64,000 bases of DNA from Hyphomicrobiaceae bacterium. Its GTDB lineage: Bacteria; Pseudomonadota; Alphaproteobacteria; Rhizobiales; Hyphomicrobiaceae. Below, piece by piece: positions 1 to 64,000 of this stretch; positions within the stretch are counted from its first letter, which is position 1; the number at the start of each line of letters is the position of its first letter. The notes below the pieces were generated by a model. The model ran no database searches. It worked only from the letters and a program-made list of their open reading frames with translations, and was not told where the DNA came from. The position numbers were made by a program, and so were the translations under genes. Location: assembly GCA_021730785.1 (NCBI GenBank), contig JAKFWF010000046.1, positions 1-64,000 on the forward strand. The letters are read 5' to 3'.

Positions 1-617
1 TGCCGCCACGCACGCGTGCCATGCGCTTGCGACCACGCTCCGCCATTCGTTAACGACGCAGTTGTCGACGAGGTTTGTGACCCAAAAGTGGCGTGCAAAA
101 TGGCAGCGTGGCGCGGGCGCAACAGGCGGCGGCTGTGGGCAAGTGTCCCGTCGCTGAAGTTCGCCACCACGAGCAGCAAGATCGAATGCAAACTTCGGCC
201 AAATACGCGGCTCTAGATTCATCTCGATTCAGCGAGCTGCCAGTGTGACTTCTTTTCCCAAGGTCCTTTCGAACGGGCGGTAAGTTCAGAGGAACTCACG
301 AAACGCCACATGAATGCGCGTCGCCAGGGGAAGCAGCTGCGAAAGCAGTGGCAAAGTTAGCGTGTGTGCCTTGGTCAAGTTGCGGAAACGATGGCCCACA
401 GCCGCACCGGCGAAAGCGCACGCGGCCACGCATGCCCAAGCATTGCGCCGTACCGAAGCTGCTGCGTCGTTCTGTCCACAGCGCCGTGACGAGCAGGTAT
501 TATGCTGCAACGCCCGCGAATGCGCCGCCACTATTCATGTGCCAGCCACCGCGACGCCGGAATTGCATCGTTACTCGTCAGGGCTGTGAACGCCTGTAAA
601 CCGGGGCTGTGGAAACG
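1..617. other. Left-edge region without a recognisable gene
   Basis: Several short overlapping open frames occur on both strands, but none has a family motif or a convincing ribosome site and the frames contradict one another. The last part presumably carries the promoter of the DUF2939 gene that follows. No RNA gene or repeat was recognised. Confidence 0.5.
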
Positions 618-1232
618 ATGAACGTGCGACACCTGTTCGTGGTCGTGATGGTGGTCCTCACCTTGAGCGCGGGCTACGTCGCAAGCCCGTTCGTCGCCAT
701 GTGGAATTTGCGCGAGGCGATCAAGAGCAGTGATACCGCTGCCATCGACAGCCGCGTGGTGTGGCCGAGCGTGCGCGAGAGCCTGAAGGCATCGCTCGCC
801 AAGGAAGCCAACCTGCTGCCCTTCGCGGAGGCGGCTGGCGGGCAGGTGCGGCCCACCCTGTGGCAACGCATCAAGGGCACCTTCGGCGCCTCCATGCTGG
901 ACCGCTTCATCGAGACCTATGTGACGCCGGAAGGGTTGCCCAAGCTGTTCGACTACCGCCGGACGTGGAACGAAAGCATCAAGGGCGAAGTGCCGGAATC
1001 CGCGTCGCGCCTCGAGCGCGCCCGCCTGATCTGGTCCCGCGTCAAGCGCGCCGAGTTCCAGTCTCTGACGCGCCTCGAAATCGAGATGGTCGACCGCAAG
1101 GTTGCCGACCGCCGCATCATCAGCGTGATGGAGTTGGACGCCTTCACCTGGAAGCTCACGCACCTGCGCATCGTCACGATTGCCGCCAGCGAGCGCCTTG
1201 CCGACCTCGAGACGGCACCGGGCAAGTTGTGA
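618..1232 (+). CDS. DUF2939 family membrane-anchored protein
   Basis: A 204-residue protein with one hydrophobic N-terminal segment (about residues 4-24), then a soluble part. The stretch 'SPFVAMWNLREAIKSSD' followed by 'VVWPSVRESLKASL' is the hallmark of DUF2939: the membrane-proximal 'SPYxAxxxLrxAixxxD' and the 'vDfpaLResLk' region. DUF2939 proteins are uncharacterised and the function is unknown; the anchor suggests the inner membrane with most of the chain in the periplasm. A GTG nine bases upstream (609) is an alternative start; I prefer the ATG because the hydrophobic segment follows it directly. It stands alone, with a repeat-bearing gap downstream. Confidence 0.75.
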   Translation: MNVRHLFVVVMVVLTLSAGYVASPFVAMWNLREAIKSSDTAAIDSRVVWPSVRESLKASLAKEANLLPFAEAAGGQVRPTLWQRIKGTFGASMLDRFIETYVTPEGLPKLFDYRRTWNESIKGEVPESASRLERARLIWSRVKRAEFQSLTRLEIEMVDRKVADRRIISVMELDAFTWKLTHLRIVTIAASERLADLETAPGKL

Positions 1233-1328
1233 CCCGGTTGGTCGGCGGTAGCCGGTCCAGGGTCGTTGACCCATACGCGCTACCTTAAATATCGCTTGAG
1301 CCTTTTTGCTGCTGCCAACTCTCTCCCT

Positions 1329-1453
1329 TGTCGTCATGGCCGCCTCCGCGGCCAAGACGAGAAATTGGAGCGTATGATCCGCACAGCTATGTTTTTCAGT
1401 TGCTGCAATTCCTGCGTAATTCGAACGCCGAATCACTTGTGTGAATGCGGTAG
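1329..1453. mobile_element. Partial copy of a MITE-like element
   Basis: Read on the minus strand from 1453, the sequence begins CTACCGCATTCACACAAG and closely follows the left part of the intact 325-bp element at 34368-34692, which begins CTATGGCATTCACACAAG. The similarity continues through the shared 'CGGCG' and 'ATTGCAGC' blocks to a palindromic core (CTCGTCTTGGCCGCGGAGG, about 1334-1361 on the complement) and fades near 1329. I could not find the opposite terminal repeat or a target duplication of the flanking CCTTGAGGG, so this copy is probably truncated. Inferred from similarity within the window only. Confidence 0.6.
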
Positions 1454-1638
1454 CCTTGAGGGAGTGTCCATCATGTGCGCCATGTGAGCGCGTAGGGGGC
1501 GTTGACCTGTCGACCTGGGGCGGTAGTGTGCGCCGGGGTGCCGATGCGGGATCTGATCTGAGCGAGTGACAAGCGCCGTCATCACCGCTACCGCACACAA
1601 GCACTTCCCGATTTGACCCAACAGCGCTCGAGCGACGC

Positions 1639-2064
1639 ATGAACCAGAACCTGATGATCTTGCCGGTGTTCGCGCAGGTGCTCCTCACCCTCGGCGTGAT
1701 GAGCGTGATGGGCGCCCGGCGGCGCACCGCACTGCAAACGAAAGCAACACGCATGAAGGACATCGCGCTTGGCCAGGATGCCTGGCCCGAGGACGCGATG
1801 AAGGCCGCCAACAACTACAAGAATTTGTTCGAGATGCCGGTGCTGTTCTTTGCCGCCTGCGCCTTCGCCATGATCACGAAGTCGGTCGATGTGACGCTGC
1901 TCGCGCTGGCGTTCCTGTTTGTCGCCGCACGCATCGTCCATTCGACGATCCACCTGGGTACCAATCCGGTGATGCCGCGCGCCTATGCATTTTTTTCCAG
2001 CGTGCTGATCGTCCTTGCCATGTGGATCTTGATCGTCGTGCGCGTCCTGTCAACGGGGACATGA
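1639..2064 (+). CDS. MAPEG family membrane protein
   Basis: A 141-residue protein with four predicted membrane segments. The central 'AANNYKNLFEMPVLFFAAC' matches the MAPEG signature (membrane-associated proteins in eicosanoid and glutathione metabolism), in which the N-x-x-E-x-P segment lines the glutathione site. Late in the chain, 'AARIVHSTIHLGTN' matches the R-hx-H-h motif of the fourth-helix region. Bacterial members are mostly uncharacterised; some show glutathione transferase activity. The stop is immediately followed by the start of the RsmB-like gene (2066), so the two are probably co-transcribed. Confidence 0.85.
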   Translation: MNQNLMILPVFAQVLLTLGVMSVMGARRRTALQTKATRMKDIALGQDAWPEDAMKAANNYKNLFEMPVLFFAACAFAMITKSVDVTLLALAFLFVAARIVHSTIHLGTNPVMPRAYAFFSSVLIVLAMWILIVVRVLSTGT

Positions 2065-2065
2065 C

Positions 2066-3364
2066 ATGCAGCCCGGCGCCCGCCTCGCTGCAGCAATCGA
2101 GATCCTGGACGAGGTCGAACTCCGCCATCGCCCGGTTGCATCCACGCTCGCCGACTGGGGCAAGGCGCATCGATTTGCCGGCTCCGGCGATCGCGCGGCA
2201 ATTGGTAATCTGGTGTACGATGTTCATCGACGCAAGCTGTCGCTGGCCGCTCAGATGGGGGCCGACACGTCGCGCGCCCTGGTCCTCGGCGCGGCCGGTC
2301 GCGCTCTTGCCTTGGCGCCCGCAGCCATTGAGGCTGCCTGCGATGGCGGCCCGCATGCGCCGGCATCGCTGACCAGGAGTGAGAGCGAGGGTCTGACCCG
2401 CACGCTCGACCAGACGTTGCCCGGCCACGTCCACGGCGACGTCCCGGAGTGGCTGTGGCCGAGTTTCGAGCGATCGTTCGGTGATCGCGCAGCGGCTGAA
2501 GGTCAAGCGCTCGCCCGTCGTGCGACTGTTGACCTGCGCGTCAACACCATGAAAGCCACCCGGGAAAAGGTGCTGAAGGCGCTGGCCGGGCACGGCGCCA
2601 TCGCCACTCCCTTGGCCACCCTTGGCGTGCGGCTGCCCGCGCCCGAAGGCCCGGGTCGTACCCCCAACGTGGAAGCCGACGCTGCCCATGGCAAGGGCTG
2701 GTTCGAGGTGCAGGACGAGGGCAGCCAGATCGCCGCCGCCTTGAGCGGTGCTGGTCCCCGCCAACAGGTGATGGACCTCTGTGCGGGTGCCGGCGGCAAG
2801 ACGCTCGCGATGGCGGCCGCGATGCACAACACCGGCCAGATCTATGCCTATGACAGCGACAAGGGTCAGCTGCGGCCGATCTTCGAGCGCCTGAAGCGGG
2901 CGGGCGTGCGCAACGCTCAGGTCATGAACGCCGGCAACAGGGTTGAGCTTGATACAATCGCCGGCCGCTTCGACGTGGTGCTGGTAGATGCGCCTTGCAC
3001 GGGCTCCGGCACCTGGCGCCGCCGGCCCGATGCCAAGTGGCGGGTCACCCCGCAAAATCTGGCGCAGCGCGAAACCGACCAGCGCGACGTGCTCGACCTC
3101 GCCCGCCCTCTCGTGAAGCCCGGCGGACGATTGGTCTACGTCACTTGCTCGGTGCTGCCCGAGGAAAACAGCGAGCAGGTGGCGCAGTTCCTCGGCCGCG
3201 CGCCCGAGTTCAGCATCGTGCCGACCGCGGTGGCCTGGACCGCGACGCTCGGCGGCGCCGCGCCTGCTTCCGCAGATGGCCGCCTCGACACGCTGTTGCT
3301 GACACCAGCCAGCCACATGACCGACGGCTTCTTCATCGCTATCTTGCAGCGGTCACCGGCATAG
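2066..3364 (+). CDS. RsmB/NOP family rRNA (cytosine-5) methyltransferase
   Basis: A 432-residue class I SAM-dependent methyltransferase of the RsmB/Sun group, which methylates C5 of cytosine in rRNA (E. coli RsmB: 16S C967). The N-terminal ~150 residues ('LDEVELRHRPVASTLADW', 'GDRAAIGNLVYDV') look like the NusB-like helical domain. The catalytic half has motif I 'MDLCAGAGGKTLAMAA', motif IV 'VLVDAPCTGSGTWRRRPD' and motif VI 'YVTCSVLPEENSEQV', whose PC and TC cysteines are the release and nucleophile residues. Which C it modifies cannot be told from sequence. It starts one base after the MAPEG stop. Confidence 0.9.
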   Translation: MQPGARLAAAIEILDEVELRHRPVASTLADWGKAHRFAGSGDRAAIGNLVYDVHRRKLSLAAQMGADTSRALVLGAAGRALALAPAAIEAACDGGPHAPASLTRSESEGLTRTLDQTLPGHVHGDVPEWLWPSFERSFGDRAAAEGQALARRATVDLRVNTMKATREKVLKALAGHGAIATPLATLGVRLPAPEGPGRTPNVEADAAHGKGWFEVQDEGSQIAAALSGAGPRQQVMDLCAGAGGKTLAMAAAMHNTGQIYAYDSDKGQLRPIFERLKRAGVRNAQVMNAGNRVELDTIAGRFDVVLVDAPCTGSGTWRRRPDAKWRVTPQNLAQRETDQRDVLDLARPLVKPGGRLVYVTCSVLPEENSEQVAQFLGRAPEFSIVPTAVAWTATLGGAAPASADGRLDTLLLTPASHMTDGFFIAILQRSPA

Positions 3365-3428
3365 ACGAACCGGAAGGTGCGGCGAAGGCCAGGAGCAGCC
3401 AGCATCGCGCAACGAAACCATGCCGGCC

Positions 3429-4505
3429 CTACAGCCAGCCCATCAGTTCGCGTCGCACCACGTGCTCGATGACGCGCAAACCTTCGTCACTGTCGTTCAG
3501 ACAAGGCACATAGGCGAACTTCTCGCCGCCGTTGTGCAGGAAGATCTCGCGGTTCTCCACGTCGAGTTCCTCCAGCGTCTCCAGGCAGTCGGCGGTGAAG
3601 CCCGGCGCCACCATGGCCAGCGACTTGACACCCTGCTTGGCCAGTTCCTCCACGGTCACGTCGGTGTAGGGCTGCAGCCAGGGATCGTTGCCGAACCGCG
3701 ACTGAAACGTGACCCGGTAGCGCTCCTTCGGCCAGCCCAGTGCTTCCCGCAGCAGGCGCCCCGTTTTCAAACACTGGCAATGGTAGGGATCGCCTTTCAG
3801 GAGGTACTTCATCGGCATGCCGTGGAACGTCGCCATCAGCACCTCGGGCTCGAAATCGAGTGTCTTCAAGTGCGTGCGGATGGAAGCCGCCAAGGCATCG
3901 ATGTAGACCGGCTCGTCGGCCCAGGCCGGCGCCACCCGCACATAGGGCTGCCAGCGCATTTTCATGAGCGCGCGGAATGCCTGATCGGCGGCCGTCGCCG
4001 TGGTTGCCGCCGCGTAATGGGGATACATCGGCACCAGCAGGATACGGTCGCAGCCTTGCTCCTGCAGCGCCAGGATGCGGCTTTCCGTCGAGGGGTTGGC
4101 ATAGCGCATGCCCCAGTCGACGACGATGCGATCGTCACGCTGGAAAACGGCCGCGAGTTTTTCGGCCTGCGAGCGGGTGATCGTCTTCAGCGGACCTTCG
4201 TTGCGCTCCTTGTTCCAGATCGTGTCGTAGTCGCGACCCTTGCGGCTCGGCCGCGTGGTCAAAATGATGCCGTTCAGGAGCGGCCACCAAACCAGCCGCG
4301 ACACCTCGATCACCCGGCGGTCAGACAGAAACTCCTTCAGGTAGCGGCGCATGGACCAGTAGTCGGTCGCGTCAGGCGTGCCGAGGTTCAGCAGCAGCAC
4401 GCCGACGCGGCCGAGCTTCACCTGCGGGTGCCCAACCGGCCAGTGTTCGGCCGCTGCAGCAGGGCGCGGCTTCTCGAAGGCTGCAGGAGGTGGCATCTGG
4501 TTCAT
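3429..4505 (-). CDS. hemH: Ferrochelatase
   Basis: A 358-residue ferrochelatase, inserting Fe(II) into protoporphyrin IX in the last step of protohaem synthesis. Visible motifs are 'GVLLLNLGTPD' at the N-terminus, 'PMYPHYAAATT', 'ATFHGMP' (F-H-G-x-P, with the catalytic His), 'QSRFGNDPWLQPYTD' and 'PGFTADCLETLEEL' near the C-terminus. The 'GDPYHCQC' cysteines fit the proteobacterial type with possible cluster ligands. A longer frame reaches 4619, but the ATG at 4505 places the conserved 'VGVLLLNLG' at the usual distance. It is convergent with the RsmB-like gene and divergent from the O-antigen ligase gene. Confidence 0.95.
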   Translation of the reverse strand: MNQMPPPAAFEKPRPAAAAEHWPVGHPQVKLGRVGVLLLNLGTPDATDYWSMRRYLKEFLSDRRVIEVSRLVWWPLLNGIILTTRPSRKGRDYDTIWNKERNEGPLKTITRSQAEKLAAVFQRDDRIVVDWGMRYANPSTESRILALQEQGCDRILLVPMYPHYAAATTATAADQAFRALMKMRWQPYVRVAPAWADEPVYIDALAASIRTHLKTLDFEPEVLMATFHGMPMKYLLKGDPYHCQCLKTGRLLREALGWPKERYRVTFQSRFGNDPWLQPYTDVTVEELAKQGVKSLAMVAPGFTADCLETLEELDVENREIFLHNGGEKFAYVPCLNDSDEGLRVIEHVVRRELMGWL

Positions 4506-4886
4506 CGAAGATCCCAAAACAGTCAAGATCATAACGACTGAAGCGTGGCGCTGGATCAAGCGTGAAAAGCGGGTCAACTTGACCCATGCCGCACGTCGGC
4601 CGCGATTGTGGCGTTGCACACGTTGGCCATCCTTCGCAGCTCACCCGGCCGGAACTTGCAAAACAACACCACACTGGTAACGCTATGATTCCAATGTTGC
4701 TTTCGTCACCACCGATCATCTCGCGAGACGCAGCATGTGGGGCGCACTTCGGGGACAGGAAAGGTGTTCGGAAATCCCACAAATGGCTGACGCGAATGGG
4801 TAGGAACTGGCACGGCACTTCACTATAAGCTGCACGTGACGAGAAGACTGCAACACCGATCAAGAGCCGGGGAACTTCGACCGCCG
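4506..4886. other. Divergent intergenic region hemH / O-antigen ligase
   Basis: About 380 bases between two divergent genes; it should hold both promoters. I see no gene, riboswitch or clear operator. A 'TTGCAA' followed 16 bases later by 'TAACGCTAT' near 4657-4686 could be a sigma70 promoter on the plus strand, but the match is weak. Confidence 0.4.
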
Positions 4887-6188
4887 ATGGATATTCGCCG
4901 CTGGTTCGCGCCCGAAGTGTGGCGCCTCGACCGCCCAAGCTGGGCCCTGGCGATTGTCACAACAGCGGCGACGCTCGTCTACCTGACCACCTCCTGGATG
5001 GCGGTTGGCACGTTCGTCGCGGTCGGCGGTACGTTCGTGCTGCTGGCGTGGCGCCGCCAGTACGACTTCGCCCAGGGTCCGCTGCCGACCTGGCTGGCAG
5101 CCGGGCTGCTGCTGAGCGCCTACATCCTCGTTTCGGTCGCCTGGAGCCGCGATCCCCCGACGACGCTGTTCATTGCCCTGCTGATTGCAGCCCTGCTCAC
5201 TGCGACGCTGCTGGTACAGCGGGCGGCCGCGAGCGTACCGCTGCACTGGCTCGAACACACCACGCGCAGCCTGCTCGTCGCCGCGATCCTCGGTCTGATC
5301 TTTGCCCTGATCGAGGAGGCGAGCGGGCACGGCCTCAAACGCCTGATCTACTGGCCGGTGCGCGCCGCGAAACTGAACGACGGATCGCTGACTTTCGATC
5401 CCACGACCAAGGTTCTCATCAACGACTACGTGACCAACTGGAACATGCCTCCGCTCGCCTTCCTGCTGTGGCCGATCTTGCTGATCTGCGACTGCCAGCT
5501 GCGCGGGCGCGACCGCACCTATACCAAGGCGGTCATTCTGACGGCTGGCGTGGCGACCATCTTTCTCTCCCGGCACTGGACATCCATGGCAGCGATCGTG
5601 GCTGCCTGCGCCGTGTTCGGGTTGGCACTCCTGCGGCAGCGCTACCTCACCCGTTTGCTCCAAGTGCTGTGGGTCGCGAGTTTTGTCGTGGCAATCCCCC
5701 TGGCAACGGCCGGCCTCGCCAACGACTGGCATCTCGACCAGCGCCTGAAATCCTCGTTCCGCGCGCGCGTCATTCTATGGTCGGTGACCGCGGAGCGCTT
5801 CTGGCAAAACCCCGTCCTCGGCGTCGGCGCGGCGTCGACCAAGAAGTTGGACCACGAAACCTTCAGGCAGGCAGAACAGCCCGCCACCTTCGTTTATGCG
5901 CGGCGCACGGGACCACACGCCCACAATTTCCCGCTGCAGAGCCTGTATGAGCTCGGCATCATCGGCACACTGCTGTTTGCCGCCTTCGGGGTCGTGCTGA
6001 TCGAGGCGGCAGGTCGAACAGAGCAGCGATTGCGGCCCTATCTGCTCGGCGCCCTCACCACCGTCTGGATCATGGGGCTGTCGAGCTTCGGGTTGTTCGA
6101 AGCCTGGTTTCTCGGCAGTTTTGCCATGACGGCATTCGCCGCGATCGTCGGTTGCAGCTACCGCCGCCGACTGTCGGCAGACGACTGA
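4887..6188 (+). CDS. O-antigen ligase-like (Wzy/WaaL superfamily) membrane protein
   Basis: A 433-residue polytopic protein of about ten or eleven membrane segments. The large loop contains 'RRTGPHAHNFPLQSLYELG', the R-x-x-x-x-H-x-H-N...ELG pattern of the Wzy_C/O-antigen ligase domain, in which the histidine is catalytic. Relatives join O-polysaccharide to lipid A core or polymerise repeat units on the periplasmic side. No glycosyltransferase or Wzx flippase gene is adjacent, so ligase and polymerase roles cannot be separated. The ATG at 4887 is preferred; a GTG at 4836 would add 17 residues rich in Arg. Confidence 0.85.
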   Translation: MDIRRWFAPEVWRLDRPSWALAIVTTAATLVYLTTSWMAVGTFVAVGGTFVLLAWRRQYDFAQGPLPTWLAAGLLLSAYILVSVAWSRDPPTTLFIALLIAALLTATLLVQRAAASVPLHWLEHTTRSLLVAAILGLIFALIEEASGHGLKRLIYWPVRAAKLNDGSLTFDPTTKVLINDYVTNWNMPPLAFLLWPILLICDCQLRGRDRTYTKAVILTAGVATIFLSRHWTSMAAIVAACAVFGLALLRQRYLTRLLQVLWVASFVVAIPLATAGLANDWHLDQRLKSSFRARVILWSVTAERFWQNPVLGVGAASTKKLDHETFRQAEQPATFVYARRTGPHAHNFPLQSLYELGIIGTLLFAAFGVVLIEAAGRTEQRLRPYLLGALTTVWIMGLSSFGLFEAWFLGSFAMTAFAAIVGCSYRRRLSADD

Positions 6189-7115
6189 TCAGTGCACGGT
6201 CCTGTCGGACTGCATGAGGCGCAGCGCTCGTGCACTCGACCAGTAGACTTCGAGGCGCCGGCACAGGCCGCCGGTGCCGGCAGCGAGCAGGCGTTCGCCG
6301 CGCACCCGGGCTTCGGCCTGCAGGACCGCGCTGTGTGCGCCGACGTACCGCCCCACGTCGGCAAGCACGACTTTCGTCAGCGCCTGCGTCCGGGCAAACT
6401 CAAGCAGCAAGCCGAGATCGCGCGCCTCCCCGGTCAGTTGCGAAATGATGCGCGCCTCTTCGATCCGCGCCGCGCACTGGGCCGGCCACGCCGCTTCCAC
6501 CAGTTGCATATGGCGCCAGTGCAGCTGCACCGACTTGCGCCACTCGTGCAGCGCCTCGCCATCATCGCCGGCGAATGCGGGCGCGAAGGCTTCGCGGCAC
6601 GCCTCGAGACTGGTGCCGAGCCCGGCAGTCTGGAGCGATTGGGCCGAGTCGGCTGCGCCGTCGAAGGGCACGTCGGCAAGGCGGTCACGCACGGTCTGCA
6701 ACGCCAAACTCTGCGCTATCCATCGTCCCGCCGCATCATCTGGCACCATTGCCGCGTCACGTGCCGTGTCGAGAGCCCGCTTAAGTTTCGCCACGGTCAA
6801 CGCCTTGATCGACTGATCGGCGTGCAACTTGGTGATCGTCTGCTGCAGCACATCGAGATCACGCCGGCCCGACAGTGTGCGGCCTGCATCGCGCAGGGCG
6901 ATGTTCAACTCCCGGAATGTCGCATCGCCAAGGTTCGGCCGGAAAAATCGCAACAGCGCGCGGGTCTTCTTGATGGTCTTGCGCGTCGCGTGGATGCTGA
7001 CCGCCGGCTCGGCGGACGCTGCCTCGAGTGTCGCCGCCGCCCGCTCCAGTTGCTCGGCACAAATACGGCGGAACCCAGTTTCCATAGTTTCAGTGAGCTT
7101 TAAGCGATAGGCCAT
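6189..7115 (-). CDS. CHAD domain-containing protein
   Basis: A 308-residue all-helical, Arg-rich protein. It opens with 'MAYRLKLTETMETGFRRI', typical for stand-alone CHAD proteins, followed by 'IHATRKTIKKTRALLRFF' (conserved His-x-x-Arg-Lys surface) and later 'LHEWRKSVQLHWRHMQLV', the second CHAD repeat. CHAD (conserved histidine alpha-helical domain) binds inorganic polyphosphate and can target proteins to polyphosphate granules. No CYTH or phosphate gene sits next to it. A start at 7148 is open, but 7115 matches the family beginning. It converges on the O-antigen ligase gene with no gap. Confidence 0.88.
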   Translation of the reverse strand: MAYRLKLTETMETGFRRICAEQLERAAATLEAASAEPAVSIHATRKTIKKTRALLRFFRPNLGDATFRELNIALRDAGRTLSGRRDLDVLQQTITKLHADQSIKALTVAKLKRALDTARDAAMVPDDAAGRWIAQSLALQTVRDRLADVPFDGAADSAQSLQTAGLGTSLEACREAFAPAFAGDDGEALHEWRKSVQLHWRHMQLVEAAWPAQCAARIEEARIISQLTGEARDLGLLLEFARTQALTKVVLADVGRYVGAHSAVLQAEARVRGERLLAAGTGGLCRRLEVYWSSARALRLMQSDRTVH

Positions 7116-7246
7116 CTGCAAAAAATCCCATTGCAAGTGCGGGCGCAAAAAACGAAGAACGCAGCGGGCTCAGGCAAGCCTTGTCCACAGGCAACGAGCA
7201 TGCCTCGACCCGACTGCGTCTGCATCCTGGATGCGAAGCGAAATTT

Positions 7247-7888
7247 TCATTGCGATGACAGGGTTTTGGCGCGAGCGCCGTCCGCCCACGCGAGCCAGGC
7301 ACGAACGCGCGTTTCCGGATCGGGGTGAGTGATGAAGTCCGTGATCACGGCGGCACTATCGGCGCCGGCGGCAAATACCAGCGGTGCCCGCTCGATCGTG
7401 ATACCGGCAATGGCAACGAGCGGGATTGCGCCCATCCGCGCCTTCCACACGCCGATACGGTCGAGCCCCTGGGGCGCCCACTTCATGGCTTTGAGCTTCG
7501 TCTCCCAGATCGGACCGAGCGCGATGTAGTCGGGCTCGGCGGTCAGCGCCACGTCGAGTTCCTGCGGGCTGTGCGACGACAGGCCGATCCTGACGCCGTT
7601 GGCCTTCAAGCGGTCGAGGTCGGCAGCCGCCAGATCCTCCTGACCCAGGTGCACATAGTCGGCACCGGCGCCAAGTGCTGCCTGCCAATGATCGTTGACG
7701 ATCAGCTGGCAGTCATGGCGCGCACACACATCAAGGCTCTCGTCGATCTGCCGGGCGACCTCGGCGGCGCTCGCATCCTTGAGGCGTAATTGCACGGTCT
7801 TCAGTCCGAGCGGCACCAGCCGGCGCATCCAGCCGCTGTCCGGCACGATCGGATAGAACACGTCGAGGCCGGGTGCAGCTTGTCTCAC
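7247..7888 (-). CDS. thiE: Thiamine phosphate synthase
   Basis: A 213-residue TIM-barrel enzyme joining the thiazole phosphate and HMP-pyrophosphate moieties to thiamine monophosphate. Recognisable elements: '[10 protein letters not shown]' (after strand 1), '[25 protein letters not shown]' region (quoted in parts: '[10 protein letters not shown]', '[12 protein letters not shown]'), '[10 protein letters not shown]' and 'LVAIAGIT'. The pyrophosphate-binding 'S-x-H' loop is present. It begins with GTG overlapping the thiG stop by four bases (GTGA), so translation is coupled; last gene of thiSGE. Confidence 0.92.
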
Positions 7889-8691
7889 GACGAGGCACCG
7901 AGGTCGAAGAACGGCGTGCCGGCAACCGGCGTCGAGGGAGCTGCCATGTCGCGCATTTCCATGAGACCTGCTTCATAGGCACTGCGGCCGGCCCGGATCG
8001 CCTCGGCAAAGGCCGCCGCCATGCGGGGCGGATCGCCGGCCTTGGCAATCGCGGTGTTGAGCAGAACCGCGTCGTAGCCGAGTTCCATGGCAGCCGCCGC
8101 ATGGGACGGCGCGCCGATGCCGGCATCGACCACCAGCGGGATGCCGGGGAAATAGTTGCGCATGGTCTTCAGGCCATAGGGATTGTTGAGCCCGCGGCCC
8201 GAGCCGATCGGCGCGCCCCAGGGCATGAGGACGTCACAGCCGGCTGCCAGCAACTTGTCGGCAGCGCCCAGATCTTCGGTGGTGTAGGGAAACACCTTGA
8301 ACCCATCCTTGGCCAGCACGGTTGCCGCCTCCACCAGCCCGAACAGGTCGGGCTGCAGCGTGTCGTCGTTGCCGATCACTTCCAGCTTGATCCAGTCGGT
8401 GCCAAACACCTCGCGGGCCATTTCCGCCGTGGTGATGGCTTCGCGCGCCGTGCGACAGCCGGCCGTATTGGGCAGTACTGTGACGCCGAGCGCCCGGATC
8501 AGCTCCCAAAAGCGCTGGCCGGTTTTGGCGCGCGCCGCTTCCCGCCGCAACGACACCGTGACGATGCCAGCGCCCGACGCCTTCACCGACTGGCTGAGGA
8601 TTTCCGGCGACGCGTAGAGCGCCGTGCCGATCAGCATGCGCGAAGCGAACGGTGTGCCGTAGAACGTCAACGGCTGGTCTGGGGCGATCAT
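7885..8691 (-). CDS. thiG: Thiazole synthase
   Basis: A 268-residue enzyme that forms thiazole phosphate from deoxyxylulose phosphate, dehydroglycine and the ThiS thiocarboxylate. Motifs: '[20 protein letters not shown]' region at the N-terminus, 'TVSLRRE', '[14 protein letters not shown]', catalytic Lys in '[12 protein letters not shown]', '[18 protein letters not shown]' and '[14 protein letters not shown]'. The frame is open to 8772, but the ATG at 8691 gives the usual start and leaves 37 bases after thiS. The middle gene of thiSGE. Confidence 0.95.
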
Positions 8692-8728
8692 CTCAAGGTC
8701 CGGTTTCGATGGCGCGGCGCGTGCTGCT

Positions 8729-8971
8729 TCACCCGCCCTGGCGTGGCGACACGATCTCGATCTGATCGCCATCCGTCAAGAGCGTGGTGGCGCGCAGGCG
8801 TTCGGGCACAAAATCGCCGTTGCGGGCGGTCGCGACCTTGGCATCGCCATAGCCGGCTTCAGTCAAGAGGGCGGCAAGGGTTACCGCGGTAGATAACCGC
8901 GCGGCGCCGTTGACGACGATAGTGCGGGCGCTGGCGGGCGCCGCAGCGGTGTGCTTGGTGAGGCTGTCCAT
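8729..8971 (-). CDS. thiS: ThiS sulfur carrier protein
   Basis: An 80-residue beta-grasp protein ending in '[10 protein letters not shown]'. The C-terminal Gly-Gly is adenylated by ThiF and converted to the thiocarboxylate that supplies thiazole sulfur. '[20 protein letters not shown]' is the usual ThiS core. The N-terminus is about 14 residues longer than many ThiS proteins, so an internal start is possible. First gene of thiSGE. No THI-box (TPP riboswitch) was recognised in the 160 bases upstream, and neither thiO, thiF nor thiC is nearby. Confidence 0.92.
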
Positions 8972-9131
8972 GCACCGACGCTAACCCGTCGCACCAGGGT
9001 TCGACAACCCCACGGCCTGCGCCGCGTTAACCACTCGTTCACCTCGTTTCGTCACTGTGCGGCCTCACAAAGGACCACGGTCTCTGGTCCTTGATTGTCG
9101 TCGTGCGTGCGGGACCTGTGGGAGGGCGTGA

Positions 9132-9878
9132 GTGGGGAACGGCAGCTGGATGGGGCGTCGCGGCATCGGTGCCGCCGGGCTCATGATCGCCGTCGCGCTC
9201 GCGGCCAGTGCCTGCTCGCGCGGCAGCACCGACCGCCCGCCGGCATTCAGCAACGGCCACATCGACCCGAAAACCGGCACATCGGCAAGCCCGCGGCTCT
9301 ATGCGGAAGGCCAGACGATCCCCAAGGGCGGCGGCACCTACAAGATCGGCTCGCCCTACAAGATCGGTACCCGCCTCTACGTGCCGACCGAAGATCCGAA
9401 CTACGACCGCGTCGGCCTCGGCTCCTGGTATGGCACCGATTTCCACGGCCGCAAGACCGCCAACGGCGAAGTGTTCGACATGAACGCGCTGACGGCGGCA
9501 CACCCGACCCTGCCGATCCCCTCCTATGCCTATGTGACGAACCTCTCGAACAACCGCACCATCCTCGTGCGCATCAACGATCGTGGCCCCTATGCCCACG
9601 ACCGCGTCATCGACCTGTCGCGCCGCTCGGCCCGCGAACTCGGCTACGAACTGAACGGCGTGACGCAGGTGCGCGTGCGCTATGCGGGCCGCGCGCCGCT
9701 CAACGGCAACGACATGCACGAGCAGCGGTTTCTGGCGAGCTTGCGCAACTCCGGCACCATCGCCGGGCCGCCCGTCACCTACCAGCGCGCCATCGACCAG
9801 TCGTATGCGACGACGTCGCAAGCCGCCACTCAGCCTCCCGCCTCGCAGCTCCCCTCCGGCCTGACCTGGCGGCGGTGA
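9132..9878 (+). CDS. rlpA: RlpA family septal-ring lytic transglycosylase lipoprotein
   Basis: A 248-residue protein with a lipoprotein signal (hydrophobic core ending in lipobox 'LAASAC'), then a double-psi beta-barrel: 'VGLGSWYGTDFHGRKTANGE', 'MNALTAAHPTLPIPSYAYV', 'ILVRINDRGPYAHDRVIDLS'. These are the RlpA core motifs, including the catalytic-region 'E' of 'NGE' and 'NDRGP'. RlpA cleaves naked glycan strands during septation. No C-terminal SPOR domain is visible; the tail is Pro/Gln/Ala-rich. The GTG at 9132 has a strong GGAGG six bases upstream; an ATG at 9150 is the alternative. Confidence 0.9.
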   Translation: MGNGSWMGRRGIGAAGLMIAVALAASACSRGSTDRPPAFSNGHIDPKTGTSASPRLYAEGQTIPKGGGTYKIGSPYKIGTRLYVPTEDPNYDRVGLGSWYGTDFHGRKTANGEVFDMNALTAAHPTLPIPSYAYVTNLSNNRTILVRINDRGPYAHDRVIDLSRRSARELGYELNGVTQVRVRYAGRAPLNGNDMHEQRFLASLRNSGTIAGPPVTYQRAIDQSYATTSQAATQPPASQLPSGLTWRR

Positions 9879-10008
9879 CAGCGGCCGGCCCGCAGCAAGA
9901 CAGGTACGCGCCAGCCAACACGAGACCGATCAAATCGATCATCGAGGCGTCGAGCGGCACCGCTAACCTTGATCAACGGACTGCCCAATTGGGCGGCCAG
10001 CGCCAGCA

Positions 10009-10962
10009 TCATGCGGCCCCGCCCCCCTCGGTCTGCAGCCAGGCGGCGCAGCACGCCTTTGCGAGTTCGCGCACCCGCAGGATGTAGCTCTGCCGCTCGG
10101 TCACGCTGATCACGCCGCGGGCATCGAGCAAATTGAAGCGATGCGATGCCTTGATGCACTGATCATAGGCCGGCAGCGCCATGTCGTGGCGCCCCTCGCG
10201 CTGGCCGGCCGCAAGCAGCGCCTTGCACTCGGCCTCGGCGTCCTTGAAGTGCTGCAGCAGCAGCTCGGTATTGGCATGTTCGAAGTTGTGGCGCGAATAC
10301 TCCTGCTCGGCCTGCAGGAACACGTCGCCGTAGCTCAGGGCACGGGCATCGTCACGGCCGTTGAACGACAGATCATAGACCCGGTCGACGCCCTGCACGT
10401 ACATGGCAAGCCGCTCGAGGCCATAGGTCAGCTCGCCCGACACCGGATTGCAGTCAAAGCCGCCAACCTGCTGGAAATAAGTGAATTGCGACACTTCCAT
10501 GCCATCGCACCACACTTCCCAGCCCAGCCCCCAGGCGCCGAGCGTCGGGCTCTCCCAATCGTCCTCGACGAAGCGGATGTCGTGCTTCAGGGGATCGAGA
10601 CCTATGGCGGCGAGGCTCTGCAGGTAGAGAGCCTGCAGGTCGGCCGGCGAAGGCTTCATGATCACCTGGAACTGGTAGTAATGCTGGAGCCGGTTCGGGT
10701 TCTCGCCATAACGGCCATCCTTCGGCCGGCGTGACGGTTGTACGTAGGCTGCATTCCAGGGCTTCGGCCCGAGCGCGCGCAACGTCGTCGCCGGATGGAA
10801 CGTGCCGGCGCCCACCTCCATGTCATAGGGCTGCAGGATGACGCAGCCTTGGGCCGCCCAGAACTGCTGCAGGGTTAGGATCAGATCCTGGAACGCGGCC
10901 GCCGGGCGCAGGGCTGCGAGTGCGGCCGCTTGCGGCTTGGCGACGGCGGTTGATTTCGGCAT
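10009..10962 (-). CDS. glyQ: Glycyl-tRNA synthetase alpha subunit
   Basis: A 317-residue class II synthetase alpha chain of the bacterial alpha2beta2 type, which activates glycine. Highly conserved motifs are '[20 protein letters not shown]', '[19 protein letters not shown]', '[13 protein letters not shown]', '[20 protein letters not shown]' and 'YFQQVGG'. About 25 extra N-terminal residues rich in Ala and Lys precede the usual beginning, so the true start could be further in. The beta subunit gene (glyS), normally close downstream, is not in this window: the next gene downstream is rlpA on the other strand. Confidence 0.96.
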
Positions 10963-11110
10963 GGCGGCTCAATCCCGGTGCGTGACAGTGCGCGCAACTA
11001 TACGACTCCCCCGGCCCGCGTCACGCACGTAATAATCCCGCCCATTGCGACAGCTAAGCGGAACCGGCAATAGCCGATAGGGCGACGCAGGCAGGCAGGC
11101 AGGCACGGCA

Positions 11111-11491
11111 ATGGACATTCTGGTCTGGATCTTCTGGCTGCTGCGTGTGATTTTCTCGCTGGCTTGGTCGCTTGTGTGGCTGCTGCTCGGCGGTTGGGTG
11201 TCGACCCTGGCGCAGATCCTCGCGGTCCTCGGCATCGTCGCGGTCTACCGTTACGGCTGGCGGCGCGCGCCGGTCGAGGTGTGGGCGCAGCTGTCGAGCT
11301 TCCTGCGCTTCGCAACCAACTGGCTACGCGGGCGCGACATGATGATCGGCCGGGCAGCAGAGCCCAGCAGTAAAGCCGTGATCGAAAAAATCCGCGTCGT
11401 TCGCGTCAAGGAGGCGGGTGACATCAACCTGTCGACGGCGCTGTCGCTGCTGGTCATGGCAGGATTGTGCGCGCTGGCCGCTAACCTGTGA
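11111..11491 (+). CDS. Small inner-membrane protein of unknown function
   Basis: A 126-residue protein with two closely spaced hydrophobic segments at the N-terminus (about residues 3-30 and 33-47, rich in Trp and Leu), a basic cytoplasmic-looking middle ('YRYGWRRAP', 'NWLRGRD') and a third hydrophobic segment at the very C-terminus. I do not recognise a family. It lies divergently from glyQ, beginning about 150 bases from the glyQ start. Codon use resembles its neighbours and the frame is well separated from others, so it is probably real. Confidence 0.6.
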   Translation: MDILVWIFWLLRVIFSLAWSLVWLLLGGWVSTLAQILAVLGIVAVYRYGWRRAPVEVWAQLSSFLRFATNWLRGRDMMIGRAAEPSSKAVIEKIRVVRVKEAGDINLSTALSLLVMAGLCALAANL

Positions 11492-11935
11492 GGTGGGCCG
11501 CTGCAAAAAAGAACCGGACGGCCGAATCATTCCGGCGCCCGGTTGGAGGCAGGACCCACCCCGCAGGATGGGCGAAGGCAACAAAGGGAGGGTGTGCCTT
11601 CTGCAGCTGTCCGTCACAGCTGGGGGCGAATAAACGCCGATCGATCGTGCACGGCAATCGGGAGCCCCACATGCCCGATATGCGAACCCCGCATGCCCTC
11701 GCCACCACGGCGCACGATGCACCTCTTACACGAAAAAATGATGCCTCGTGCCGTCCCCGTCGTGGGCTTGGTCGGCGACCCGATGGATCACGCCAGCGAT
11801 CACTGGCACCAATCGCCATTCACGGCGCCTGTGTCCTCAAGACACCCACTACAGGCGTGGAGTCGAATGCGGCGAGCTGATCCGGGGGCGGCCATTTGGC
11901 CCCCTCCGTTTCGCTGCCGCAGATCAAGTCTCGCA
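11492..11935. other. Intergenic region without recognised gene
   Basis: Several short frames on both strands, none with a family match. Near 11885-11910 a GC-rich inverted repeat (GGGGGCGGCC, four-base loop, GGCCCCC) sits just beyond the 3' end of the minus-strand hydrolase-like gene; it could help termination there, although no T-run follows in that direction. Confidence 0.4.
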
Positions 11936-12988
11936 TCAGCCGTTTGATTTCTGCGGCTTTGCCTTCTGGTTCGCGGCTTTCTTCTTCGCCGGCTTTTTCA
12001 GACTTGGCGCGTCTGGCGTCGGATCGAGAGGCCCGCGGCGTGGTCCGGCGCCGACACCGGCAGCGGTTCCGTCGTACAATTCCGCCAACCCGCGTGGGCC
12101 GATGTAAGGCACGAAACCAAGATCCTTGACGCGCTTCACGGCGTCGGCAACGAATTCCGGCTTGGTCAGATACTCGATGACGAAGATCGCCTTGCCGGCA
12201 TTCTTGGCGCTGGTCAGCAGTTTGCTGGTATGGGCGATGTCACCGGCTGGATTGATCTTTTCGGTGTGGCTGATGCCATAAACGAGGTCTTCCTTGGCGA
12301 TGCCGTCGATCGCCTTCACGTAGTTCGGATAGTCGAGCAACTCCTCCGCATTCTGCGCCAGGATCAGCGCATCCGACTTCTTGGAGCGGATGTAGTTGGC
12401 GAGCTTGATGATGAAATCGGTCATCTGCACGCGCTTCTCGGTCGTATCGCCGTAATAATAGTAGGCGTCCACGCGATCGATATAGAAGCCGTCGAAGCCG
12501 GAATTGATCACCTGGTCGGCGAACGACTTCGGTCCACCCATGATGATGTTCTGCCAGGTCGGATCCCAGTATTTCACCAGGAAGTTGCCGCCCCACTGCT
12601 TGTTTTCCTTGCCGACCCACGACGGCTTGGTGCGGTTCCACTCGGGCTTCCAATAATAGCGGTAGTTCTCGGCTTCGCCGACGCTGAAATAGGCGATGAC
12701 CAGACGGCGGCTGCCATCCGGCTTGATCTTCATCCGCTCGACCTCTTCGCGCGTCAGCGGGATTTCCTTGCCCACCGGGAACTGCTCGCTGTCGATCACC
12801 ACGAGATCATAGGGGGAGGCCGCGATCTTTGCCTGCTGATCCGGCCCGAGGTTCTTCAACTGGAACGCCCAGGACTTGGCCTTCAACAGCCCGTTGGGGC
12901 GATCCTGCGCGGCGACCTCGTTCACGCTATATGCCGACACACCGGCGAGCGCTGCCAGCGCTGCCAAACCGTTAAGCAACCGACGCAT
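11936..12988 (-). CDS. Secreted GH114/TM1410-like putative glycoside hydrolase
   Basis: A 350-residue protein with a Sec signal peptide (hydrophobic segment ending near 'NEVAAQ') and a TIM-barrel domain of the endo-alpha-1,4-polygalactosaminidase/TM1410-MJ1477 group. Evidence: 'SWAFQLKNLG', 'YDLVVIDSEQ' (acidic residue after strand 2), 'LVIAYFSVGEAENYRYYW' (S-x-G-E motif), 'GFDGFYIDRVDAY' (second acidic cluster) and 'ALILAQNAEELL'. The C-terminus is a Lys/Ala/Pro-rich tail. The family likely hydrolyses galactosaminoglycan-type exopolysaccharide; the substrate here is inferred. Start chosen at 12988 with AGGGGAG upstream. Its paralogue is the adjacent upstream gene. Confidence 0.8.
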   Translation of the reverse strand: MRRLLNGLAALAALAGVSAYSVNEVAAQDRPNGLLKAKSWAFQLKNLGPDQQAKIAASPYDLVVIDSEQFPVGKEIPLTREEVERMKIKPDGSRRLVIAYFSVGEAENYRYYWKPEWNRTKPSWVGKENKQWGGNFLVKYWDPTWQNIIMGGPKSFADQVINSGFDGFYIDRVDAYYYYGDTTEKRVQMTDFIIKLANYIRSKKSDALILAQNAEELLDYPNYVKAIDGIAKEDLVYGISHTEKINPAGDIAHTSKLLTSAKNAGKAIFVIEYLTKPEFVADAVKRVKDLGFVPYIGPRGLAELYDGTAAGVGAGPRRGPLDPTPDAPSLKKPAKKKAANQKAKPQKSNG

Positions 12989-13102
12989 GTGATCCCAACT
13001 CCCCTGACGACGGGCGTGTCCCATCGATTTCGCAAACACAATGCAACAGGTGGGCCATGCGACGCAACTAAGGCAGATGCGCCCGAACGGCCACGGCCGC
13101 TT

Positions 13103-14272
13103 CTACCACGTCGTGCCCTTGGCACAATTCGCCTTCGCATATTCCGACGTGCCCACATCCTTCTTGAGATCGACGGGCGCGGTTGGATCATTGCCATCGA
13201 GCGCCCGCGGCTGGAACGTCGGCACCAGGCCGCGCGACAGCATCTCCTTGCGCGCTTCGTTCAAGGCGGCGGTGGTCTGCAGGTATTCGACGGCGAATAC
13301 CGGCTTCCATTCCCACAGAAGTAGGTCGAGGCGTTTCTGCGCCGCGTTGATCTCTTGGCTGGGATTGCGCTTACCGGTCTCGTGGGCGCCATGAAGCAGA
13401 TCTTCGCGCCCCAATCCATCGATCACCGCGCGGTAGGTTGGTTCACTCAGCAGATCGTCGGCGTTCTGCGGCAAGACGAAAAAACCTGGCTTCATCGCCC
13501 TCGCAGTCGCTGACAGGTCGGTCACGAACTGGATCATGTCGTCGCGGGCGGAGTCGCGGTCCGGATACTGATCGTAGATGTCGACGCGGTCGAGATAAAC
13601 GCCGTCGAAGCCCGCTTCGACGATGCGCTTCAAGTAGGCCTTGCGGCCGCGCCAGATTAGATCCTTCCAACTGTCGTGCCAGAACATCACTTTGTGGGCG
13701 CCGGGCCATTGGCAATTTTCCGGGCCCAGCCACTCGGGCGGGTCCGACTTCCATTCCTCTTTGAAATAGTAGCGGAACTGCTCCGCTTCGCCGATCGACA
13801 TATAGGCGATGACGAACCGTTTCCGGCCATCGGGGCCGGTCTTCAGGCGGGCGACTTCCAGTGGCGTGAGGGGAATTTTGCCGCCGCCGGTTGCATAGTC
13901 GATCACGAGCGCATCGGCCTTGACCTTGGCCAGCGCGTCGACGTTGCCCTTGTCCAACTGGTAATGCCACGACTTCACAGCATACAGCGGACGCATGCCA
14001 CGCTGGTGGGCAAGCCAGTGGCCGGCAGTGTCGCTCCAGGTCCAGGCGCAGAGCAAGGCGAGGACGGCCGCACCACACAGCGCAACGCGACGCCGCGCCA
14101 GTCCATCGAGCGCTGCCCACCAGGTGCCCAGCGACTTCAAGAGCGAGCCGATCGCAGTGACGATGCCAAGCACAGCCGGCCGGATCATCAGCCACGCCGC
14201 ACCGCCGATGATGTAGAAACTCTCGGCCAGCTCGATCGCCTTCGCCCGCCAGCCGCTCGGTTGATTGGCCAT
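13103..14272 (-). CDS. Membrane-anchored GH114/TM1410-like putative glycoside hydrolase
   Basis: A 389-residue paralogue of the downstream gene. It differs at the N-terminus: two hydrophobic segments (about residues 18-45 and 62-80) instead of a cleavable signal, so the catalytic domain is probably held at the membrane. The barrel repeats the family motifs in order: 'SWHYQLDKGN', 'DALVIDYATGGG', 'FVIAYMSIGEAEQFRYYF', 'GFDGVYLDRVDIYDQY', 'FFVLPQNADDLL'. Both genes face the same way with about 114 bases between them, consistent with tandem duplication and a shared role in polysaccharide turnover. Confidence 0.8.
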   Translation of the reverse strand: MANQPSGWRAKAIELAESFYIIGGAAWLMIRPAVLGIVTAIGSLLKSLGTWWAALDGLARRRVALCGAAVLALLCAWTWSDTAGHWLAHQRGMRPLYAVKSWHYQLDKGNVDALAKVKADALVIDYATGGGKIPLTPLEVARLKTGPDGRKRFVIAYMSIGEAEQFRYYFKEEWKSDPPEWLGPENCQWPGAHKVMFWHDSWKDLIWRGRKAYLKRIVEAGFDGVYLDRVDIYDQYPDRDSARDDMIQFVTDLSATARAMKPGFFVLPQNADDLLSEPTYRAVIDGLGREDLLHGAHETGKRNPSQEINAAQKRLDLLLWEWKPVFAVEYLQTTAALNEARKEMLSRGLVPTFQPRALDGNDPTAPVDLKKDVGTSEYAKANCAKGTTW

Positions 14273-14400
14273 AATGTATCCTTGTCGCCGACTGCGGATG
14301 AACCCGCTCTTGCCGCACCTGCGTCCTGTGCCTACTGTCCAGCACGCTGCAATGCAACCATCCGCGCGCCATGGGCGCTACCATCGCCGGAACCTAGCCC

Positions 14401-15501
14401 ATGACCGCTGCCCCACACCCGATCCTCAATCCAGTGCGCAAATCGCATGTGGAGGGCGACTACCATGACCACGAGGTCAATCTCGCCCACCGCAACCATG
14501 GCTTCCTGCTGGAAGGCCTGCGCCACGACGTGACGCCGGCCGGCATGCACTACCTGCTGATCCATTTCGACGTGCCGTTCGTGCCAGCGCCTGACGCCTG
14601 GACGCTGTCGGTCGGCGGGCTGGTCGAGACGCCGCTGTCGCTGAAGCTCGCCGATCTTGCAGCACTGCCGCAGATCACCACCCGCGTCACGCTCGAATGC
14701 GCCGGCAACGGCCGCAGCCTCGCGCGGCCGCGCTGGCCGAGCCAGCCATGGCACGTGGAAGCCGTGGGCACGGCCGAGTGGACCGGTACGCCGTTGCGGC
14801 ACGTCCTGGGGCGCGCCGGGATCAAGCGGAACGCACAGGAGGTGGTGTTCACCGGCGCCGACCGCGGCTTCGATGCCGGGATCGAACATGACTACGGCCG
14901 CTCGCTGCCGGTCGCGATGGCGCTCAGCGACGACATTCTGCTGGTGACGGCCATGAACGGCCAGCCGCTATTGCCCCAGCATGGCGCGCCGCTGCGCCTG
15001 ATCGTGCCCGGCTGGTACGGCATGGCGAGCGTGAAGTGGCTCACCCGCATCGACGTCATCGACCACGCCTACCAGGGGTTCCAGCAGGTCGGCACCTACA
15101 TCTTCAAGCAGGTGGAGGGCGAGGCTGGCGTGCCGGTGACGACGATCCGCGTCAAGTCGCTGCTGGTGCCGCCGGGCATTCCCGACTGGTATTCACGGCG
15201 CCGCCTCGTCGAGCGCGGCACCGTTCCCCTGTTCGGCCGGGCATGGTCGGGCGCCGGCGTGCCGATCACCAAGGTCGAAGTCGGTATAGATGGTCGATTT
15301 TCGCCAGCCGAACTCGATTCCCCGGCCGGCAAATTTGCCTGGCGCGGCTGGCGCTTCGATTGGTCGGCCGAACCGGGCGAATACGAGTTGAGCTGCCGCG
15401 CGACCGACGCCAACGGCGATGTTCAGCCGCTCGGGCAGCGTTTCGACCGGGCCGGCTTCGGCAACAACACGGTGCACCGCGTGCCCGTGACGGTGCGCTG
15501 A
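14401..15501 (+). CDS. Sulfite-oxidase-like molybdopterin oxidoreductase
   Basis: A 366-residue protein of the sulfite oxidase superfamily. The molybdopterin domain holds 'TLECAGNGR' with the molybdenum-ligand Cys at position 100, then 'TGADRGFDAGIEHDYGRSLP', 'GQPLLPQHGAPLRLIVPGWY' and 'MASVKWLTRIDV'. The C-terminal Ig-like dimerisation domain follows from about residue 240 ('GVPITKVEVGIDG', 'FDWSAEPGEYELSCRATDA'). No Tat or Sec signal is visible, so it is probably cytoplasmic. Sulfite is the likely but unproven substrate. It lies close to a locus of sulfur-carrier genes (16445-21724) and may process sulfite from it, though it is not in one operon. Confidence 0.85.
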   Translation: MTAAPHPILNPVRKSHVEGDYHDHEVNLAHRNHGFLLEGLRHDVTPAGMHYLLIHFDVPFVPAPDAWTLSVGGLVETPLSLKLADLAALPQITTRVTLECAGNGRSLARPRWPSQPWHVEAVGTAEWTGTPLRHVLGRAGIKRNAQEVVFTGADRGFDAGIEHDYGRSLPVAMALSDDILLVTAMNGQPLLPQHGAPLRLIVPGWYGMASVKWLTRIDVIDHAYQGFQQVGTYIFKQVEGEAGVPVTTIRVKSLLVPPGIPDWYSRRRLVERGTVPLFGRAWSGAGVPITKVEVGIDGRFSPAELDSPAGKFAWRGWRFDWSAEPGEYELSCRATDANGDVQPLGQRFDRAGFGNNTVHRVPVTVR

Positions 15502-15508
15502 ACTAGGT

Positions 15509-15706
15509 TCAGGATTTCGCGCCCAGGATGGCAAGGGCGATGCCGGTCGGCGCGTTGGTCGTCGCGAGATAACCGAGCCCCACCAGGATCAGCGCCACCG
15601 CGAAGAAGAAGATCGGACGCTGACGGCGGAAGGCGAACCAGGCCACGATGAGGGCCGGCAGCCCCATGACAAGTGAGCCGATGAGCGTAAGGCCGATAGG
15701 GCTCAT
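15509..15706 (-). CDS. Small two-helix membrane protein
   Basis: A 65-residue protein, almost entirely two hydrophobic helices with a basic connecting loop ('AFRRQRP') and a short polar C-terminus. No family recognised. The start at 15706 gives a sensible short N-terminus; the frame is open to 15754. It converges on the sulfite-oxidase-like gene with a seven-base gap. Confidence 0.5.
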   Translation of the reverse strand: MSPIGLTLIGSLVMGLPALIVAWFAFRRQRPIFFFAVALILVGLGYLATTNAPTGIALAILGAKS

Positions 15707-15789
15707 GCTTTGCCTCTGGCGCGGGTTGAATACACGCAATCTATGATTTTGCACGGTTTCGCGGTATCATAATTTTCGGAGATCCGCCC

Positions 15790-16371
15790 ATGTCCGCACG
15801 CCCGAAACTCGCGCCCGCCGATCAGATGACCATCGAGGAATTCCTCGCCTTCGCCGAGACGCGTCCTAACGAAGAGCGCTGGGAGCTGATCGAGGGAGTG
15901 CCCGTCTTGAATGCCGCGCCGGTCAATGTTCATCAGATCATATGCGCAAATCTCGTCGCCTTTCTCATGTCCGAGAAGGTGCGCCTGAGTGCGCCCTGGC
16001 TGCCCGTTCTCGGGATTGGCACGCGGGTGCCGGCCGCCCCCAACAGCCTGCCGCAACCCGACGTCTATGTGCAGGAGGGCGCTGCCACATGGGAGAGCGT
16101 GACCGACGACGCACTCGTCGTCTTCGAGGTTCTGTCGCGCAGCAACACCAAGGCCGACCAGGCCTGGCGCCGCCGCGTCTACGCCAGCGTGCCGAACTGC
16201 CAGCACTATGTCACGGTGTCGATGAAGGCAGCGAGCATGACCGCCTACGACCGCACCACGGGATGGAAAGAGCGGCCTGCCACCGGCATCGATGGGACGA
16301 TCGATCTGCCGGCGCTAGACCTGAAGTTGTCGCTCGCCGACGTCTATCGCTATACGCCGCTCGGTATCTGA
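15790..16371 (+). CDS. Uma2 family (DUF820) putative endonuclease
   Basis: A 193-residue protein of the Uma2 restriction-endonuclease-like fold. 'MTIEEFLAFAETRPNEERWE' and 'ELIEGVPVLN' form the family N-terminus; 'LPQPDVYV' and 'LVVFEVLSRSNTKAD' carry the PD-...(D/E)-x-x catalytic pattern (P-D-V, then E-V-L-S). Uma2 proteins are abundant in cyanobacteria and some alphaproteobacteria and their role is unknown; some are thought to be linked to mobile DNA. It sits 73 bases ahead of the TusA-IscU fusion on the same strand. Confidence 0.85.
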   Translation: MSARPKLAPADQMTIEEFLAFAETRPNEERWELIEGVPVLNAAPVNVHQIICANLVAFLMSEKVRLSAPWLPVLGIGTRVPAAPNSLPQPDVYVQEGAATWESVTDDALVVFEVLSRSNTKADQAWRRRVYASVPNCQHYVTVSMKAASMTAYDRTTGWKERPATGIDGTIDLPALDLKLSLADVYRYTPLGI

Positions 16372-16444
16372 CGTGCACCCTCTCGCGCGCAAGTTCAACA
16401 CCCCTCGATCCCCGGCCGTGACGCTGGGCAACGGAGACCAACGA

Positions 16445-17128
16445 ATGCTGAGAGCTGACGACGTTTGGGATGCGGGCGGGCTCGGCTGCGGCGAGTTGGT
16501 GCTTGATCTGCGCGGGCGGCTGATGGCGATGCCGGGGCGCACGCTGCGGCTGATCGCCCAGGACCCCGGCGCGCCCGAGGACATCCCCTCGTGGTGCCGC
16601 ATGACCGGCCACCAGTTGCTGCAGTATGACGCGCCGTCGAACAGCTATTGGATCAAGGCGCGCGGCGAGGCGACGGGAACGTCGACAGCGGCAGATGAGG
16701 TCGAGCAGATCTATACGCCAAAGGTATTCGAGCTGGCGAAGTCGCTGGGCCCACCATCGCGGCTCGAGGCACCGGATGCGACCGCTCACGCGCGCTCGAA
16801 GCTATGCGGATCGGCGATCGAGATCGACCTCGGCCTGACGGGCGAGACCGTATCTGGCTATGCGCAACGCGTGAATGCCTGCCTGCTGGGACGCACCTCG
16901 GCCGCGGTCGTCGCCCAACAGATCATCGGCGCGACGCGCGGTGAACTGGCGGGTGTATCGCTGGCGATGCGCCACATGCTCGCCGGCACCGGTGCGCCGC
17001 CCACCGGCCGCTGGGCTGATCTCGCCGTCCTCGAACCCGTGCGCCTGCTGACTGCGCGGCACGCCTCGGCACTCCTCGTGTTCACCGCACTCGACCGCGC
17101 CCTCGCCGGCCAGCCAGCCGGTGAGTGA
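16445..17128 (+). CDS. TusA-like / IscU-like scaffold fusion protein
   Basis: A 227-residue two-domain protein. Residues 5-75 resemble TusA/SirA sulfur carriers but have 'GGLGCGELVLDLR' (Cys15-Gly) in place of the classic Cys-Pro-x-Pro, plus 'DIPSWCRMTGHQLLQ' with Cys51. Residues 90-220 resemble the NifU-N/IscU Fe-S scaffold: 'SKLCGSAIEIDL' (Cys121), 'VNACLLGRTSAAVVAQQIIG' (Cys146) and 'TARHASALLVF'. Where IscU has His-Cys in the third site this protein has His206-Ala207, so only two scaffold cysteines remain. TusA passes persulfide sulfur; IscU builds Fe-S clusters; the fusion suggests persulfide handling. GGAG lies upstream of the ATG. Convergent with the TusA-MetE gene. Confidence 0.82.
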   Translation: MLRADDVWDAGGLGCGELVLDLRGRLMAMPGRTLRLIAQDPGAPEDIPSWCRMTGHQLLQYDAPSNSYWIKARGEATGTSTAADEVEQIYTPKVFELAKSLGPPSRLEAPDATAHARSKLCGSAIEIDLGLTGETVSGYAQRVNACLLGRTSAAVVAQQIIGATRGELAGVSLAMRHMLAGTGAPPTGRWADLAVLEPVRLLTARHASALLVFTALDRALAGQPAGE

Positions 17129-17154
17129 GTGAGCGGCTTATCGCTCAGGTCCGC

Positions 17155-18681
17155 TCAATGCCCCGACCGCAGGGCATGAGCTGCCTTGGCGATGACGGCG
17201 AGCTTGGCTTCGGCGCCGTCACAGCCGCAGATCGGATTGTCGGCGAACGTGGCAAAGCCGCAGTCCGGGTGAAGCAGCACGCGGTTCGAGCCGAATGCGT
17301 TCATTGCCTGCTTGATCTTGGCGGTCACGTCGCCGAGCGGTTCGATGTCGCCGTGCTTCTGGTTGACCACGCCGACGCCGATGAACGCGTCGTCAGGCAG
17401 GCCCTTCAGGATCGCCATCTCGCCGGCGCGTGGCGTGCACATCTCCAGCAGATAGGCGCCGACCTTCATCTTGGCCAGCGTTGCGATCAGCGGCTGGTAG
17501 TTGCCAGCCAGTGCCACCGTCTCGTCCGGCGTCCAGTTGCCGCGACACACGTGCAGCGCGATCCGCTCCCGCGGGAAGCCTGCGATCACCGCGTTGATCA
17601 AGGCGGCGGCAAAGCCCAGTTCGATCTCCGGTCCCCGTGATTCCGATAGCGCGCCGCACATGAAGCTCGGCTTCGCCTTGGCACCGGTGAAGACGACGTC
17701 GGTCAGCACCGGCTCGTCGAACTGTATGAGGCCGACGCCCGCCTCGAGCAGCTCGGCGACCTCCTCGCGCAGCACCTTGACGATGTCCTCGGCCAACGCC
17801 TCTCTGGTGTCGTAGGCGCGCTCGCGGATGCACTCCATCCACATGGTGCGGGTGAGCAGGTAGGGCCCGGGCAACGCCACCTTGACCGGCAACTCCGTCA
17901 GGGTGCGGGCGAAATCCACTTCGTGAGCGACCAGCGGGCGCGAGCGTGAAATGCGCCCGAACAGCGCGGGATGGCGCACATCTGCCGCCGGCACGTCGAG
18001 TGCGCGCAGCTCCTGCTCGAACTCTTCGGGGTCATCGACCAGTGGCAGCAAATCGGTCAGCGGAATGAGCTGGCAATTGTCGAGGCGGCTCGCGACGAAA
18101 CTCGCGTAGCTGTCGCGGCGCTGCTCGCCATCGGTGATGACATCGACGCCGGCACGCAGCTGCGAAGCAACCGCGAGGCGGACCGCGTCGTCGGCGGTGT
18201 CCTGGAACTGGCGTTCGTCGAGGCGGCCGGCGATGTGCTCGTGCATGGCGCCAACCATCCAGCGCGGTCGCGGCCAGCTGCCGATCCCCATCACCGAAAG
18301 GGCTTTGATCTTCGGCGCGGTGACGGGCGTCCGCTTAGGCCGCACGGTGGGCGCGGCGGCTGTCATGGCGGCGGCTCGTGGCGCTGCACTGGATGCAGTC
18401 GCCGCTACCTTGCCTCGGTCGGCCAACAGGCCCTTGCAGACGAGGAAGCTGCGCTGCTTGTCCGCCTTGGTCCACGACACCAGCTCGTTGCGTGTCAAGC
18501 GGCACCAGGCCGGCAGGTCCTCATCGACCGAGATCTCGGTCGAGCGGATCTCCAGCAATTGCCCCTGGGCCATGGGATCGATGTGCCGGCGGATCAGCAA
18601 CAGCAGGCCATTGCCGCAATCGAGATCGCCGCCATCGAAACTGACATCAGGCTTTTGGGTATGTGCGCTCGCCGGCTGCAT
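17155..18681 (-). CDS. TusA-like / core MetE (methionine synthase II-like) fusion protein
   Basis: A 508-residue fusion. Residues 13-85 are a variant TusA domain ('GGDLDCGNGLLLLIRRHID', Cys22-Gly; 'EDLPAWCRLTRNELVSW', Cys60), close to the one in the convergent gene. A Pro/Ala-rich linker (about 95-125) leads to the catalytic domain of cobalamin-independent methionine synthase, without its N-terminal folate half. All four zinc ligands are visible: His377 and Cys379 in 'IALHVCRGNW', Glu413 in 'YLLEMCTPRAGE', Cys474 in 'LLHPDCGFATF'. This fold transfers alkyl groups to a zinc-bound thiolate. Acceptor and donor are unknown. It starts inside the end of the ABC ATPase gene (35-base overlap), with GGAG upstream, so it belongs to that operon. 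Confidence 0.88.
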   Translation of the reverse strand: MQPASAHTQKPDVSFDGGDLDCGNGLLLLIRRHIDPMAQGQLLEIRSTEISVDEDLPAWCRLTRNELVSWTKADKQRSFLVCKGLLADRGKVAATASSAAPRAAAMTAAAPTVRPKRTPVTAPKIKALSVMGIGSWPRPRWMVGAMHEHIAGRLDERQFQDTADDAVRLAVASQLRAGVDVITDGEQRRDSYASFVASRLDNCQLIPLTDLLPLVDDPEEFEQELRALDVPAADVRHPALFGRISRSRPLVAHEVDFARTLTELPVKVALPGPYLLTRTMWMECIRERAYDTREALAEDIVKVLREEVAELLEAGVGLIQFDEPVLTDVVFTGAKAKPSFMCGALSESRGPEIELGFAAALINAVIAGFPRERIALHVCRGNWTPDETVALAGNYQPLIATLAKMKVGAYLLEMCTPRAGEMAILKGLPDDAFIGVGVVNQKHGDIEPLGDVTAKIKQAMNAFGSNRVLLHPDCGFATFADNPICGCDGAEAKLAVIAKAAHALRSGH

Positions 18682-19498
18682 GGGGATCTCCGTGGCCTGA
18701 GGATGCGAGGCTGTGCTCCGACGGCGCCGTGGCATAGAGCGCGGCGAAGGCGGCTTCATCGAGCGTAGCCGTTGCAGCGTCCATGGCAAGGCGGCCGCCC
18801 GCCATGCCGATGATGCGATCGGCGAAGGTGCGCGCGTAGCCGACCTGATGCAGGCTGCAGATCACGGTGACGCGGTCGGTGCGCGCGATGTCTTTCAGCA
18901 AGGCGAGAACGCCGGCGGCGGACGAGGGATCAAGGCTCGCCACCGGCTCGTCGGCAACGATCAACCGCGGTTCCTGCGCGAGCGCACGTGCGATCGCGAC
19001 GCGCTGCTGCTGGCCACCCGACAGCGTATCGGCGCGTTGGTGCGCCTGCTCCAGCATGCCGACCCGCTCCAGGCTCTCGAATGCCTTCAGCTTGTCCGCC
19101 CGCTCGAATTGCCGCAGCACGCCGCGCCACAGGGGCACATAGCCGAGCCGGCCGGCCAGCACGTTGTCGAGGGCCGTCAACCGCCGCACCAGATTGAACT
19201 GCTGGAAAACGACCGCGATCTTGCGGCGATCCTGCACCTCGAGTGCGGAAACATCGGCGTCACCGAAGCGCACGTGCCCGGCGTCGGGGCGCGCGAGCCC
19301 GGTGATGCAGCGGAACAAGGTCGTCTTGCCGGCGCCGCTCGGCCCGAGCACGGCCGTAAACCCACCAGCCGCCAGCGTGAAGCTGACCTCATTGATCGCG
19401 GTGCGCGTGCCGAACGCCTTGGACAGGCGCTCGACGACGAGGACCGGCGACGACGTTTCCATTGCCGGCTGGAGCAGCTGCTCGGTGCCATTGCGCAT
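18647..19498 (-). CDS. PhnC-type ABC transporter ATP-binding protein
   Basis: A 283-residue ABC ATPase of the phosphonate-importer (PhnC) subfamily: Walker A '[13 protein letters not shown]', Q-loop '[20 protein letters not shown]', signature '[17 protein letters not shown]' and Walker B '[13 protein letters not shown]'. '[19 protein letters not shown]' is typical of the PhnC group. It powers import through the PhnE-like permease upstream. The ATG at 19498 lies five bases after the permease stop; an ATG at 19462 is an alternative. Its 3' end overlaps the TusA-MetE start, tying the transporter to that enzyme. Confidence 0.9.
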
Positions 19499-19503
19499 TG
19501 CTG

Positions 19504-20316
19504 TCACACCAATTTCCGGCGCAACCAGCCCGACAGCCCGTCGAGCGCGGTGACAGCGATCAGGATGATGGCGACAATCGTGAAAAGGCGAGAGAAATCC
19601 AGCAGATCCATACTGTTCTTCAATTCGAGGCCGATGCCGCCGGCGCCCACGACCCCGAGCACGGTCGACGCACGCACGTTGAACTCCCACCAGAACAGCG
19701 ACGTCGAGAGCATCAGTGGAAGCAGGTCCGGCACCAGCGCGTAGGTGATCGACTGCAAGCGCCCGGCACCGGTGGCGCGGATGGCGTCATAGGGGCCGAG
19801 ATTGGCGCTTTCGATCTGGTCGGCGAAAAACTTCGCGGCCGTGCCACTGGTGTGGAAGGCGATGCCGAGCACGCCGGCAAACGGCCCAAGACCGACGGCT
19901 GCCACGAACAGCAGGGCGAACACGAATGAATCGATGCCCCTCAGCGCATTCAGCAGCCATCGCGTGGGGCGATAGAGGCGCGGGAACGGCGTGATGTTGC
20001 GGCTGGCAAGGACGGCAAGCGGCAGCCCGATCAACACGGCCATAGTGGTGCCGACGGCTGCCATGGCGACCGTCTCCGCCGTGCGCCACAGGAACAAGGG
20101 CATTTCCTGGTAGGCCGGTGGCCAGGCCGTGGCGAGCCAGTGCCCGATTTTTGGCAGGCCGGTAGCAAGCCGGCCCAGATCGAACTGCACGAGGTAGCCG
20201 GCCACCAGATAGAAAATGGCGATGCCGGCCGCGACCAGCATCCACCGGTAGCGGGCAAACGTCCAGGCGCTTTGCTGCGTCTCGAACTCGTGCAGGGCCT
20301 TGGCTGCTGCTTTCAT
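19504..20316 (-). CDS. PhnE-type ABC transporter permease
   Basis: A 270-residue membrane protein with about five or six helices. 'FLWRTAETVAMAAVGTTMAV' opens the transmembrane domain and 'YDAIRATGAGRLQSITYALV' is the EAA-type coupling loop with the conserved Gly; 'VLGVVGAGGIGLEL' is the PhnE C-terminal signature. It forms the channel of the importer encoded by its neighbours. The start at 20316 excludes a long Arg-rich stretch in the same frame. It follows the binding-protein gene after about 106 bases and precedes the ATPase by five. Confidence 0.9.
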   Translation of the reverse strand: MKAAAKALHEFETQQSAWTFARYRWMLVAAGIAIFYLVAGYLVQFDLGRLATGLPKIGHWLATAWPPAYQEMPLFLWRTAETVAMAAVGTTMAVLIGLPLAVLASRNITPFPRLYRPTRWLLNALRGIDSFVFALLFVAAVGLGPFAGVLGIAFHTSGTAAKFFADQIESANLGPYDAIRATGAGRLQSITYALVPDLLPLMLSTSLFWWEFNVRASTVLGVVGAGGIGLELKNSMDLLDFSRLFTIVAIILIAVTALDGLSGWLRRKLV

Positions 20317-20422
20317 GAGTGCATCCAGTCCTTCACCACAGAGGCCGCGGGGGCTGATGCTGGACGCTTGGCCAGCGGTAACGCCGACAGGCGATTGATT
20401 CCGCTGGCCGAACTCACGGTGC

Positions 20423-21310
20423 TCACGTTGCCTTTGCCTTGATCTTGCCAACGGCGATGCCGGCCTTCTCGATCGAGGTGTAGGTCGCATGCGTGCCCGG
20501 GACGAAACCGGTGTAGCGGTTCGGCAGCAGCGTCTTTGCCTGTTCGGGCGTGATCGCGGTGAGGATCGCCTGCACCTTGGCCTTGAGATCGGCGGACGCG
20601 TTGGCCGGCAGTGCGATCGCGTCGTTGGGCAGCGGGTCCGACGTCCACACGATCTTGTTTGAGCCTTCCTTGACCTTGCCCGATGCGATCATGGCATTGC
20701 GGTTGCGGTCAAAGTCGGTCGCCATGTCGACCTGCCCGGCCGACACGGCGATCTCGTTGGCAGCGTGCGAGGCCCCCTCGCTATACGTCCAGAACGTCTT
20801 CGGATCGATCTTCCAGACTTCCTTGGCGTAGTAGGTCGGGATCAACCAGCCCGACGTCGAACCGATGTCGGCGAAGGCGATGGACCGGCCCTTGGTGTCG
20901 TCGGGGAACTTAGCGGCCGCAAGGTCGGGCTTGGCAATGATGATTGCGTGATAGATCGGCTTTTCGTCGTACTTGACGGTCGCGACCGCCTGGCAATTGG
21001 TAGCGTTGTTGGCGATGATGTAACCCCACGGACCCATCCAGGCCACGTCGAGCTGGCCACTGCCCATGGCCACTGCCATGCCGGCCCAATCGGTCGTGAC
21101 GGCGAGTTCGAATTCGCCGCCAAGCTCCTTGGCGAGATGAGAAAAAAGTGGGCCGAACGACTTTTTCGTATCTTCCGGGTTCGGCAACAGCGGGCCGACG
21201 CCAAATTTCCACTTCTTCGTTTGTGCGATGGCCGGTCGAAACAGGGATGTGGAAGCTGCCGCAACGCCGGCGACCGTGGTGGTGATAAGCGTGCGTCGAT
21301 CAAGACTCAT
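20423..21310 (-). CDS. PhnD-type periplasmic substrate-binding protein
   Basis: A 295-residue binding protein with a signal peptide containing twin arginine ('SLDRRTLITTT') and a cleavage-like 'AIAQ'. The mature part has the PhnD fold motifs: 'WKFGVGPLLPNPEDTKKSF', 'ELAVTTDWAGMAVAMGSGQ', 'DVAWMGPWGYIIA', 'IAFADIGSTSGWLIPTYYAK' and 'TDPLPNDAIALPA'-like 'TSDPLPNDAIALPA'. The family includes phosphonate, phosphite, and proposed selenate binders, so the ligand cannot be assigned. Its partners here are sulfur-carrier genes, not C-P lyase or phosphonatase genes. Second gene of the operon, 52 bases after dsrE. Confidence 0.88.
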   Translation of the reverse strand: MSLDRRTLITTTVAGVAAASTSLFRPAIAQTKKWKFGVGPLLPNPEDTKKSFGPLFSHLAKELGGEFELAVTTDWAGMAVAMGSGQLDVAWMGPWGYIIANNATNCQAVATVKYDEKPIYHAIIIAKPDLAAAKFPDDTKGRSIAFADIGSTSGWLIPTYYAKEVWKIDPKTFWTYSEGASHAANEIAVSAGQVDMATDFDRNRNAMIASGKVKEGSNKIVWTSDPLPNDAIALPANASADLKAKVQAILTAITPEQAKTLLPNRYTGFVPGTHATYTSIEKAGIAVGKIKAKAT

Positions 21311-21361
21311 GGAAACTCCGTCCGAGTTGACGTGATGTTAGAACTGGGGTGGGGGGAGAAC

Positions 21362-21724
21362 TCAGTAGCTGATGCTGGGCGCACCGTCCGACATGAACTC
21401 GACGAGCTTGGCGCCGCCGACGATCACGGCACCGGGCACGAGGTTGTTCTCGTCCAGCGCGCGCTTCTTGAAGCAGGGCGAGCACACGTAGATCTTGCCG
21501 CCGGCCTTGGCAAAATTGGTCATCAGTTCGGTCAGGGCTGCAAAGCCTGACTCATGGACGCTGTCGGCGACGCCCTTTTGCGATAACCGCGTGCCCTCGG
21601 TCGAAAGGAACACTACCGTGTCCTTGTCGGACGCCACGGCCGCATTGGCGACCACGAACGCCACGGTCGCCTTGTCCGGATCGTCCGTCGCGCATGTGAG
21701 ACTGACGACATATTTTCCTGGCAT
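21362..21724 (-). CDS. DsrE family sulfur-carrier protein
   Basis: A 120-residue cytoplasmic protein with the DsrE/DsrF-like fold: 'KYVVSLTCATDDPDKATVAF' start, 'DTVVFLSTEGTRL', then 'KIYVCSPCFKKRALDENNLV' with Cys81 and Cys84 in a C-x-x-C arrangement, and 'VGGAKLVEFMSDGAPSISY' end. Cys81 is in the position of the sulfur-binding cysteine. DsrE proteins exchange persulfide sulfur with TusA, so the pairing with TusA-type domains in the same operon is functionally coherent. First gene of the dsrE-phnD-phnE-phnC-tusA/metE operon, with GGAGAG ahead of the ATG and a promoter-like sequence further upstream. Confidence 0.88.
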   Translation of the reverse strand: MPGKYVVSLTCATDDPDKATVAFVVANAAVASDKDTVVFLSTEGTRLSQKGVADSVHESGFAALTELMTNFAKAGGKIYVCSPCFKKRALDENNLVPGAVIVGGAKLVEFMSDGAPSISY

Positions 21725-21756
21725 TTAGGTACTCTCCGTACAGCTGGATGCGACGT

Positions 21757-21785
21757 TCAATGTTCTCAATTCACTACGTTGTCAA
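21757..21785 (-). promoter_or_regulatory. Candidate sigma70 promoter of the dsrE operon
   Basis: Read on the minus strand, a perfect TTGACA (21785-21780) is followed after 17 bases by CATTGA (21762-21757), about 33 bases before the dsrE ATG. The -35 is perfect, the -10 weak, which would fit an activator-dependent promoter. Sequence pattern only. Confidence 0.45.
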
Positions 21786-21972
21786 GGCATCAATCACTTA
21801 CCGCAGGTCAAACGCAGGCGCGAACTCGTAATCCGACGGGCGGATGACGACAATATGTTTACCGACTGGCGAACCGCATTCAAATCGCTATCACTGATCT
21901 GTGTACTTCGACGAAAGGGGCCGCGGCAAATCGCGTGCGATGCCGGCAACGGCTGCCGATTGTCGTTGGATC

Positions 21973-22668
21973 TCAAACCTCGAGCCACTCGCGACGAACC
22001 GCTTCGCTGGCCTTGAGGTCGGCAGGCGTGCCTTGAAACACCATGCGGCCGTGCCCCATGACGTAGACGCGGTTCGAGATCTGCAGGGCGATGGCGAGCT
22101 TCTGTTCGACCAGCAGGATAGCAACGCCGCGCCGTGCGATCTCGCGGATCAGTTCGCCGACCTGCTTGACGATCAGCGGGGCTAAGCCCTCGGTCGGCTC
22201 GTCGATCATGATCAGCTCGGGATCGCCCATCAGGGTCCGGCACATGGTCAGCATCTGCTTCTCGCCGCCCGACAGCACGCCTGCCGCCGTATCCACACGC
22301 CGCGCGAGGTTCGGGAACATCGTGAGCATGTCATCCGCGCGCCAGCGGCCATCGAGGCCGGCCTTCTTCTGGCCGAGCGCCAGGTTCTGCCGCACGGTCA
22401 GGCTCGGGAAGATATCGCGGTGCTCCGGCACGTAGCCGAGGCCGAGGCGGGCGATGCGATAGCTCGGCCAGCCGGCAATGTCGGTGCCCTTGAACCGCAC
22501 GTGACCGACGGCGCGCACTTCGCCCATGATCGCCTTGACCGTGGTCGAGCGGCCGACGCCGTTGCGCCCGAGCAGGGAGACCACCTCGCCGGCACCCACA
22601 TCGAGGTCGACGCCCTGCAGGATGTGGCTCTTGCCATAGTAGGCGTTGAGGGCACGCACTTCCAGCAT
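21973..22668 (-). CDS. livF: Branched-chain amino acid ABC transporter ATP-binding protein LivF
   Basis: A 231-residue LivF-type ATPase: 'NAYYGKSHILQGVDLDV', 'YVPEHRDIFPSLTVRQNL', signature 'LSGGEKQMLTMCRTLMGDP', Walker B 'LIMIDEPTEGLAP' and 'ILLVEQKLAIALQIS' are all typical. The Walker A reads 'GRNGVGRSTT': the usual invariant Lys is Arg (codon CGC), a change I believe occurs in some LivF proteins but which should weaken nucleotide binding. Last gene of the Liv operon; its ATG shares one base with the livG stop. Confidence 0.93.
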   Translation of the reverse strand: MLEVRALNAYYGKSHILQGVDLDVGAGEVVSLLGRNGVGRSTTVKAIMGEVRAVGHVRFKGTDIAGWPSYRIARLGLGYVPEHRDIFPSLTVRQNLALGQKKAGLDGRWRADDMLTMFPNLARRVDTAAGVLSGGEKQMLTMCRTLMGDPELIMIDEPTEGLAPLIVKQVGELIREIARRGVAILLVEQKLAIALQISNRVYVMGHGRMVFQGTPADLKASEAVRREWLEV

Positions 22669-23420
22669 CAGGGCACCTCTTCGCCGAGGTAGGCGTCGCG
22701 CACCTGCCGGCTGGCGCGGATCTCAGCCGGCGGGCCGGTGGCGATGATCTCGCCGTAAACCAGCACCGAGATGCGATCAGCGAGGCCGAACACCACGCTC
22801 ATGTCGTGCTCCACGATCAGCAGCGTGCGGCCTTCGCTGATCCGGCGGATGAGTTCGACCGCGCGCTCGGTCTCGGCCTTGCTCATGCCGGCGGTCGGCT
22901 CGTCGAGCAGGATGACGTTGGCACCGCCCGCCATGGTGATGCCGATTTCAAGCGCGCGCTGCTCGGCGTAGGTGAGGACGCCGGCCTGGACGTCGCGCCG
23001 GCTCTGCAGGTTGATCGCGCTCAGCACTTCCTCCGTGCGTTCAGTGACCGCGCGGTTGCCGCCCACACTGCGCCAGAAGGCATAGCGCTCGCCCTTGGCC
23101 CACAGCACGGCACAGCGCACGTTCTCGAACACGCTCATGGCGGGAAAGATGTTCGTCACCTGGAACGATCGCGACAGGCCGCGGCGGTTGATCTCGAACG
23201 GCGGCTTGCCGCTGACGGCTTCGCCGTTAAGACGGATTTCGCCCGCGCTGAGCGGGATCAAACCGCTGATCAGGTTGAACAACGTCGACTTGCCGGCGCC
23301 GTTCGGGCCGATGATGGCGTGGCGCTCGGCGCGCGGGATCGCGAGGTCGACCCCGCGGATGATCTCGGCCGGGCCGAAGTTCTTCTTCAGGCCGATCAGT
23401 TCGAGGGCGGGAGCGGTCAT
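22668..23420 (-). CDS. livG: Branched-chain amino acid ABC transporter ATP-binding protein LivG
   Basis: A 250-residue LivG-type ATPase with Walker A 'GPNGAGKSTLFNLISG', 'LSRSFQVTNIFPAMSVFEN', signature-region 'LTYAEQRALEIGITMA' and Walker B 'VILLDEPTAGMSKAE'. The signature has the LivG form (L-x-Y-A/G-E/Q-Q-R). It pairs with LivF to drive uptake through LivHM. The frame is open far upstream on the same strand, but the ATG at 23420 overlaps the livM stop (ATGA), which fixes the start. Confidence 0.93.
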   Translation of the reverse strand: MTAPALELIGLKKNFGPAEIIRGVDLAIPRAERHAIIGPNGAGKSTLFNLISGLIPLSAGEIRLNGEAVSGKPPFEINRRGLSRSFQVTNIFPAMSVFENVRCAVLWAKGERYAFWRSVGGNRAVTERTEEVLSAINLQSRRDVQAGVLTYAEQRALEIGITMAGGANVILLDEPTAGMSKAETERAVELIRRISEGRTLLIVEHDMSVVFGLADRISVLVYGEIIATGPPAEIRASRQVRDAYLGEEVP

Positions 23421-24712
23421 GCCACGCCCCCGTGCGTGAGGCTCATCGCGCGCACGTCGTCCCATGCAGCCGCAATGCGCCGGCCGACCAGTCGCGCGAG
23501 CAACCCACCGACGCCGAGCATTGCACCTGCGACCAGCCAGGGCGGCACACTGCGCGCGTCGAACCCGATGCCGAGAAGCTTCATGGTGGTGCCTTGCGCG
23601 CCATGCACGCCGATCTGCGTCGCCATCTCGATGACCAGGATGGCGCCCGCCGCGGCCAGGGCGACCGGGACGACCATCATGCCATAGCCGGGCATCAGAC
23701 GGGACAGTGCGCCCGCCCGCCACACCGGCCGGTGCATCATGATCAGCCCCGAAATGCCGCCCGGCGCATACATGACGGTCGCGATGAACATCAGGCCGAA
23801 ATAGAGCTGCCAGACTTCCGTCACGTCGCTCAGCATGTTCTGCAGAAACGTGACGAGGATCGCGCCCAGGATCGGCCCGAAGAAATGACCAACGCCGCCG
23901 ATGAAGGTCGCGAGCAGGACGTTGCCAGACTGGCTGGCGCCGAACAGCGCCGCATTCGCCAGCTCGAAGTTGATCGCCGTCAGCCCGCCAGCGATGCCGG
24001 CGAAAAAGCCCGACAGCACGAATGCAATGTAGCGCACCCGATGCGGATCGTAGCCGACGAACTGGGCCCGCTCCGGGTTGTCGCGCACGGCGTTGCACAT
24101 GCGCCCGAACGGCGTGCGGGTCAGCGCATACATCAGCGCGATACACAGTAGGCACCACGCCGCGATCAGGTAGTAGACCTGGACCTGCGCCCCGAAATTC
24201 CAGTCGAACAGACGCAGCAGCTTGGTGCGGTTGGTCGACACGCCCTCTTCGCCGCCGAAGAATGAACGCAGGATCAGCGAACTGGAGCCGACGAGTTCGG
24301 CGAGGCCCAGCGAGATCATGGCGAAGGCGGTGCCGCTGCGCTTGGTCGATACCCAGCCAAACAGCAGGGCAAAGCCAAGCCCGGCCGCGCCACCGACCAG
24401 CGGCATGGCGGCGACCGGCACCGGCAGACGCGCCTCGATCACCGCATTCATGGCATGCACGGTGAAATAGGCGCCTAGGCCGAAGTAGACCGCATGCCCG
24501 AACGACAGCATGCCGGTCTGGCCGAGCAGCATGTTGTAGGACAGCGCAAAGATGATGGCGATGCCCATCAGGCTCATCATGGTCAGCGACGTGCCCGAGC
24601 GAAACAGCAGCGGCGCCAGGGCAAAGGCTGCCGCGAGCAGGGTCCAGATCAACCAGCCACCGCGGCTGGCAGCGACCTTCATGCCGGGTAGGACGGAGGC
24701 TGTCTCGCTCAT
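23417..24712 (-). CDS. livM: Branched-chain amino acid ABC transporter permease LivM
   Basis: A 431-residue permease with about ten helices. 'YNMLLGQTGMLSFGHAVYFG' is the LivM hallmark, and 'GRMCNAVRDNPERAQFVGYD' is the conserved coupling loop; 'RYIAFVLSGFFAGIAGGLTA' follows. The C-terminal ~70 residues beyond the usual end add extra hydrophobic segments ('RPVWRAGALSRLMPGYGMMV'), making it longer than most LivM proteins. The ATG at 24712 overlaps the livH stop by four bases. Confidence 0.92.
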   Translation of the reverse strand: MSETASVLPGMKVAASRGGWLIWTLLAAAFALAPLLFRSGTSLTMMSLMGIAIIFALSYNMLLGQTGMLSFGHAVYFGLGAYFTVHAMNAVIEARLPVPVAAMPLVGGAAGLGFALLFGWVSTKRSGTAFAMISLGLAELVGSSSLILRSFFGGEEGVSTNRTKLLRLFDWNFGAQVQVYYLIAAWCLLCIALMYALTRTPFGRMCNAVRDNPERAQFVGYDPHRVRYIAFVLSGFFAGIAGGLTAINFELANAALFGASQSGNVLLATFIGGVGHFFGPILGAILVTFLQNMLSDVTEVWQLYFGLMFIATVMYAPGGISGLIMMHRPVWRAGALSRLMPGYGMMVVPVALAAAGAILVIEMATQIGVHGAQGTTMKLLGIGFDARSVPPWLVAGAMLGVGGLLARLVGRRIAAAWDDVRAMSLTHGGVA

Positions 24713-25677
24713 GACTCGCGTGTCCCGAACAGACCCGTCGGCTTGAAGATCAGAATGATCATCAGCAGCAGGTAGGGCAGGATGGGCGCCACTTGTGCGA
24801 TCGTCACGCGCCACAGGTCTTCCAGGATCGTCTTCGGCGCCGGCGTGAAGCCCGAGCCGGCGAAGATGTCGGCGAGCGACAAGTTGACCGACACGGCGAA
24901 CGTCTGCAGCAGGCCGATCAGCAGGGATGCGATCAGCGCGCCCTGCAGCGACCCGAGCCCGCCGACCACAACGACCACGAACAGAATGGGTCCAAGCAGC
25001 GCCGCCATACTCGCCTGCGTGACGAGGGCCGGCCCCGCGATCACACCGGCAATACCTGCCAGCGCCGAGCCGACGCCGAATACCGACATGAAGACCAGTG
25101 GCACGTTATGGCCGAGATGGGCGACCATTTTCGGATGCGTCAAGGATGCCTGCACGATCATCCCGACGCGCGTGCGCTTCAGCAGCCAGAACAGTGCGAC
25201 AAAGATCGAAATCGACACCGCAAGCATGAACAGCTTGTAGGCTGGATAATTGGTCGAAAAGATCGTGAAGGCTGGAAAATCGAGCGCGCGCGGCACGCGG
25301 AAGTCGACCGGCGACTTACCCCAGATGATCTGGATCACTTCCTCGATGACGAAGGCTAAGCCGAACGTGAACAGCAGTTCGGCGACGTGGCCATGGGCGT
25401 GCACGGTGCGCAGCCCGAAGCGTTCGACGGCGGCACCTGCCAGCCCGACGACGAGCGGCGCCAAGATCAGCGCCGGCCAAAAGCCCGCCCACTTGGCGAT
25501 CTGGAAGCCGATGAAAGCGCCCATCATGTAAAAGCTGGCGTGGGCGAAATTCAGCACACCCATCATCGAGAAGATCAGCGTGAGGCCACTCGCCATCAAA
25601 AACAGCAGGAGCCCAAAGAGAACCCCGTTCAGCGTCGAGATGATGATCAGCTCAGCCAAGTTGGCGGTTCCCCGCAA
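24709..25677 (-). CDS. livH: Branched-chain amino acid ABC transporter permease LivH
   Basis: A 322-residue permease with eight or so helices: 'LTLIFSMMGVLNFAHASFYM' is the LivH signature and 'VGMIVQASLTHPKMVAHLGH' the coupling loop; 'GGLGSLQGALIASLLIGLLQ' follows. The frame begins with TTG at 25677 and I see no good ribosome site before it; the next Met (residue 28) is inside the first helix. The start lies about 80 bases from a REP palindrome and the GIY-YIG gene that separate livH from the binding-protein gene, so the original 5' end may have been altered. Confidence 0.9.
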   Translation of the reverse strand: MRGTANLAELIIISTLNGVLFGLLLFLMASGLTLIFSMMGVLNFAHASFYMMGAFIGFQIAKWAGFWPALILAPLVVGLAGAAVERFGLRTVHAHGHVAELLFTFGLAFVIEEVIQIIWGKSPVDFRVPRALDFPAFTIFSTNYPAYKLFMLAVSISIFVALFWLLKRTRVGMIVQASLTHPKMVAHLGHNVPLVFMSVFGVGSALAGIAGVIAGPALVTQASMAALLGPILFVVVVVGGLGSLQGALIASLLIGLLQTFAVSVNLSLADIFAGSGFTPAPKTILEDLWRVTIAQVAPILPYLLLMIILIFKPTGLFGTRES

Positions 25678-25755
25678 ATTGAATTCGAAGGGCGATCCGG
25701 TTTTGCGGCATGCATCCTGCCACCGGCATAGGGTGCCGCATGCGGATCGCTAGGT

Positions 25756-25774
25756 CCTCGGGCCAAGCCCGAGG
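25756..25774. repeat. REP-like palindrome 1 (CCTCGGG-N5-CCCGAGG)
   Basis: Perfect seven-base arms with loop CCAAG, inside a wider near-palindrome (GGTCCTCGGG ... CCCGAGGATGACC). It lies upstream of the GIY-YIG gene, between it and the livH start. The same core recurs at 25875 and 26271. Confidence 0.75.
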
Positions 25775-25874
25775 ATGACCCCGGTTATGTGGTTCATGGA
25801 GCCAGCAACGTGCCGATTTTGAAAAATTGCAGCCTGGACGACCTGGCCACAATCGATCGACCCCAACGGTGTCA

Positions 25875-25895
25875 CCCTCGGGCTTGTCCCGAGGG
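25875..25895. repeat. REP-like palindrome 2 (CCCTCGGG-N5-CCCGAGGG)
   Basis: Perfect eight-base arms with loop CTTGT, 45 bases before the GIY-YIG start, in the inverted sense relative to palindromes 1 and 3 (loop CTTGT versus CCAAG/ACAAG). Such GGGCTTGTCCCGAGG-type REPs are common dispersed elements in alphaproteobacteria. Confidence 0.75.
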
Positions 25896-25939
25896 CCAAT
25901 GGCGCGGCACACTGGACACTCGACGTTGGAGTTCCCCTC

Positions 25940-26293
25940 GTGCAATCTTTCTCGGCCTACTTTCTCGCGAGCCAGCCACGCGGCACCCTGTACGTCGGTG
26001 TCACGAACAGTCTTGTGCAACGGGTCGCCGATCACCGCGCCGGACGTGGCTCGACCTTCACCCAGAAATTCAAAGTCCACCGCCTCGTTTGGTACGAGGA
26101 GTTCGATAGCGTGACCGACGCAATTCAAAGGGAAAAATCTCTCAAGCGTTACTTGAGGGATTGGAAGATCACTCTGATCGAACGTGACACCCCGCACTGG
26201 ATCGACCTCTACGCTGCATTGCCTGGTGTGCGGCCGTTGCCCAAAGACTGGGCCCCGGTGGATGATCGTTCCTCGGGACAAGCCCGAGGTTGA
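25940..26293 (+). CDS. GIY-YIG family nuclease-like protein
   Basis: A 117-residue stand-alone GIY-YIG domain: 'GTLYVGVTNSLVQRVADHRA' carries the G-x-x-Y-V-G form of the motif with the conserved Arg (usually R-x-x-x-H), 'VWYEEFDSVTDAIQREKSLK' holds the metal-binding Glu and 'RYLRDWKITLIE' ends the core. Relatives resemble excision and homing endonucleases but are uncharacterised. Its last codons lie in a REP palindrome. It is on the opposite strand within the Liv transport operon, between the binding-protein gene and livH, which points to insertion as a unit with the flanking REPs. Confidence 0.9.
   Translation: MQSFSAYFLASQPRGTLYVGVTNSLVQRVADHRAGRGSTFTQKFKVHRLVWYEEFDSVTDAIQREKSLKRYLRDWKITLIERDTPHWIDLYAALPGVRPLPKDWAPVDDRSSGQARG
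26271..26289. repeat. REP-like palindrome 3 (CCTCGGG-N5-CCCGAGG)
   Basis: Perfect seven-base arms with loop ACAAG, overlapping the 3' end of the GIY-YIG gene (it encodes the terminal Ser-Ser-Gly-Gln-Ala-Arg-Gly). With palindromes 1 and 2 it brackets the gene on both sides. Confidence 0.75.
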
Positions 26294-26323
26294 TATTGTT
26301 TCACGTTGCGCAGATGCAGCCCC

Positions 26324-27568
26324 CTACTTCGGCCGCTCCATTTTGCAGGTGGTGGGGATCACGGTGTCCTTGGCGTCGAGGGCCGCGATCTGGCGCCAGC
26401 CCCAGCCGGTGCCTTCCTCGTCGAAGGGCTCGGCGGCCGTGCGCTCGCCGAACGACACCAGATACATCGGCTGGAAGAACTGGTGGTCGTCCTTGCGCAT
26501 GAAGCCCTCGCCGCCGTTCATGACCTCGAACTTCATGTCCTCGAGGGCGAGGCCGATCTTGATCGGGTCCGTCGACTTGGCCTTGTCGACTGCAACCGCC
26601 AGCATGCGCATCTGGTTCATGGCGCGCGGGTAGAGGATCGACATCTTGTATTTGTCGCGGAACGCCGTTTCGTTGGCCTTGGTGCCGGCGTGGTCCTTGT
26701 TGGGCGAGCCCTCGCGGATCTCGTAAACGCGGTGGTTGAGACCGGTCTGCTTGACTGACGTCGGCCCGCCGGTGCCGCCCGCGTAGTACGTGTACCAGTC
26801 GACCTGCAGGCCGGCGTCGGCGGACGCCTTCAGCAGCAGCGCGAAATCCTGGCTCCAGTTGCCGGTGATGACCGAATCTGCCCCCGAGGCCTTGATCTTG
26901 GCGATGTAGGGGGCGAAGTCGGTGACCTTGAGCAAGGGGTGCAGTTCGTCGCCGACGATCGCGATGTCGGGCCGCTTGGCTTTCAGCATCGTAACGGCGG
27001 TTGCCCGCACAGCCTGGCCGAACGAATAGTCCTGGTTGATCAGGTACACTTTCTTGATGGCGGCCTTGCCCTTCATGTAGTTGGTGAGGGCCTCCATCTT
27101 GATGTCGGAGTTGGCGTCCCAGCGGAAGTGCGAGAACGTGCACTTCGAATTGGTCAGCACCGGATCGACGGCTGCGTAGTTGAGGTACATGACCTCCTTG
27201 CCTGGGTTGCGCTCGTTGTACTTCGCGACCCACTCGGACAAGGCGGCTGCCACGGACGAGCCGTTGCCCTGGGTGATGATGCGCGCCCCCGCATCTACCG
27301 CCTTCTGCACCTGGATCAGGCTTTCCTGCGGGTTGGTCTTGTTGTCGTAGGGCAGGATCTCGAACTTTTTCCCGGCCGCCCCGCCCTTGGCGTTCAACTC
27401 GTCGGCCATGAACTGGAAGGTCTTGAGGCCCACTTCGCCGACGGTGGCACCAGGACCCGACAGCGGATCGATATAGGCGATTTTGATGGTGTCCTGGGCC
27501 AGGGCTGGGCCGAAGCCGAACACGAAGGCCGCCGCTGTGAGCAGGGCAGCCACGAAGCGCGCTTTCAT
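26324..27568 (-). CDS. Branched-chain amino acid-type ABC transporter substrate-binding protein
   Basis: A 414-residue periplasmic type I binding protein. The signal peptide ends near 'GPALAQ', followed by 'IKIAYIDPLSGPGATVGEVG', 'ILPYDNKTNPQESLIQVQKA' and 'ITQGNGSSVAAALSEWVAKY', the LivJ/LivK-like fold. The ligand may be a branched-chain amino acid, amide or other small compound. GGAGG sits just before the ATG at 27568; upstream in-frame codons are not part of it. First gene of the liv operon, separated from livH by the 640-base GIY-YIG/REP insertion. Confidence 0.9.
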   Translation of the reverse strand: MKARFVAALLTAAAFVFGFGPALAQDTIKIAYIDPLSGPGATVGEVGLKTFQFMADELNAKGGAAGKKFEILPYDNKTNPQESLIQVQKAVDAGARIITQGNGSSVAAALSEWVAKYNERNPGKEVMYLNYAAVDPVLTNSKCTFSHFRWDANSDIKMEALTNYMKGKAAIKKVYLINQDYSFGQAVRATAVTMLKAKRPDIAIVGDELHPLLKVTDFAPYIAKIKASGADSVITGNWSQDFALLLKASADAGLQVDWYTYYAGGTGGPTSVKQTGLNHRVYEIREGSPNKDHAGTKANETAFRDKYKMSILYPRAMNQMRMLAVAVDKAKSTDPIKIGLALEDMKFEVMNGGEGFMRKDDHQFFQPMYLVSFGERTAAEPFDEEGTGWGWRQIAALDAKDTVIPTTCKMERPK

Positions 27569-28016
27569 ATGTCCTCCGTACGTTTCCCGATGGCTGCCGG
27601 ATTTCAGTTTCCGGTCTTGCGCACATGTCTGCTCTGGCACGTGGCCGCAGGATGGCCAATGTCGAACCGCGGATGTGTACTGCGAAAGACTATCGCAATC
27701 GCCCCGCAAGTCCAGTGCCACGGCAGTGCTCCAATTGGCATGGAATTGCCAATGCGGCATGCTGCGAGACAAGTACTGCCGCCTGCCTGCGTACACCCGG
27801 GAAGGCCCGCCGTGCCGCCGTGCTTGCCTCGCGTTCCGTGCCGAAGGTACAAGTCACGGCGTGGCAGAGTGTTGGCAATTGGCAGGTGGTGTCGTTGGCC
27901 AGAAAGAGTGCGACCCGATAAATCCAAGTGGGCATCGCGATCTCCGTCGACGCAATCCGACTGCACCCCTGTAGTCCAAGACGATCCTTGCGGCCCGCTC
28001 AGGGCGGGCTTGATTT
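27569..28016. other. Regulatory region between the Liv binding-protein gene and the HigBA-like module
   Basis: Divergent intergenic region of about 450 bases. Visible structure: a palindrome at 27734-27753, a direct TTGGCA repeat near 27872-27883 and a GC-rich inverted repeat near 27989-28009 just before the toxin promoter. No gene recognised. Confidence 0.45.
27734..27753. promoter_or_regulatory. Palindrome ATTGGCA-N6-TGCCAAT
   Basis: Perfect seven-base arms upstream of the Liv binding-protein gene; further TTGGCA half-sites occur near 27872-27883. The pattern looks like an operator for a dimeric regulator, but no regulator is identified. Confidence 0.4.
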
Positions 28017-28033
28017 ATAACACAATGTGCTAT
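28017..28033. promoter_or_regulatory. Candidate autoregulatory operator of the HigBA-like module
   Basis: ATAACACA-A-TGTGCTAT is a palindrome with one mismatch, 24 bases before the toxin start and overlapping the AT-rich TATATA promoter area. Type II antitoxins with an XRE fold usually repress their own operon through such sites. Inferred from position and symmetry. Confidence 0.45.
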
Positions 28034-28056
28034 ATATGACGCTGGGGGAGCGAAGC

Positions 28057-28425
28057 GTGCGGGTCTACAAGACGAAGGGCTTCGCGCGATTTGCTCGGCG
28101 CCAGCAGATCGATGATGCCGCGCTTTGTGGCGCGATATCCCGGGCAGAACAGGGCTTGCTCGACGCTGATCTTGGCGGCGGAGTGGTCAAGCAGCGGGTT
28201 CCACGGCCAGGACAGGGGCGATCCGGCGGTTATCGGGCTATTGTTTTCTACCGCATCGGGGCATGAGCCGTGTTCGTCGACGGCTTCGCCAAGAGCAGCC
28301 AAGACAACATCGACGATGACGATCTGGAAATGTTTCGCAAGCTGGCCGCGGAGTTCCTAAACTACGACAAGAAGCAAGTCGGCAAGCTGGTCAAGTCAGG
28401 TGCCTGGATCGAGGTGGAGTGTAAT
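28057..28425 (+). pseudogene. RelE/HigB-type toxin gene with in-frame stop
   Basis: The N-terminal part reads as a RelE/HigB-like toxin ('YKTKGFARFARRQQIDD', 'LLDADLGGGVVKQRVPRPGQ', 'GRSGGYRAIVFYRIGA'). A TGA at 28264-28266 interrupts it, and the same frame continues with the expected family sequence ('VFVDGFAKSSQDNIDDDDLE', 'FRKLAAEFLNYDKKQVG'). The stop replaces a position where Arg (CGA) is likely, so one C-to-T change explains it. The frame also runs past the antitoxin start without its own stop, a second sign of decay. The GTG at 28057 with GGGGGAG upstream is the probable start. RelE-fold toxins cut mRNA on the ribosome; this one should be inactive unless the stop is read through. Confidence 0.8.
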
Positions 28426-28744
28426 GGCAATCAAACATACGAACAGGATCGCCCGTGTCGTGCACGAGGCTGCAGCCGACGCGCACAAGGCCGGCGTCAT
28501 GGACAAGACGACCATGCGCGAGTTCGACACGCTTTGCCTCGCCGAGGTCCCGGAACTCTCGCCGAAAGAGATCCAATCGCTGCGCGAGCGCGAGAAAGTG
28601 AGCCAAGCCGTGCTCGCTCGCCACCTTAACGTGACGACTGGGCTCATAAGCCAATGGGAACGTGGCGAGCGTCGCCCGAGTGGACCGGCGTTGACGCTGC
28701 TCTCGCTCATTAGGCGCAAGGGGCTTGAGGTTCTGGCGGGATAG
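28424..28744 (+). CDS. HigA-like XRE-family antitoxin
   Basis: A 106-residue DNA-binding protein. The C-terminal half is a Cro/C1-type helix-turn-helix: 'LREREKVSQAVLARHLNVTT' and 'GLISQWERGERRPSGPALTL' with the recognition helix at 'VTTGLISQWE'; it ends 'LLSLIRRKGLEVLAG'. It belongs to the antitoxins that follow toxins of the preceding type, and would both neutralise the toxin and repress the operon. It appears intact although the toxin gene has a stop, the expected order of decay. Start at ATG 28424, overlapping the end of the toxin. Confidence 0.85.
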   Translation: MAIKHTNRIARVVHEAAADAHKAGVMDKTTMREFDTLCLAEVPELSPKEIQSLREREKVSQAVLARHLNVTTGLISQWERGERRPSGPALTLLSLIRRKGLEVLAG

Positions 28745-28755
28745 AGCGGATAGCA

Positions 28756-29223
28756 ATGGCAAAGAAAGTTGCTGCGGTGCCGTCGTCATCCCGACGCTGG
28801 CTTCTCAAGTCGGAACCCGACGTGTTCTCGTGGGACATGTGCAAAGCGCGCGGGGAGGTCGGCGAACCGTGGACCGGCGTGCGCAACTATCTGGCGCGCA
28901 ACAACATGCGGGCGATGCAGCGCGGCGATCTCGCGTTCTTCTACCACTCGAACATCGGGCTCGAGGTGGTTGGCATCGTCAAGGTCATCGCGCTCGCCCA
29001 TCCCGATCCCGAGGACGACAGTGGCACCTGGGAGTGCGTCGACGTGGCAGCCGTCTGCGATATGCCGACGCCGGTGACACTGAGCACCGTGAAGGCCAAT
29101 CCGAAACTCAGCGCCATGAGCCTCGTCACGTCGATGCGGCTTTCCGTGCAACCGGTGACACTCGCCGAATGGGCCGAGGTGTGCCGCATGGGCGGGCTCG
29201 ATCCGCGGAAAATTGCTCATTAG
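28756..29223 (+). CDS. EVE domain protein (Thy28/YTH-like PUA fold)
   Basis: A 155-residue EVE protein: 'WLLKSEPDVFSWD', 'WTGVRNYLARNNMRAMQRGD', 'FFYHSNIGLEVVGIVKV' and 'MSLVTSMRLSVQPVTLAEW' are the family blocks. EVE is a PUA-like fold that reads modified bases in DNA or RNA and is often linked to restriction systems, but single-gene copies like this are widespread in proteobacteria. It follows the antitoxin by 11 bases, so it may be read from the same transcript. About 260 bases downstream hold short frames but no recognised gene. Confidence 0.9.
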   Translation: MAKKVAAVPSSSRRWLLKSEPDVFSWDMCKARGEVGEPWTGVRNYLARNNMRAMQRGDLAFFYHSNIGLEVVGIVKVIALAHPDPEDDSGTWECVDVAAVCDMPTPVTLSTVKANPKLSAMSLVTSMRLSVQPVTLAEWAEVCRMGGLDPRKIAH

Positions 29224-29485
29224 GACGTAGCAACCGTGGCGAAGCCCAAGCTGAGCGACCGCAGGAGGGCATTTCGCGCGCTGCTGGGACAACTGCCGCC
29301 GACGGCAAACGGCCGAGAGCTAATCGGCACCCACGATCCAGGCGTCCGTCCCAGCCATGGCGTCGGCGCACAAGAATGATCTAGCCGGACCGCTGCCGGC
29401 CGGCTATGAGGTCCAAAGCAACCTCATTGATGGCCAGGCGCGGTTGTTCGATGCCCTGTTCTTCTGGTTCGACTGAAGGACACGC

Positions 29486-30163
29486 ATGCCCATTGCCGCC
29501 CCATCCCTAGCGCGACCGGCCGATGACGCGCGCTCCATGCGGTTCGTGCGAGACCACACCACGCCGACCGCGGTCGCGCTCGTGCCCGAGTTGTCGCTCC
29601 ATCTGGCGCGCCAGCCGTTCGAGATCTTCCAGGCCGCCGACGACATCAAGGCCGAGCGGCCCTACTGGGCATTCGCCTGGAGCGGTGGCCAGGGCCTCGC
29701 CCGCTGGCTGCTCGACAATCCGTCAGCCGTCGCCGGCAAACGCGTGCTCGATGTCGGCGCCGGCTCCGGTCTGGCGGCGATCGCGGCGCTCAAAGCCGGC
29801 GCGCGCTCGGGCGAGGCCAACGACACCGACGTCCACGCTGCGGCTGCCGCCCGCCTCAACGCGACGACCAACGACGTAGCGCTCACGACCACCACGACGG
29901 ACCTGCTCGGCGCCGACCCGCATTGTGACCTCCTGATCATCGGTGATCTGTTCTACGAGCCCGAACTCGCAGCCCGGGTGTCGACGTTCCTCGAGCGCGC
30001 CGCCCGCCGCGGCATCCCGATCCTGTTCGGCGATCGCTCGACTGCCCAGCGCCCGCCCCTCACTTTCGAGCTACTGGCCGAGTACGAAGCGCCGCTGACG
30101 CCCGACCTGCAGATCGACTACATCGAGACCGCCCGCATCTGGCGCCTTGCCGGGGCCCCATGA
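29486..30163 (+). CDS. ETFB-lysine-methyltransferase-like SAM methyltransferase (copy 1)
   Basis: A 225-residue class I methyltransferase of the COG3897 group (predicted nicotinamide N-methyase; includes the electron-transfer-flavoprotein beta lysine methyltransferases). Motifs: 'YWAFAWSGGQGLARWLLDNP', motif I 'VLDVGAGSGLAAIAALKAGA', and 'LLIIGDLFYEPELA' (D-L-F-Y-E, the family's motif IV). The substrate is unknown; ETF-beta is the best precedent. It overlaps the next methyltransferase gene by four bases (ATGA) and shares its architecture, so the pair arose by duplication. Confidence 0.85.
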   Translation: MPIAAPSLARPADDARSMRFVRDHTTPTAVALVPELSLHLARQPFEIFQAADDIKAERPYWAFAWSGGQGLARWLLDNPSAVAGKRVLDVGAGSGLAAIAALKAGARSGEANDTDVHAAAAARLNATTNDVALTTTTTDLLGADPHCDLLIIGDLFYEPELAARVSTFLERAARRGIPILFGDRSTAQRPPLTFELLAEYEAPLTPDLQIDYIETARIWRLAGAP

Positions 30164-30807
30164 TCGCTGATCGGGCAACATTTATCCGCGCCAACACCAC
30201 GCTGATGTCGCCGCCGCTGGTGCCCGAAATCAAGCTGCACCTGGCCGAGGAGAGCTTGCCGATCTGGCTCAAGACCGAGGAGGAGTTGGGCGCGGTGAAT
30301 GTGCCGCCGCCGTTCTGGGCCTTCGCCTGGGCCGGCGGGCAGGCGCTGGCCCGCTACATTCTCGACACGCCGGCGCTGGTCGTGGGCAAAAGCATCCTGG
30401 ATCTCGGCTGCGGCTCGGGGCTCACCGCCATCGCGCCCATGCTCGCAGGCGCCACGTCGGCGATTGCTGCCGACATCGACCCACTCGCGCTGACAGCGGT
30501 GGCCCTCAACGCGGCTGCCAACGGCGTCGCGGTTGCCACCACTGCTGACGATTTGCTGGCGCGTCCCCCCGGCCGCTTCGGCGTGACGCTGGTTGGCGAT
30601 CTGTTCTATGAGCGCGCCATGTCGGACGCGGTGCTGGCCTACATCGAGGCGGCACACGCGGCCGGCAGCGACATCCTGATCGGCGATCCGCAACGCACCT
30701 ACTTTCCCCGCGCCCGCTTCCGCCAGGTGGCTGAATACAATGTGCCCGTGACGCGCGAACTCGAAGACAACGAGATCAAGAAAACCGCCGTGTGGCGCAT
30801 CGCATGA
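30160..30807 (+). CDS. ETFB-lysine-methyltransferase-like SAM methyltransferase (copy 2)
   Basis: A 215-residue paralogue of the preceding gene: 'FWAFAWAGGQALARYILDTP', motif I 'ILDLGCGSGLTAIAPMLAGA', 'IAADIDPLALTAVALNAAAN' and 'VTLVGDLFYERAMSDAVLAY'. It keeps the classic 'GCGSG' where copy 1 has 'GAGSG', and 'ADIDP' where copy 1 has 'NDTDV', so copy 2 looks more like the ancestral, active form. Translationally coupled on both sides (ATGA overlaps with copy 1 and the hydrolase). Confidence 0.88.
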   Translation: MIADRATFIRANTTLMSPPLVPEIKLHLAEESLPIWLKTEEELGAVNVPPPFWAFAWAGGQALARYILDTPALVVGKSILDLGCGSGLTAIAPMLAGATSAIAADIDPLALTAVALNAAANGVAVATTADDLLARPPGRFGVTLVGDLFYERAMSDAVLAYIEAAHAAGSDILIGDPQRTYFPRARFRQVAEYNVPVTRELEDNEIKKTAVWRIA

Positions 30808-31496
30808 TTGGTTGCAATCGCTCGCAGGCATTGTCGATGACAGCCCTGCACACGCTCGATGCTGGTCCAACGGACGCCGCCTGCCGGTTCATTCTGGCGC
30901 ACGGCGCAGGGGCCGGCATGGATCAACCCTTTCTCGACGCCATGGCCACCCTGCTCGCCGAGCGCGCCATCGCCACCACCCGCTTCGAATTCGCCTATAT
31001 GGCGGCGCGCCGGATTACACCGAAGCGCACCGTTCCGCCCAAGGCTGAAACACTCGTTCCCGAGTACGAGCGGGCGATCGCTTTCGTCCGCGGCCGCATG
31101 CCGCCAGGCCAACGACTGGTGATCGGCGGCAAGTCGATGGGGGGACGCGTGGCAAGCCTGTTGGCCGACGCAGCCTATCGGCAGGGCCTGGTCACCGGCC
31201 TCGTGTGCCTCGGCTATCCGTTCCATCCGCCCAAGAAGCCCACAGTGCTGCGCACGGCCCATCTGACCCACCTGATGTGCCCGACCCTCATCGCCCAGGG
31301 TGAGCGCGATCCCTTCGGCAGCCGGGCCGAGGTCGAGGCCATGACGGTGTCGTCCGCGATTTCGGTTCACTGGATGCCGGACGGCGATCACGACCTCAGC
31401 CCCCGCCAGGCCTCCGGTTTCACGGGCCAGGGCAACCTGGAAGCTGCAGCCGATTTAATTGCAGACTTCGTCGGCAGTGGTCCGCCGAAAGTTTAA
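30804..31496 (+). CDS. Alpha/beta hydrolase of the TEX30/KANL3-like (COG3571) group
   Basis: A 230-residue hydrolase-fold protein. 'FILAHGAGAGMDQPFLDAMA' is the typical oxyanion-loop start of this dienelactone-hydrolase-like group, 'LVIGGKSMGGRVASLLAD' holds the nucleophile Ser in G-x-S-x-G form (G-K-S-M-G), and 'LIAQGERDPFGSRAEVEAM' and 'MPDGDHDLSPRQASG' carry the Asp and His. Function unknown. The ATG at 30804 overlaps the methyltransferase stop; an ATG at 30837 with GCAGG upstream is an equally plausible start. End of a three-gene unit. Confidence 0.85.
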   Translation: MIGCNRSQALSMTALHTLDAGPTDAACRFILAHGAGAGMDQPFLDAMATLLAERAIATTRFEFAYMAARRITPKRTVPPKAETLVPEYERAIAFVRGRMPPGQRLVIGGKSMGGRVASLLADAAYRQGLVTGLVCLGYPFHPPKKPTVLRTAHLTHLMCPTLIAQGERDPFGSRAEVEAMTVSSAISVHWMPDGDHDLSPRQASGFTGQGNLEAAADLIADFVGSGPPKV

Positions 31497-31695
31497 ACTG
31501 ATCAGCGCCGGATATTGCACAGCACCATTCCAATATCGCCACGCAGCATGAAATAAAGTTTGCAAGATGACTCTGTTGATATTGCCAAAACTCACTTGAC
31601 GTGAGACTTTTATGCCGCGTCAAGAAATTGACACGATGGGCTCGCCGCGAGGCAATCGTTCGATTGCCGCAAGGGCGCTGGAAGGTCGATGTGCC

Positions 31696-31956
31696 ATGTC
31701 GAAGAAGAACTGGTCGAGCGGCGCTGACAGGCTTGCCGACACGGCGCGTGCTGCCGGTTTCGCCATGGCCACCCCCGACGACCGGCCGGATGATGCGCCC
31801 GCTTCGGTCCCCTCGACCGCACTCGTGACCCAGCCCGGCGGCTGGCAATCGGCAACGCCCACTCGCGCCCTCGTCGTCGCCACGCCGCGCGCCCAGGGCC
31901 TGCAAACCAGCTTGCGCGAGTGGATGGCGTCGCTGACGTGGCGCGCGCCTGCTTGA
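31696..31956 (+). CDS. Small hypothetical protein
   Basis: An 86-residue frame beginning 'MSKKNWSSGADRLADTARAA', rich in Ala, Pro, Thr and Arg, with no membrane segment and no recognised domain. It ends ten bases before the convergent hydrolase gene. Codon use is similar to its neighbours, but the low-complexity composition means it may not be a gene. The 200 bases before it hold no recognised feature. Confidence 0.35.
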   Translation: MSKKNWSSGADRLADTARAAGFAMATPDDRPDDAPASVPSTALVTQPGGWQSATPTRALVVATPRAQGLQTSLREWMASLTWRAPA

Positions 31957-31966
31957 GTTGGCCGTT

Positions 31967-32866
31967 TCAACCGACCGTCTCGGCAATCCAGCCGAGCACC
32001 TGATCGTAGTTGCGCGCAATCCAGAAGTGCCCGTGGCCCTCCAGCTCCGTCACCACGGGCGCTGCTCGGCCGCGTGCGATCTCGCGCGCAAGGGCCGCGA
32101 TCGCATCGAGCGGCACATTGCGGTCTTCGCTGCCAAACCACAGGCGCGTCGGCGCCGCCACGGCCGCCAGGTCGATATTCCAGGGCTGGCCGAACAGGCG
32201 CATGTCGATCAACGGCCCCAGCGCGCTTTTCTCGAGGCCGACGGCAAACGTTTCCCCCAAGCTCAGCGCGAATGCCGGCTCGCGCACGATCAGCTTGTCC
32301 GACGACTGGGCGACGCCGGCCGCCAGCCGGGTCGCGAGGCTCGGTGACCAGGCAGCCATCGATCCCAGGAACGTGAACAGCACGGGCAAGACGCCTGGAA
32401 TGTTGGGCAAGACCTCGAACGTGAACCGGTGGAACAGGCGCAAATGCGGCCGCGGTGCGATCCCGGCGATCGGCCCCACTGGCGAAACCAGCACCAATGC
32501 CGTGATGCGATCGCCGAGTGCAACTCCGACCGCTGCGGCAAACGGCCCGCCGCCCGAAATGCCGACCACGGCGAACCGGCCGATGCCGAGCGCGTCGGCG
32601 TACTCCGCAACCTCGCCGCTGAAGTCCGACAGACGCGGCGTTGCCGGCGCATCGGTGCGGCCGTAGGCCCAGCGGTCGATTGCGAACAGCTGCAGCCCCA
32701 ATGCCGCTGCCGTATCGGCGGCAGCTGCAAACTTCAGGTGCGAGCCGGGCGTCCCGTGCAGCGCGAGCACCGGCTTGCCGCCCACTGCGCCGTAGCAGCG
32801 ATAGCTCATCTCCCGGCCACACCGGAGCCGCAGACGCGGTGCAGGATCGAACTTCGCACTACCCAC
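31967..32866 (-). CDS. Alpha/beta hydrolase
   Basis: A 299-residue alpha/beta-hydrolase: 'VLALHGTPGSHLKF' oxyanion loop, 'LFAIDRWAYGRTDAP', nucleophile elbow 'VVGISGGGPFAAAVG' (G-I-S-G-G), acid-region 'LWFGSEDRNVPLDAIAAL' and the terminal His in 'ELEGHGHFWIARNY'. All three catalytic residues are visible. Substrate unknown; it may be an esterase, lipase or haloalkane-dehalogenase relative. Divergent from the secreted-protein gene. Confidence 0.85.
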   Translation of the reverse strand: MGSAKFDPAPRLRLRCGREMSYRCYGAVGGKPVLALHGTPGSHLKFAAAADTAAALGLQLFAIDRWAYGRTDAPATPRLSDFSGEVAEYADALGIGRFAVVGISGGGPFAAAVGVALGDRITALVLVSPVGPIAGIAPRPHLRLFHRFTFEVLPNIPGVLPVLFTFLGSMAAWSPSLATRLAAGVAQSSDKLIVREPAFALSLGETFAVGLEKSALGPLIDMRLFGQPWNIDLAAVAAPTRLWFGSEDRNVPLDAIAALAREIARGRAAPVVTELEGHGHFWIARNYDQVLGWIAETVG

Positions 32867-32961
32867 CCTTGTCGCCCTTCCAGAGGTCCGCCGGAATAGT
32901 CCGTGACCGCAGCCATACCTGCCCTGTAGAAGGCCACATCGAAGAGCAAAGCAACACCCTC

Positions 32962-33978
32962 ATGACGGAACCAACATCGATGCGCCGCCTGGCACTCCTT
33001 CTATTGTCGACAATCCTGCTGGCTGGCCCCCTGTCCGCACCCGTGCGCGCCGCGTCCCTCGAAGGTCTAGCCGTCGACGTGGTGAACCGCACCGAGCCGG
33101 TGCTGTGTGCGGAGAAAGACAACGTCGCGCTGGCGCTCGCCAACAACCGCGTGAAGAGCTTCCGCATCGAGGCGGCGCACCCGGTCTACATCGGCATGCT
33201 CGCCCGCGACAGCTTCGAAGCCGACTGGACCGCCTGCGACTTCGCCGCCGACCCGTCATTCAAGGCGCCGACCCCGCCACGCCGGATCACGTTCTACGAG
33301 GACATCCACTTGTGGGTCGTGGGCTACACGTTTCCCACGTTCTGGCGGCCGGCCACGGTGCCGGTCAGGATCGGCGACCGGGTCGAAACCGGCCTGCATC
33401 TGATCCAGATCTGGTTGCTGCGCGATGACGGCGCCGAGGAAGTCCTGGTGCTCTATCCGCAGGACGGCTACTGGCGCCCGCGCCCGCTGACACCGACCGG
33501 CCTGCGCTCGACCTCCTACGGCTCCTCGTTCCTGATCGGTCCGGTCGAGGAGGAAGGGCGGCCGATCGTGCGCTTCAAGGAAGTCGCCTTTGATCCCAAG
33601 GCCCGCACCTTCACGCTGACGTTCGAGCGCGGCGGGTCGGCGACGCTCAAGATCGCCAAGGCCGACCAGAACCGCCTCGCCCTCGATATTGCCTTCGACA
33701 AGCCGATCGACGGCGGCCCGTTCGCCATGCTGCGATCGATGTATGTGACGGAGTTCAACAACGACGTGGCGCGCGTCGCTGTCCGCGAAAAGGGCGCCAA
33801 GGGCTGGCGCGAGGACAACATCATGAAGTTCGACCGCGCCGTTGCGACCGACGTGTGGGCCGGCCGGCTGTCGCCCTCGCAGCACAACACCGCCTCGCCT
33901 GACGTGGTGTTCAATAGCTTCTCCGAAACGGCTGAGCCGAAGCGGCCCAAGGCAGAAGCGCCCGCGACGCCGAAGTGA
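32962..33978 (+). CDS. Secreted protein of unknown function
   Basis: A 338-residue protein with a signal peptide (about residues 7-28, ending 'APVRA'). The mature chain has no domain I recognise: beta-strand-rich blocks such as 'HLWVVGYTFPTFWRPATVPV', 'IQIWLLRDDGAEEVLVLYPQ' and 'TFTLTFERGGSATLKIAKAD', then a C-terminal Pro/Lys/Ala tail. It is likely periplasmic. The frame is open upstream to 32641, but the ATG at 32962 begins the signal peptide. No operon partner; codon use is normal. Confidence 0.75.
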   Translation: MTEPTSMRRLALLLLSTILLAGPLSAPVRAASLEGLAVDVVNRTEPVLCAEKDNVALALANNRVKSFRIEAAHPVYIGMLARDSFEADWTACDFAADPSFKAPTPPRRITFYEDIHLWVVGYTFPTFWRPATVPVRIGDRVETGLHLIQIWLLRDDGAEEVLVLYPQDGYWRPRPLTPTGLRSTSYGSSFLIGPVEEEGRPIVRFKEVAFDPKARTFTLTFERGGSATLKIAKADQNRLALDIAFDKPIDGGPFAMLRSMYVTEFNNDVARVAVREKGAKGWREDNIMKFDRAVATDVWAGRLSPSQHNTASPDVVFNSFSETAEPKRPKAEAPATPK

Positions 33979-34367
33979 GGGCAGGTGGTGGTGCGGCCGA
34001 GCGGGCTCGGCTGCATGTCACAAGGTTGCCACCGCTCAGTACACGTGCAGCGCATTGAACATTAGGGAGCGGGGACGCCGTGGCGCCAGCGGAACAGGCG
34101 GACTTCCTCGTTGACGGCAGGGCGCATTGCCGCCGCCCGCGAGCACAAAAATGACGAGTGCCGCCGACGCGTCGAGGGCGGCGATCATGGCGTCGGTCAA
34201 ACCATGGCCGCCAGCGAAATCCTCGCGGTCGCGGAAGATCGGACGCAAGGTGGCCGGCACCCGATCGAAGCCAGCGACGTCGCGCCCGATGAGATCGCGG
34301 TCGATGCGGAACCGCTCGAGACGCCGGTGCAGGTCCCGCGCGGCTTCGATATCGGCATGGGCGTAGG

Positions 34368-34692
34368 CTATGGCATTCACACAAGTGAGTCGGCGCCAAC
34401 GTTGCGCTGGTATTGCAGCGGCTTAAAAAACTCTCTGTTCGGATTGTACGTTCCCCTTCTCGTCTTGGCCGCGGAGGCGGCCCTCCACGACAACGGGCCG
34501 CAGGCGTGGTGCCTCAGCCGGGGCAATCAGGTCGCAAAAATCTGGTTTCTCCAGCGAAACCATAGGTTTGAACCTTGTCGTGGACGGCCGCCTACGCGGC
34601 CGTGACGAAAACGCCCAAGATTTGGCCGAACAAGTGTTCGGCCAAATCTCGGCTCATGCGGCCCCTGCAACCGACATGTGTGAAGCCCGTAG
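34368..34692. mobile_element. 325-bp MITE with terminal inverted repeats and 9-bp target duplication
   Basis: The left end reads CTATGGCATTCACACAAGTG and the right end (minus strand) CTACGGGCTTCACACATGTC, matching at 16 of the first 22 positions. Outside both ends stands GGGCGTAGG (34359-34367 and 34693-34701), a perfect 9-bp direct repeat that was single in the broken gene. No transposase is inside; the interior holds two palindromic blocks (about 34461-34499 and 34575-34608) and a perfect 14-bp hairpin. It is therefore a non-autonomous element mobilised in trans. The insertion site is in a TIR-domain gene. A partial relative lies at 1329-1453. Confidence 0.85.
34619..34648. repeat. Perfect 14-bp inverted repeat inside the MITE
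   Basis: GATTTGGCCGAACA, two-base loop AG, TGTTCGGCCAAATC. A stem of 14 bases without mismatch; in the MITE it probably forms a hairpin. No T-run follows that would make it a terminator. Confidence 0.85.
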
Positions 34693-34741
34693 GGGCGTAG
34701 GAGAGGAACGCGTGGTACTTGTACACGACGGTAGTCGACAC

Positions 34742-35215
34742 GGGATGGCTCCCCAGAAAATCGACGGTCAGGCAATGGCGTTCAAATTGCCACCTCGCCC
34801 CCCGCCGACAACACACTGCGGCACACACTGCGGCACTTCGATCCGCACACAGGGCCAAGCCGTGGTATGTTCCTCACAGCCCTTCCGGGGCGAGCGAGCC
34901 GAGGCAAGAGCGTCCGGCGCCATGGCACTTTTTCGCACGTTGACTGATCGTTCTCGCGGCATCGTTCTCAGTGGCGATGCCCATTGTGGGGCTGACTTTG
35001 CCACTGCCCTCTCGGCTAGGTTCGGTGCCTAAGGGTTGGTTCCCGACCGCGTTGCAGAGGCGCTGTAGTGCCCTCTCGCCCGCCGCTTCGGGGCAGAGAC
35101 AACCATCAAGCAATTTTCGATAGCTGCGCTCGACAACACCGCATCCACCCCTTGCCATTCATTGGCACGACTGTGGCGTCTTGCTGCCAAAAATTTCTTA
35201 GCCTTTTGAAATCAT
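34742..35215. other. Intergenic region without a recognised gene
   Basis: Between the TIR pseudogene start and the tRNA. It holds a short direct repeat (CACTGCGGCACA twice near 34811-34835) and several short frames without family signs. Part of it may belong to the decayed gene's promoter. Confidence 0.4.
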
Positions 35216-35292
35216 TGGTCGGAGCGACAGGATTTGAACCTGCGACCCCTTGCCCCCCAGGCAAGTGCGCTACCAGGCTGCGCCACGCTCCG
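35216..35292 (-). tRNA. tRNA-Pro (anticodon GGG)
   Basis: Complete cloverleaf on the minus strand: acceptor CGGAGCG pairs with CGCTCCG, the D arm has GCAGCCTGGTAGCGC, the anticodon stem CTTGC/GCAAG holds loop CTGGGGG (anticodon GGG, reading CCC and CCU), the T arm is CAGGTTCAAATCCTG, then discriminator A and an encoded CCA. About 77 bases including CCA. Confidence 0.95.
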
Positions 35293-35432
35293 ATCGGGCC
35301 GTTGTGCCCGTTTAGCCCGACCGGGTCAACAGGCTCGGCGTCGGCAGCACCGCTGGCTGCGCCGAGCGCCCTGGCAGCCGGTGCTGACCTCGAGCGAGCC
35401 AGGTTCCAGCATCGCGGCGCTGGCCAACGCAC

Positions 35433-37247
35433 CTAAAGCGGCGCGGTGGCGGCTTCGAGCCAGGCCCGGTCGGCGCCGGTGAGGGCTGGCGCAATGAGGC
35501 TGCGCGTCGTCGCGTGGTAGGCATCGATCCAGGCGCGCTCGCGGTCGTCGAGCAGTCGAGGGTCGATGAGGCGACGGTCATAGGGGGCGAACGTGATCGT
35601 CTCGAACGACATCATCGGCCGGTCGCCGCCCGCCACGTCCTCGGGCTTGGTCACGATCACCAGGTTCTCGATGCGGATGCCATAGGCGCCCTGCTTGTAG
35701 TAGCCGGGCTCGTTGGAGCAGATCATGCCGGGCTCCAGGGTCGCCATGCCGCGCTTCGAGATCGATTGCGGACCTTCGTGCACCGACAGGTAGCTGCCGA
35801 CGCCATGGCCGGTGCCGTGGTCGAAGTCGCAGCCGTGGTGCCAGAGCGCACGCCTGGCAAATGGGTCGAGGTCGATGCCGCGCGTGCCTTTCGGAAAGCG
35901 TGCGGTGCCGATCGCGATATGACCCTTGAGGACGAGTGTGTAGCGCTGGCGCATTTCCGCCGACGGCTGACCAATGGCGATGGTGCGGGTGATGTCGGTG
36001 GTTCCATCCGCATACTGCGCACCTGAATCGATCAGGAACAACTCGCCCGCCTGCAGCTTGCGGTTGGTCGCCGTGGTCACCCGGTAATGCACGATCGCGC
36101 CGTTCGGACCCGAGCCGGAGATCGTGTCGAAGGCGAGGTCGCGCAGGTGGCCGTCGGCGGCGCGGATCGCCTCGAGGTGCCGTGCGGCCGCGATCTCGTC
36201 GACCCCGCCCTTGGGCGATTCGCGATCGAGCCAGGCGAGGAAGCGGGCGATCGCCACGCCATCGCGGATGTGGGCGGCCTTGGTGCCGGCGATCTCGGCC
36301 GGCGATTTAGTGGCTTTGCGGGCGATGCAGGGGTCGGCACCTGCTATGGTTCTCGATCGCCCGCCGATCGCCCGAGCGATCGCCCAGGCGGCCGTATCAG
36401 GATCGAGGCGCACGCGCTTGCCGGCGGCTGCGAGCGCGCCAAGCCGTTCACCAAGTTTCGCCGGCGCCGCAAGCTTGCACAACTTGGTCAGATGGGCACG
36501 GGCCACGGCATCGACCTTGGCAGGATCAACGAACAATTCGGGCTTGCCCTTCACCGGCACCAGCGCGAAGGCGAGCACGACCGGGTTATGGGCGATATCG
36601 CCTCCGCGGATATTCAGCATCCAGCATATCGAGTCGGGGAGCGTGAGAACGCAGGCGTCCTGGCCGGCCGCGCTCAAGGTCTGCTGCAGGGCGGCAATCT
36701 TGTCCTCGGGCGCGGTGCCGGCGAACTTCAGCGGCTGGATTTCGATTTTGCCGCATGGCGCGGGGGGACGATCTGGCCCCCAAATGACATCGACCGGATT
36801 GCGTGCAACGGCCTTCAGCTTGAGCCCCTTTTCCTTCGCCTGGCTGGTCAGCTGTTCGACCCCGGCCACCGTGTGCAGCCATGGGTCAAAGCCGATGGTT
36901 GCGCCGGTCGGCAGCGCCTGGGCCAGCCAGTCAATCAGGCGTTTTTCGGGGGTTTGCAGAACTTCGTAGACGGTGGTTGGCACCTGGGCCGGTGCCTGCA
37001 GGGTATAGCGGCCATCGACGAAGAGTGCGGCCTTGGTCATGGTCACGGCCGCCATGCCGGCCGAACCGGAAAAGCCCGTCAGCCACTTCAGCCGATCCGC
37101 GGATGGAGGAACATACTCGCCTTGATGTTCGTCGGCGCGGGGAATGAGAAATGCATCAATTCGTGTGCGCATCATTACTCGCCGCAACTGCTCGGTACGG
37201 ACAATGCCGGTGCCTGAGTCGGCCGGCGTGTCGAAGGTCTGGAACAT
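35433..37247 (-). CDS. Aminopeptidase P (M24 family, Xaa-Pro aminopeptidase)
   Basis: A 604-residue three-domain aminopeptidase P of the long (eukaryote-like) form. Two creatinase-like N-terminal domains precede the pita-bread metal domain. The five metal ligands are visible: Asp and Asp in '[19 protein letters not shown]', His in '[14 protein letters not shown]' context ('[20 protein letters not shown]'), Glu in '[20 protein letters not shown]' and the second Glu in 'RIEN'. It releases N-terminal residues before proline using two divalent metal ions, probably Mn. The start is the ATG at 37247; the frame is open to 37289. Downstream of it lies the tRNA on the same strand. Confidence 0.92.
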
Positions 37248-37713
37248 GGGGCCTGGCGCTCCGCGTAACGGGGGGTGACAACGCGACATTCATGCAATGA
37301 TGGTCACAATGTTACCAGACCTGCGGCCAATTGCTCGCACATGCGTGAGCTGCATTGCTGCGCTGCAGCAAACCCCCTGGCCGAATGCTGCGACGCGGCG
37401 TATCTTTGATCATGTCGGCGCCTTTACAGGCAGTTCCCTTCGTGTGGAATTGCCCGAATTGACCGCCGGAAGTCGATCGTAGCAACGCGTATTTAGGACC
37501 GCGCCGGTAATTGTCCACACGCTGTGGCACTGCCTGGCAAATCGCCGTTCGGGGTCCATCCGTGACCCCGCCTGACCCGATCCAAGCCCAGGCGAACCAC
37601 CCGCGGCATCAGATCGATGGATCAGGTACGCCACCACAACCGAGGCCAAGCGCAGCACTCCGCCGAGCAGCGGCAGTGGCAGCCCTTGTGTCTGCAAAAC
37701 AAGGATCATCCCC
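37248..37713. other. Intergenic region between aminopeptidase P and DUF1127 genes
   Basis: About 466 bases holding both divergent promoters; no gene, hairpin or regulator site was recognised with confidence. Short frames on both strands lack family motifs. Confidence 0.4.
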
Positions 37714-37986
37714 ATGGGACCGTTTACTGCACTTATGTCCGTCGACCAGACCGTCGGCTCGACTGAAACCGCCAAGGGCGCGGCGGGTAGCACGATTGCC
37801 GGTTGGTTCGGCGGGCTCATCGAGCGCATGCGTCGCAACGTCGCCGACCACCGCTTGCGGGATCAACTGGCCGACATGGACGACGCCATGTTGCGCGACA
37901 TCGGCGTTGCTGCCGATGAAATCCACCAGATCCGCTCGCGCAACACCTTTACGCCGCGCGCCTGGGCCGACCGCCTCACCAGGTAA
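37714..37986 (+). CDS. DUF1127 family small protein
   Basis: A 90-residue protein whose second half is the DUF1127 (YjiS-like) domain: 'DHRLRDQLADMDDAMLRDIG' followed by 'EIHQIRSR', with the conserved L-x-D-I-G and Arg-rich end. Small Arg-rich proteins with this domain in Agrobacterium and Rhodobacter influence phosphate and carbon metabolism by RNA-related mechanisms; the role here is unknown. AAGGA lies upstream of the ATG. Its last codons are duplicated just downstream (37969-38011). Confidence 0.88.
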   Translation: MGPFTALMSVDQTVGSTETAKGAAGSTIAGWFGGLIERMRRNVADHRLRDQLADMDDAMLRDIGVAADEIHQIRSRNTFTPRAWADRLTR

Positions 37987-38011
37987 GACGACCGACCGCC
38001 TTACCAGGTAA
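37969..38011 (+). repeat. 25-bp-spaced direct duplication at the end of the DUF1127 gene
   Basis: GACCGCCTCACCAGGTAA (37969-37986, the gene's last codons and stop) recurs as GACCGCCTTACCAGGTAA (37994-38011) with a single difference. A recent small tandem duplication that copies the 3' end; it carries no obvious function. Confidence 0.85.
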
Positions 38012-38218
38012 ATCGGCCGCTCGACCAGCCGAGACTGACCCGGCGCATTTTATGCGCCGTACATCTAAATGCCTCCGCATCACCGCCGACATGACTTGAA
38101 CCGGTCATGCGGGCCGCCTATGTCGGACGATGATGCGCGGATGCACCTGGACAGGGGCGCCCGCGATTCAGCCGATGCCCGATTGGCCGGCTTTGCTTCG
38201 CAACACTCGAGGATCCTC

Positions 38219-38785
38219 ATGCACAAGATCATCCTGACTTTGGCTTCGGCTGTCGCGCTCGCTGCCACCCTTCCAGCCTTGGCCCAGCAGAAGGCGCCGG
38301 ATGGGGCTGCTGCGGCAAAGCAAATCGTCATTCCGACCGGCGTGTTCCGCAAAGGCCAGCCGGTCAACCAGTACAGCGCCAAGGAACGCCTGTTGGGCGC
38401 AACGGTCGTCACCAAGTCCGGCGACAAGATCGGCCCGATCGAGGATCTGATCATGCTGGCCGGCGAGCACAAGATCGACACCGTGATCATCGGTGTCGGC
38501 GGCTTGCTGGGCGTTGGCGAAAAGAAAATCGGCGTCGCCTTTTCGGCGCTCAACATCGTCACCAAGGACGGCCAGCGCACGATCACACTCGACACGACCA
38601 AGGACATTCTCGGCGTCGTCCAGCCCTACAAGTACGCCGAGGCACCCAAGACCCTGCTGCAGAAGGCCGGCGAAGCGACGGCCGCTGCTGCCAAGAAAGC
38701 CGGCGAAGTGACAAAGGGGGCCGTCGACAAGGCCAAGGAAGCTGTGTCAGCCAAGCCTGCCGAAGCCCCGAAGCCAGCGCAGTAA
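38219..38785 (+). CDS. Secreted PRC-barrel domain protein
   Basis: A 188-residue protein with a signal peptide ending 'LPALAQQ' and a PRC-barrel domain (about residues 40-125): 'LLGATVVTKSGDKIGPIEDL', 'DTVIIGVGGLLGVGEKKIGV'. The C-terminal ~50 residues form an Ala/Lys-rich helical tail ('AGEATAAAAKKAGEVTKGAV') that may bind envelope polymers. Secreted PRC-barrel proteins are common, uncharacterised envelope proteins in alphaproteobacteria. It is followed by a strong terminator, so it is probably transcribed alone. Confidence 0.85.
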   Translation: MHKIILTLASAVALAATLPALAQQKAPDGAAAAKQIVIPTGVFRKGQPVNQYSAKERLLGATVVTKSGDKIGPIEDLIMLAGEHKIDTVIIGVGGLLGVGEKKIGVAFSALNIVTKDGQRTITLDTTKDILGVVQPYKYAEAPKTLLQKAGEATAAAAKKAGEVTKGAVDKAKEAVSAKPAEAPKPAQ

Positions 38786-38814
38786 TCAGATCGGCCGACT
38801 TCGCAGAGCGCCGC

Positions 38815-38845
38815 AAGCCCTCCAGTCCCCGACTGGAGGGCTTTT
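38815..38845 (+). terminator. Rho-independent terminator of the PRC-barrel gene
   Basis: AAGCCCTCCAGTC, loop CCC, GACTGGAGGGCTT and then further T (TTTT in total at 38842-38845). Thirteen paired bases and a short T-run, 30 bases after the stop codon. Confidence 0.85.
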
Positions 38846-39083
38846 GCACGCCGGCCCCAATCAGCTGTGAGACAAGCACACGCCGTGCCCGCCGCCCTCG
38901 GGGGCACCGTTAAGCAATCGTTGCAACGACCCTAACAAGTGCAAGACCCGCCAGCAACCGATCATGAACTGAGAATTTAGATCGCGAAAGTTTGTTAACC
39001 AGCTGGAATGCGTGAGCAGGCAACACTGCTTCCTGGGAGACCTGCGGCCCGCACCTGTGCGCGACCGCCCCGGTGGGGAAGCT

Positions 39084-40244
39084 ATGGTATCGATCAGACG
39101 AGCTCTGTTGTTGGTGTGTCTGCTGCTCGTGACCGGGCCGGTGGCGCTGTTCTGGGCATGGCCGATAGGGCAGAACCCGGCTGGCATCCTTCAGTCGCCC
39201 GCCCACAACCTGCAGCTCCATGTCTTTTCGCTGTTCGCGTTCGGCCTGCTGCTCGCAGCCCTGGTCGCGATCCGTGCCGGCATCATTATCACTGAGCCGC
39301 TGCATCGCCTGAGCGAAAGCGCGAAGCTGGTCGCAGCCGGCCAGTTCGACGTGCGGGTCACACACGACAGCGCGACGACGCCGAAGGAACTGCTGATGCT
39401 GACCCAGTCGTTCAACGACATGGCGGCTCGGCTCGGCGAGTTGCAGCGACGCAGCACGGAGTTGCGGCAGCGCGCCGAGCAGGCGAGTGAGTCGAAGAGC
39501 TCCTTCGTGCGCACGGTGACGCATGAACTGCGCCAGCCGGTAAACGCCATCATCGGCTTTTCCGAACTGCTGACGGGGCGGGGTGCGTCCAGGATTTCCC
39601 CCGAAACACGCGACAGCTACCTGCGCGACATCAATGCGGGCGCGCGCCACTTGCTGTCGCTGGTGAACGACCTGCTCGACCTCGCGAAAATGGAGAGCGG
39701 CCAGTACGAGCTGGTCGAGGACGAGTTCTGGATCGACGAAATCACCCGCCGCGCCACGCGCTATGTCGAAGCACAGGCGCGCGAGCGCAACGTCGATGTG
39801 ACCAGCACATTCGAAGGTGCGCCACCGCTGGTCTATGGCGACGAGCGCGCCCTGTTCCAGGTGATGCTGAATCTCGTCAGCAACGCCGTGCGTTACGGCA
39901 ACCGCGATGGTCACGTCCGAATCGAGACTCGTGTGCAAACCGACGGACAGGTGGAGATCATCATTGCGGACGATGGACCGGGCATCGCGCCCGATGATCT
40001 GGCCCGCGTGATGCTCCCCTTCCAGCGCGTTCATTCCACGGCGAATGCCGGCATGCAGGGCAGTGGGCTCGGGCTGCCGATCGTCAAGCAGTTCGTCGAG
40101 TTGCATGGCGGCCAGTTCGAGCTGACAAGCGTTCTGCAGAAGGGCACACGCGCCCGCATCCTGCTGCCGGCGAACCGCGTCCGGCAGGATCTCGACGCAC
40201 ACGCTGCCGAGCACACGCCCCCCCGCGTCGCCCAAGCCGCGTAA
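39084..40244 (+). CDS. Sensor histidine kinase
   Basis: A 386-residue membrane histidine kinase. Two helices (about residues 6-27 and 47-66) frame a very short outside loop of about 20 residues, then a HAMP region ('ITEPLHRLSESAKLVAAGQF'), H-box 'FVRTVTHELRQPVNAIIGFS' with the phosphorylated His, N-box 'MLNLVSNAVRYG', G1 'IADDGPGIAPDD' and G2 'GSGLGLPIVKQFVELHGG'. The short outside loop suggests that it senses within or near the membrane. No response regulator gene adjoins it, so its partner is elsewhere. GGGGAA precedes the ATG at 39084. Confidence 0.92.
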   Translation: MVSIRRALLLVCLLLVTGPVALFWAWPIGQNPAGILQSPAHNLQLHVFSLFAFGLLLAALVAIRAGIIITEPLHRLSESAKLVAAGQFDVRVTHDSATTPKELLMLTQSFNDMAARLGELQRRSTELRQRAEQASESKSSFVRTVTHELRQPVNAIIGFSELLTGRGASRISPETRDSYLRDINAGARHLLSLVNDLLDLAKMESGQYELVEDEFWIDEITRRATRYVEAQARERNVDVTSTFEGAPPLVYGDERALFQVMLNLVSNAVRYGNRDGHVRIETRVQTDGQVEIIIADDGPGIAPDDLARVMLPFQRVHSTANAGMQGSGLGLPIVKQFVELHGGQFELTSVLQKGTRARILLPANRVRQDLDAHAAEHTPPRVAQAA

Positions 40245-40357
40245 GGTCACCTTCCCGCTGACTCCAGGGTCATCTTGACGGCGTGCGGTGCATGCCGCAG
40301 TGAAATGCGTAGATATGCGCGTTTCACAGTCAGTACTGACCGGAAAGGACACTCACT

Positions 40358-40675
40358 ATGATCTACGACCACCGCACCTATGTCTGTAAGCCCGGCATGA
40401 TCAAGGCGCACGTCGAGCTATATCAGGCCATGGGCTTTGCCGTGCAATCGAAGCACCTGGGCAAGCCCGTGCTGTGGGCTACCACCGAGGTCGGTGACGT
40501 TAACTCCTACGTGCACGTGTGGGCCTATAAGGATCTCGCCGACCGCACCGCCAAACGCGCCGCCATGTGGGCCGATCCGGCTTGGCTCGCCTACGTCAAG
40601 AAATCCGGCGAACTCGGCGCTCTCGTCCACCAGGAAAACAAGATCCTGATCGGCCAGGCCTTCGCCATGGCGTGA
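40358..40675 (+). CDS. NIPSNAP family protein
   Basis: A 105-residue ferredoxin-like dimeric alpha/beta-barrel protein: 'MIYDHRTYVCKPGMIKAHVE' and 'VHVWAYKDLADRTAKRAAMW', 'DPAWLAYVKKSGELGALVHQ' are the NIPSNAP blocks ('W-x-Y-x-d-l-a-x-R-x-x-r-r-a-x-l-x-x-d-p-x-W'). Function unknown in bacteria; genes like this often lie beside catabolic enzymes. It starts behind a GGAAAGG, after about 110 bases from the kinase, and converges on the fumarylacetoacetase-family gene. Confidence 0.9.
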   Translation: MIYDHRTYVCKPGMIKAHVELYQAMGFAVQSKHLGKPVLWATTEVGDVNSYVHVWAYKDLADRTAKRAAMWADPAWLAYVKKSGELGALVHQENKILIGQAFAMA

Positions 40676-40730
40676 TGGGGGGATTGGGCGGCAACAACGG
40701 GCGCCGTTGCCGTTGCCGCCCCCTCTGCGC

Positions 40731-41909
40731 TCATCGCAGCAACCCGCGGCGGGCGAGAGTGCGCATGAGGTCGGCGACACCGAACGTCCAGGGTGGCGCC
40801 TTGTCGGCCATGGTCATGCGGTTCGTCAGGCTGCCGAGTTCGGCGGCCTGGATCGTGACGATGTCGCCGTCATGGTGGGTGAAGCCCATGCCCGGCGCGC
40901 CGCGATCCTTGGTCGGGGCGAACATTGTGCCGAGATAGAGCACCGCGCCGTCGGGATACTGGTGCGTGCGGTTGACCATCTCGGCGACGAGGTCGGCCGG
41001 GTCGCGCGCGATCTCCGCCATCGACGATTGGCCGTTGAGACGGAACCCTTCGAGACCGTCCACCGTCAGGTGCACCTCGATGCGGCGCACGGTGTCGAGG
41101 CTGAACTGGCCATCGAAAAAGCGGATCAGCGGACCGATCGCGGCCGACGCGTTGTTGTCCTTCGCCTTCGACAGCAGCAGCGCCGAGCGCCCTTCGAAGT
41201 CCCGCAAATTGACGTCGTTGCCGAGCGTGGCGCCGACGATGCGGCCGGTGGACGCGACCGCCAGCACCACTTCGGGCTCCGGATTGTTCCACGTCGAGCG
41301 CGGGTGCAGCCCCGCGTCCATGCCGTGGCCGACCGCGCTCATCGGCTGCGCCTTGGTGAAGATCTCGGCATCCTCGCCGATGCCGACTTCCAGGTACTGC
41401 GACCAAGCGCCTTGCGCGATCAGCGTGCGCTTCAATTCCAGCGCCTGGCGGGAGCCCGGCTTCAGGTTGCGCAGGCTGCCGCCCAGCTGCTGATCGATCG
41501 TCGCGCGGATGGCGTTGGCTTTCTCCGGCGCGCCCTTGGCCTGCTCCTCGATCACGCGTTCAAGCATGGAGCGGGCGAAGGTGACGCCGGCCGCCTTCAC
41601 CGCCTGCAAGTCGATCGGCGCCAACAGCCAGGGCTTGGCGGAATTGCGTAACGCCTCCGGCGTGTTGGCGAGGATCTCGGCGAACGTGCCTATGCGTTCG
41701 CCGGGTGCCGTGCGCGCGAGGTGCGCCGGGTCGGCCGCCTCGCACAGATCGCGCATGGTGGCCGCCGTGCCCGAGATATCGAACACGCCTGCGCTGCGCA
41801 CCGCGACGATCGCCGGCCCGTGCAGGTCGGGGCGCCAAACGCGCCCGGCGAGCGCGCCGTCGGTGCCGTCCGCCGGCAAGGTCAGCGCCGACGTTACCCT
41901 GGCCCGCAT
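40731..41909 (-). CDS. Fumarylacetoacetate hydrolase family enzyme
   Basis: A 392-residue FAH-superfamily enzyme, which cleaves or hydrates carbon-carbon bonds of beta-diketo or related acids. The C-terminal domain has 'LEVGIGEDAEIFTKAQPMSA' (metal-binding Glu region), 'WNNPEPEVVLAVASTGRIVG' (P-E-x-E-hhh signature) and 'GATLGNDVNLRDFEGRSALL'. The N-terminal 100 residues are family-specific. The metal ligands Glu, Glu and Asp are visible as in related enzymes. The substrate is unknown. Start at ATG 41909. The divergent GntR gene is the likely regulator. Confidence 0.88.
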   Translation of the reverse strand: MRARVTSALTLPADGTDGALAGRVWRPDLHGPAIVAVRSAGVFDISGTAATMRDLCEAADPAHLARTAPGERIGTFAEILANTPEALRNSAKPWLLAPIDLQAVKAAGVTFARSMLERVIEEQAKGAPEKANAIRATIDQQLGGSLRNLKPGSRQALELKRTLIAQGAWSQYLEVGIGEDAEIFTKAQPMSAVGHGMDAGLHPRSTWNNPEPEVVLAVASTGRIVGATLGNDVNLRDFEGRSALLLSKAKDNNASAAIGPLIRFFDGQFSLDTVRRIEVHLTVDGLEGFRLNGQSSMAEIARDPADLVAEMVNRTHQYPDGAVLYLGTMFAPTKDRGAPGMGFTHHDGDIVTIQAAELGSLTNRMTMADKAPPWTFGVADLMRTLARRGLLR

Positions 41910-42085
41910 GAATGCCTCCGCGTTTTGGTCGAGCCCGACGCAGCCTGTTTGACTTGCGAACGGTGGAGGCCGCATCATATCGAAGCACCGTACGGCCGCA
42001 TGTTAGCCCAGCCGCAGCAAAGCGCCAGAGCGGGATTGCGGCCGGGCCGCCGCGACCGACCGGGAGCACCGCAGCAGGAGTTCGA

Positions 42086-42790
42086 ATGCCGAAAACCGGG
42101 CAGGCCGAGCCAGCGCGACTTGCGGCCGTCGACCGGCGTTCGCAGACCTTGCGCGCCTACGATGAGTTGCGCCGCCGCATCCTCGACAACGAAATGCCAG
42201 CCGGCGCCCAGTATCTCGAGCAGACGCTGGCAGATGAGCTTGGCATGAGCCGCACGCCGGTGCGCGAGGCGCTGATCCGCCTCAGTGACGAACGCCTCGT
42301 CGAGGTCAGGCCGCGGCACGGTGCGCGCATCCTGCCGGTGTCGGCAGCCGACATGGCGGAGATCTATGAGCTGCTGACGGCGCTCGAAGCGATGGCTGCG
42401 CGCCGCGTTGCCGAGCGCGGGCTCAACAGCATCCAGCTGACCCGGCTCGAAGCCTACGTGGCTGGCATGGAGGAAGCCCTGGCGCGCGATGATCTGGCGG
42501 GCTGGTCGGCGCACGATCGCAACTTCCACAATGCGCTCGTCGAGCTGTCCGGCAACCGGCGGCTCGCCCAGGTGGTCGCCATGTTCCGTGACCAGGCCCA
42601 TCGGGCGCGCATGCAGACCCTGGCGCTGCGCCCGAAGCCGACTCAGTCGAACCGCGAACATGCGGCGCTCGTCACCGCGATTCGCAACCGTGACGGTGCG
42701 GCTGCCTTCGAGATCCACCGCCGTCACCGCCAGGATGCCGGCCGCATGCTGCTGAAACTGCTGGCAGGGCAGAAGGCGGAAGGGTTGTAG
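42086..42790 (+). CDS. GntR/FadR-FCD family transcriptional regulator
   Basis: A 234-residue repressor-type regulator. The winged helix-turn-helix spans about 25-85 ('YDELRRRILDNEMPAGAQYL', 'LADELGMSRTPVREALIRLS', 'LVEVRPRHGARI') and the FCD effector domain follows with the metal-binding pattern: 'DMAEIYELLTALEAMAARRV', 'HDRNFHNALVELSGNRRLAQ', 'EHAALVTAIRNRDGAAAFEI'. It is divergent from the FAH-family gene (177 bases between starts), so it probably controls that gene and itself. GCAGGAG precedes the ATG. Confidence 0.9.
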   Translation: MPKTGQAEPARLAAVDRRSQTLRAYDELRRRILDNEMPAGAQYLEQTLADELGMSRTPVREALIRLSDERLVEVRPRHGARILPVSAADMAEIYELLTALEAMAARRVAERGLNSIQLTRLEAYVAGMEEALARDDLAGWSAHDRNFHNALVELSGNRRLAQVVAMFRDQAHRARMQTLALRPKPTQSNREHAALVTAIRNRDGAAAFEIHRRHRQDAGRMLLKLLAGQKAEGL

Positions 42791-42869
42791 GTCCGGCAGA
42801 ATGGGGCTCGATCGAAATCCTGATCGCCCCTATCGTGCGCCGAACCGCAGTTGTGATGGCACGCTCCCC

Positions 42870-43358
42870 ATGCAGACCTTGATCCCGCTCGCGCGCCAGG
42901 CCGCCGACCTCCTGAAAGGCAGGGGCTGGACGATTGCAGTGGCGGAATCCTCGACCGGCGGATTGATCGCAGCCTCGCTGCTTGCGCTGCCTGGCGCATC
43001 GGCCTATTTCCTCGGCGGCGCGGTGATCTACACCAAACGTGCCCGCTTCGCCCTGCTCGGCATCGATGATGCCACCATGGCCGGCAAGCGGGCCTCGACC
43101 GAGGTCTACGCCGACCTGCTGGCGCGCACGGTCGCAATGCAGCATGGCGCGACGTGGGGGATCGGCGAAACCGGCGCGACGGGTCCGACCGGCAATAGCT
43201 ACGGCGATGCGGCCGGCCATTGCTGCATCGGCATCAGCGGCCCGCAGATGCGCACCATGACCCTGGAAACCGGCTCGGGCGACCGCGAAGCCAACATGCG
43301 CCGGTTCGCCGAGGCGGCACTGCAAGAGCTGATTGCCGCGATCAATGCGCGAACGTAA
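42870..43358 (+). CDS. pncC: CinA family protein / nicotinamide-nucleotide amidohydrolase
   Basis: A 162-residue stand-alone CinA C-terminal (PncC-like) domain: 'WTIAVAESSTGGLIAASLLA' with the catalytic Ser of 'A-E-S-x-T-G-G', 'SAYFLGGAVIYTKRARFALL' and 'GATWGIGETGATGPTGNSYG'. PncC deamidates NMN to nicotinate mononucleotide in pyridine-nucleotide recycling. Here 'GETGATGPTG' fits the usual 'GxTGxAGP' region with substitutions. The ATG at 42870 starts just before 'LARQAADLL'; a start at 42801 would add an unlikely Arg/Pro stretch. Confidence 0.88.
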   Translation: MQTLIPLARQAADLLKGRGWTIAVAESSTGGLIAASLLALPGASAYFLGGAVIYTKRARFALLGIDDATMAGKRASTEVYADLLARTVAMQHGATWGIGETGATGPTGNSYGDAAGHCCIGISGPQMRTMTLETGSGDREANMRRFAEAALQELIAAINART

Positions 43359-43487
43359 CGAGCGTAGGTAGGGTCAGGCCCGCCAGTTCGGCGCGTAATC
43401 CAACATCCATGGGTGGTCTCGAAGTTGTTGGGTTACGACCAGCAAGCGGGCCGGTATCACCCAACCTACGAACCACGATCGCGGCCC

Positions 43488-45608
43488 CTACCGCCCCTCG
43501 CGCCACCAGGCCAGCGCAATGAGAAACAGCAGCGCCGACAGGGCAAGCAGGCCGGTGAACATCGGCGTCAGCTTGATGCCACGCGTGACGTAGGCCTCGC
43601 GGTCCTTGAGGCCGAGCCAGCCCGAGCCGGCGAGCACCTTGGCCGAAGACAACATGGCAACGCGCGGCACGTCGACCGCAGTCGGATCGGCACTGGCGAA
43701 CAGCCCCGAGCCTTTGGTCCAGAACACGCCGCCGCCGGTTGCCTCGACCAGCGCCTTCATCTTGTCGTCCGTCGCCGTCACTTCCGACATCTCGCGCACG
43801 TCTTCGGCGCCGACGTGGGCGACCGCCGTCAGCTGGCCCGAAGGCCCCGGCGTCTGCACCTTATAAAGCCCGGGCTCGGTCACATCGACCACCGACCGCC
43901 ACAACCCGGGTCCAGCCTTGTCGGGTCGCAGGATAGAGGACGCGCCGCCCGGCGCCAGCAGTGTGACCGGTGGCACCGTGTCGTCCATGGACCGGCGGTC
44001 GATCGTGATCTTCAGCCCCTTCGATTGCGCGATCAGGCGCTCTTCCTCGAGATCGGGCTCCTTCATCAGCCAGTGCGACAGGCGGCGCAGGAGATCGGTG
44101 TGCGGGCCGCCGCCGTCGAAGCCGCGCGCCCACAGCCAGGCGTGGTCCGATGTCAGCAGTGCGACCCGGCCCTTGCCCTTGCGGTCGAGGATCAGCAGCG
44201 GCTTGTCTTCGGCGCCACTCAGGACGATGCGACCGCGGTCGGGACGCACGTCGACCTGGCGGAACCAGCGTCCCCAGGTCGGATCACGGCCCTCGCCGCC
44301 GGGCAGGCCACGCGTCACGGGATGCTTGGCGCCGGCCTCGGTGATCTTGGCCTTGAACGGCTGCTCCAAGACGCGCCCCGTCGGCAGCGCCGGCAACACT
44401 GGCGACAAGGGGGTGCGCACAAGGCTCTGGGGACCGGCATAGTCGTCGCCGGCGGCAATCAGCAGCGCGCCGCCATGCTCGCTCACATACCGCGAGATGT
44501 TGTCGTAGTAGAGCAGTTGCAGAATGCCGCGATGCTGATAGCGGTCGAAGATGATGAGGTCGAACTCGTTGATCTTCTGCGAGAACAACTCGCGCGTCGG
44601 AAACTGGATCAACGACAGCTGGCTGACCGGCGTACCATCCTGCTTCTCGGGCGGGCGCAAAATCGTAAAGTGCACGAGGTCGACGGCGGCGTCCGACTTC
44701 AAAAGGTTGCGCCAGGTGCGCTCGCCGGCATGGGGTTCGCCCGACACCAGCAGCACGCGCAGGTTCTCGCGCACGCCTTCGGCTGCGACCACGACCCGGT
44801 TGTTGGCGAGCGTGAGTTCGCCCAGTACCCCGGCCAACTCGATCTCGATGATGTTTTGCCCCGAGTGCGGGAATGGCATCGCAATGCGCACCGTGCGGCC
44901 CACTTCGCTGCGCACGGTCTCATCGGGGCGCCCTTCGCGCCGCACCTTGAGCGACACGGCCGTGCCCGACTGGGCAGCGCGCCCCACTTCGCGCACGGCG
45001 ATCTCGATGTCGCGGCTCTGGCCGACGATGCCGTACTTGGGGGCGGTCAGGATCTCGATGCGGCGGTCGAACTCGCCGGGCCGGCCGGTCAGCAGTGTGT
45101 GCACCGGCGCATCGAAGCCGAGTGCGGCCGCCGACTTCGGCACGTCGTGCACCTGGCCATCGGTGACCATGATGACGCCGGCCAGACGGTCGGGCGGCAC
45201 GCTGGCGAGCGCCTTGTTGAGGTCGGCGAACAGCGTGGTGCCGCTCGACGTTTCGCCATCGGGCTTCGACGACGACACGACCTTCACCTGCAGGCCGGGG
45301 ATTTTACCGAGCTTGGCCTCAATGTCGGCGCGGATCGCGGCCGCCTGCTCGGGCCGTCCGGCGAGCAACTGGCTCGTGCTGTCATCCATCACCACGATTG
45401 CGATGTTGCCGAGGTTCTCGCGCTCCTCTTCACGCAGCGTCGGATTGGCGAGCGCCAGCAGCAGTGCACCCAGTGCCGCCGCCCGCAGGAACGCCCCGCG
45501 CGTATGCCGGAACAGCAACAGGCCGACGAGCACCACCGCAATCGCGATCGCTGCCCAGAAGAACGGTCCCGGCAGCATCGGCGCGAAATCGACGGACCAG
45601 TTCTTCAT
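43488..45608 (-). CDS. Large membrane protein of the MoxR-DUF58 cluster (amidotransferase-like)
   Basis: A 706-residue inner-membrane protein: two N-terminal helices (about 13-33 and 38-56) and one C-terminal helix ('PMFTGLLALSALLFLIALAWW') around a large outside domain. The first part has a von Willebrand A-like segment ('IAIVVMDDSTSQLL', then 'LAGVIMVTDGQVHD'); the later part has a class I glutamine-amidotransferase-like fold region ('ELFSQKINEFDLIIFDRYQH', 'HGGALLIAAGDDYAG'). Function unknown. It is the last gene of a four-gene unit and overlaps its upstream neighbour by four bases. Confidence 0.85.
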   Translation of the reverse strand: MKNWSVDFAPMLPGPFFWAAIAIAVVLVGLLLFRHTRGAFLRAAALGALLLALANPTLREEERENLGNIAIVVMDDSTSQLLAGRPEQAAAIRADIEAKLGKIPGLQVKVVSSSKPDGETSSGTTLFADLNKALASVPPDRLAGVIMVTDGQVHDVPKSAAALGFDAPVHTLLTGRPGEFDRRIEILTAPKYGIVGQSRDIEIAVREVGRAAQSGTAVSLKVRREGRPDETVRSEVGRTVRIAMPFPHSGQNIIEIELAGVLGELTLANNRVVVAAEGVRENLRVLLVSGEPHAGERTWRNLLKSDAAVDLVHFTILRPPEKQDGTPVSQLSLIQFPTRELFSQKINEFDLIIFDRYQHRGILQLLYYDNISRYVSEHGGALLIAAGDDYAGPQSLVRTPLSPVLPALPTGRVLEQPFKAKITEAGAKHPVTRGLPGGEGRDPTWGRWFRQVDVRPDRGRIVLSGAEDKPLLILDRKGKGRVALLTSDHAWLWARGFDGGGPHTDLLRRLSHWLMKEPDLEEERLIAQSKGLKITIDRRSMDDTVPPVTLLAPGGASSILRPDKAGPGLWRSVVDVTEPGLYKVQTPGPSGQLTAVAHVGAEDVREMSEVTATDDKMKALVEATGGGVFWTKGSGLFASADPTAVDVPRVAMLSSAKVLAGSGWLGLKDREAYVTRGIKLTPMFTGLLALSALLFLIALAWWREGR

Positions 45609-48600
45609 TGCCCGAGCCTTTCCAGCAGGGCCGGGATATGCACCTGGTCCGCCTTGTAGTTTCCGGTCAGCGCGTACATGACGACGTTGACGCCGGTGCG
45701 GTAGGCATACTCGCGTTGCTGGTCGCCGCCCGGCACCACTGGGAACAAGGACCGCCCGTTGGCATCGCGCGCCCAAGCCGCCGCCAGGTCATTCGACGTA
45801 ATGATGACCGAGCTGACACCATCCGCCCGCTTTGCCCGCTTGCCCTGCGCCGAGTTTTCAGGCGCCTCGGCCTCAACCCACATCTGCCCGCCATCCCAGC
45901 GGCCGGGGAAGCTGCGGATCAGATAGAACGACTTCGTGAGCACATGCGTGTCTGGCACCGGCTCCAGCCGTGGCAGATCGAGGCGACCGAGCAGGCGCTG
46001 CAGCGCGGTGCCGTCGCGACCGCCGCCCTGCACGTTGAAGCCGGATGGCAAACCCTGGCCGAAGTCACGTGTATCGAAGATGATCAAGCCGCCCTGCTTC
46101 ATGTAGGCGTCGATCTTGGCCAGCACTGGATCGGGCAGGGCGCGCGCATTGGCGAGCACCGGCCAGTAGAGTATTGGAAAGAACGCGATTTCGTCGCTGG
46201 CGATATTGACGCCGACCGGCTCGCCGGGATCGACGGCGGTGCGGGCGATGAGCTCGCGATTGAGGCCCTGCAGGCCCTGACGGCTGACATCGTCGGCACC
46301 CGCATCCCCTGACAGCACATAGCCGAACGTGACCTTGCCTGTCGCACCCAACGCCGCCAGATCGGCGGGCGCGAGCCCTTGGGGCCGCACCGTCTGCACC
46401 TGATTGGACGGCTGTCCGAACGGCGACAGCAGGTCCTGGTTGTTGCGACCCGGGCGCTCGGCCGGGCCTTGCCCCGGAGGAAATGTCTGGAACGGAGAGG
46501 GCCGGTTGCTCTGTGCCTGTGCGCCATCGGCGCTCGCCATGCCCCACGTCGCACCACTAGCGATCAGGGCGAGCGCGGCCGCACGGCCCATCGGCCGCAG
46601 GAAACTCCACGCGCGCGCGCCCATCTGCAGCAGGAGTACGGCAATCACGTCGATGAACAGCAGCGCGAGGGCGACTGCCAGCAAAGTCGGCTTGATCGGC
46701 GTTGCGGTCTGGCTGGAGTAGGCGCGTCGCTCAGCGGCAGCGGGCAGCGGTGGCAACGGCTTCAAGCTCATTTTCGTGGCGATCACGTTGAGGGCGCGCG
46801 GCGTGGCCTGGGAACCATAGTAGCCGGGCGGCGTGTCGGCAGACGCCCGGGTCTCTGGCAGCTTGGCGGCGATGATCGCCTGCGCGGTCGGCGGCGGGCT
46901 CTTCAGGGTGCCATAGCCATCGAGCGTCTGGATCGGTGCCAGCACGTTCGACTGGTCGGGTGCCGCCGCCGCTGCAGGCTCCGCCGCCTTGCCCGTCTCC
47001 AGGGCATTGCCAGCAGGCGGGGCGGACGACTTCGCCAGCGTCGATATCCGCCGCAGCATTTCGACGAACAGCCCCGACAGCGGCAAATTCGACCAGTCGG
47101 AATTGGCCGTCACATGGAACAGCACCAGCTGGCCGGCACCGCGTGTTGCCGCCGTGACGAGCGGCGTGCCGTCCTTCAGTCGCGCCCACACCTTGACCGC
47201 ACTGTCGAGCCGCGACGGGTCGGTCAGCACCTGGCGCGACACCTGCACGTCGGGGGGAATGGCGAGGCCCGTGAACAAGCTGTCATCGGTGAACGTGCCG
47301 AGCGGCTGCGGCGTCGACCAGGACAGCGCGCCGCCGAGTGCCCGCCCGCCGACACGCAACGGAGCTGGTAACAAGTCATCGCCGCCCTTTTCGAGGCGGG
47401 GGCCGGCGAAACGCACGAGAATGCCGCCCTTGCGCACCCACTCGTCGACACGCGCCTTCACTTCGCCGTCGAGCGTGCCGATGTCGGCGAGCACCATCAC
47501 GGTGGCGTTCTGCTTGATCACCATCTCGATGCCCTGGGCGAGGTTTGAGTCCTTCGGCTGCACGATCTCGGAGAAAGGCGCGAGCGCCTTTTGCGTGTAG
47601 TACAGCGGCGCAAGTAGCGGCTGTGCCTGCTCACGATTTTCGCCCGACAGCAGGCCGATGCGGTTCCACTGCGACGACGCATCGAGCAGTTGCACGGCCC
47701 CCGCCGAGCGCTCCGTCGCGATCTCGACACGGGTCACTTGATTGCGCAATTCGAGCGGCAATTCGAACTGCGCGGTCGCGGTGGTGGCGCCGGGCAGCAT
47801 CTTGAAGGTCGCTTCCCCCAGGCGTTGGCTGCGCACCGAGAAGGCATGCAGGATGCCATCGCGCGCAGCACCGTTCGCGCGCAGCACGGTTGCTTCGAGC
47901 CGGCCACCCTGGCCAACGCCGGCGCTCAGGGCAAGCGGCTCCGCATCGCCCCCCGCTTCGATCACCGCAAAGCCGCTGGCGCCGAGCTTCGCCAGTCGAT
48001 CTGCAAAGCCGCGCGTCGCCCCATCGTGATCGAGCCCGTCGGTCAGCCACACGACCGAAACGCCAGGCTTTGCCTCCAGCACCGTCTCCAGTGCTCCGGC
48101 GGCCTCTGCCCGCTGTGGCGCAAACGGCTGCGGCTGGAGGGCCGCGGCCGTCGAGCGGGCCGCAACCGGTGGCTCGATGCGATACTGGAAGGTTTTGGTC
48201 GCACTCGCGGTCGGGGCGATGACCACGGCTCGGTTCTGTGCTTCGGCCTCAGCGACCAGCCGGTCGACCATGCGCGTGCGCTCGCTCCAGCGCGACGCTG
48301 CAGCCCAACTGTTGTCGACCGCGATCACGACGGGACCGGTCCCCTTCAACGCCGTTTCGCGGTTGGGATTGAGCACGGGTTCGGCGAGCGCGAAGATCAC
48401 CAGCGCGGCTGCCAGCATGCGGATCAGCGTCAGCCACCAGGGCGTCTTGGCCGGCGTCTTTTCCTTGTTCTCGAGGCCGACGAGGATGCGGGTCGCTGGA
48501 AACGCCACTTGCCGCGGGCGCGGCGGCACGGTGCGCAGCAGCCAGTAGATGATCGGCAGGCTGAGCAGACCAGCCAACAGCGCCGGATTGAGAAACGCCA

Positions 48601-48616
48601 GTGCACCGATGCTCAT
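45605..48616 (-). CDS. BatA-N / DUF4159 domain membrane protein
   Basis: A 1003-residue protein. The N-terminus has the BatA (aerotolerance regulator) anchor 'FLNPALLAGLLSLPIIYWLL' and a degenerate VWA region ('GPVVIAVDNSWAAASRW': the DxSxS metal site is D-N-S-W-A). A helix pair near residues 630-660 precedes a second half with DUF4159 ('VTFGYVLSGDAGADDVSRQG', 'FFPILYWPVLANA', 'GLIIFDTRDFGQG'). Function unknown; it probably works with the MoxR ATPase and DUF58 protein as an envelope-associated chaperone-like system. Overlaps both neighbours by four bases. Start at ATG 48616. Confidence 0.9.
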   Translation of the reverse strand: MSIGALAFLNPALLAGLLSLPIIYWLLRTVPPRPRQVAFPATRILVGLENKEKTPAKTPWWLTLIRMLAAALVIFALAEPVLNPNRETALKGTGPVVIAVDNSWAAASRWSERTRMVDRLVAEAEAQNRAVVIAPTASATKTFQYRIEPPVAARSTAAALQPQPFAPQRAEAAGALETVLEAKPGVSVVWLTDGLDHDGATRGFADRLAKLGASGFAVIEAGGDAEPLALSAGVGQGGRLEATVLRANGAARDGILHAFSVRSQRLGEATFKMLPGATTATAQFELPLELRNQVTRVEIATERSAGAVQLLDASSQWNRIGLLSGENREQAQPLLAPLYYTQKALAPFSEIVQPKDSNLAQGIEMVIKQNATVMVLADIGTLDGEVKARVDEWVRKGGILVRFAGPRLEKGGDDLLPAPLRVGGRALGGALSWSTPQPLGTFTDDSLFTGLAIPPDVQVSRQVLTDPSRLDSAVKVWARLKDGTPLVTAATRGAGQLVLFHVTANSDWSNLPLSGLFVEMLRRISTLAKSSAPPAGNALETGKAAEPAAAAAPDQSNVLAPIQTLDGYGTLKSPPPTAQAIIAAKLPETRASADTPPGYYGSQATPRALNVIATKMSLKPLPPLPAAAERRAYSSQTATPIKPTLLAVALALLFIDVIAVLLLQMGARAWSFLRPMGRAAALALIASGATWGMASADGAQAQSNRPSPFQTFPPGQGPAERPGRNNQDLLSPFGQPSNQVQTVRPQGLAPADLAALGATGKVTFGYVLSGDAGADDVSRQGLQGLNRELIARTAVDPGEPVGVNIASDEIAFFPILYWPVLANARALPDPVLAKIDAYMKQGGLIIFDTRDFGQGLPSGFNVQGGGRDGTALQRLLGRLDLPRLEPVPDTHVLTKSFYLIRSFPGRWDGGQMWVEAEAPENSAQGKRAKRADGVSSVIITSNDLAAAWARDANGRSLFPVVPGGDQQREYAYRTGVNVVMYALTGNYKADQVHIPALLERLGQ

Positions 48617-49578
48617 GGAGCTCCCCCTGCGCCGCCGCTCCAGCGATAGTCCTTGCCCCCCGACTGCATGCGCATGATCAGCGACAGCAAGGGTTCGGCA
48701 GCCGGCCGGTCGGTGCGGTGCGTCAACAGCGACCAGCCGAGCTTGTGAGCGATGGCTTCGAGGCCGGCACGATGGGCTGCGAGCTTCGCGATGTACTGGG
48801 GCCGCAGGCTCTCGACGCGATCGGCCGTCCACTTGTCGCTGCCCTCGAGCGCGGTGAACTCGGTGCGCCCGTCGTAGGGCAACGATTCTTCAGCCGGATC
48901 GAGCACCTGGATAAGGTGGCCGAACACGTTGTTGGCGGCCAATTCCGACAGCCGCGCCTCGATCTGCGGCAGGGGATCGAGAAAGTCGCTGGCCAGCAGG
49001 ATGCCGGACGTTCGGGTCAGGCGCTCGGGCGGCGGCAGGCTCGATGACAACAGCGGGTTGCCGAGATTACCGGCAATGGCCTCGGCGAGGCGGCGTGCTG
49101 CGTTTCGGCTGGCGTTGGGCCGGGTGAGCCCAAGCAGTGCGACACGCTCGCCGCCGCGCACCAGCAACTCGGCCGCCGCCAGGATCAGGATCAGCGCGCG
49201 ATCATGCTTCGTCACCTTCGCCAGGTGGCTCTTGAACGCCATGGAGGGCGACAGATCGGGCCACAGCCACACAGTGTGGGCGGCTTCCCACTCGCGTTCA
49301 CGCACGAACAGGTGGTCCGAACTGGCCGAACGGCGCCAGTCGACCAGCGTCGCTGCGTCTGCCGGCTGGTACTGGCGGAACTGCCAGAACGTCTCGCCTG
49401 GGCCGGCGCGACGGCGGCCGTGGATGCCATGCGACACGTTGAGCGAGATGCGCATCGCTTCGGCGACGAGATCAGGCAGACTTTCGGCGAGACCGTGCGC
49501 GTCCGCTTCCAACCCCAGAATCTGGGCCGCTGCCTTTCCGTCGGCCTTGAAGGATGAGGCGTGTGGGGGGCCCGCCAC
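48613..49578 (-). CDS. DUF58 domain protein
   Basis: A 321-residue soluble protein with the DUF58 domain: 'GIHGRRRAGPGETFWQFRQY' and 'DWRRSASSDHLFVREREWEA' (D-W-x-x-S/T-A and R-E-x-E/x motif) are hallmarks. A VWA-like core follows ('LWPDLSPSMAF', D-x-S-P-S). DUF58 proteins are the regular partner of MoxR ATPases. It starts six bases after the moxR gene stop and overlaps the DUF4159 gene by four bases, so all four genes are one unit. Confidence 0.93.
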   Translation of the reverse strand: MAGPPHASSFKADGKAAAQILGLEADAHGLAESLPDLVAEAMRISLNVSHGIHGRRRAGPGETFWQFRQYQPADAATLVDWRRSASSDHLFVREREWEAAHTVWLWPDLSPSMAFKSHLAKVTKHDRALILILAAAELLVRGGERVALLGLTRPNASRNAARRLAEAIAGNLGNPLLSSSLPPPERLTRTSGILLASDFLDPLPQIEARLSELAANNVFGHLIQVLDPAEESLPYDGRTEFTALEGSDKWTADRVESLRPQYIAKLAAHRAGLEAIAHKLGWSLLTHRTDRPAAEPLLSLIMRMQSGGKDYRWSGGAGGAP

Positions 49579-49584
49579 GTCCCC

Positions 49585-50607
49585 TCACTCCAACCGACTG
49601 GCGAGGCGAGCGATGATGCCGGGGATGTCCTGGCCCTCGGTGCGGGCAGCGAAGGTGAGTGCCATGCGGTGCTTGAGGATCGGCTCGGCCAGCGCCAGCA
49701 CGTCGTCGACCGACGGCGCGAGCCGGCCGTCGAGCAGCGCCTTGGCACGCACCGCCAGCATCAGTGCCTGGCTGGCGCGTGGGCCGGGGCCCCAGGCAAT
49801 GTACTTGTCGGTCTCCTCGCCGGCACCGGGACGGGCAGCGCGCACGAGCTTCAGGATCGCTTCCATCACCTTGTCCGGCACCGGGATCTGGCGCACCAGC
49901 CGCTGCGTTGCCTGCAGCTCACTCGCGGTGATGATCGATTCCAACTTGCGCTCTTCCGTGCCGGTTGTCGCAAACAGCATGCGGCGTTCAGCGGCAAGAT
50001 CGGGATAGGTCACGTCGATCTGCAGCAGAAACCGGTCCAGCTGGGCTTCGGGCAGCGGATAGGTGCCTTCCTGTTCCAGCGGGTTCTGGGTTGCAAGTAC
50101 ATGGAACGGCGCCGGCGTGTCATGGCGCTGGCCGGCGACCGTCACATGGTGCTCCTGCATCGCTTGCAGGAGTGCCGACTGCGTCTTCGGGCTCGCACGG
50201 TTGATCTCGTCGGCCATCAGCAGCTGGGTGAAAATCGGCCCCTTGATGAAGCGGAACGAGCGGCGCTGGCCGGCCGCTGCCGCAGCGTTATCCTCCAGCA
50301 CTTCGGAGCCGATGATGTCGGACGGCATCAAGTCGGGCGTGAACTGGATGCGCTTTGCATCGAGCCCCAGCACCTTGCCCAACGTCTCCACCAGCAGGGT
50401 CTTGGCGAGGCCCGGCACGCCGATCAACAAGGCGTGACCGCCGGCCAGAATCGTCACCAATGTGCGCTCGATCACCAGATCCTGGCCAAAGATGACCGAT
50501 CCGGCTGCCTTATGCACGCGTTGCATGCGCTCGGCTGCGGCTTCGATGCGGCCGACAATGTCGCCGCCGGTGGTGGATAGCGTCGTGGTTGCGGTCGATG
50601 TTGTCAT
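49585..50607 (-). CDS. MoxR family AAA+ ATPase
   Basis: A 340-residue AAA+ ATPase: Walker A 'LIGVPGLAKTLLVETLG', Walker B 'LLMADEINRASPKTQSALLQ', sensor/loop 'ATQNPLEQEGTYPLPEAQLD' and the lid region 'SQALMLAVRAKALLDGR'. MoxR proteins act as chaperones with VWA-domain partners for maturation of enzymes or envelope complexes. First gene of the moxR-DUF58-DUF4159-membrane protein operon. Confidence 0.94.
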   Translation of the reverse strand: MTTSTATTTLSTTGGDIVGRIEAAAERMQRVHKAAGSVIFGQDLVIERTLVTILAGGHALLIGVPGLAKTLLVETLGKVLGLDAKRIQFTPDLMPSDIIGSEVLEDNAAAAAGQRRSFRFIKGPIFTQLLMADEINRASPKTQSALLQAMQEHHVTVAGQRHDTPAPFHVLATQNPLEQEGTYPLPEAQLDRFLLQIDVTYPDLAAERRMLFATTGTEERKLESIITASELQATQRLVRQIPVPDKVMEAILKLVRAARPGAGEETDKYIAWGPGPRASQALMLAVRAKALLDGRLAPSVDDVLALAEPILKHRMALTFAARTEGQDIPGIIARLASRLE

Positions 50608-50743
50608 GGCCTCACTATAGGCTTGAATGGTGAAAAGCGCGACAGGTGGACATTCACCGCGCAGTCAGAGGATCAAGATGGGGCCATACCAAGGCACAGC
50701 GCAAGCGGCGCCTTCAATTGCCCGCCCATGAGGACCAGGTTCA

Positions 50744-51316
50744 GTGCCTGAAGATCAAGCAAATCCGCTGGCTGCATCGTCCGCCGGGTCTAGCCTGGAC
50801 GCGTTGCTGGCGGCCGCCAAGGGCGACCGATTGCCGCCAGTCGAACTGTGGAACCCGCCCCATTGCGGCGACATCGGCATGGCGATCCGCGCCGACGGCG
50901 TGTGGTTGTATCAGAACTCGCCGATCGGCCGCCAGCCGATGGTGCGGATGTTCTCGCGCATCCTGCGGCGCGACGCGGACGGGCGCCATTACCTCGTTAC
51001 ACCAGTCGAGAAAGTCGACGTTGCGGTGGCGGACGCGCCGTTCCTCGCGGTCGAGATGGAGGTGCGCGGGGCGGGGCAGACGCAAACTCTCATTTTCCGC
51101 ACCAACGTCGATGACGTGGTGGAGTGCGGGCCCGATCACCCCCTACGCTTCGTGGTGGAGCCGGCGAGCGGCGGTCTCAAGCCCTATATCCTCGTGCGCG
51201 GGCGGCTCGAAGCCCTCGTCACGCGGGCGGTTTACTACGATTTGATGGAGCTGGTGACCGAGCGCGAGGGCAGCGCCGGCATATGGAGCGGCGGCGTGTG
51301 CTGGGACGTGGGGTGA
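50744..51316 (+). CDS. DUF1285 domain protein
   Basis: A 190-residue protein of DUF1285: 'PPVELWNPPHCGDIGMAIRA', 'WLYQNSPIGRQPMVRMFSRI', 'YLVTPVEKVDVAVADAPFLA' and the terminal 'YYDLMELVTERE' are the family blocks. The structure is known for a Silicibacter member but no function. The GTG start at 50744 has GAGGA upstream. It is divergent from the moxR unit; in many alphaproteobacteria DUF1285, a CoA pyrophosphatase and a CCA nucleotidyltransferase follow one another, but the latter two genes are absent here. Confidence 0.9.
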   Translation: MPEDQANPLAASSAGSSLDALLAAAKGDRLPPVELWNPPHCGDIGMAIRADGVWLYQNSPIGRQPMVRMFSRILRRDADGRHYLVTPVEKVDVAVADAPFLAVEMEVRGAGQTQTLIFRTNVDDVVECGPDHPLRFVVEPASGGLKPYILVRGRLEALVTRAVYYDLMELVTEREGSAGIWSGGVCWDVG

Positions 51317-51341
51317 CGCGGGTCTGCCGCGCCCACCGCAC

Positions 51342-52208
51342 TCACCACGCCAGGCCGTCCATGGCGCCGACGGGTCGCACGACGTGGCCGGCGAACAGCG
51401 CATCGAGCTTGGCTTTGTCCAGCGGGCCCTGCACATGCAGCGCACTGGCGATGAACAGCGACCGCACGCCGAAGTTGGCCGCGCCGGCGATGTCGGTTCG
51501 CAGCGCATCGCCGATCGCGAGCAGGTGGTCCTTGGCGACCGGGCGCCCCTTGATGCGCTCGATCGCGGCCAGCGCCGCATCATAGGCTGGCAGATGCGGC
51601 TTGCCGGCCCAGATCACCCGCCCGCCGATCGCCTCATAAGCTTCGGCGAGCGCGCCCGCGCAGTAGACGAGCGTGTGGCCGCGCTCGACCACGATGTCGG
51701 GGTTCGCGCACACCATCAGCGCGTCGTTGGCGCGGAACCGGGCGAGCGCATCGGCATAGTCGGCCGGCGTCTCGGTTTCATCGTCGAACAGGCCCGAGCA
51801 GACGACAAGGCGCGCGGCCTCCGCAGCGACGAACTCCACGTCGAGCCCTTCGAAGATCGCTGCGTCGCGGGCTGGTCCCAGATGATAGAGCGACCGGTCG
51901 GCGCGGCCCGTAATGATGCTGCAGGTCAAATCGCCCGACGTGACGACCGCGTCCCAGGCATCGCGCGGCACCCCGATGCCGTCGATCTGGGCGATGACCG
52001 ATTCGCGCGGCCGCGGCGCGTTGGTCAGCAGGCACACGATGCCGCCCCGGGCACGGAAGGCGCGCGCAGCCTCGGCTGCTGGCAAAAACGGCACAATGCC
52101 GTTGTGCATGACGCCCCAGATGTCGCAGATCCAAGCCTCGTCAGAGGCTGCGAGGCCCGCAACGGAGCTGAGGAGCGGGATGGCGGCGAGGGCGGGCGTT
52201 TGCTTCAT
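51342..52208 (-). CDS. TIGR01459 family HAD-type hydrolase
   Basis: A 288-residue HAD phosphatase of the class IIA/NagD-like type: 'AWICDIWGVMHNGIVPFLPA' holds the nucleophile region (D-x-W-G-V), 'VCLLTNAPRPRESV' motif II, 'GKPHLPAYDAALAAIERIKG' motif III Lys, and 'LLAIGDALRTDIAGAANFGV' motif IV. The alphaproteobacterial subfamily TIGR01459 has unknown substrate. Convergent with DUF1285. Confidence 0.93.
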   Translation of the reverse strand: MKQTPALAAIPLLSSVAGLAASDEAWICDIWGVMHNGIVPFLPAAEAARAFRARGGIVCLLTNAPRPRESVIAQIDGIGVPRDAWDAVVTSGDLTCSIITGRADRSLYHLGPARDAAIFEGLDVEFVAAEAARLVVCSGLFDDETETPADYADALARFRANDALMVCANPDIVVERGHTLVYCAGALAEAYEAIGGRVIWAGKPHLPAYDAALAAIERIKGRPVAKDHLLAIGDALRTDIAGAANFGVRSLFIASALHVQGPLDKAKLDALFAGHVVRPVGAMDGLAW

Positions 52209-52239
52209 GCCACTGCCTTAACCGCAGCCTCGCCCGTGT

Positions 52240-53886
52240 TCAAGCGACCGCCGCATGCGGATTGCGCAGCACATCGGCCTTAACCGCGCGCGGCGACCCG
52301 AACAACCGGCCCTGGCCCAGTTCGACGCCGCACGCCAGCAGGCGCCTCGCCACATCTTCATCGGCGATCTCTGAGACAATGACCGCGAGGTCGAGCTTGG
52401 CGAAGTGGCGGCAGATGTCGGCTGCGGGGATGGTGCTGCCAACCGCTGGCAGGCCATTGAAGAACACTTCGGCATCGAGCCTGGCGAAGGTGAAGCCCGC
52501 CGCCGACAGCGCCTCGAAATCGAGGTCAAGGTCGGTGATGGCCTCCAGGCAGAAGCGGAAGCCGAGGTCGGCCATGTCGCGCAGGGTCGACCATTGCAGT
52601 TCGGAAAAGCCACGCACTTCCGCTTGCCGGAACCCGAGCACCAGGCGGCTGCCGAGTGTGTCGCCCTGGCGATAGGTGTCGGCAAAGCGATTGAGGAAGC
52701 GGTCGCTGACGAGCGATTCTCCCGACAGCTGCGAGAACAGCGAGCCGGGCTTGCCACGGTCCTCCATGCGCCAGGCAACGCGGGCGGCACGCTCGACCTT
52801 GACCGCGTCGAGCAACGGCAGCAGCCCAGAGCCGCGCGCCATGCCGACGGCCTGCGCATCGCTGGACGCATCCTGGCTGTCCCCGTTGACGCGGATGGTG
52901 ACGACATAATGCTGGGCGCGCCGATCGCTCAAGCCCAAGATCGGCTCGAGCATGACATCGAAGCGTTCGAGCTCGATCGCATCGGCCACCAGGGCGAGCC
53001 TCTGCCGTGCCTGGTCGACGGCCGCACTGACGGGCTTCGGCGCGAGCGCGGCGGGCGGTGGAACCGGCGCTCTGCCGCCGACTTCGAGCGCGGAGTCGCG
53101 CATGGCATCGGCGACCGCATTCAGGGCTGCGACCGATTTATCCGTGTTCGGTGGCCCATCCTCGCGGGCGGCCGCAGTGAGTGCCATCGCCGCCTGCCCC
53201 TGCGTGATGTCGGCGGCGAGCTTCTTGATCACGGCATTGATCTGCTCGGCATCCGCGTCCACCTGCCGCTGCGGCGGGAGGGCTGCGTGCATGGGCGTAA
53301 CCACTGCCGGGAGCGGCGCGGGAGCCAGCGCGGTTCTGGCCGGCGCTTCGAACGAAGGTCCCTTGTTTGGTGACGGGCGCAGCCGGGGAGGGGGCGCCGA
53401 CAGATCCTCAAACCAGGTCTCCGGCTCCCAGGCGGACTGTGGTGCAGGGCCGCGCGGGGCAACGGCGGCGGGTGGTGCCGCTGGCGCATAATTCCAATAA
53501 TCGACTTGGGCCTGGCCCGCGGGTGGCGCCTGCGGTTCGGCCGCCCCGGCCACCGGCTTTGAAGCCGGCATCGACTCAGTTCGCCCTGGTCGATAGTCGC
53601 TGCGCACCGCGCCGCCAGCGGTCGCAATCTTGGCCTCCAGCCGCGCGATCTCATCACGCAAATCGTCCACTTGGTCGCTGCGCCGCAGAAGAATGTGGGT
53701 CGACAGCAGTGCGATGTAGACTGACAAGGCCGCCAGCACAGCCAGCCAGAACGCCAGCGCAAACTGCAGATGCAGACCTATCCCGAGGGCCAACGCCACC
53801 ACCGTCATGCACAGCACGACGAGGCCATCCCGCACGGGATCGCGGGTGCGGGCACGGGGCAGGGAGGCTGGACGCGGCGGCTGCAT
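52240..53886 (-). CDS. Membrane-anchored degenerate EAL-domain protein
   Basis: A 548-residue protein: N-terminal helices (about 18-65), a coiled-coil-like stretch with a long Pro/Ala-rich linker (to about 300), and an EAL-like C-terminal domain. The phosphodiesterase motifs are missing: the position of E-A-L reads 'HYVVTIRVNG', K-x-D-x-x-F is 'ARLDAEVFFNG' and DDFG is absent; the later 'FAKLDLAVIVSEIADEDVAR' and 'ELGQGRLFGSPR' (Q-G-x-x-x-x-x-P) survive. It probably does not cut cyclic di-GMP but might bind it or a protein partner. It lies 31 bases from the HAD gene and on its strand. Confidence 0.85.
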   Translation of the reverse strand: MQPPRPASLPRARTRDPVRDGLVVLCMTVVALALGIGLHLQFALAFWLAVLAALSVYIALLSTHILLRRSDQVDDLRDEIARLEAKIATAGGAVRSDYRPGRTESMPASKPVAGAAEPQAPPAGQAQVDYWNYAPAAPPAAVAPRGPAPQSAWEPETWFEDLSAPPPRLRPSPNKGPSFEAPARTALAPAPLPAVVTPMHAALPPQRQVDADAEQINAVIKKLAADITQGQAAMALTAAAREDGPPNTDKSVAALNAVADAMRDSALEVGGRAPVPPPAALAPKPVSAAVDQARQRLALVADAIELERFDVMLEPILGLSDRRAQHYVVTIRVNGDSQDASSDAQAVGMARGSGLLPLLDAVKVERAARVAWRMEDRGKPGSLFSQLSGESLVSDRFLNRFADTYRQGDTLGSRLVLGFRQAEVRGFSELQWSTLRDMADLGFRFCLEAITDLDLDFEALSAAGFTFARLDAEVFFNGLPAVGSTIPAADICRHFAKLDLAVIVSEIADEDVARRLLACGVELGQGRLFGSPRAVKADVLRNPHAAVA

Positions 53887-54144
53887 GAACGGGCTGAACC
53901 TCGACGATGACGGGGGACTGGAACACCGGGCCTACGATTCGACAGTGTTCAGCATCTCCAGCGCCTAGCCGCAAAGCAACGACGCGGCTGCAACAATCAC
54001 CAGCTTTCAGCGCCGCCCCACAAGCAAACGGGAGCCCCCCATCGAGGCCCCCGCAGTACATGCCATGCCGTGTGCAGCGTCCAGCCAACGGCCCAGCGAT
54101 CGAACAGGCCTATCTCATTCATGCGCTGCCCGGCACGGGGCACC

Positions 54145-54816
54145 TTACTTCAGCGGCGTAATCGTGACCCGGCCGATCGGCTTGGCGGGGTCGAACTTGA
54201 AGCTCGCTGCGATGTCGGCATCACCGCGAACGCCGGTATGCCGGGAGATGACGCCGTTCTCCGGAATGCGGCCAAGACCACCGAGGCCGGCTGCGTCTTC
54301 CTTTTTCTCGGTGTTTTTCTCTGTGCCTGCATCGAGAGCGTAGACCTCGATCGTCATCGGTTTGGTCAGCTTGTAAGCATCAACTCCCTCGATGCCCGCG
54401 AAACCGTCATTAGTGTGGCCGAGCATCCAACCACCAGACACAAGGGGATGCTCAGCGTCGACCTTCACTACAACGCGGCGACCTTTGCCGGGCAAGCTTG
54501 GCAGCGCCACGGCCGCATCCAGGAACGTCTTGGGATCGCTAATGGCAGTGCCCAGTACGAACTCCGGGTTGCCGTTCTCGGCAAGTTCCTGGATCAACAG
54601 GCCGGCCGGCTTACCTTCCTCCCACAAGCGAAACTGCTTGGTGTGCGACACCCACGGGGTCGACGACAGATCCTGCGTACCTGACAGGTCGCGGTACTCG
54701 ATGGCAACGCGGCGTGTGCCACCGGCCTTCTGCGCGGCTTGGGCGCCGATGGTGGCACCAACGGCAATTCCCGCAAAAGCGGTTGCCGTGAGCAGCGAGC
54801 GGAATAGGTACGACAT
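54145..54816 (-). CDS. Secreted spondin-like domain protein
   Basis: A 223-residue protein with a signal peptide ending 'GAQAAQ'. The mature part resembles the spondin N-terminal domain of bacterial secreted proteins: 'VAIEYRDLSGTQDLS', 'FRLWEEGKPAGLLIQELAEN' and 'LVSGGWMLGHTNDGFAGIEG' (the usual '(A/S)M-L-x-x-T-N-D-x-F-x-G'). Function unknown; likely secreted or periplasmic. AGAGGAGA lies upstream of the ATG at 54816. It is divergent from a MarR-type regulator whose putative operators sit in the shared intergenic region. Confidence 0.8.
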   Translation of the reverse strand: MSYLFRSLLTATAFAGIAVGATIGAQAAQKAGGTRRVAIEYRDLSGTQDLSSTPWVSHTKQFRLWEEGKPAGLLIQELAENGNPEFVLGTAISDPKTFLDAAVALPSLPGKGRRVVVKVDAEHPLVSGGWMLGHTNDGFAGIEGVDAYKLTKPMTIEVYALDAGTEKNTEKKEDAAGLGGLGRIPENGVISRHTGVRGDADIAASFKFDPAKPIGRVTITPLK

Positions 54817-54856
54817 GATGATTTCTCCTCTTTGGGATTTCCCGTGACACGCTGTT

Positions 54857-54877
54857 TTATGTGCGCGAGGCACATAA
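54857..54877. promoter_or_regulatory. Candidate MarR operator 1 (TTATGTGC-N5-GCACATAA)
   Basis: Perfect eight-base palindrome arms with loop GCGAG, between the spondin-like gene and the MarR gene. The half-site GCACATAA recurs 36 bases on (54913-54920). MarR dimers bind such palindromes. Inferred from symmetry and position. Confidence 0.6.
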
Positions 54878-54913
54878 TTGGCAAGTAGCTGCTTGCGAAA
54901 AGCGTGCGCTGCG

Positions 54914-54925
54914 CACATAAATGTG
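54914..54925. promoter_or_regulatory. Candidate MarR operator 2 (CACAT-AA-ATGTG)
   Basis: A second palindrome with the same CACATAA core, within 20 bases of the MarR start, so binding would block the regulator's own expression. Same basis as operator 1. Confidence 0.55.
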
Positions 54926-54928
54926 ACC

Positions 54929-55486
54929 ATGAGCAGACACAACACCCCTAATCTCGTCGGTGCGCTGGCGGTTGCGGTGATCGATGCGATTGAAGACGTG
55001 ACGAGGTCGCTGACCGGCCATGCCGGCGAGACCGCAGCTGCACTCGTTGCGATCGGCCACGAGCCTGGCCTTACCAACGATGGCCTGCGTCAAGTCCTGG
55101 GCCTGTCGCACCCTGGTGCCGTACGCGTTGTCGATCGGCTGATCGAGGCTGGTCTGGTTGAACGGCGCGAAGGCATGGACCGGCGCGCGATCGCGCTGCA
55201 CATGACCCAGGCCGGTTATGACGCCCGCACCGCATTACTCGACCGGCGACAGGACGCGCTCGAGCAATTTCTTACGCCGCTCGATGCCAACGAGCGCTCG
55301 AGCCTTGGCAAATTGCTGGCAAAAGTATTGGAACAGCGGCCGACGGGTGCGCTTCACGGCCTGTCGATCTGCCGGCTGTGTGACAACGACCGCTGCCAGA
55401 GTTGCCCGATCGAAGCTGGCGTGGCGCGCGTTGCTCCTGACGATTGTGAGCGTGCGGACGAGACGGCGCCGTGCAAGCGACGGTGA
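54929..55486 (+). CDS. MarR family regulator with cysteine-rich tail
   Basis: A 185-residue winged-helix regulator: 'NDGLRQVLGLSHPGAVRVVD' is the recognition region and 'RLIEAGLVERREGMDRRAIA' the wing ('D-R-R'). Beyond the usual MarR end lies 'GLSICRLCDNDRCQSCPIEA', with four cysteines in a C-x2-C-x4-C-x2-C pattern likely to bind zinc or a redox-active metal, so the protein may sense redox or metal state. It is divergent from the spondin-like gene. The ATG at 54929 is the likely start; the frame is open to 54878. Confidence 0.85.
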   Translation: MSRHNTPNLVGALAVAVIDAIEDVTRSLTGHAGETAAALVAIGHEPGLTNDGLRQVLGLSHPGAVRVVDRLIEAGLVERREGMDRRAIALHMTQAGYDARTALLDRRQDALEQFLTPLDANERSSLGKLLAKVLEQRPTGALHGLSICRLCDNDRCQSCPIEAGVARVAPDDCERADETAPCKRR

Positions 55487-55523
55487 GACCTGTGCCCGTG
55501 GGCCAGTCTCACCGCCTCAGTCA

Positions 55524-56852
55524 CTATGCAACCGCGCGCAGCACGGTCGCAATACGGTCTCGGATCATCGTCAAGTCGCTTTCCGTGGCGATCAGCGGCG
55601 GGGCGACGATCAGGGTGTCCATGGTCACGCGGCAGTAGAGGTCGTGCTCGTGATACATGCGCTCGATGGCTTCGTATCCGCGCGCGCCCGGCTTGCCGCC
55701 TGCCGGGTTGAGGTCGATGCCGCACATCAGGCCAATCGGGCGGATGTCGGCGACGTTGGGCTCAGCTTTCAAGCTCATCATCAGCTCGGCAAATAGCTTC
55801 TCGTGCTTCTGCGCCTTTTCGAACAGGCCCTCATCGCGATAGAGGTTCAACGTCGCGATGCCGGCCGCCACCGCCAGCGGGTGGCCTGAATACGTGTAGC
55901 CGTGGAACAGCTCGACCAGATAATCCGGGCCCGTCATGTGCGTTTCGTAAATCCCCTTCCCCACCATCACGCCCGACATCGGCACCGAGCCGTTGTTGAC
56001 GCCCTTGGCGAAGGTGATCATGTCGGGAACGATGTTCCAGCGCTCGGACGCAAAGCCGTGGCCAAGGCGGCCGAAGGCGGTGATCACCTCATCGAAGATC
56101 AGCAGGATGCCATGGTCGGCGGTGATCTTGCGCAGGCGTTCGAGATAGCCCTTGGGCGGCGCGAGGCAACCGGTGGAGCCGGCCACCGGCTCGACGATGA
56201 CGGCGGCAATGGTCGAGGCATCGTGCAGCGTGATCAGCTTCAGGAGATCATCGGCCAGATGGGCGCCCCACTCGGGCTCGCCGACCGAGAACGCCTGTTT
56301 CGAGCGGTCATAGGTGGTGGGGAGGTGATCGACGCCCTGCAGCATGTTGCCGAAGGCCTTGCGGTTGTTGACCATGCCGCCGACCGAGATGCCGCCGAAG
56401 TTCACGCCATGGTAGCCGCGCTCGCGACCGATGAAGCGGGTGCGCCCGCCCTCGCCGCGCGCCTTGTGATAGGCGAGCGCGACTTTCAGCGCGGTATCAA
56501 CCGCTTCCGAGCCGGAGTTGGCAAACAGGCAATAGTCGAGGTCGCCGGGTGCCATCAGGGCGAGGCGCGAGGACAGCTCGAACACTTGCGGGTGGCCGTA
56601 TTGGAAGGGCGGCGCGAAATCGAGCTTGGCGGCGGCATGCTGGATCGCTTCCACGATCGGGGCGCGGCAATGACCGGCGTTGACGCAAAACAGACCCGAC
56701 GACGAGTCAACCACCTTGCGCCCGTCCGGTGTCAGAAAGTGCATGTCCTTGGCGCCAGAGAACATCCGCGGCTTCTTCTTGAACGACCGGTTCGGTGTGA
56801 ACGGCATCCAGTAGGGCTCTAACTCATTGGGCTTCATGTCGAGCGGGGCCAT
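55524..56852 (-). CDS. Class III PLP-dependent aminotransferase (omega-amino acid:pyruvate type)
   Basis: A 442-residue fold-type I aminotransferase. It has 'YWMPFTPNRSFKKKPRMFSG' at the start, 'FANSGSEAVDTALKVALAYH' (phosphate cup), 'VIVEPVAGSTGCLAPPKGYL', 'ILLIFDEVITAFGRLGHGFA' (Asp against the PLP nitrogen) and the PLP Lys in 'DMITFAKGVNNGSVPMSGV'. The 'N-R-x-F' start and the small-active-site motifs fit beta-alanine/omega-amino acid:pyruvate transaminases. Exact donor unknown. Isolated, on the same strand as the iron transporter downstream in coordinate. Confidence 0.93.
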   Translation of the reverse strand: MAPLDMKPNELEPYWMPFTPNRSFKKKPRMFSGAKDMHFLTPDGRKVVDSSSGLFCVNAGHCRAPIVEAIQHAAAKLDFAPPFQYGHPQVFELSSRLALMAPGDLDYCLFANSGSEAVDTALKVALAYHKARGEGGRTRFIGRERGYHGVNFGGISVGGMVNNRKAFGNMLQGVDHLPTTYDRSKQAFSVGEPEWGAHLADDLLKLITLHDASTIAAVIVEPVAGSTGCLAPPKGYLERLRKITADHGILLIFDEVITAFGRLGHGFASERWNIVPDMITFAKGVNNGSVPMSGVMVGKGIYETHMTGPDYLVELFHGYTYSGHPLAVAAGIATLNLYRDEGLFEKAQKHEKLFAELMMSLKAEPNVADIRPIGLMCGIDLNPAGGKPGARGYEAIERMYHEHDLYCRVTMDTLIVAPPLIATESDLTMIRDRIATVLRAVA

Positions 56853-56981
56853 GGCGTGCTCCTGGTTCAGAGGGTTGGGCCGGACGGGTCCGGTTGATGG
56901 ACTGATTTGGATCGATTTCGAAACGCTAGCACGGGAGTTGCCGCGCCGGAAGCGGGCCGAATGGGGTGCCGGCGCGCTGCC

Positions 56982-58694
56982 TCAGGAACCGCGCCTGGAC
57001 GTGCCCTTCACGATGCCGGCCAGGACGCCGACCGACACCAGCCCGATCGCGACGATGACCAGCGCGCCGGTCGAGGCCTGGGCCAAGCGCTCGTCCGACG
57101 CCAGCTGGTAGACGCGCACGGCCAGCGTGTCGAAGTTGAAAGGACGGATGATGAGGGTCGCTGGCAATTCCTTCAGGACGTCGACGAACACCAGGATCGC
57201 GGCCGTCATCAGCGGTCGCCGCAGCAGCGGCAGGTGGACACGGCGCATGACTTCGCCGCTGCTGCAACCGAGCGTGCGCGCCACCTGATCCATGCTGGCG
57301 GGGATGCGCCCGAAACCGGCTTCGAGCCCGCCCGCCGCCACAGCCAGGAATCGCACAAGATAGGCAAACAGCAATGCCATCACCGTGCCGCTCAGGAGCA
57401 ATCCGGTCGACACGCCAAACAGGGCGCGGGAACTGCTGTCCAGCATCTGATCGGCGGCACCGAGCGACACCAGGATACCGACCGCGATCACGGTGCCGGG
57501 CAGGGCATAACCGAACGTCGAGAACCGCAACAGCGTGCGCAGGGTATCCGACCGCGCGAGCCGCAAGGCATAGGCGACGAACAGTCCCGTGGCGGTGACC
57601 ACGAGTGCGGCAAACCCGGCCAGTGCGAACGTATTCCAGGCGAGTGCGAGAAAGCGCGGGCCGAACAAATCATCGCCGCCCTCCCGGTGCAGTCCGATCA
57701 GGATCAGCACCGGCAGGATGAAGCCGAGGATCACCGGCAAACTGCAGGCGGCCGTCGCCGTCCAGGCCGGCATGCCCGACAAGCGGATCTGGCGGATCGT
57801 GATGTCGCGGGCACTCGTGCGATGGAAGCGGCTGCGCCGCCGCGCCGCCTGCTCGATCACAACCAGGGCGGCAACGAACAGCAGCAGCGCGCTCGCCAGC
57901 TGGCCGGCCGCCACCCTGTCGCCCATGCCAAACCAGGTGCGGTAGATCGCCGTCGTGAACGTGTTGATGCCGAAATACTGTACCGTGCCAAGGTCGGCGA
58001 GCGCCTCCATCAGGGCGAGCGCGAGGCCGGCTGCAATCGAGGGTCGTGCGAGCGGCAGCGCGATCTTCAAAAAGCGGTCCCGTCCGCCGTGGCCGAGCGT
58101 GCGGGCGACATCGAGCGCGGTCGGCGACTGGTCGAGGAACGCCGAGCGGGCCAGAAAGTACACGTAAGGGTACAGCACCAGGGTCAGCATCAAACTGACG
58201 CCCCACAAACTCTGGATGTTGGGGAACCAGTAGTCGTTCCTGCCCCAGCCGAACCAGCCGCGGACAGCGCTTTGCAGCGGCCCGGCAAAGGCCAGAAAAT
58301 CAGTATATGCGTAACCGATGATGTAAGCCGGCATGGCGAGCGGCAGCAGCAGCAGCCAGGCGAGAACACGGCTCGCTGGAAAGCGGTACATGGTGACGAG
58401 CCAGGCGCACCCGGTGCCGATCGCGGCCACGCCCACGCCGACGAGCAGCAGCAGGCCGATGGTATTGAGCAGGATTTCCGGCAGGATCGTTTTTGCGAGA
58501 TGCAGGATCGTGCCGTTCGAAGCGTAGAACATATTTGACAGCACGGCTGCGATCGGCAGCACAACGAGTGCACACAGCGCCAGCGCCGCGGCCACCAGCC
58601 ACGGGCGATCACCAAGCGCCTCGCGCAACGCGACCGGCCGCCAGATCGGCAGCCGGGCGGGCGCAGGCAAGGGTGCTGGGATTTGCAGGTCCAT
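56982..58694 (-). CDS. Iron(III) ABC transporter permease (FbpB/SfuB-like)
   Basis: A 570-residue permease with about twelve helices in two homologous halves, as in fused FbpB/SfuB proteins. The two EAA loops are 'ALDVARTLGHGGRDRFLKIA' and 'MDQVARTLGCSSGEVMRRVH'. 'MEALADLGTVQYFGINTFTT' and 'ILVFVDVLKELPATLIIRPF' are typical iron-permease segments. It follows the binding-protein gene after 83 bases that can form a hairpin. No ATPase gene adjoins it in this window; one is needed elsewhere. Start at ATG 58694. Confidence 0.92.
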   Translation of the reverse strand: MDLQIPAPLPAPARLPIWRPVALREALGDRPWLVAAALALCALVVLPIAAVLSNMFYASNGTILHLAKTILPEILLNTIGLLLLVGVGVAAIGTGCAWLVTMYRFPASRVLAWLLLLPLAMPAYIIGYAYTDFLAFAGPLQSAVRGWFGWGRNDYWFPNIQSLWGVSLMLTLVLYPYVYFLARSAFLDQSPTALDVARTLGHGGRDRFLKIALPLARPSIAAGLALALMEALADLGTVQYFGINTFTTAIYRTWFGMGDRVAAGQLASALLLFVAALVVIEQAARRRSRFHRTSARDITIRQIRLSGMPAWTATAACSLPVILGFILPVLILIGLHREGGDDLFGPRFLALAWNTFALAGFAALVVTATGLFVAYALRLARSDTLRTLLRFSTFGYALPGTVIAVGILVSLGAADQMLDSSSRALFGVSTGLLLSGTVMALLFAYLVRFLAVAAGGLEAGFGRIPASMDQVARTLGCSSGEVMRRVHLPLLRRPLMTAAILVFVDVLKELPATLIIRPFNFDTLAVRVYQLASDERLAQASTGALVIVAIGLVSVGVLAGIVKGTSRRGS

Positions 58695-58710
58695 TGTCCT
58701 GAGTACGGTT

Positions 58711-58773
58711 TCGGGTTTCGGGGTTGAGGTTTTGCAGCGCCGCCAACCCATAAACCCAAAACCCTAAACCCGC
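58711..58773 (-). promoter_or_regulatory. Candidate stem-loop between iron-binding-protein and permease genes
   Basis: The spacer has G/T-rich (CGGGTTTCGGGGTTGAGG) and C/A-rich (AACCCAAAACCCTAAACCCG) arms that can pair imperfectly. Such hairpins often lower downstream permease expression or protect the upstream message. The telomere-like CCCTAAA pattern is incidental. Confidence 0.4.
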
Positions 58774-58777
58774 CCCT

Positions 58778-59824
58778 TCACTTCCAGCCGGCCCGATCCA
58801 TGATTTTCAGTGCTTCGCCATTGTTCTTGGCGAATATGGCGGCGTTCAAGCTGTCGATCTTGAAACTGCCGAGCGCGGCAATCGTCTTTGGCAGCGGCGC
58901 ACCGGCGACGACCGGGAACTCGTCGTTACCCTGGGCAAAGTAGGTTTGCGCGCCAGGCGTCACGAGATATTCGAGGAAGCGGCGCGCATGCTCGCGGTTC
59001 TTCGACGAAGCGGCGATGCCGCCGCCGGCGATGTTGACGTGCGTGCCACGACCGGCCTGGTTCGGGAAGACGACTCCGATCTTGGCGATAACCGACGCAT
59101 CCTGGGCCGCATTCTTGCGGATCATGTTGCCCAGATAATAGGTGTTGGCGAGGCACACGTCGCCTTCGCCAGCGGCAACGCCGCGGATCTGGTCGGTATC
59201 GCCCCCCTTGGGAGCGCGGGCGAAGTTCGCCACCAGGCCGCGGCACCACGCTTCGGTTTTCGCTTCGCCCAGCGCCGCCAGGATCGAGCCGACCAGCGAC
59301 TGCGTGTAGGTGTGGCTCGATGAGCGGGTGAGAACGCGCCCCTTCCACTTCGGATCGGCGAGGTCTTCGTAAGTCGCGATATCGGCGGCTGCCACCTTGT
59401 CCTTGTTGTACATAATGACCCGCGCGCGCGACGAAAAGCCGAACCAGTGACCTTCGGGATCGCGCAGGCTGGCCGGCACGGTGCCGTTGATGGCAGTCGA
59501 GTTCAGCGGCTGCAGCAGTCCCATCTCACGCGCCCGCTCCAAGCGCCCGGCGTCGACCGAGATGAACACGTCGGCCGGGCTGTTCGCGCCCTCCGCCTTC
59601 ATGCGCTCGAGCAGCGCGTCGGGCTGCGCTTCGACACGGTTGACCTTGATGCCGGTTTCGATCGCAAAGTCGGCGTAGAGGCGCTCGTCCGTATCGTAAT
59701 GCCGTGATGAGTAGAGGTTGACGACCTTCTCCTGCGCACGCAGCACCGGGGGAGCGGCGAGGCTTGCGATGGTGCCAGCCGTACCGCCCAGAAGCGCGCG
59801 GCGGTTGAGGATGAACTTCGGCAT
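58778..59824 (-). CDS. Iron(III) ABC transporter substrate-binding protein (FbpA/FutA-like)
   Basis: A 348-residue binding protein with a Tat-type signal peptide ('FILNRRALLGGTAGT', cleavage near 'VLRAQ'). The mature part is the ferric-binding type: 'VVNLYSSRHYDTDERLYADF' (typical 'YS.RHY' start), 'DVFISVDAGRLERAREMGLL', 'RVIMYNKDKVAAADIATYED', 'YYLGNMIRKNAAQ' with the Tyr-Tyr iron ligands, and 'NIAGGGIAASSKNREHARRF'. It should bind Fe3+ in the periplasm for the FbpB-like permease. A candidate Irr box lies in the divergent region upstream. GGAGAG precedes the ATG. Confidence 0.92.
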   Translation of the reverse strand: MPKFILNRRALLGGTAGTIASLAAPPVLRAQEKVVNLYSSRHYDTDERLYADFAIETGIKVNRVEAQPDALLERMKAEGANSPADVFISVDAGRLERAREMGLLQPLNSTAINGTVPASLRDPEGHWFGFSSRARVIMYNKDKVAAADIATYEDLADPKWKGRVLTRSSSHTYTQSLVGSILAALGEAKTEAWCRGLVANFARAPKGGDTDQIRGVAAGEGDVCLANTYYLGNMIRKNAAQDASVIAKIGVVFPNQAGRGTHVNIAGGGIAASSKNREHARRFLEYLVTPGAQTYFAQGNDEFPVVAGAPLPKTIAALGSFKIDSLNAAIFAKNNGEALKIMDRAGWK

Positions 59825-59886
59825 GAGCTAAACTCTCCTGGCCGCGAGGTGCGCGCTCGGTTTAAAGTTGACTGGCGCAGTCTGGT

Positions 59887-59904
59887 ATTAGAGACATTCT
59901 AGAT
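59887..59904. promoter_or_regulatory. Candidate iron-control element (Irr/ICE-type box)
   Basis: ATTAGAGACATTCTAGAT resembles the alphaproteobacterial iron-control element (TTAGAA-N3-TTCTAA-like palindrome), lying in the divergent region between the iron-binding-protein gene and nadX. Irr or a Fur-like regulator would then control iron uptake. One arm is imperfect; inferred from similarity. Confidence 0.45.
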
Positions 59905-59947
59905 CAAGGCCGTTGAGCGGCCGTGCGCCGAGGAAAGATGTGACACG

Positions 59948-60754
59948 ATGTCCGAACAGAAGGTTGCCATCGCCGGGCTCGGCGCCATTGGCAAGGCGCT
60001 CGCGATTGCGCTGCATGCCGGCATGCCGGGGCTGCGTCTGACGGCCGTGTCGGCGCACGACCTGCAGCGCGCCACCAGGTGGCTCGATGAACGCGGCATC
60101 GCCGCACACGTCGTGCCCGTCGCCGATCTCGCACAGCATGCCGATCTCATCGTCGAGTGCGCACCGGGCGCAATCCTGTCCGACATCTGTACGCCGGTGC
60201 TGCGGGCCGGCAAGCGGGTGATGGTGCTGTCGGCAGCAGCGCTCCTCACCCGACCCGAACTGATCGACCTCGCCCGCGCGCACGGCGGGCAGATCATCGT
60301 GCCGTCCGGCGCGCTGCTCGGCCTCGATGCCGTTACGGCGGCTGCCGAAGGCCAGATCCAATCGGTTCGCATGATCACGCGCAAGCCGCCGAACGGTCTC
60401 GCTGGCGCGCCCCACCTCGTCCGCAACAACATCTCGGTTGCCGATCTGACCGCGCCGAAGCTGGTGTTTGCCGGCACGGCGCGCGAAGCTGCCCTCGGGT
60501 TCCCAGCCAACGTGAACGTGGTGGCAGCCCTGGCGCTTGCCGGCATCGGACCCGAGCGCACCACGATCGAGATCTGGGCCGACCCCACCGTCACGCGCAA
60601 CTGCCATGCGATCGACGTCGCGTCCGACGCCGCCACCTTCACGATGTCGATCGAGAACGTACCGTCGGAAAATCCCAAGACGGGACGGATCACGGCGCAG
60701 TCCGTGCTCGCAGCACTGCGCAAGCTCACGGCACCGCTCCGTATCGGCACATGA
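59948..60754 (+). CDS. nadX: L-aspartate dehydrogenase
   Basis: A 268-residue NAD(P)-dependent enzyme with Rossmann start 'VAIAGLGAIGKALAIALHAG', 'DLIVECAPGAILSDI', 'VMVLSAAALL', 'HGGQIIVPSGALLGLDAVTA' and 'ALGFPANVNVVAALALAGIG'. These match aspartate dehydrogenases (DUF108/NadX group), which oxidise L-aspartate to iminoaspartate, a possible step to NAD. No nadA or nadC is nearby, so it might serve amino acid catabolism instead. Divergent from the iron-uptake genes. Confidence 0.88.
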   Translation: MSEQKVAIAGLGAIGKALAIALHAGMPGLRLTAVSAHDLQRATRWLDERGIAAHVVPVADLAQHADLIVECAPGAILSDICTPVLRAGKRVMVLSAAALLTRPELIDLARAHGGQIIVPSGALLGLDAVTAAAEGQIQSVRMITRKPPNGLAGAPHLVRNNISVADLTAPKLVFAGTAREAALGFPANVNVVAALALAGIGPERTTIEIWADPTVTRNCHAIDVASDAATFTMSIENVPSENPKTGRITAQSVLAALRKLTAPLRIGT

Positions 60755-60881
60755 TGCCGCACACTTAACCACAACTGTGCAGAGCAGGACGCGGAACGAC
60801 GGCGACCACAATTTGAACATCGGCCAATGGTGGCGTCCCGGCGGGGAAGGGAGACTTCAGCATAACGCCGGGAGAGCCATA

Positions 60882-61421
60882 GTGTTCAGTCGCCAAAACA
60901 TTTCGCCGCCACGCGAACAGGATGCCAAACCCTCAGCCCTCAGCCTCACTGAGACCCCGCTGCCGCCATTGGCAAAGCCGGTCGTGCCCCTGCCGCAGCC
61001 CAAGGCCATCGCCACCGAACGGATCGAATCAAGCAACCGCTCGATCATCGGCAACGACCTCGCCATCATGGGCGAACGCATCGTCATCATCACCAAGGGC
61101 GCGCTACAGATCGATGGCGAAGTCCAGGCCGATCTGCATTGCGCCGAAGTGATCATCGGCGAAGCCGGCAAGGTCACCGGCACGATCTGGGCTGACGTCG
61201 TCGAAGTGCGCGGGCAGGTGTTCGGTACCATCAAGGGCACTCGGGTGCAGCTCATGGGCAAGTCCATGGTCGAGGGCGACATCCATCACCAGTCGCTGTC
61301 GGTCATTGAAGGCGCGTCGTTCGACGGCCGGGTGCGACGGCCAAAGGATCTGGCCGACCTGAAACCCAACCTCGATCCGGCCAAGCACGCCGGCACCGGC
61401 CCGACCACGATCGCCGCCTGA
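60882..61421 (+). CDS. Bactofilin family protein
   Basis: A 179-residue cytoskeletal protein. The core (about residues 50-150) is the right-handed beta helix of bactofilins: 'IIGNDLAIMGERIVIITKGA', 'IDGEVQADLHCAEVIIGEAG', 'KVTGTIWADVVEVRGQVFGT', 'SMVEGDIHHQSLSVIEGASF'. Pro-rich N-terminal (about 1-48) and short C-terminal tails surround it. Bactofilins polymerise without nucleotide and scaffold cell-wall or polar enzymes. GTG start with GGGAG upstream. No lmdC-type or other cell-wall gene is adjacent. Confidence 0.9.
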   Translation: MFSRQNISPPREQDAKPSALSLTETPLPPLAKPVVPLPQPKAIATERIESSNRSIIGNDLAIMGERIVIITKGALQIDGEVQADLHCAEVIIGEAGKVTGTIWADVVEVRGQVFGTIKGTRVQLMGKSMVEGDIHHQSLSVIEGASFDGRVRRPKDLADLKPNLDPAKHAGTGPTTIAA

Positions 61422-61440
61422 GCGATCGATCGCGGCGGCA

Positions 61441-63048
61441 TCAGAACTCGAGCCGCTGCACCCGGTTGACATGCTCGAAGGCACGGATGCGGGCGATCAC
61501 GTCATCGCCCGCGCGACTGTCTATTGCGATGAGCGCGATCGCATCGCCGCCCGGCTTGTCGCGGCCGAGGTTGAGGCGGGCGATGTTGATGCCAACTTCG
61601 CCCATCAGTGCGCCCACGCGGCCGATGAAGCCCGGCTTGTCGCTGTTCGTCACATAGAGCATGTGGGGATAGAACTGCGCTTCCATTTCGATGCCCTTCA
61701 CCTGGATGATGCGCGGGCGCCCATCGGAAAACACGGTGCCGGCAACGGACCGCTCCTGGGTCGCTGTCTTGATGGTGAGGCGCACATAGCTTTCGTAGGC
61801 GCCATCCTGACTACGGGTCACTTCCTCGACCACCATGCCGCGGTCCTTGGCGACCGCGAGCCCCGACACCATGTTGACGTCGCTCAGCAACGGCCGCAGC
61901 ACGCCGGCGATGGCAGCCGCCGTCAGCGGCTTCACGTTGAGCTGGGCGACGTCGCCCGCATACTCGACGCGCACGGACTTGATGGCGTTCTCGGTCAACT
62001 GGCCGGCGAACAGCCCCAGTTGCTCGGCGAGCTTCACGTAGGGCCGGAGCTTCGGCGCGTCCTCGGCCGAGATCGAGGGGAAGTTGATGGCGTTGGTGAT
62101 GGCCCCGGTCAGCAGATAATCCGACATCTGCTCGGCCACTTGCAGCGCGACGTTCTCCTGCGCCTCGGTGGTCGCCGCCCCCAGGTGCGGAGTACAGATT
62201 ACGTTATCGATGCCAAAAAGCGGGTTTTCCTTCGCCGGCTCGGTCAGGAACACGTCGAGCGCGGCGCCGGCCACCTGGCCGCTTTTCAAGGCCGCGGCGA
62301 GCGCTGCCTCATCGATCAGGCCACCGCGCGCGCAATTGATGATGCGCACGCCGCGCTTGGTCTTCGCGAGTGCTGTCGCATCGAGAATGTTGCGCGTCCT
62401 GTCGGTGAGCGGCGTGTGCAGCGTGATGAAATCGGCGCGGCGCAGTAGTTCGTCCAACTCAACCTTGTCGAGGCCGAGGCTAGCTGCACGCTCCTCGGTC
62501 AAGTAGGGGTCGAACGCCGCGACCTTCATCTTGAGGCCGAGCGCCCGGTCGGCAACGATCGCACCGATATTGCCGCAGCCGATGATGCCCAAGGTCTTCG
62601 CCGTGATCTCGACGCCCAGGAATTTCGACTTCTCCCACTTGCCGGCCTGCGTCGAGCGGTCGGCCATGGGGATCTGGCGGGCCAGCGCCAGCATCAGCGT
62701 GATGGCGTGCTCGGCGGTGGTGATCGAATTGCCGAACGGCGTGTTCATCACGATGATGCCTTTCGCCGTCGCAGCCTTGATGTCGACGTTGTCGACGCCG
62801 ATGCCAGCGCGCCCGATCACCTTCAGCCTGTCGGCCTGGCTGAGCAGCTTCTCCGTGACCTTGGTGGCCGAGCGAATGGCGAGCCCGTCATAGGCGCCGA
62901 TGATCCGCTCCAGCTCGGCCTTGTCCATGCCGGGACGCACGTCGACGGCGAGCCCGCGATCCTTGAAGATCTGCACGGCAGCCGGCGACAGGTCGTCCGC
63001 GATCAGAACGCGCGGGGGAGTGGTGGGGGTGGTCACGGGCGGCCTCAT
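61441..63048 (-). CDS. serA: D-3-phosphoglycerate dehydrogenase
   Basis: A 535-residue enzyme of the long form: catalytic and NAD-binding domain (residues 1-320: 'VIGRAGIGVDNVDIKAATAK', Rossmann 'LGIIGCGNIGAIVADRALGL', 'NCARGGLIDEAALAAALKSG', and 'CTPHLGAATTEAQENVALQV' with the catalytic His), an ASB domain (about 330-450), and a C-terminal ACT domain ('DKPGFIGRVGALMGEVGINI') that senses serine. It oxidises 3-phosphoglycerate to 3-phosphohydroxypyruvate, the first step of serine synthesis. It follows serC (76 bases between); the two steps of the pathway are thus neighbours. Confidence 0.96.
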   Translation of the reverse strand: MRPPVTTPTTPPRVLIADDLSPAAVQIFKDRGLAVDVRPGMDKAELERIIGAYDGLAIRSATKVTEKLLSQADRLKVIGRAGIGVDNVDIKAATAKGIIVMNTPFGNSITTAEHAITLMLALARQIPMADRSTQAGKWEKSKFLGVEITAKTLGIIGCGNIGAIVADRALGLKMKVAAFDPYLTEERAASLGLDKVELDELLRRADFITLHTPLTDRTRNILDATALAKTKRGVRIINCARGGLIDEAALAAALKSGQVAGAALDVFLTEPAKENPLFGIDNVICTPHLGAATTEAQENVALQVAEQMSDYLLTGAITNAINFPSISAEDAPKLRPYVKLAEQLGLFAGQLTENAIKSVRVEYAGDVAQLNVKPLTAAAIAGVLRPLLSDVNMVSGLAVAKDRGMVVEEVTRSQDGAYESYVRLTIKTATQERSVAGTVFSDGRPRIIQVKGIEMEAQFYPHMLYVTNSDKPGFIGRVGALMGEVGINIARLNLGRDKPGGDAIALIAIDSRAGDDVIARIRAFEHVNRVQRLEF

Positions 63049-63069
63049 GGGTTGGGGAAGCGTGAGGTG

Positions 63070-63151
63070 GTGAGATCGTGAGTAAGCGTGAGGTCGAGAG
63101 ATGGTCGGAAGAAAATTACCTCACTCACGACTCACGCTCTCTCACGCTCAC
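63070..63151. promoter_or_regulatory. Imperfect inverted repeat at the serC-serA junction
   Basis: GTGAGATCGTGAGTAAGCGT (from 63070, continuing to 63092) can pair with CTCACGCTCTCTCACGCTCA (from 63131, continuing to 63151); the right arm lies in the last codons of serC. The repeated CGTGAG/CTCACG units may form a stem at the mRNA junction of the two genes, influencing termination, processing or serA translation. Confidence 0.4.
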
Positions 63152-64000
63152 GTACGCCCATTCCACCCACGGCAGCAGCGCCTTGACGTCCGCCGTCTCG
63201 ATCGTCGAGCCGCACCAGATGCGCAAGCCAGGTGGCGCGTCGCGGTAATAGGCGATGTCGTGGGCTGCGCCTTCCTTCTCGAGCAAACCGGCCACCTGTT
63301 TGGCGAACGCGGCTTGGGCGTCTGCCGGCAAGGCGGTAATCGCGGGGTCAACAAAGCGCAGGCACACGGACGTGTTGGAGCGGGTCGCAGGTACGACCGC
63401 CAGATTGGCGATCCACGGCGTGCGGGCCGTCCAGTCGTGGATCGCCGCAGCATTGGCATCGGCCCGCGCGATCAGCCCCCCGAGGCCGCCGACCGACTGC
63501 GCCCAGGCCAGGGCGTCGAGGTAATCCTCCAGCGCCAGCATCGACGGCGTGTTGATCGTTTCGCCCTCGAACACCTCCGCCATGAACTTAGCCCCCTTCG
63601 TCAGGCGGAAGATCTTCGGCAGCGGCCAGGCCGGCGTGTAACTTTCCAGGCGTGTCACGGCGCGCGGCGACAAGATCAGCATGCCGTGGGCGGCTTCCCC
63701 TCCGAGCACCTTCTGCCAAGAGAACGTGCACACATCGATCTTTGCCCAGTCGAGGGCTTGCGCGAACGCAGCCGACGTCGCGTCGGCAAACGTCAAGCCT
63801 TGGCGGTCGGCCGGGATCCAGTCGTAGTTGGGCACGCGCACGCCCGACGTGGTGCCGTTGGCGGTGAACAATACGTCACGCGAGAAGTCGACCTTGGCGA
63901 GGTCCGGCAGATGGCCGTATTCAGCGGTGGTGATCTTGGCGTCCTTCAGCTTCAGCTGCTTGACGATGTCGGTGACCCAGCCGGCACCGAAGCTCTCCCA
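63125..64000 (-). CDS. serC: Phosphoserine aminotransferase (3' part, cut by the window edge)
   Basis: The C-terminal 291 codons of serC; the frame runs on past 64000, entering as '[20 protein letters not shown]'. It has '[13 protein letters not shown]', the PLP-Lys region '[20 protein letters not shown]' (Ser-x-Gln-Lys), '[20 protein letters not shown]', '[20 protein letters not shown]' and '[20 protein letters not shown]' at the C-terminus. This is the phosphoserine aminotransferase type found in alphaproteobacteria and plants' distant relatives. It makes O-phosphoserine from the SerA product. No start can be seen. Confidence 0.93.

Follow-up and report, generated by a model that had tools for sequence, protein, structure and literature searches.

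Prokaryotes have no known specific high-affinity transport system for selenium, and the in vivo donor to SelD is not settled, according to a 2026 review (PMC13188914). Several described systems share components with the gene set analyzed here. YedF (TIGR03527), which occurs with YedE, is a fusion of SirA/TusA and DsrE domains and is linked to SelD (PMC5322559). Selenium-starved Methanococcus maripaludis induces TusA/TusD, a PhnU-type permease and the methyl-selenide methyltransferase SdmABC, which demethylates selenium by means of a protein distantly related to the MetE/UROD barrel (PMC11097638). The core methionine synthases MesA-MesD are MetE barrels without the folate half in which the zinc and homocysteine residues are kept (PMC7857596). 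Finally, the PhnD superfamily includes HtxB and the HtxB-like binding proteins, the latter with phosphite as the predicted ligand (PMC6629693), as well as the putative selenate binding proteins of the model TIGR04553.

A six-gene locus was described in a first-pass annotation of a 64,000-nucleotide stretch of DNA from a Hyphomicrobiaceae bacterium (the whole stretch analyzed, referred to below as the window), and profile scores confirmed every gene with its stated domains. The minus strand carries dsrE, phnD, phnE, phnC and a tusA-metE core fusion, in this order, and a tusA-SufU-like fusion is located convergently opposite. The tight spacing claimed for the minus-strand genes is indeed operon-like, with a gap of 5 bp from phnE to phnC and an overlap of 35 bp between phnC and tusA-metE. 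The stops of tusA-metE and of the convergent gene are 26 bp apart. It should be mentioned that a SorA/SoxC-like sulfite oxidase gene is located near the locus, within the window.

Recurrence of the gene set, which had been named earlier as a check, was borne out by genome comparison. At least 80 species were found to encode full-length TusA-MetE orthologues (57–74% identity). They belong to the Alpha- and Betaproteobacteria, Binatota, Planctomycetes and other groups, and the culturable carriers include Paracoccus versutus, Xanthobacter tagetidis and Duganella species. Nearly all carriers contain a standalone CGEL-type TusA, a DsrE with the CSPC motif and TusA-MetE, and these three proteins form the conserved core. 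The space between DsrE and TusA-MetE is occupied by PhnDEC or by a pair of uncharacterised genes that form a membrane/periplasmic module (M180/P520); two genomes contain both. DsrE, PhnD, PhnE, PhnC and TusA-MetE follow each other in identical order in about 24 other species of two classes, with phnC and tusA-metE overlapping or abutting. Since the same order recurs in so many species, the arrangement is not due to chance. The importer, which had been counted as part of the set, recurs in order but is not obligatory, since the core occurs alone or with a different module in well over half of the carriers. As for the alternative module, M180 gave no match in the family and solved-relative search, and a visual resemblance to MerC was not substantiated; P520, a periplasmic protein, gave a poor AlphaFold model (pLDDT 60) and a weak likeness to S-layer/DUF1608 proteins. 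A broad scan of flanking genes revealed LysR and TctC as conserved partners and, in Binatota, MetX/MetY located divergently upstream, with no further conserved partner. No description of the TusA/DsrE/MetE set was found in the open-licence full text searched, in line with the earlier statement that no characterised system is known to have this gene set.

Carriers of the core set are selenium users almost without exception. SelA was found in 46 of 50 foreign carrier genomes and SelU in the remaining four, so that SelA or SelU is present in all 50, and SelD exceeded the cut-off in 49 of 51 carriers, the window's genome included. In the class background, SelD occurs in 73 of 372 genomes (20%) and full-length SelA in 53 of 372 (14%); the Burkholderiaceae background for SelA is 76/245. 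Two genomes of the class sample, G336 and G339, carry TusA-MetE, and both have SelA and SelD. Fisher p values were 2e-28 for SelD, 1e-14 for alphaproteobacterial SelA and 7e-8 for SelA in Burkholderiaceae, the carriers not being phylogenetically independent. Within Paracoccus the test is uninformative, since 90 of 111 genomes contain SelA. Of the lineages examined, only two showed the set physically linked to sel genes. In carrier L043 the order is TusA-DsrE-M180-P520-TusA-MetE-selD, followed by tRNA-Sec, selB, selA and fdhE, and in Paracoccus it is cysteine desulfurase, TusA, DsrE, M180, P520, TusA-MetE, selA and trxB.

The co-occurrence with SelA, SelU and SelD, together with the sel genes adjoining the set in L043 and Paracoccus, argues for a selenium supply module and not for a general sulfur relay. 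A selenium role of the gene set is very probable on these genomic grounds, and the set is probably an undescribed route for acquiring selenium and handing it to selenoprotein or selenium-tRNA synthesis. We assign a probability of about 0.6 to the model in which the set supplies selenium in bacteria that use SelD, by the mechanism proposed below. The first-pass annotation had listed sulfur, organosulfur and selenium compounds as possible ligands; selenium, there one possibility among several, is now favoured, and the general sulfur reading is not supported. Under the latter, a small sulfur compound (thiosulfate or methylated sulfur) would be imported for a persulfide relay with alkyl transfer, and the hosts would be selenium users incidentally. 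TusA and DsrE are classical sulfur carriers, and the sulfite oxidase gene mentioned above is close by, but this reading is improbable in view of SelA or SelU in every foreign carrier, the sel neighbours in two lineages and the lack of any conserved sulfur-oxidation gene around the 80 loci.

The host genome itself contains SelD, as a fusion, and, close to it, another importer of the PhnD type, which scores above the cut-off of the 'putative selenate' model TIGR04553. Neither SelA nor SelU was found in this genome, and selenocysteine biosynthesis and 2-selenouridine were rejected for the host on these respective grounds. The lack of both proteins counts against the selenium supply model.

The DsrE-family protein of the locus (21362–21724, minus strand; 120 aa; PF02635, 7.7e-15) has the active motif YVCSPCFKKR, and a CSPC or CAPC motif was present in each orthologous locus where DsrE was found. 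Both TusA domains of the window contain CG-x-x motifs (CGEL and CGNG), not CPxP. Their scores are 38.3 and 28.9 bits for the TusA Pfam model (cut-off 28.6) and 43.5 and 26.2 for the TusA equivalog NF001423, both under its cut-off of 78. YedF resembles the set in its TusA-type and DsrE-type domains and in its co-occurrence with SelD, but it is one chain with CPxP, whereas here TusA and DsrE are separate, TusA-MetE is added and YedE is absent from the conserved set. It is likely that TusA and DsrE act as selenium carriers. In the host, it is the convergent fusion (16445–17128, plus strand; 227 aa; TusA, 8e-9; TIGR01994, 46 bits against a cut-off of 92.5) that provides the core with its TusA of the standalone, CGEL type; this fusion was found in no other locus of the orthologous set. 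In comparison with B. subtilis SufU, its SufU-like domain keeps Cys1 and Cys2 while the third scaffold cysteine is replaced, as it also is in alphaproteobacterial relatives. The TusA-IscU-like fusion proposed earlier is thus present as a TusA and SufU-like gene, but with two of the three ligand cysteines only.

The TusA-MetE core fusion (17155–18681, minus strand; 508 aa; PF01717, 1.4e-25) is composed of an N-terminal TusA domain with Cys22 and Cys60, a flexible linker at about 86–124 and the MetE barrel. The TusA domain is its most conserved part, and C22 is kept in 79 of 80 orthologues. In the AlphaFold model (pLDDT 80.6) the MetE fold matches 3rpd with a Z of 36.3 (rmsd 2.5, 323 residues) and full-length MetE structures at Z of about 34; the N-terminal folate-binding half of the latter is absent, and the TusA domain and linker stand in its place. 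The zinc ligands H377/C379/E413/C474 (His-Cys-Glu-Cys) are invariant in all 80 orthologues, as are S135, E186 and D322 (Ser/Glu/Asp), which we take to be homocysteine-site residues from alignment to T. maritima MetE and knowledge of the family. Judged from these residues, the zinc site and the homocysteine-type pocket are intact, and with the zinc ligands invariant, the earlier claim of a TusA/DsrE thiol-carrier relay joined to a zinc alkyl-transfer domain is supported.

Compared with MesA-MesD, TusA-MetE differs in its N-terminal TusA, its DsrE and TusA partners and its selenium-related distribution, and no TusA fusion is mentioned in the paper on these enzymes (PMC7857596). The intact barrel, with its zinc and homocysteine residues, and the divergent MetX and MetY of Binatota would suit an alternative methionine synthase. 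Such a function is nonetheless very improbable: the protein scores far under the cut-off of every NCBIfam methionine-synthase equivalog, lacks the folate half, and its tie to selenium genes would be left unexplained. As the sole methionine synthase of the host it was rejected, MetH being present there.

Removal of a methyl group by the MetE domain may be proposed tentatively. SdmABC offers a likeness, as it demethylates selenium on starvation and is co-induced with TusA/TusD, but its SdmA is a corrinoid protein and its acceptor is coenzyme M, whereas the residues of TusA-MetE fit homocysteine. No corrinoid protein or other methyl carrier is conserved among the neighbours of the TusA-MetE loci, which counts against the model. 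Alternatively, the zinc could bind selenolate or perselenide, or the protein could methylate excess selenium for export, the importer bringing selenite. Carriers acting without demethylation fit the selenium association equally well, and they agree with the invariant zinc ligands and with the finding that, apart from MetX/MetY in one phylum, no partner that could donate or accept the methyl group is conserved; yet S135, E186 and D322, equally invariant, would be superfluous for mere selenium binding, and we consider this version unlikely.

The importer consists of the HtxB-like substrate-binding protein of the PhnD superfamily (20423–21310; PF12974, 2.4e-49; TIGR01098 above cut-off), a PhnE-type permease (approximately 19504–20316, ATG 20316 assumed as the start; TIGR01097, 260 bits, cut-off 217) and a PhnC-type ATPase (18647–19498; TIGR02315, 281 bits, cut-off 266), all on the minus strand. 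HtxB is the best solved relative of the binding protein (8e-73). In HtxB numbering, the pocket contains W52, P71, Y97, S128, T129, S130, H158, F176, R178 and D206. Most residues are kept, and W52, Y97, T129, S130, R178 and D206 are shared, like the fold, with HtxB and the HtxB-like proteins; the changes N128S, F158H and M176F (M176F/Y) are as in the HtxB-like subfamily, and the partners DsrE and TusA-MetE also set the protein apart from HtxB. In support of the earlier reading, the binding protein does not match the phosphonate C-P-lyase type: the score for the C-P-lyase PhnD equivalog TIGR03431 is 156.6 against a cut-off of 261.1, and the phosphonate pocket is absent, with the HtxB-type cap W52 and R178/D206 instead. 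No C-P lyase gene was found in the examined part of the window, to which the earlier statement on its absence applies. The protein is likewise far from TIGR04553 (75.8, cut-off 250) and only 19% identical to the host's own member of this family, the one near selD.

A binding protein with 80% identity in Ciceribacter selenitireducens adjoins a PhyH (phytanoyl-CoA)-type dioxygenase, in a hypophosphite-operon-like setting. This relative, and the match of the pocket to proteins with phosphite as the predicted ligand, count against the model. Together with the retained pocket residues and HtxB as the closest solved relative, they would fit a hypophosphite/phosphite importer inserted between dsrE and tusA-metE and unrelated to the core. 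We regard such an insertion as rather unlikely, as about 24 species from two classes share the order with overlapping or abutting phnC and tusA-metE, and no htxA/ptxD-like oxidising gene was seen in the conserved neighbourhood. Whether the importer carries a selenium compound is evenly balanced.

According to the selenium supply model, the HtxB-like ABC importer would take up a small selenium oxyanion, e.g., selenite or methylseleninate, and the M180/P520 membrane module would play this role in other species. After reduction by thiols, a TusA cysteine would hold the selenium in the form S-Se or S-Se-CH3. The methyl group would then be moved to homocysteine at the zinc of the MetE domain, in which TusA replaces the folate half, and TusA and DsrE (CSPC) would pass the bare selenium as perselenide to SelD. 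SelD would then feed SelA or SelU or, in the host without either, some other use. The strongest version, in which an importer of selenite or methylated selenium oxyanions, a cobalamin-independent methyl-selenium demethylase (TusA-MetE) and perselenide transfer via TusA/DsrE to SelD make up the first system in bacteria that is dedicated to acquiring selenium, is speculative and on balance doubtful.

The gene set provides a named, testable candidate for both the selenium importer and the donor to SelD, composed of about half a dozen genes common to selenium users of several phyla. If the MetE domain demethylates selenium, a thoroughly familiar enzyme fold would have gained a new use, and bacteria would possess a counterpart, independent of cobalamin, to the way in which methanogens gain access to methylated selenium.

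The gene set lies on contig 11 (G+C 65%) of a 4.34 Mb host genome that is 99% complete. Assignment of Pfam and NCBIfam domains bore out the minus-strand run proposed in the first-pass annotation: dsrE (21362-21724), phnD-type (20423-21310), phnE-type (about 19504-20316) and phnC-type (18647-19498) genes and a fusion of TusA with a MetE core (17155-18681) all have the domains claimed. The convergent plus-strand fusion (16445-17128), described there as TusA-IscU-like, is present as a TusA-SufU-like protein, and no second case was found at the other examined loci of carriers, i.e., genomes with a TusA-MetE orthologue. The TusA matches of the whole genome comprised the two fusion domains in the window and one canonical TusA elsewhere; since the only other TusA is canonical, the TusA-SufU-like fusion carries the standalone CGEL-type TusA of the host. 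Just upstream of dsrE is a branched-chain-amino-acid/urea-type ABC transporter operon (21973-27796, minus strand), its UrtE-like ATPase being below its cut-off. A SorA/SoxC-like molybdopterin sulfite oxidase near the set (14401-15501, plus strand) is below the SorA, SoxC and SorT cut-offs, and a putative glycoside hydrolase of the GH114/TM1410 family (13103-14272, minus strand) exceeds the NCBIfam cut-off.

The gene set is a real recurring system. Among 60 sampled relatives from the window's own family, 29 gave matches (MetE-like proteins at about 25-34% identity, plus one 51% fragment) and none contained the fusion; only two further genomes of 384 in the class had it at E <= 1e-40. A four-sequence alignment, scanned against 84,980 species, revealed 80 loci with near full-length TusA-MetE orthologues (57-74% identity) in Alpha- and Betaproteobacteria, Binatota, Planctomycetes, Myxococcales and others. 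Clustering of neighbouring ORFs and gene maps defined a conserved core of standalone TusA, DsrE and TusA-MetE. PhnDEC is located between DsrE and TusA-MetE in about 24 species. In about 24 species this position holds an uncharacterised pair, M180-P520, which replaces PhnDEC at loci L054, L055, L043, L098 and about 20 others. M180 looks like a four-helix membrane protein and has conserved cysteines; P520, of about 520 aa, is periplasmic with a membrane anchor and shows weak S-layer likeness (PF07752/DUF1608). Both modules occur in Xanthobacter tagetidis and Afipia sp. 1NLS2, and most remaining carriers have the core alone. No description of such a set was found in the open-licence papers searched.

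The first hint of selenium came from Paracoccus ferrooxidans: selA and trxB come after the set there, and selB is close by. SelA was present in 46 of 50 foreign carrier genomes searched and SelU in all four without it, while SelD scored above its cut-off in 49 of the 51 carriers, host included. As background, 53/372 genomes of the class had full-length SelA by a tally of the match table and 73/372 had SelD; SelA occurred in 76/245 Burkholderiaceae and is common in Paracoccus (90/111). Fisher tests of carriers versus background gave p = 2e-28 for SelD, 1e-14 for SelA in alphas and 7e-8 for SelA in Burkholderiaceae, values that overstate certainty because related genomes are not independent. The association holds across several phyla, and both carriers from the unbiased class sample have SelA and SelD. 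In a Bradyrhizobiaceae MAG (L043) the order is TusA, DsrE, M180, P520, TusA-MetE, SelD, tRNA-Sec, SelB, SelA, FdhE and a formate dehydrogenase subunit. Of the sulfur or selenium cargo initially proposed, these co-occurrences and neighbours make selenium the most likely element, and the general sulfur reading was not supported. It should be added that GcvH-like and lipoate-ligase-like genes, reminiscent of sulfur-oxidation lipoate-binding proteins, lie between selD and tRNA-Sec/selB in L043 (11054-12718).

The host genome contains MetH; searches of it revealed neither SelA nor SelU. Its SelD (motif CGGCGAK) is fused to an oxidoreductase domain, with TIGR03169 and TIGR00476 both above cut-off. 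Having SelD without SelA or SelU, the host is therefore an 'orphan SelD' genome. Close to SelD are genes for a PhnC-like ATPase and for a binding protein of PhnD type that passes the TIGR04553 cut-off ('putative selenate ABC transporter'). The same region (host contig 8, 78000-96000; L126, 1-18001) also encodes a glycosyltransferase of TIGR04282 and radical SAM proteins; in Roseomonas (L131), an importer of the HtxB-like kind has similar radical SAM/TIGR04282 genes with it. Selenium-dependent molybdenum hydroxylases represent a third way in which selenium is used via SelD. Microvirga encodes a relative of the host SufU-like domain amid molybdenum-hydroxylase genes; in Microvirga ossetica (L133, 4013-4474) the SufU-like protein lacks the third cysteine and lies among xanthine-dehydrogenase/XdhC genes. 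Because a third use is known (PMC2432076), this context is a hint, and no more than a lead, as to how the host may use selenium.

The zinc ligands (H377, C379, E413, C474) do not vary among the 80 TusA-MetE orthologues, nor do the positions that align with the MetE homocysteine site (S135, E186, D322); C22 and C60 of the TusA domain are retained in 79. Columns at least 95% identical make up 57% of the TusA domain, 41% of the barrel and 3% of the linker. The predicted structure (pLDDT 80.6) matched core MetE 3rpd (Z 36.3), full-length MetE (about Z 34) and next the methanogen methyltransferase 4ay7 (Z 21.8). Since the TusA domain occupies the place of the folate-binding half of MetE, the architecture suggests that TusA cargo replaces methyl-folate as the partner of the zinc site. 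Selenium would enter via PhnDEC or M180-P520 and be bound on a TusA cysteine; a methyl group, where present, would be moved at the MetE zinc from selenium to homocysteine, and selenium would be handed via TusA/DsrE to SelD. Homocysteine as acceptor is consistent with MetX and MetY, makers of homocysteine, being encoded upstream of the set in Binatota, one phylum only. Parallels are YedF, in which TusA and DsrE are fused and which is tied to SelD (PMC5322559), and Methanococcus maripaludis, which under selenium starvation co-induces TusA/TusD, a PhnU-type permease and genes for methyl-selenide methyltransferase (PMC11097638).

The closest solved relative of the window PhnD-type protein is HtxB (8e-73). 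Its pocket keeps W52, Y97, T129, S130, R178 and D206 of HtxB and has the N128S, F158H and M176F/Y changes of the 'HtxB-like' subfamily, whose ligand is predicted to be phosphite (PMC6629693). Pyramidal selenite would be similar to phosphite in shape. The importer might instead be of the hypophosphite-operon type, with a ligand other than selenium: in Ciceribacter selenitireducens a binding protein 80% identical to that of the window lies beside phnEC and a dioxygenase of phytanoyl-CoA type, and the TusA core is missing, an arrangement that might be expected of a hypophosphite operon. This locus (L130, 8839-12662; PhyH-type dioxygenase) is plasmid-borne and IS21-flanked, and the organism is a selenite reducer. 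As to selenium, the most likely element, no dedicated importer is known according to reviews of 2022 (PMC9312934) and 2026 (PMC13188914), and the gene set is therefore of interest as a candidate selenium importer system.

Follow-up and report, generated by a model that had tools for sequence, protein, structure and literature searches.

A TusA–MetE-core fusion family, probably part of a bacterial route for freeing and delivering selenium

A gene in a 64,000-nucleotide stretch of Hyphomicrobiaceae DNA, here called the window, encodes a TusA domain joined to the catalytic core of the methionine synthase MetE. This fusion is a real, widely conserved family, and its link to selenium is fairly secure. 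We propose that the fusion probably belongs to a hitherto unrecognised pathway of selenium release and delivery and is not an ordinary maker of methionine. How selenium enters bacteria and is brought to SelD has yet to be explained; according to reviews of 2022 and 2026, prokaryotes have no known transporter that is specific for selenium and of high affinity (PMC9312934; PMC13188914). The family presents a genetically testable module, comprising an enzyme, carriers, and candidate transporters, in the culturable Paracoccus versutus, Nitrospirillum, Xanthobacter, and Azospirillum. It would extend the MetE zinc fold to a new use and would correct database annotations that name its members methionine synthases. 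In the part of the literature that was covered, on TusA in connection with demethylation, selenium, or methionine synthase, we found neither a description of such a fusion nor an experimental study of any family member.

The fusion protein and its conservation

The fusion gene occupies positions 17155–18681 on the minus strand, where the frame from the ATG at 18681 gives exactly 508 residues plus a stop; the plus strand of the same interval is interrupted by stops. The preliminary description, which gave no strand, had proposed a 508-residue protein in which a Pro/Ala linker connects TusA to the MetE core, and that architecture is borne out. The gene start overlaps the 3′ end of an upstream PhnC-like gene by approximately 35 bases. 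Specifically, all on the minus strand, the protein consists of the TusA domain (residues ~12–86; 18424–18648), a Pro/Ala-rich linker (residues ~87–125; 18307–18423), and the MetE catalytic core (residues ~126–500; 17182–18306), the last recognised by Pfam, PDB, alignment, and structure matches. Pfam Meth_synt_2 covers residues 235–479 (E=1e-25). The Pfam TusA match to residues 27–83 (E=1e-5) falls slightly under the gathering score, and thus we regard the domain as a divergent TusA. C22 (codon 18616–18618) and C60 (codon 18502–18504), both minus strand, align with both TusA cysteines, and the TusA fold with its invariant N-terminal cysteine is present: both residues occur in 61 of 61 homologues. 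The CPxP motif of TusA is replaced by CGNG in 60 of these and by CGSG in one.

Full-length MetE comprises two (beta/alpha)8 barrels, with a folate-binding N-terminal half. The fusion holds the catalytic half alone, and its N-terminal part is TusA; the folate domain is indeed missing, as had been claimed. All NCBIfam MetE-type models score far under their cut-offs, the best being PRK04326 (152.9 versus 406 bits). A phmmer search of the PDB returns 3RPD first, a core-only MesD from Shewanella with selenomethionine and the nearest solved relative, followed by Thermotoga maritima MetE. An AlphaFold2 model built with the 61 homologues (mean pLDDT 79.9) has a disordered linker, with pLDDT <50 at residues 93–112. 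Its best structural match is likewise 3RPD (VIA-align Z 35.1, 323 residues, rmsd 2.6); MetE proteins come next (Z 28–34), then UROD and MtaA-type methyltransferases (Z 21–22).

Starting from three seed sequences, a scan of genomes yielded 141 relatives, and we used the best 80 loci (57–74% identity). These best 80 of 141 span alpha-, beta-, and other proteobacteria, Binatota, Acidobacteria, Planctomycetes, Myxococcales, and Obscuribacterales. The alignment used for conservation contains 61 homologues from several phyla, at 59–74% identity. Along with C22 and C60, seven core residues are invariant in all 61. Four are the zinc ligands that the preliminary description reported as kept: H377 (17551–17553), C379 (17545–17547), E413 (17443–17445), and C474 (17260–17262), all minus strand. 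The remaining three, S135, E186, and D322, form the homocysteine site and align with the selenomethionine-binding residues of MesD. Measured against the window protein, mean identity is 81% in the TusA domain, 70% in the core, and 26% in the linker. That TusA exceeds the core in conservation while the linker varies freely shows selection for the fusion and argues against a join produced by chance or by assembly.

The core has three additional cysteines, C203, C284, and C342, the last within an insertion, that are invariant in the fusions. They are present in none of 14 unfused cores (~30% identity), which have the same zinc and homocysteine residues as the fusions. We also considered and rejected the idea that the fusion is a selenoprotein: the only in-frame stops found deep within the coding sequence, in two copies, are TAG at E323 and D291, not UGA at a cysteine. 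These two copies come from metagenome-assembled genomes (MAGs) of Planctomycetota and Binatota (L096 11664 and L098 11486, respectively), and they could reflect a pseudogene, sequencing error, or another genetic code.

Core-only methionine synthases exist, and the survey that defines four families of them, MesA–MesD, does not mention TusA (PMC7857596). The fusion shares with the Mes enzymes a MetE core without a folate domain, the HCEC zinc ligands, and the S/E/D homocysteine residues, at ~25% identity. Unlike them, it has a TusA domain, three additional invariant cysteines, links to DsrE and selenium genes, and hosts that bear MetH. With every MetE catalytic residue present and core-only precedents at hand, the fusion could be a fifth folate-independent methionine synthase in which TusA brings the methyl donor or a reductant and the connection to selenium is indirect. 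We consider this improbable. MetH is present in 44 of 46 fusion hosts and full-length MetE in about 13, so we rejected a housekeeping methionine synthase as the main role; the fusion is probably not a general methionine synthase, and its hosts would not need it for methionine. Furthermore, this reading leaves the gene order with selD and selA unexplained, and of the loci inspected, only those of Binatota had recognisable methionine genes next to the fusion.

Linkage to selenium genes

Gene order beside selD and selA is a stronger argument for the selenium link than co-occurrence. Known sel genes lie within 10 kb of the fusion in only a few of the 80 loci, in two lineages. In a Bradyrhizobiaceae MAG (L024), the order is TusA-DsrE-c5-c3-fusion-selD, where c5 and c3 are two membrane or secreted proteins considered below, followed by selC (tRNA-Sec), selB, and selA. 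In Paracoccus (L064, L079, and L101), the fusion is directly upstream of selA-trxB. On a Paracoccus ferrooxidans plasmid, for example, the order is cysteine desulfurase, TusA, DsrE, two hypothetical proteins, fusion, selA, and trxB, with tRNA-Sec and selB near the fusion, which is annotated as a methionine synthase. Between selD and the tRNA-Sec/selB/selA genes of L024 (11054–12718, minus strand) are genes for a GcvH/lipoate-binding-like protein, a second DsrE, and a lipoate-ligase-like protein, the lipoyl names being assigned by eye. This arrangement hints that a lipoyl carrier is encoded within a selenium locus.

Co-occurrence was assessed in 46 fusion genomes, taken from the highest-scoring homologues; these genomes include relatives, and kinship was ignored. 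SelD is encoded in 43, SelA in 38, YbbB in 17, and SenB in eight, and every one of the 46 has at least one selenium marker. The three genomes without SelD (G294, G316, and G321) each have SelA or YbbB, so that, with the confounders discussed below, the family occurs essentially only alongside SelD or other selenium-use genes. By comparison, in a background of 289 sampled Alphaproteobacteria, SelD is found in 60 and SelA in 40. Among alphaproteobacterial genomes of at least 3.5 Mb, SelA is present in 16/18 with the fusion versus 30/97, and SelD in 17/18 versus 37/97 (Fisher p ~6e-6 each, uncorrected for relatedness, on a genome list read from a SelD table that omits 37 genomes without a match). 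Because all 46 genomes have some marker, across different selenium traits, the common factor appears to lie upstream of all traits, at selenium supply.

Two comparisons temper the co-occurrence argument. In Burkholderiaceae, SelD is present in 10 of 10 fusion genomes versus 211 of 268 (79%) in the background; we give this within-family test no weight, given that SelD is already so frequent there. In addition, unfused MetE-like cores come from genomes that are SelA-positive in 10 of 12 cases. We rejected these cores as a second selenium family, as their contexts lack selenium genes, with the exception of one selD (G194), which points to confounding by lifestyle. Presence in SelA-positive genomes alone is thus weak evidence, since unfused proteins behave likewise. 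The exceptional unfused core (L117; G194:C112:94000-109000) lies ~3–4 kb from selD, an arrangement that may be due to chance.

In the genome from which the window derives, SelD is fused to an oxidoreductase, and its gene apparently shares an operon with a putative selenate transporter whose TIGR04553 match is over the cut-off. This region (L113 7330–14583, minus strand; G000:C8:78000-97000) comprises genes for the TIGR04553 putative selenate-binding protein, a PhnC-like ATPase, a double PhnE-like permease, the oxidoreductase-SelD fusion, a small membrane protein, and a phosphorylase-like protein, the last sharing 59% identity with a protein encoded close to the Binatota modules. SelA, YbbB, and SenB, and with them any known selenium use, were not found in this genome, the absence of SelA being judged by family search alone. 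Among the 46 fusion genomes, only this one and one other (G303) are without all three.

Carriers and transporters around the fusion

On the minus strand of the window, the gene order is DsrE, PhnD-like substrate-binding protein, PhnE-like permease, PhnC-like ATPase, and fusion. The DsrE-family protein (120 residues; 21362–21724; Pfam DsrE E=8e-15) carries a conserved VCSPCFKKR motif that was found in 74 sequences. The PhnD-like protein (20423–21310; Phosphonate-bd E=2e-49) is a candidate importer component for a selenium compound. It is followed by the PhnE-like permease (19504–20490; TIGR01097 above cut-off) and the PhnC-like ATPase (18647–19690; TIGR02315 above cut-off over ORF residues 83–319), the true start of which is probably near 19440. 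The arrangement of PhnD-like binding protein, PhnC, and PhnE is that of the putative selenate ABC transporter. However, the window's binding protein belongs to another subfamily, scoring below the TIGR04553 cut-off (E=3e-21; 75.8 versus 250 bits).

Convergent with the fusion, on the plus strand, is a gene for a second TusA protein (16373–17128; Pfam TusA E=8e-9) with a C-terminal degenerate SufU/IscU-like domain (TIGR01994 E=5e-12). It is the counterpart of the lone TusA gene found upstream in other loci, where a lone TusA often accompanies DsrE and the fusion. We rejected the TusA-SufU combination as a widespread feature: outside the window, TusA with a SufU/IscU-like domain was found in none of the other 80 loci. 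Other long lone TusA genes have N-terminal extensions, which are cysteine-rich in three.

In 70 of the 79 loci with a full-length fusion, a DsrE gene lies upstream on the same strand. Transporter genes are more variable: 25 of the 79 have a PhnC/D/E-like ABC system alone, 22 have the c5/c3 pair alone, two have both, and 30 have neither. Taken together, these tallies indicate that DsrE and the fusion are the core of the module and that the transporter is accessory. The c5 protein is a 180-residue membrane protein with a conserved CxxC, and c3 is a 525-residue secreted, C-terminally anchored protein. The two (L079 630–2768, with equivalents in about 20 loci) are a possible selenium uptake pair. 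Sequence searches with c3 gave nothing in Pfam or NCBIfam and nothing significant in the PDB, and its model (pLDDT 74) matched only a Methanosarcina S-layer domain in Foldseek, with low TM.

The preliminary description had suggested that the fusion places a protein persulfide beside the zinc alkyl-transfer site. The placement of a carrier thiol there stands; the cargo is more probably selenium than sulfur, because the family co-occurs with SelD, SelA, YbbB, or SenB and lies next to selD or selA in two lineages. A sulfur persulfide carrier acting on organic sulfur would be consistent with the fact that TusA, DsrE, and the cysteine desulfurase encoded with the TusA-DsrE module in Paracoccus and Amaricoccus are sulfur-transfer proteins in general, and with a SorA-like molybdoenzyme gene nearby in the window. 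This sulfur-based role is nonetheless highly doubtful, as it explains neither the selenium-use markers in every fusion genome nor the adjacency to selD and selA.

Other genes near these modules deserve mention. The molybdoenzyme gene of the window (14401–15501, plus strand) encodes a SorA/SoxC-like oxidoreductase of the sulfite-oxidase family, below curated cut-offs, and related small or MsrP-like molybdenum proteins are encoded in the vicinity of the Binatota fusions and of selD in the window's own genome. At 11936–14272 on the minus strand, the window also encodes a neighbouring pair of secreted or membrane proteins that resemble each other and, judged by eye, glycoside hydrolase family 114.

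Proposed chemistry and related systems

The hypothesis is that the fusion is a zinc-dependent methyl- or alkyl-transfer enzyme that frees selenium from a methylated organic compound onto its own TusA thiol, for use by DsrE and SelD. Drawn from conservation, gene order, and co-occurrence, this chemistry is quite possible, though we stop short of calling it probable. The smallest selenium-handling unit would be DsrE and the fusion, usually with a lone TusA and often with a transporter. The cell would import an organic selenium compound, most likely a methylated one, which would be retained at C22 or next to it, for example as C22-S-Se-CH3. As in MetE, homocysteine would be bound at the zinc site of the core in the form of a zinc thiolate. 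This homocysteine would take the methyl group, becoming methionine and leaving selenium on TusA as a selenosulfide or perselenide. C284, C342, C203, and the CxxC motif of DsrE could then pass selenium to SelD, which would make selenophosphate to serve the selenium traits of the host, whatever these are. Dealkylation fits best with the combined homocysteine and zinc site, the fused chalcogen carrier, the extra invariant cysteines, DsrE, and the link to all selenium traits. More tentatively still, the modules could together constitute a widespread bacterial selenium-acquisition system, in which a dedicated importer serves a zinc-dependent demethylase with homocysteine as acceptor, and selenium moves from the enzyme's own TusA to DsrE and on to SelD.

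The same selenium linkage and family-specific cysteines would suit a carrier or discriminator that cleaves no C–Se bond. In that case, the zinc site would prefer selenide, perselenide, or selenol over sulfur, with TusA and DsrE delivering the selenium to SelD; the putative selenate-type transporter encoded beside selD in the window's own genome is in line with such a role. We view it as unlikely, given that the complete homocysteine pocket (S135, E186, and D322), invariant across the family, would be needless.

That pocket, and the selenomethionine bound in the nearest structure, raise a different prospect: reverse salvage of selenomethionine or methionine, in which the core demethylates selenomethionine to selenohomocysteine, with selenium reaching SelD later. 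In Binatota (L085 and L089–L094), metY-metX-metW and a phosphorylase-like gene are oriented divergently to the module, an adjacency that could also be taken to favor such salvage. Reverse salvage is nevertheless a poor prospect in our estimation. No partner to accept the methyl group was found, and TusA with DsrE suggests transfer of selenium as such rather than of an amino acid. Moreover, to our knowledge, PhnD-like binding proteins are not known to bind amino acids. For the demethylase that we favor, metX-metY-metW would represent a supply of homocysteine.

Two known systems resemble the proposed module. YedF (TIGR03527), which joins TusA and a CxxC-bearing DsrE domain, co-occurs with SelD and has been tied to selenium (PMC5322559). 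The fusion module likewise combines TusA and DsrE with a CxxC motif and co-occurs with SelD. It differs from YedF in that TusA and DsrE are separate genes and not a single chain, the TusA motif is CG rather than CPxP, and a second TusA is joined to a MetE core. In Methanococcus maripaludis, selenium depletion raises expression of genes that are annotated as uroporphyrinogen decarboxylases and assigned to the SdmABC methyl-selenide transfer system, along with that of TusA/TusD genes (PMC11097638). The likeness to the fusion lies in the proposed role, freeing selenium from a methylated selenide, and in the UROD/MetE-type fold. The Sdm proteins are annotated as uroporphyrinogen-decarboxylase-like and belong to methanogens, whereas the fusion keeps the homocysteine site of MetE, and we saw no corrinoid partner for it. 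Under the proposed chemistry, the fusion would be the bacterial equivalent, free of corrinoid, of the demethylation of methylselenides by methanogens.
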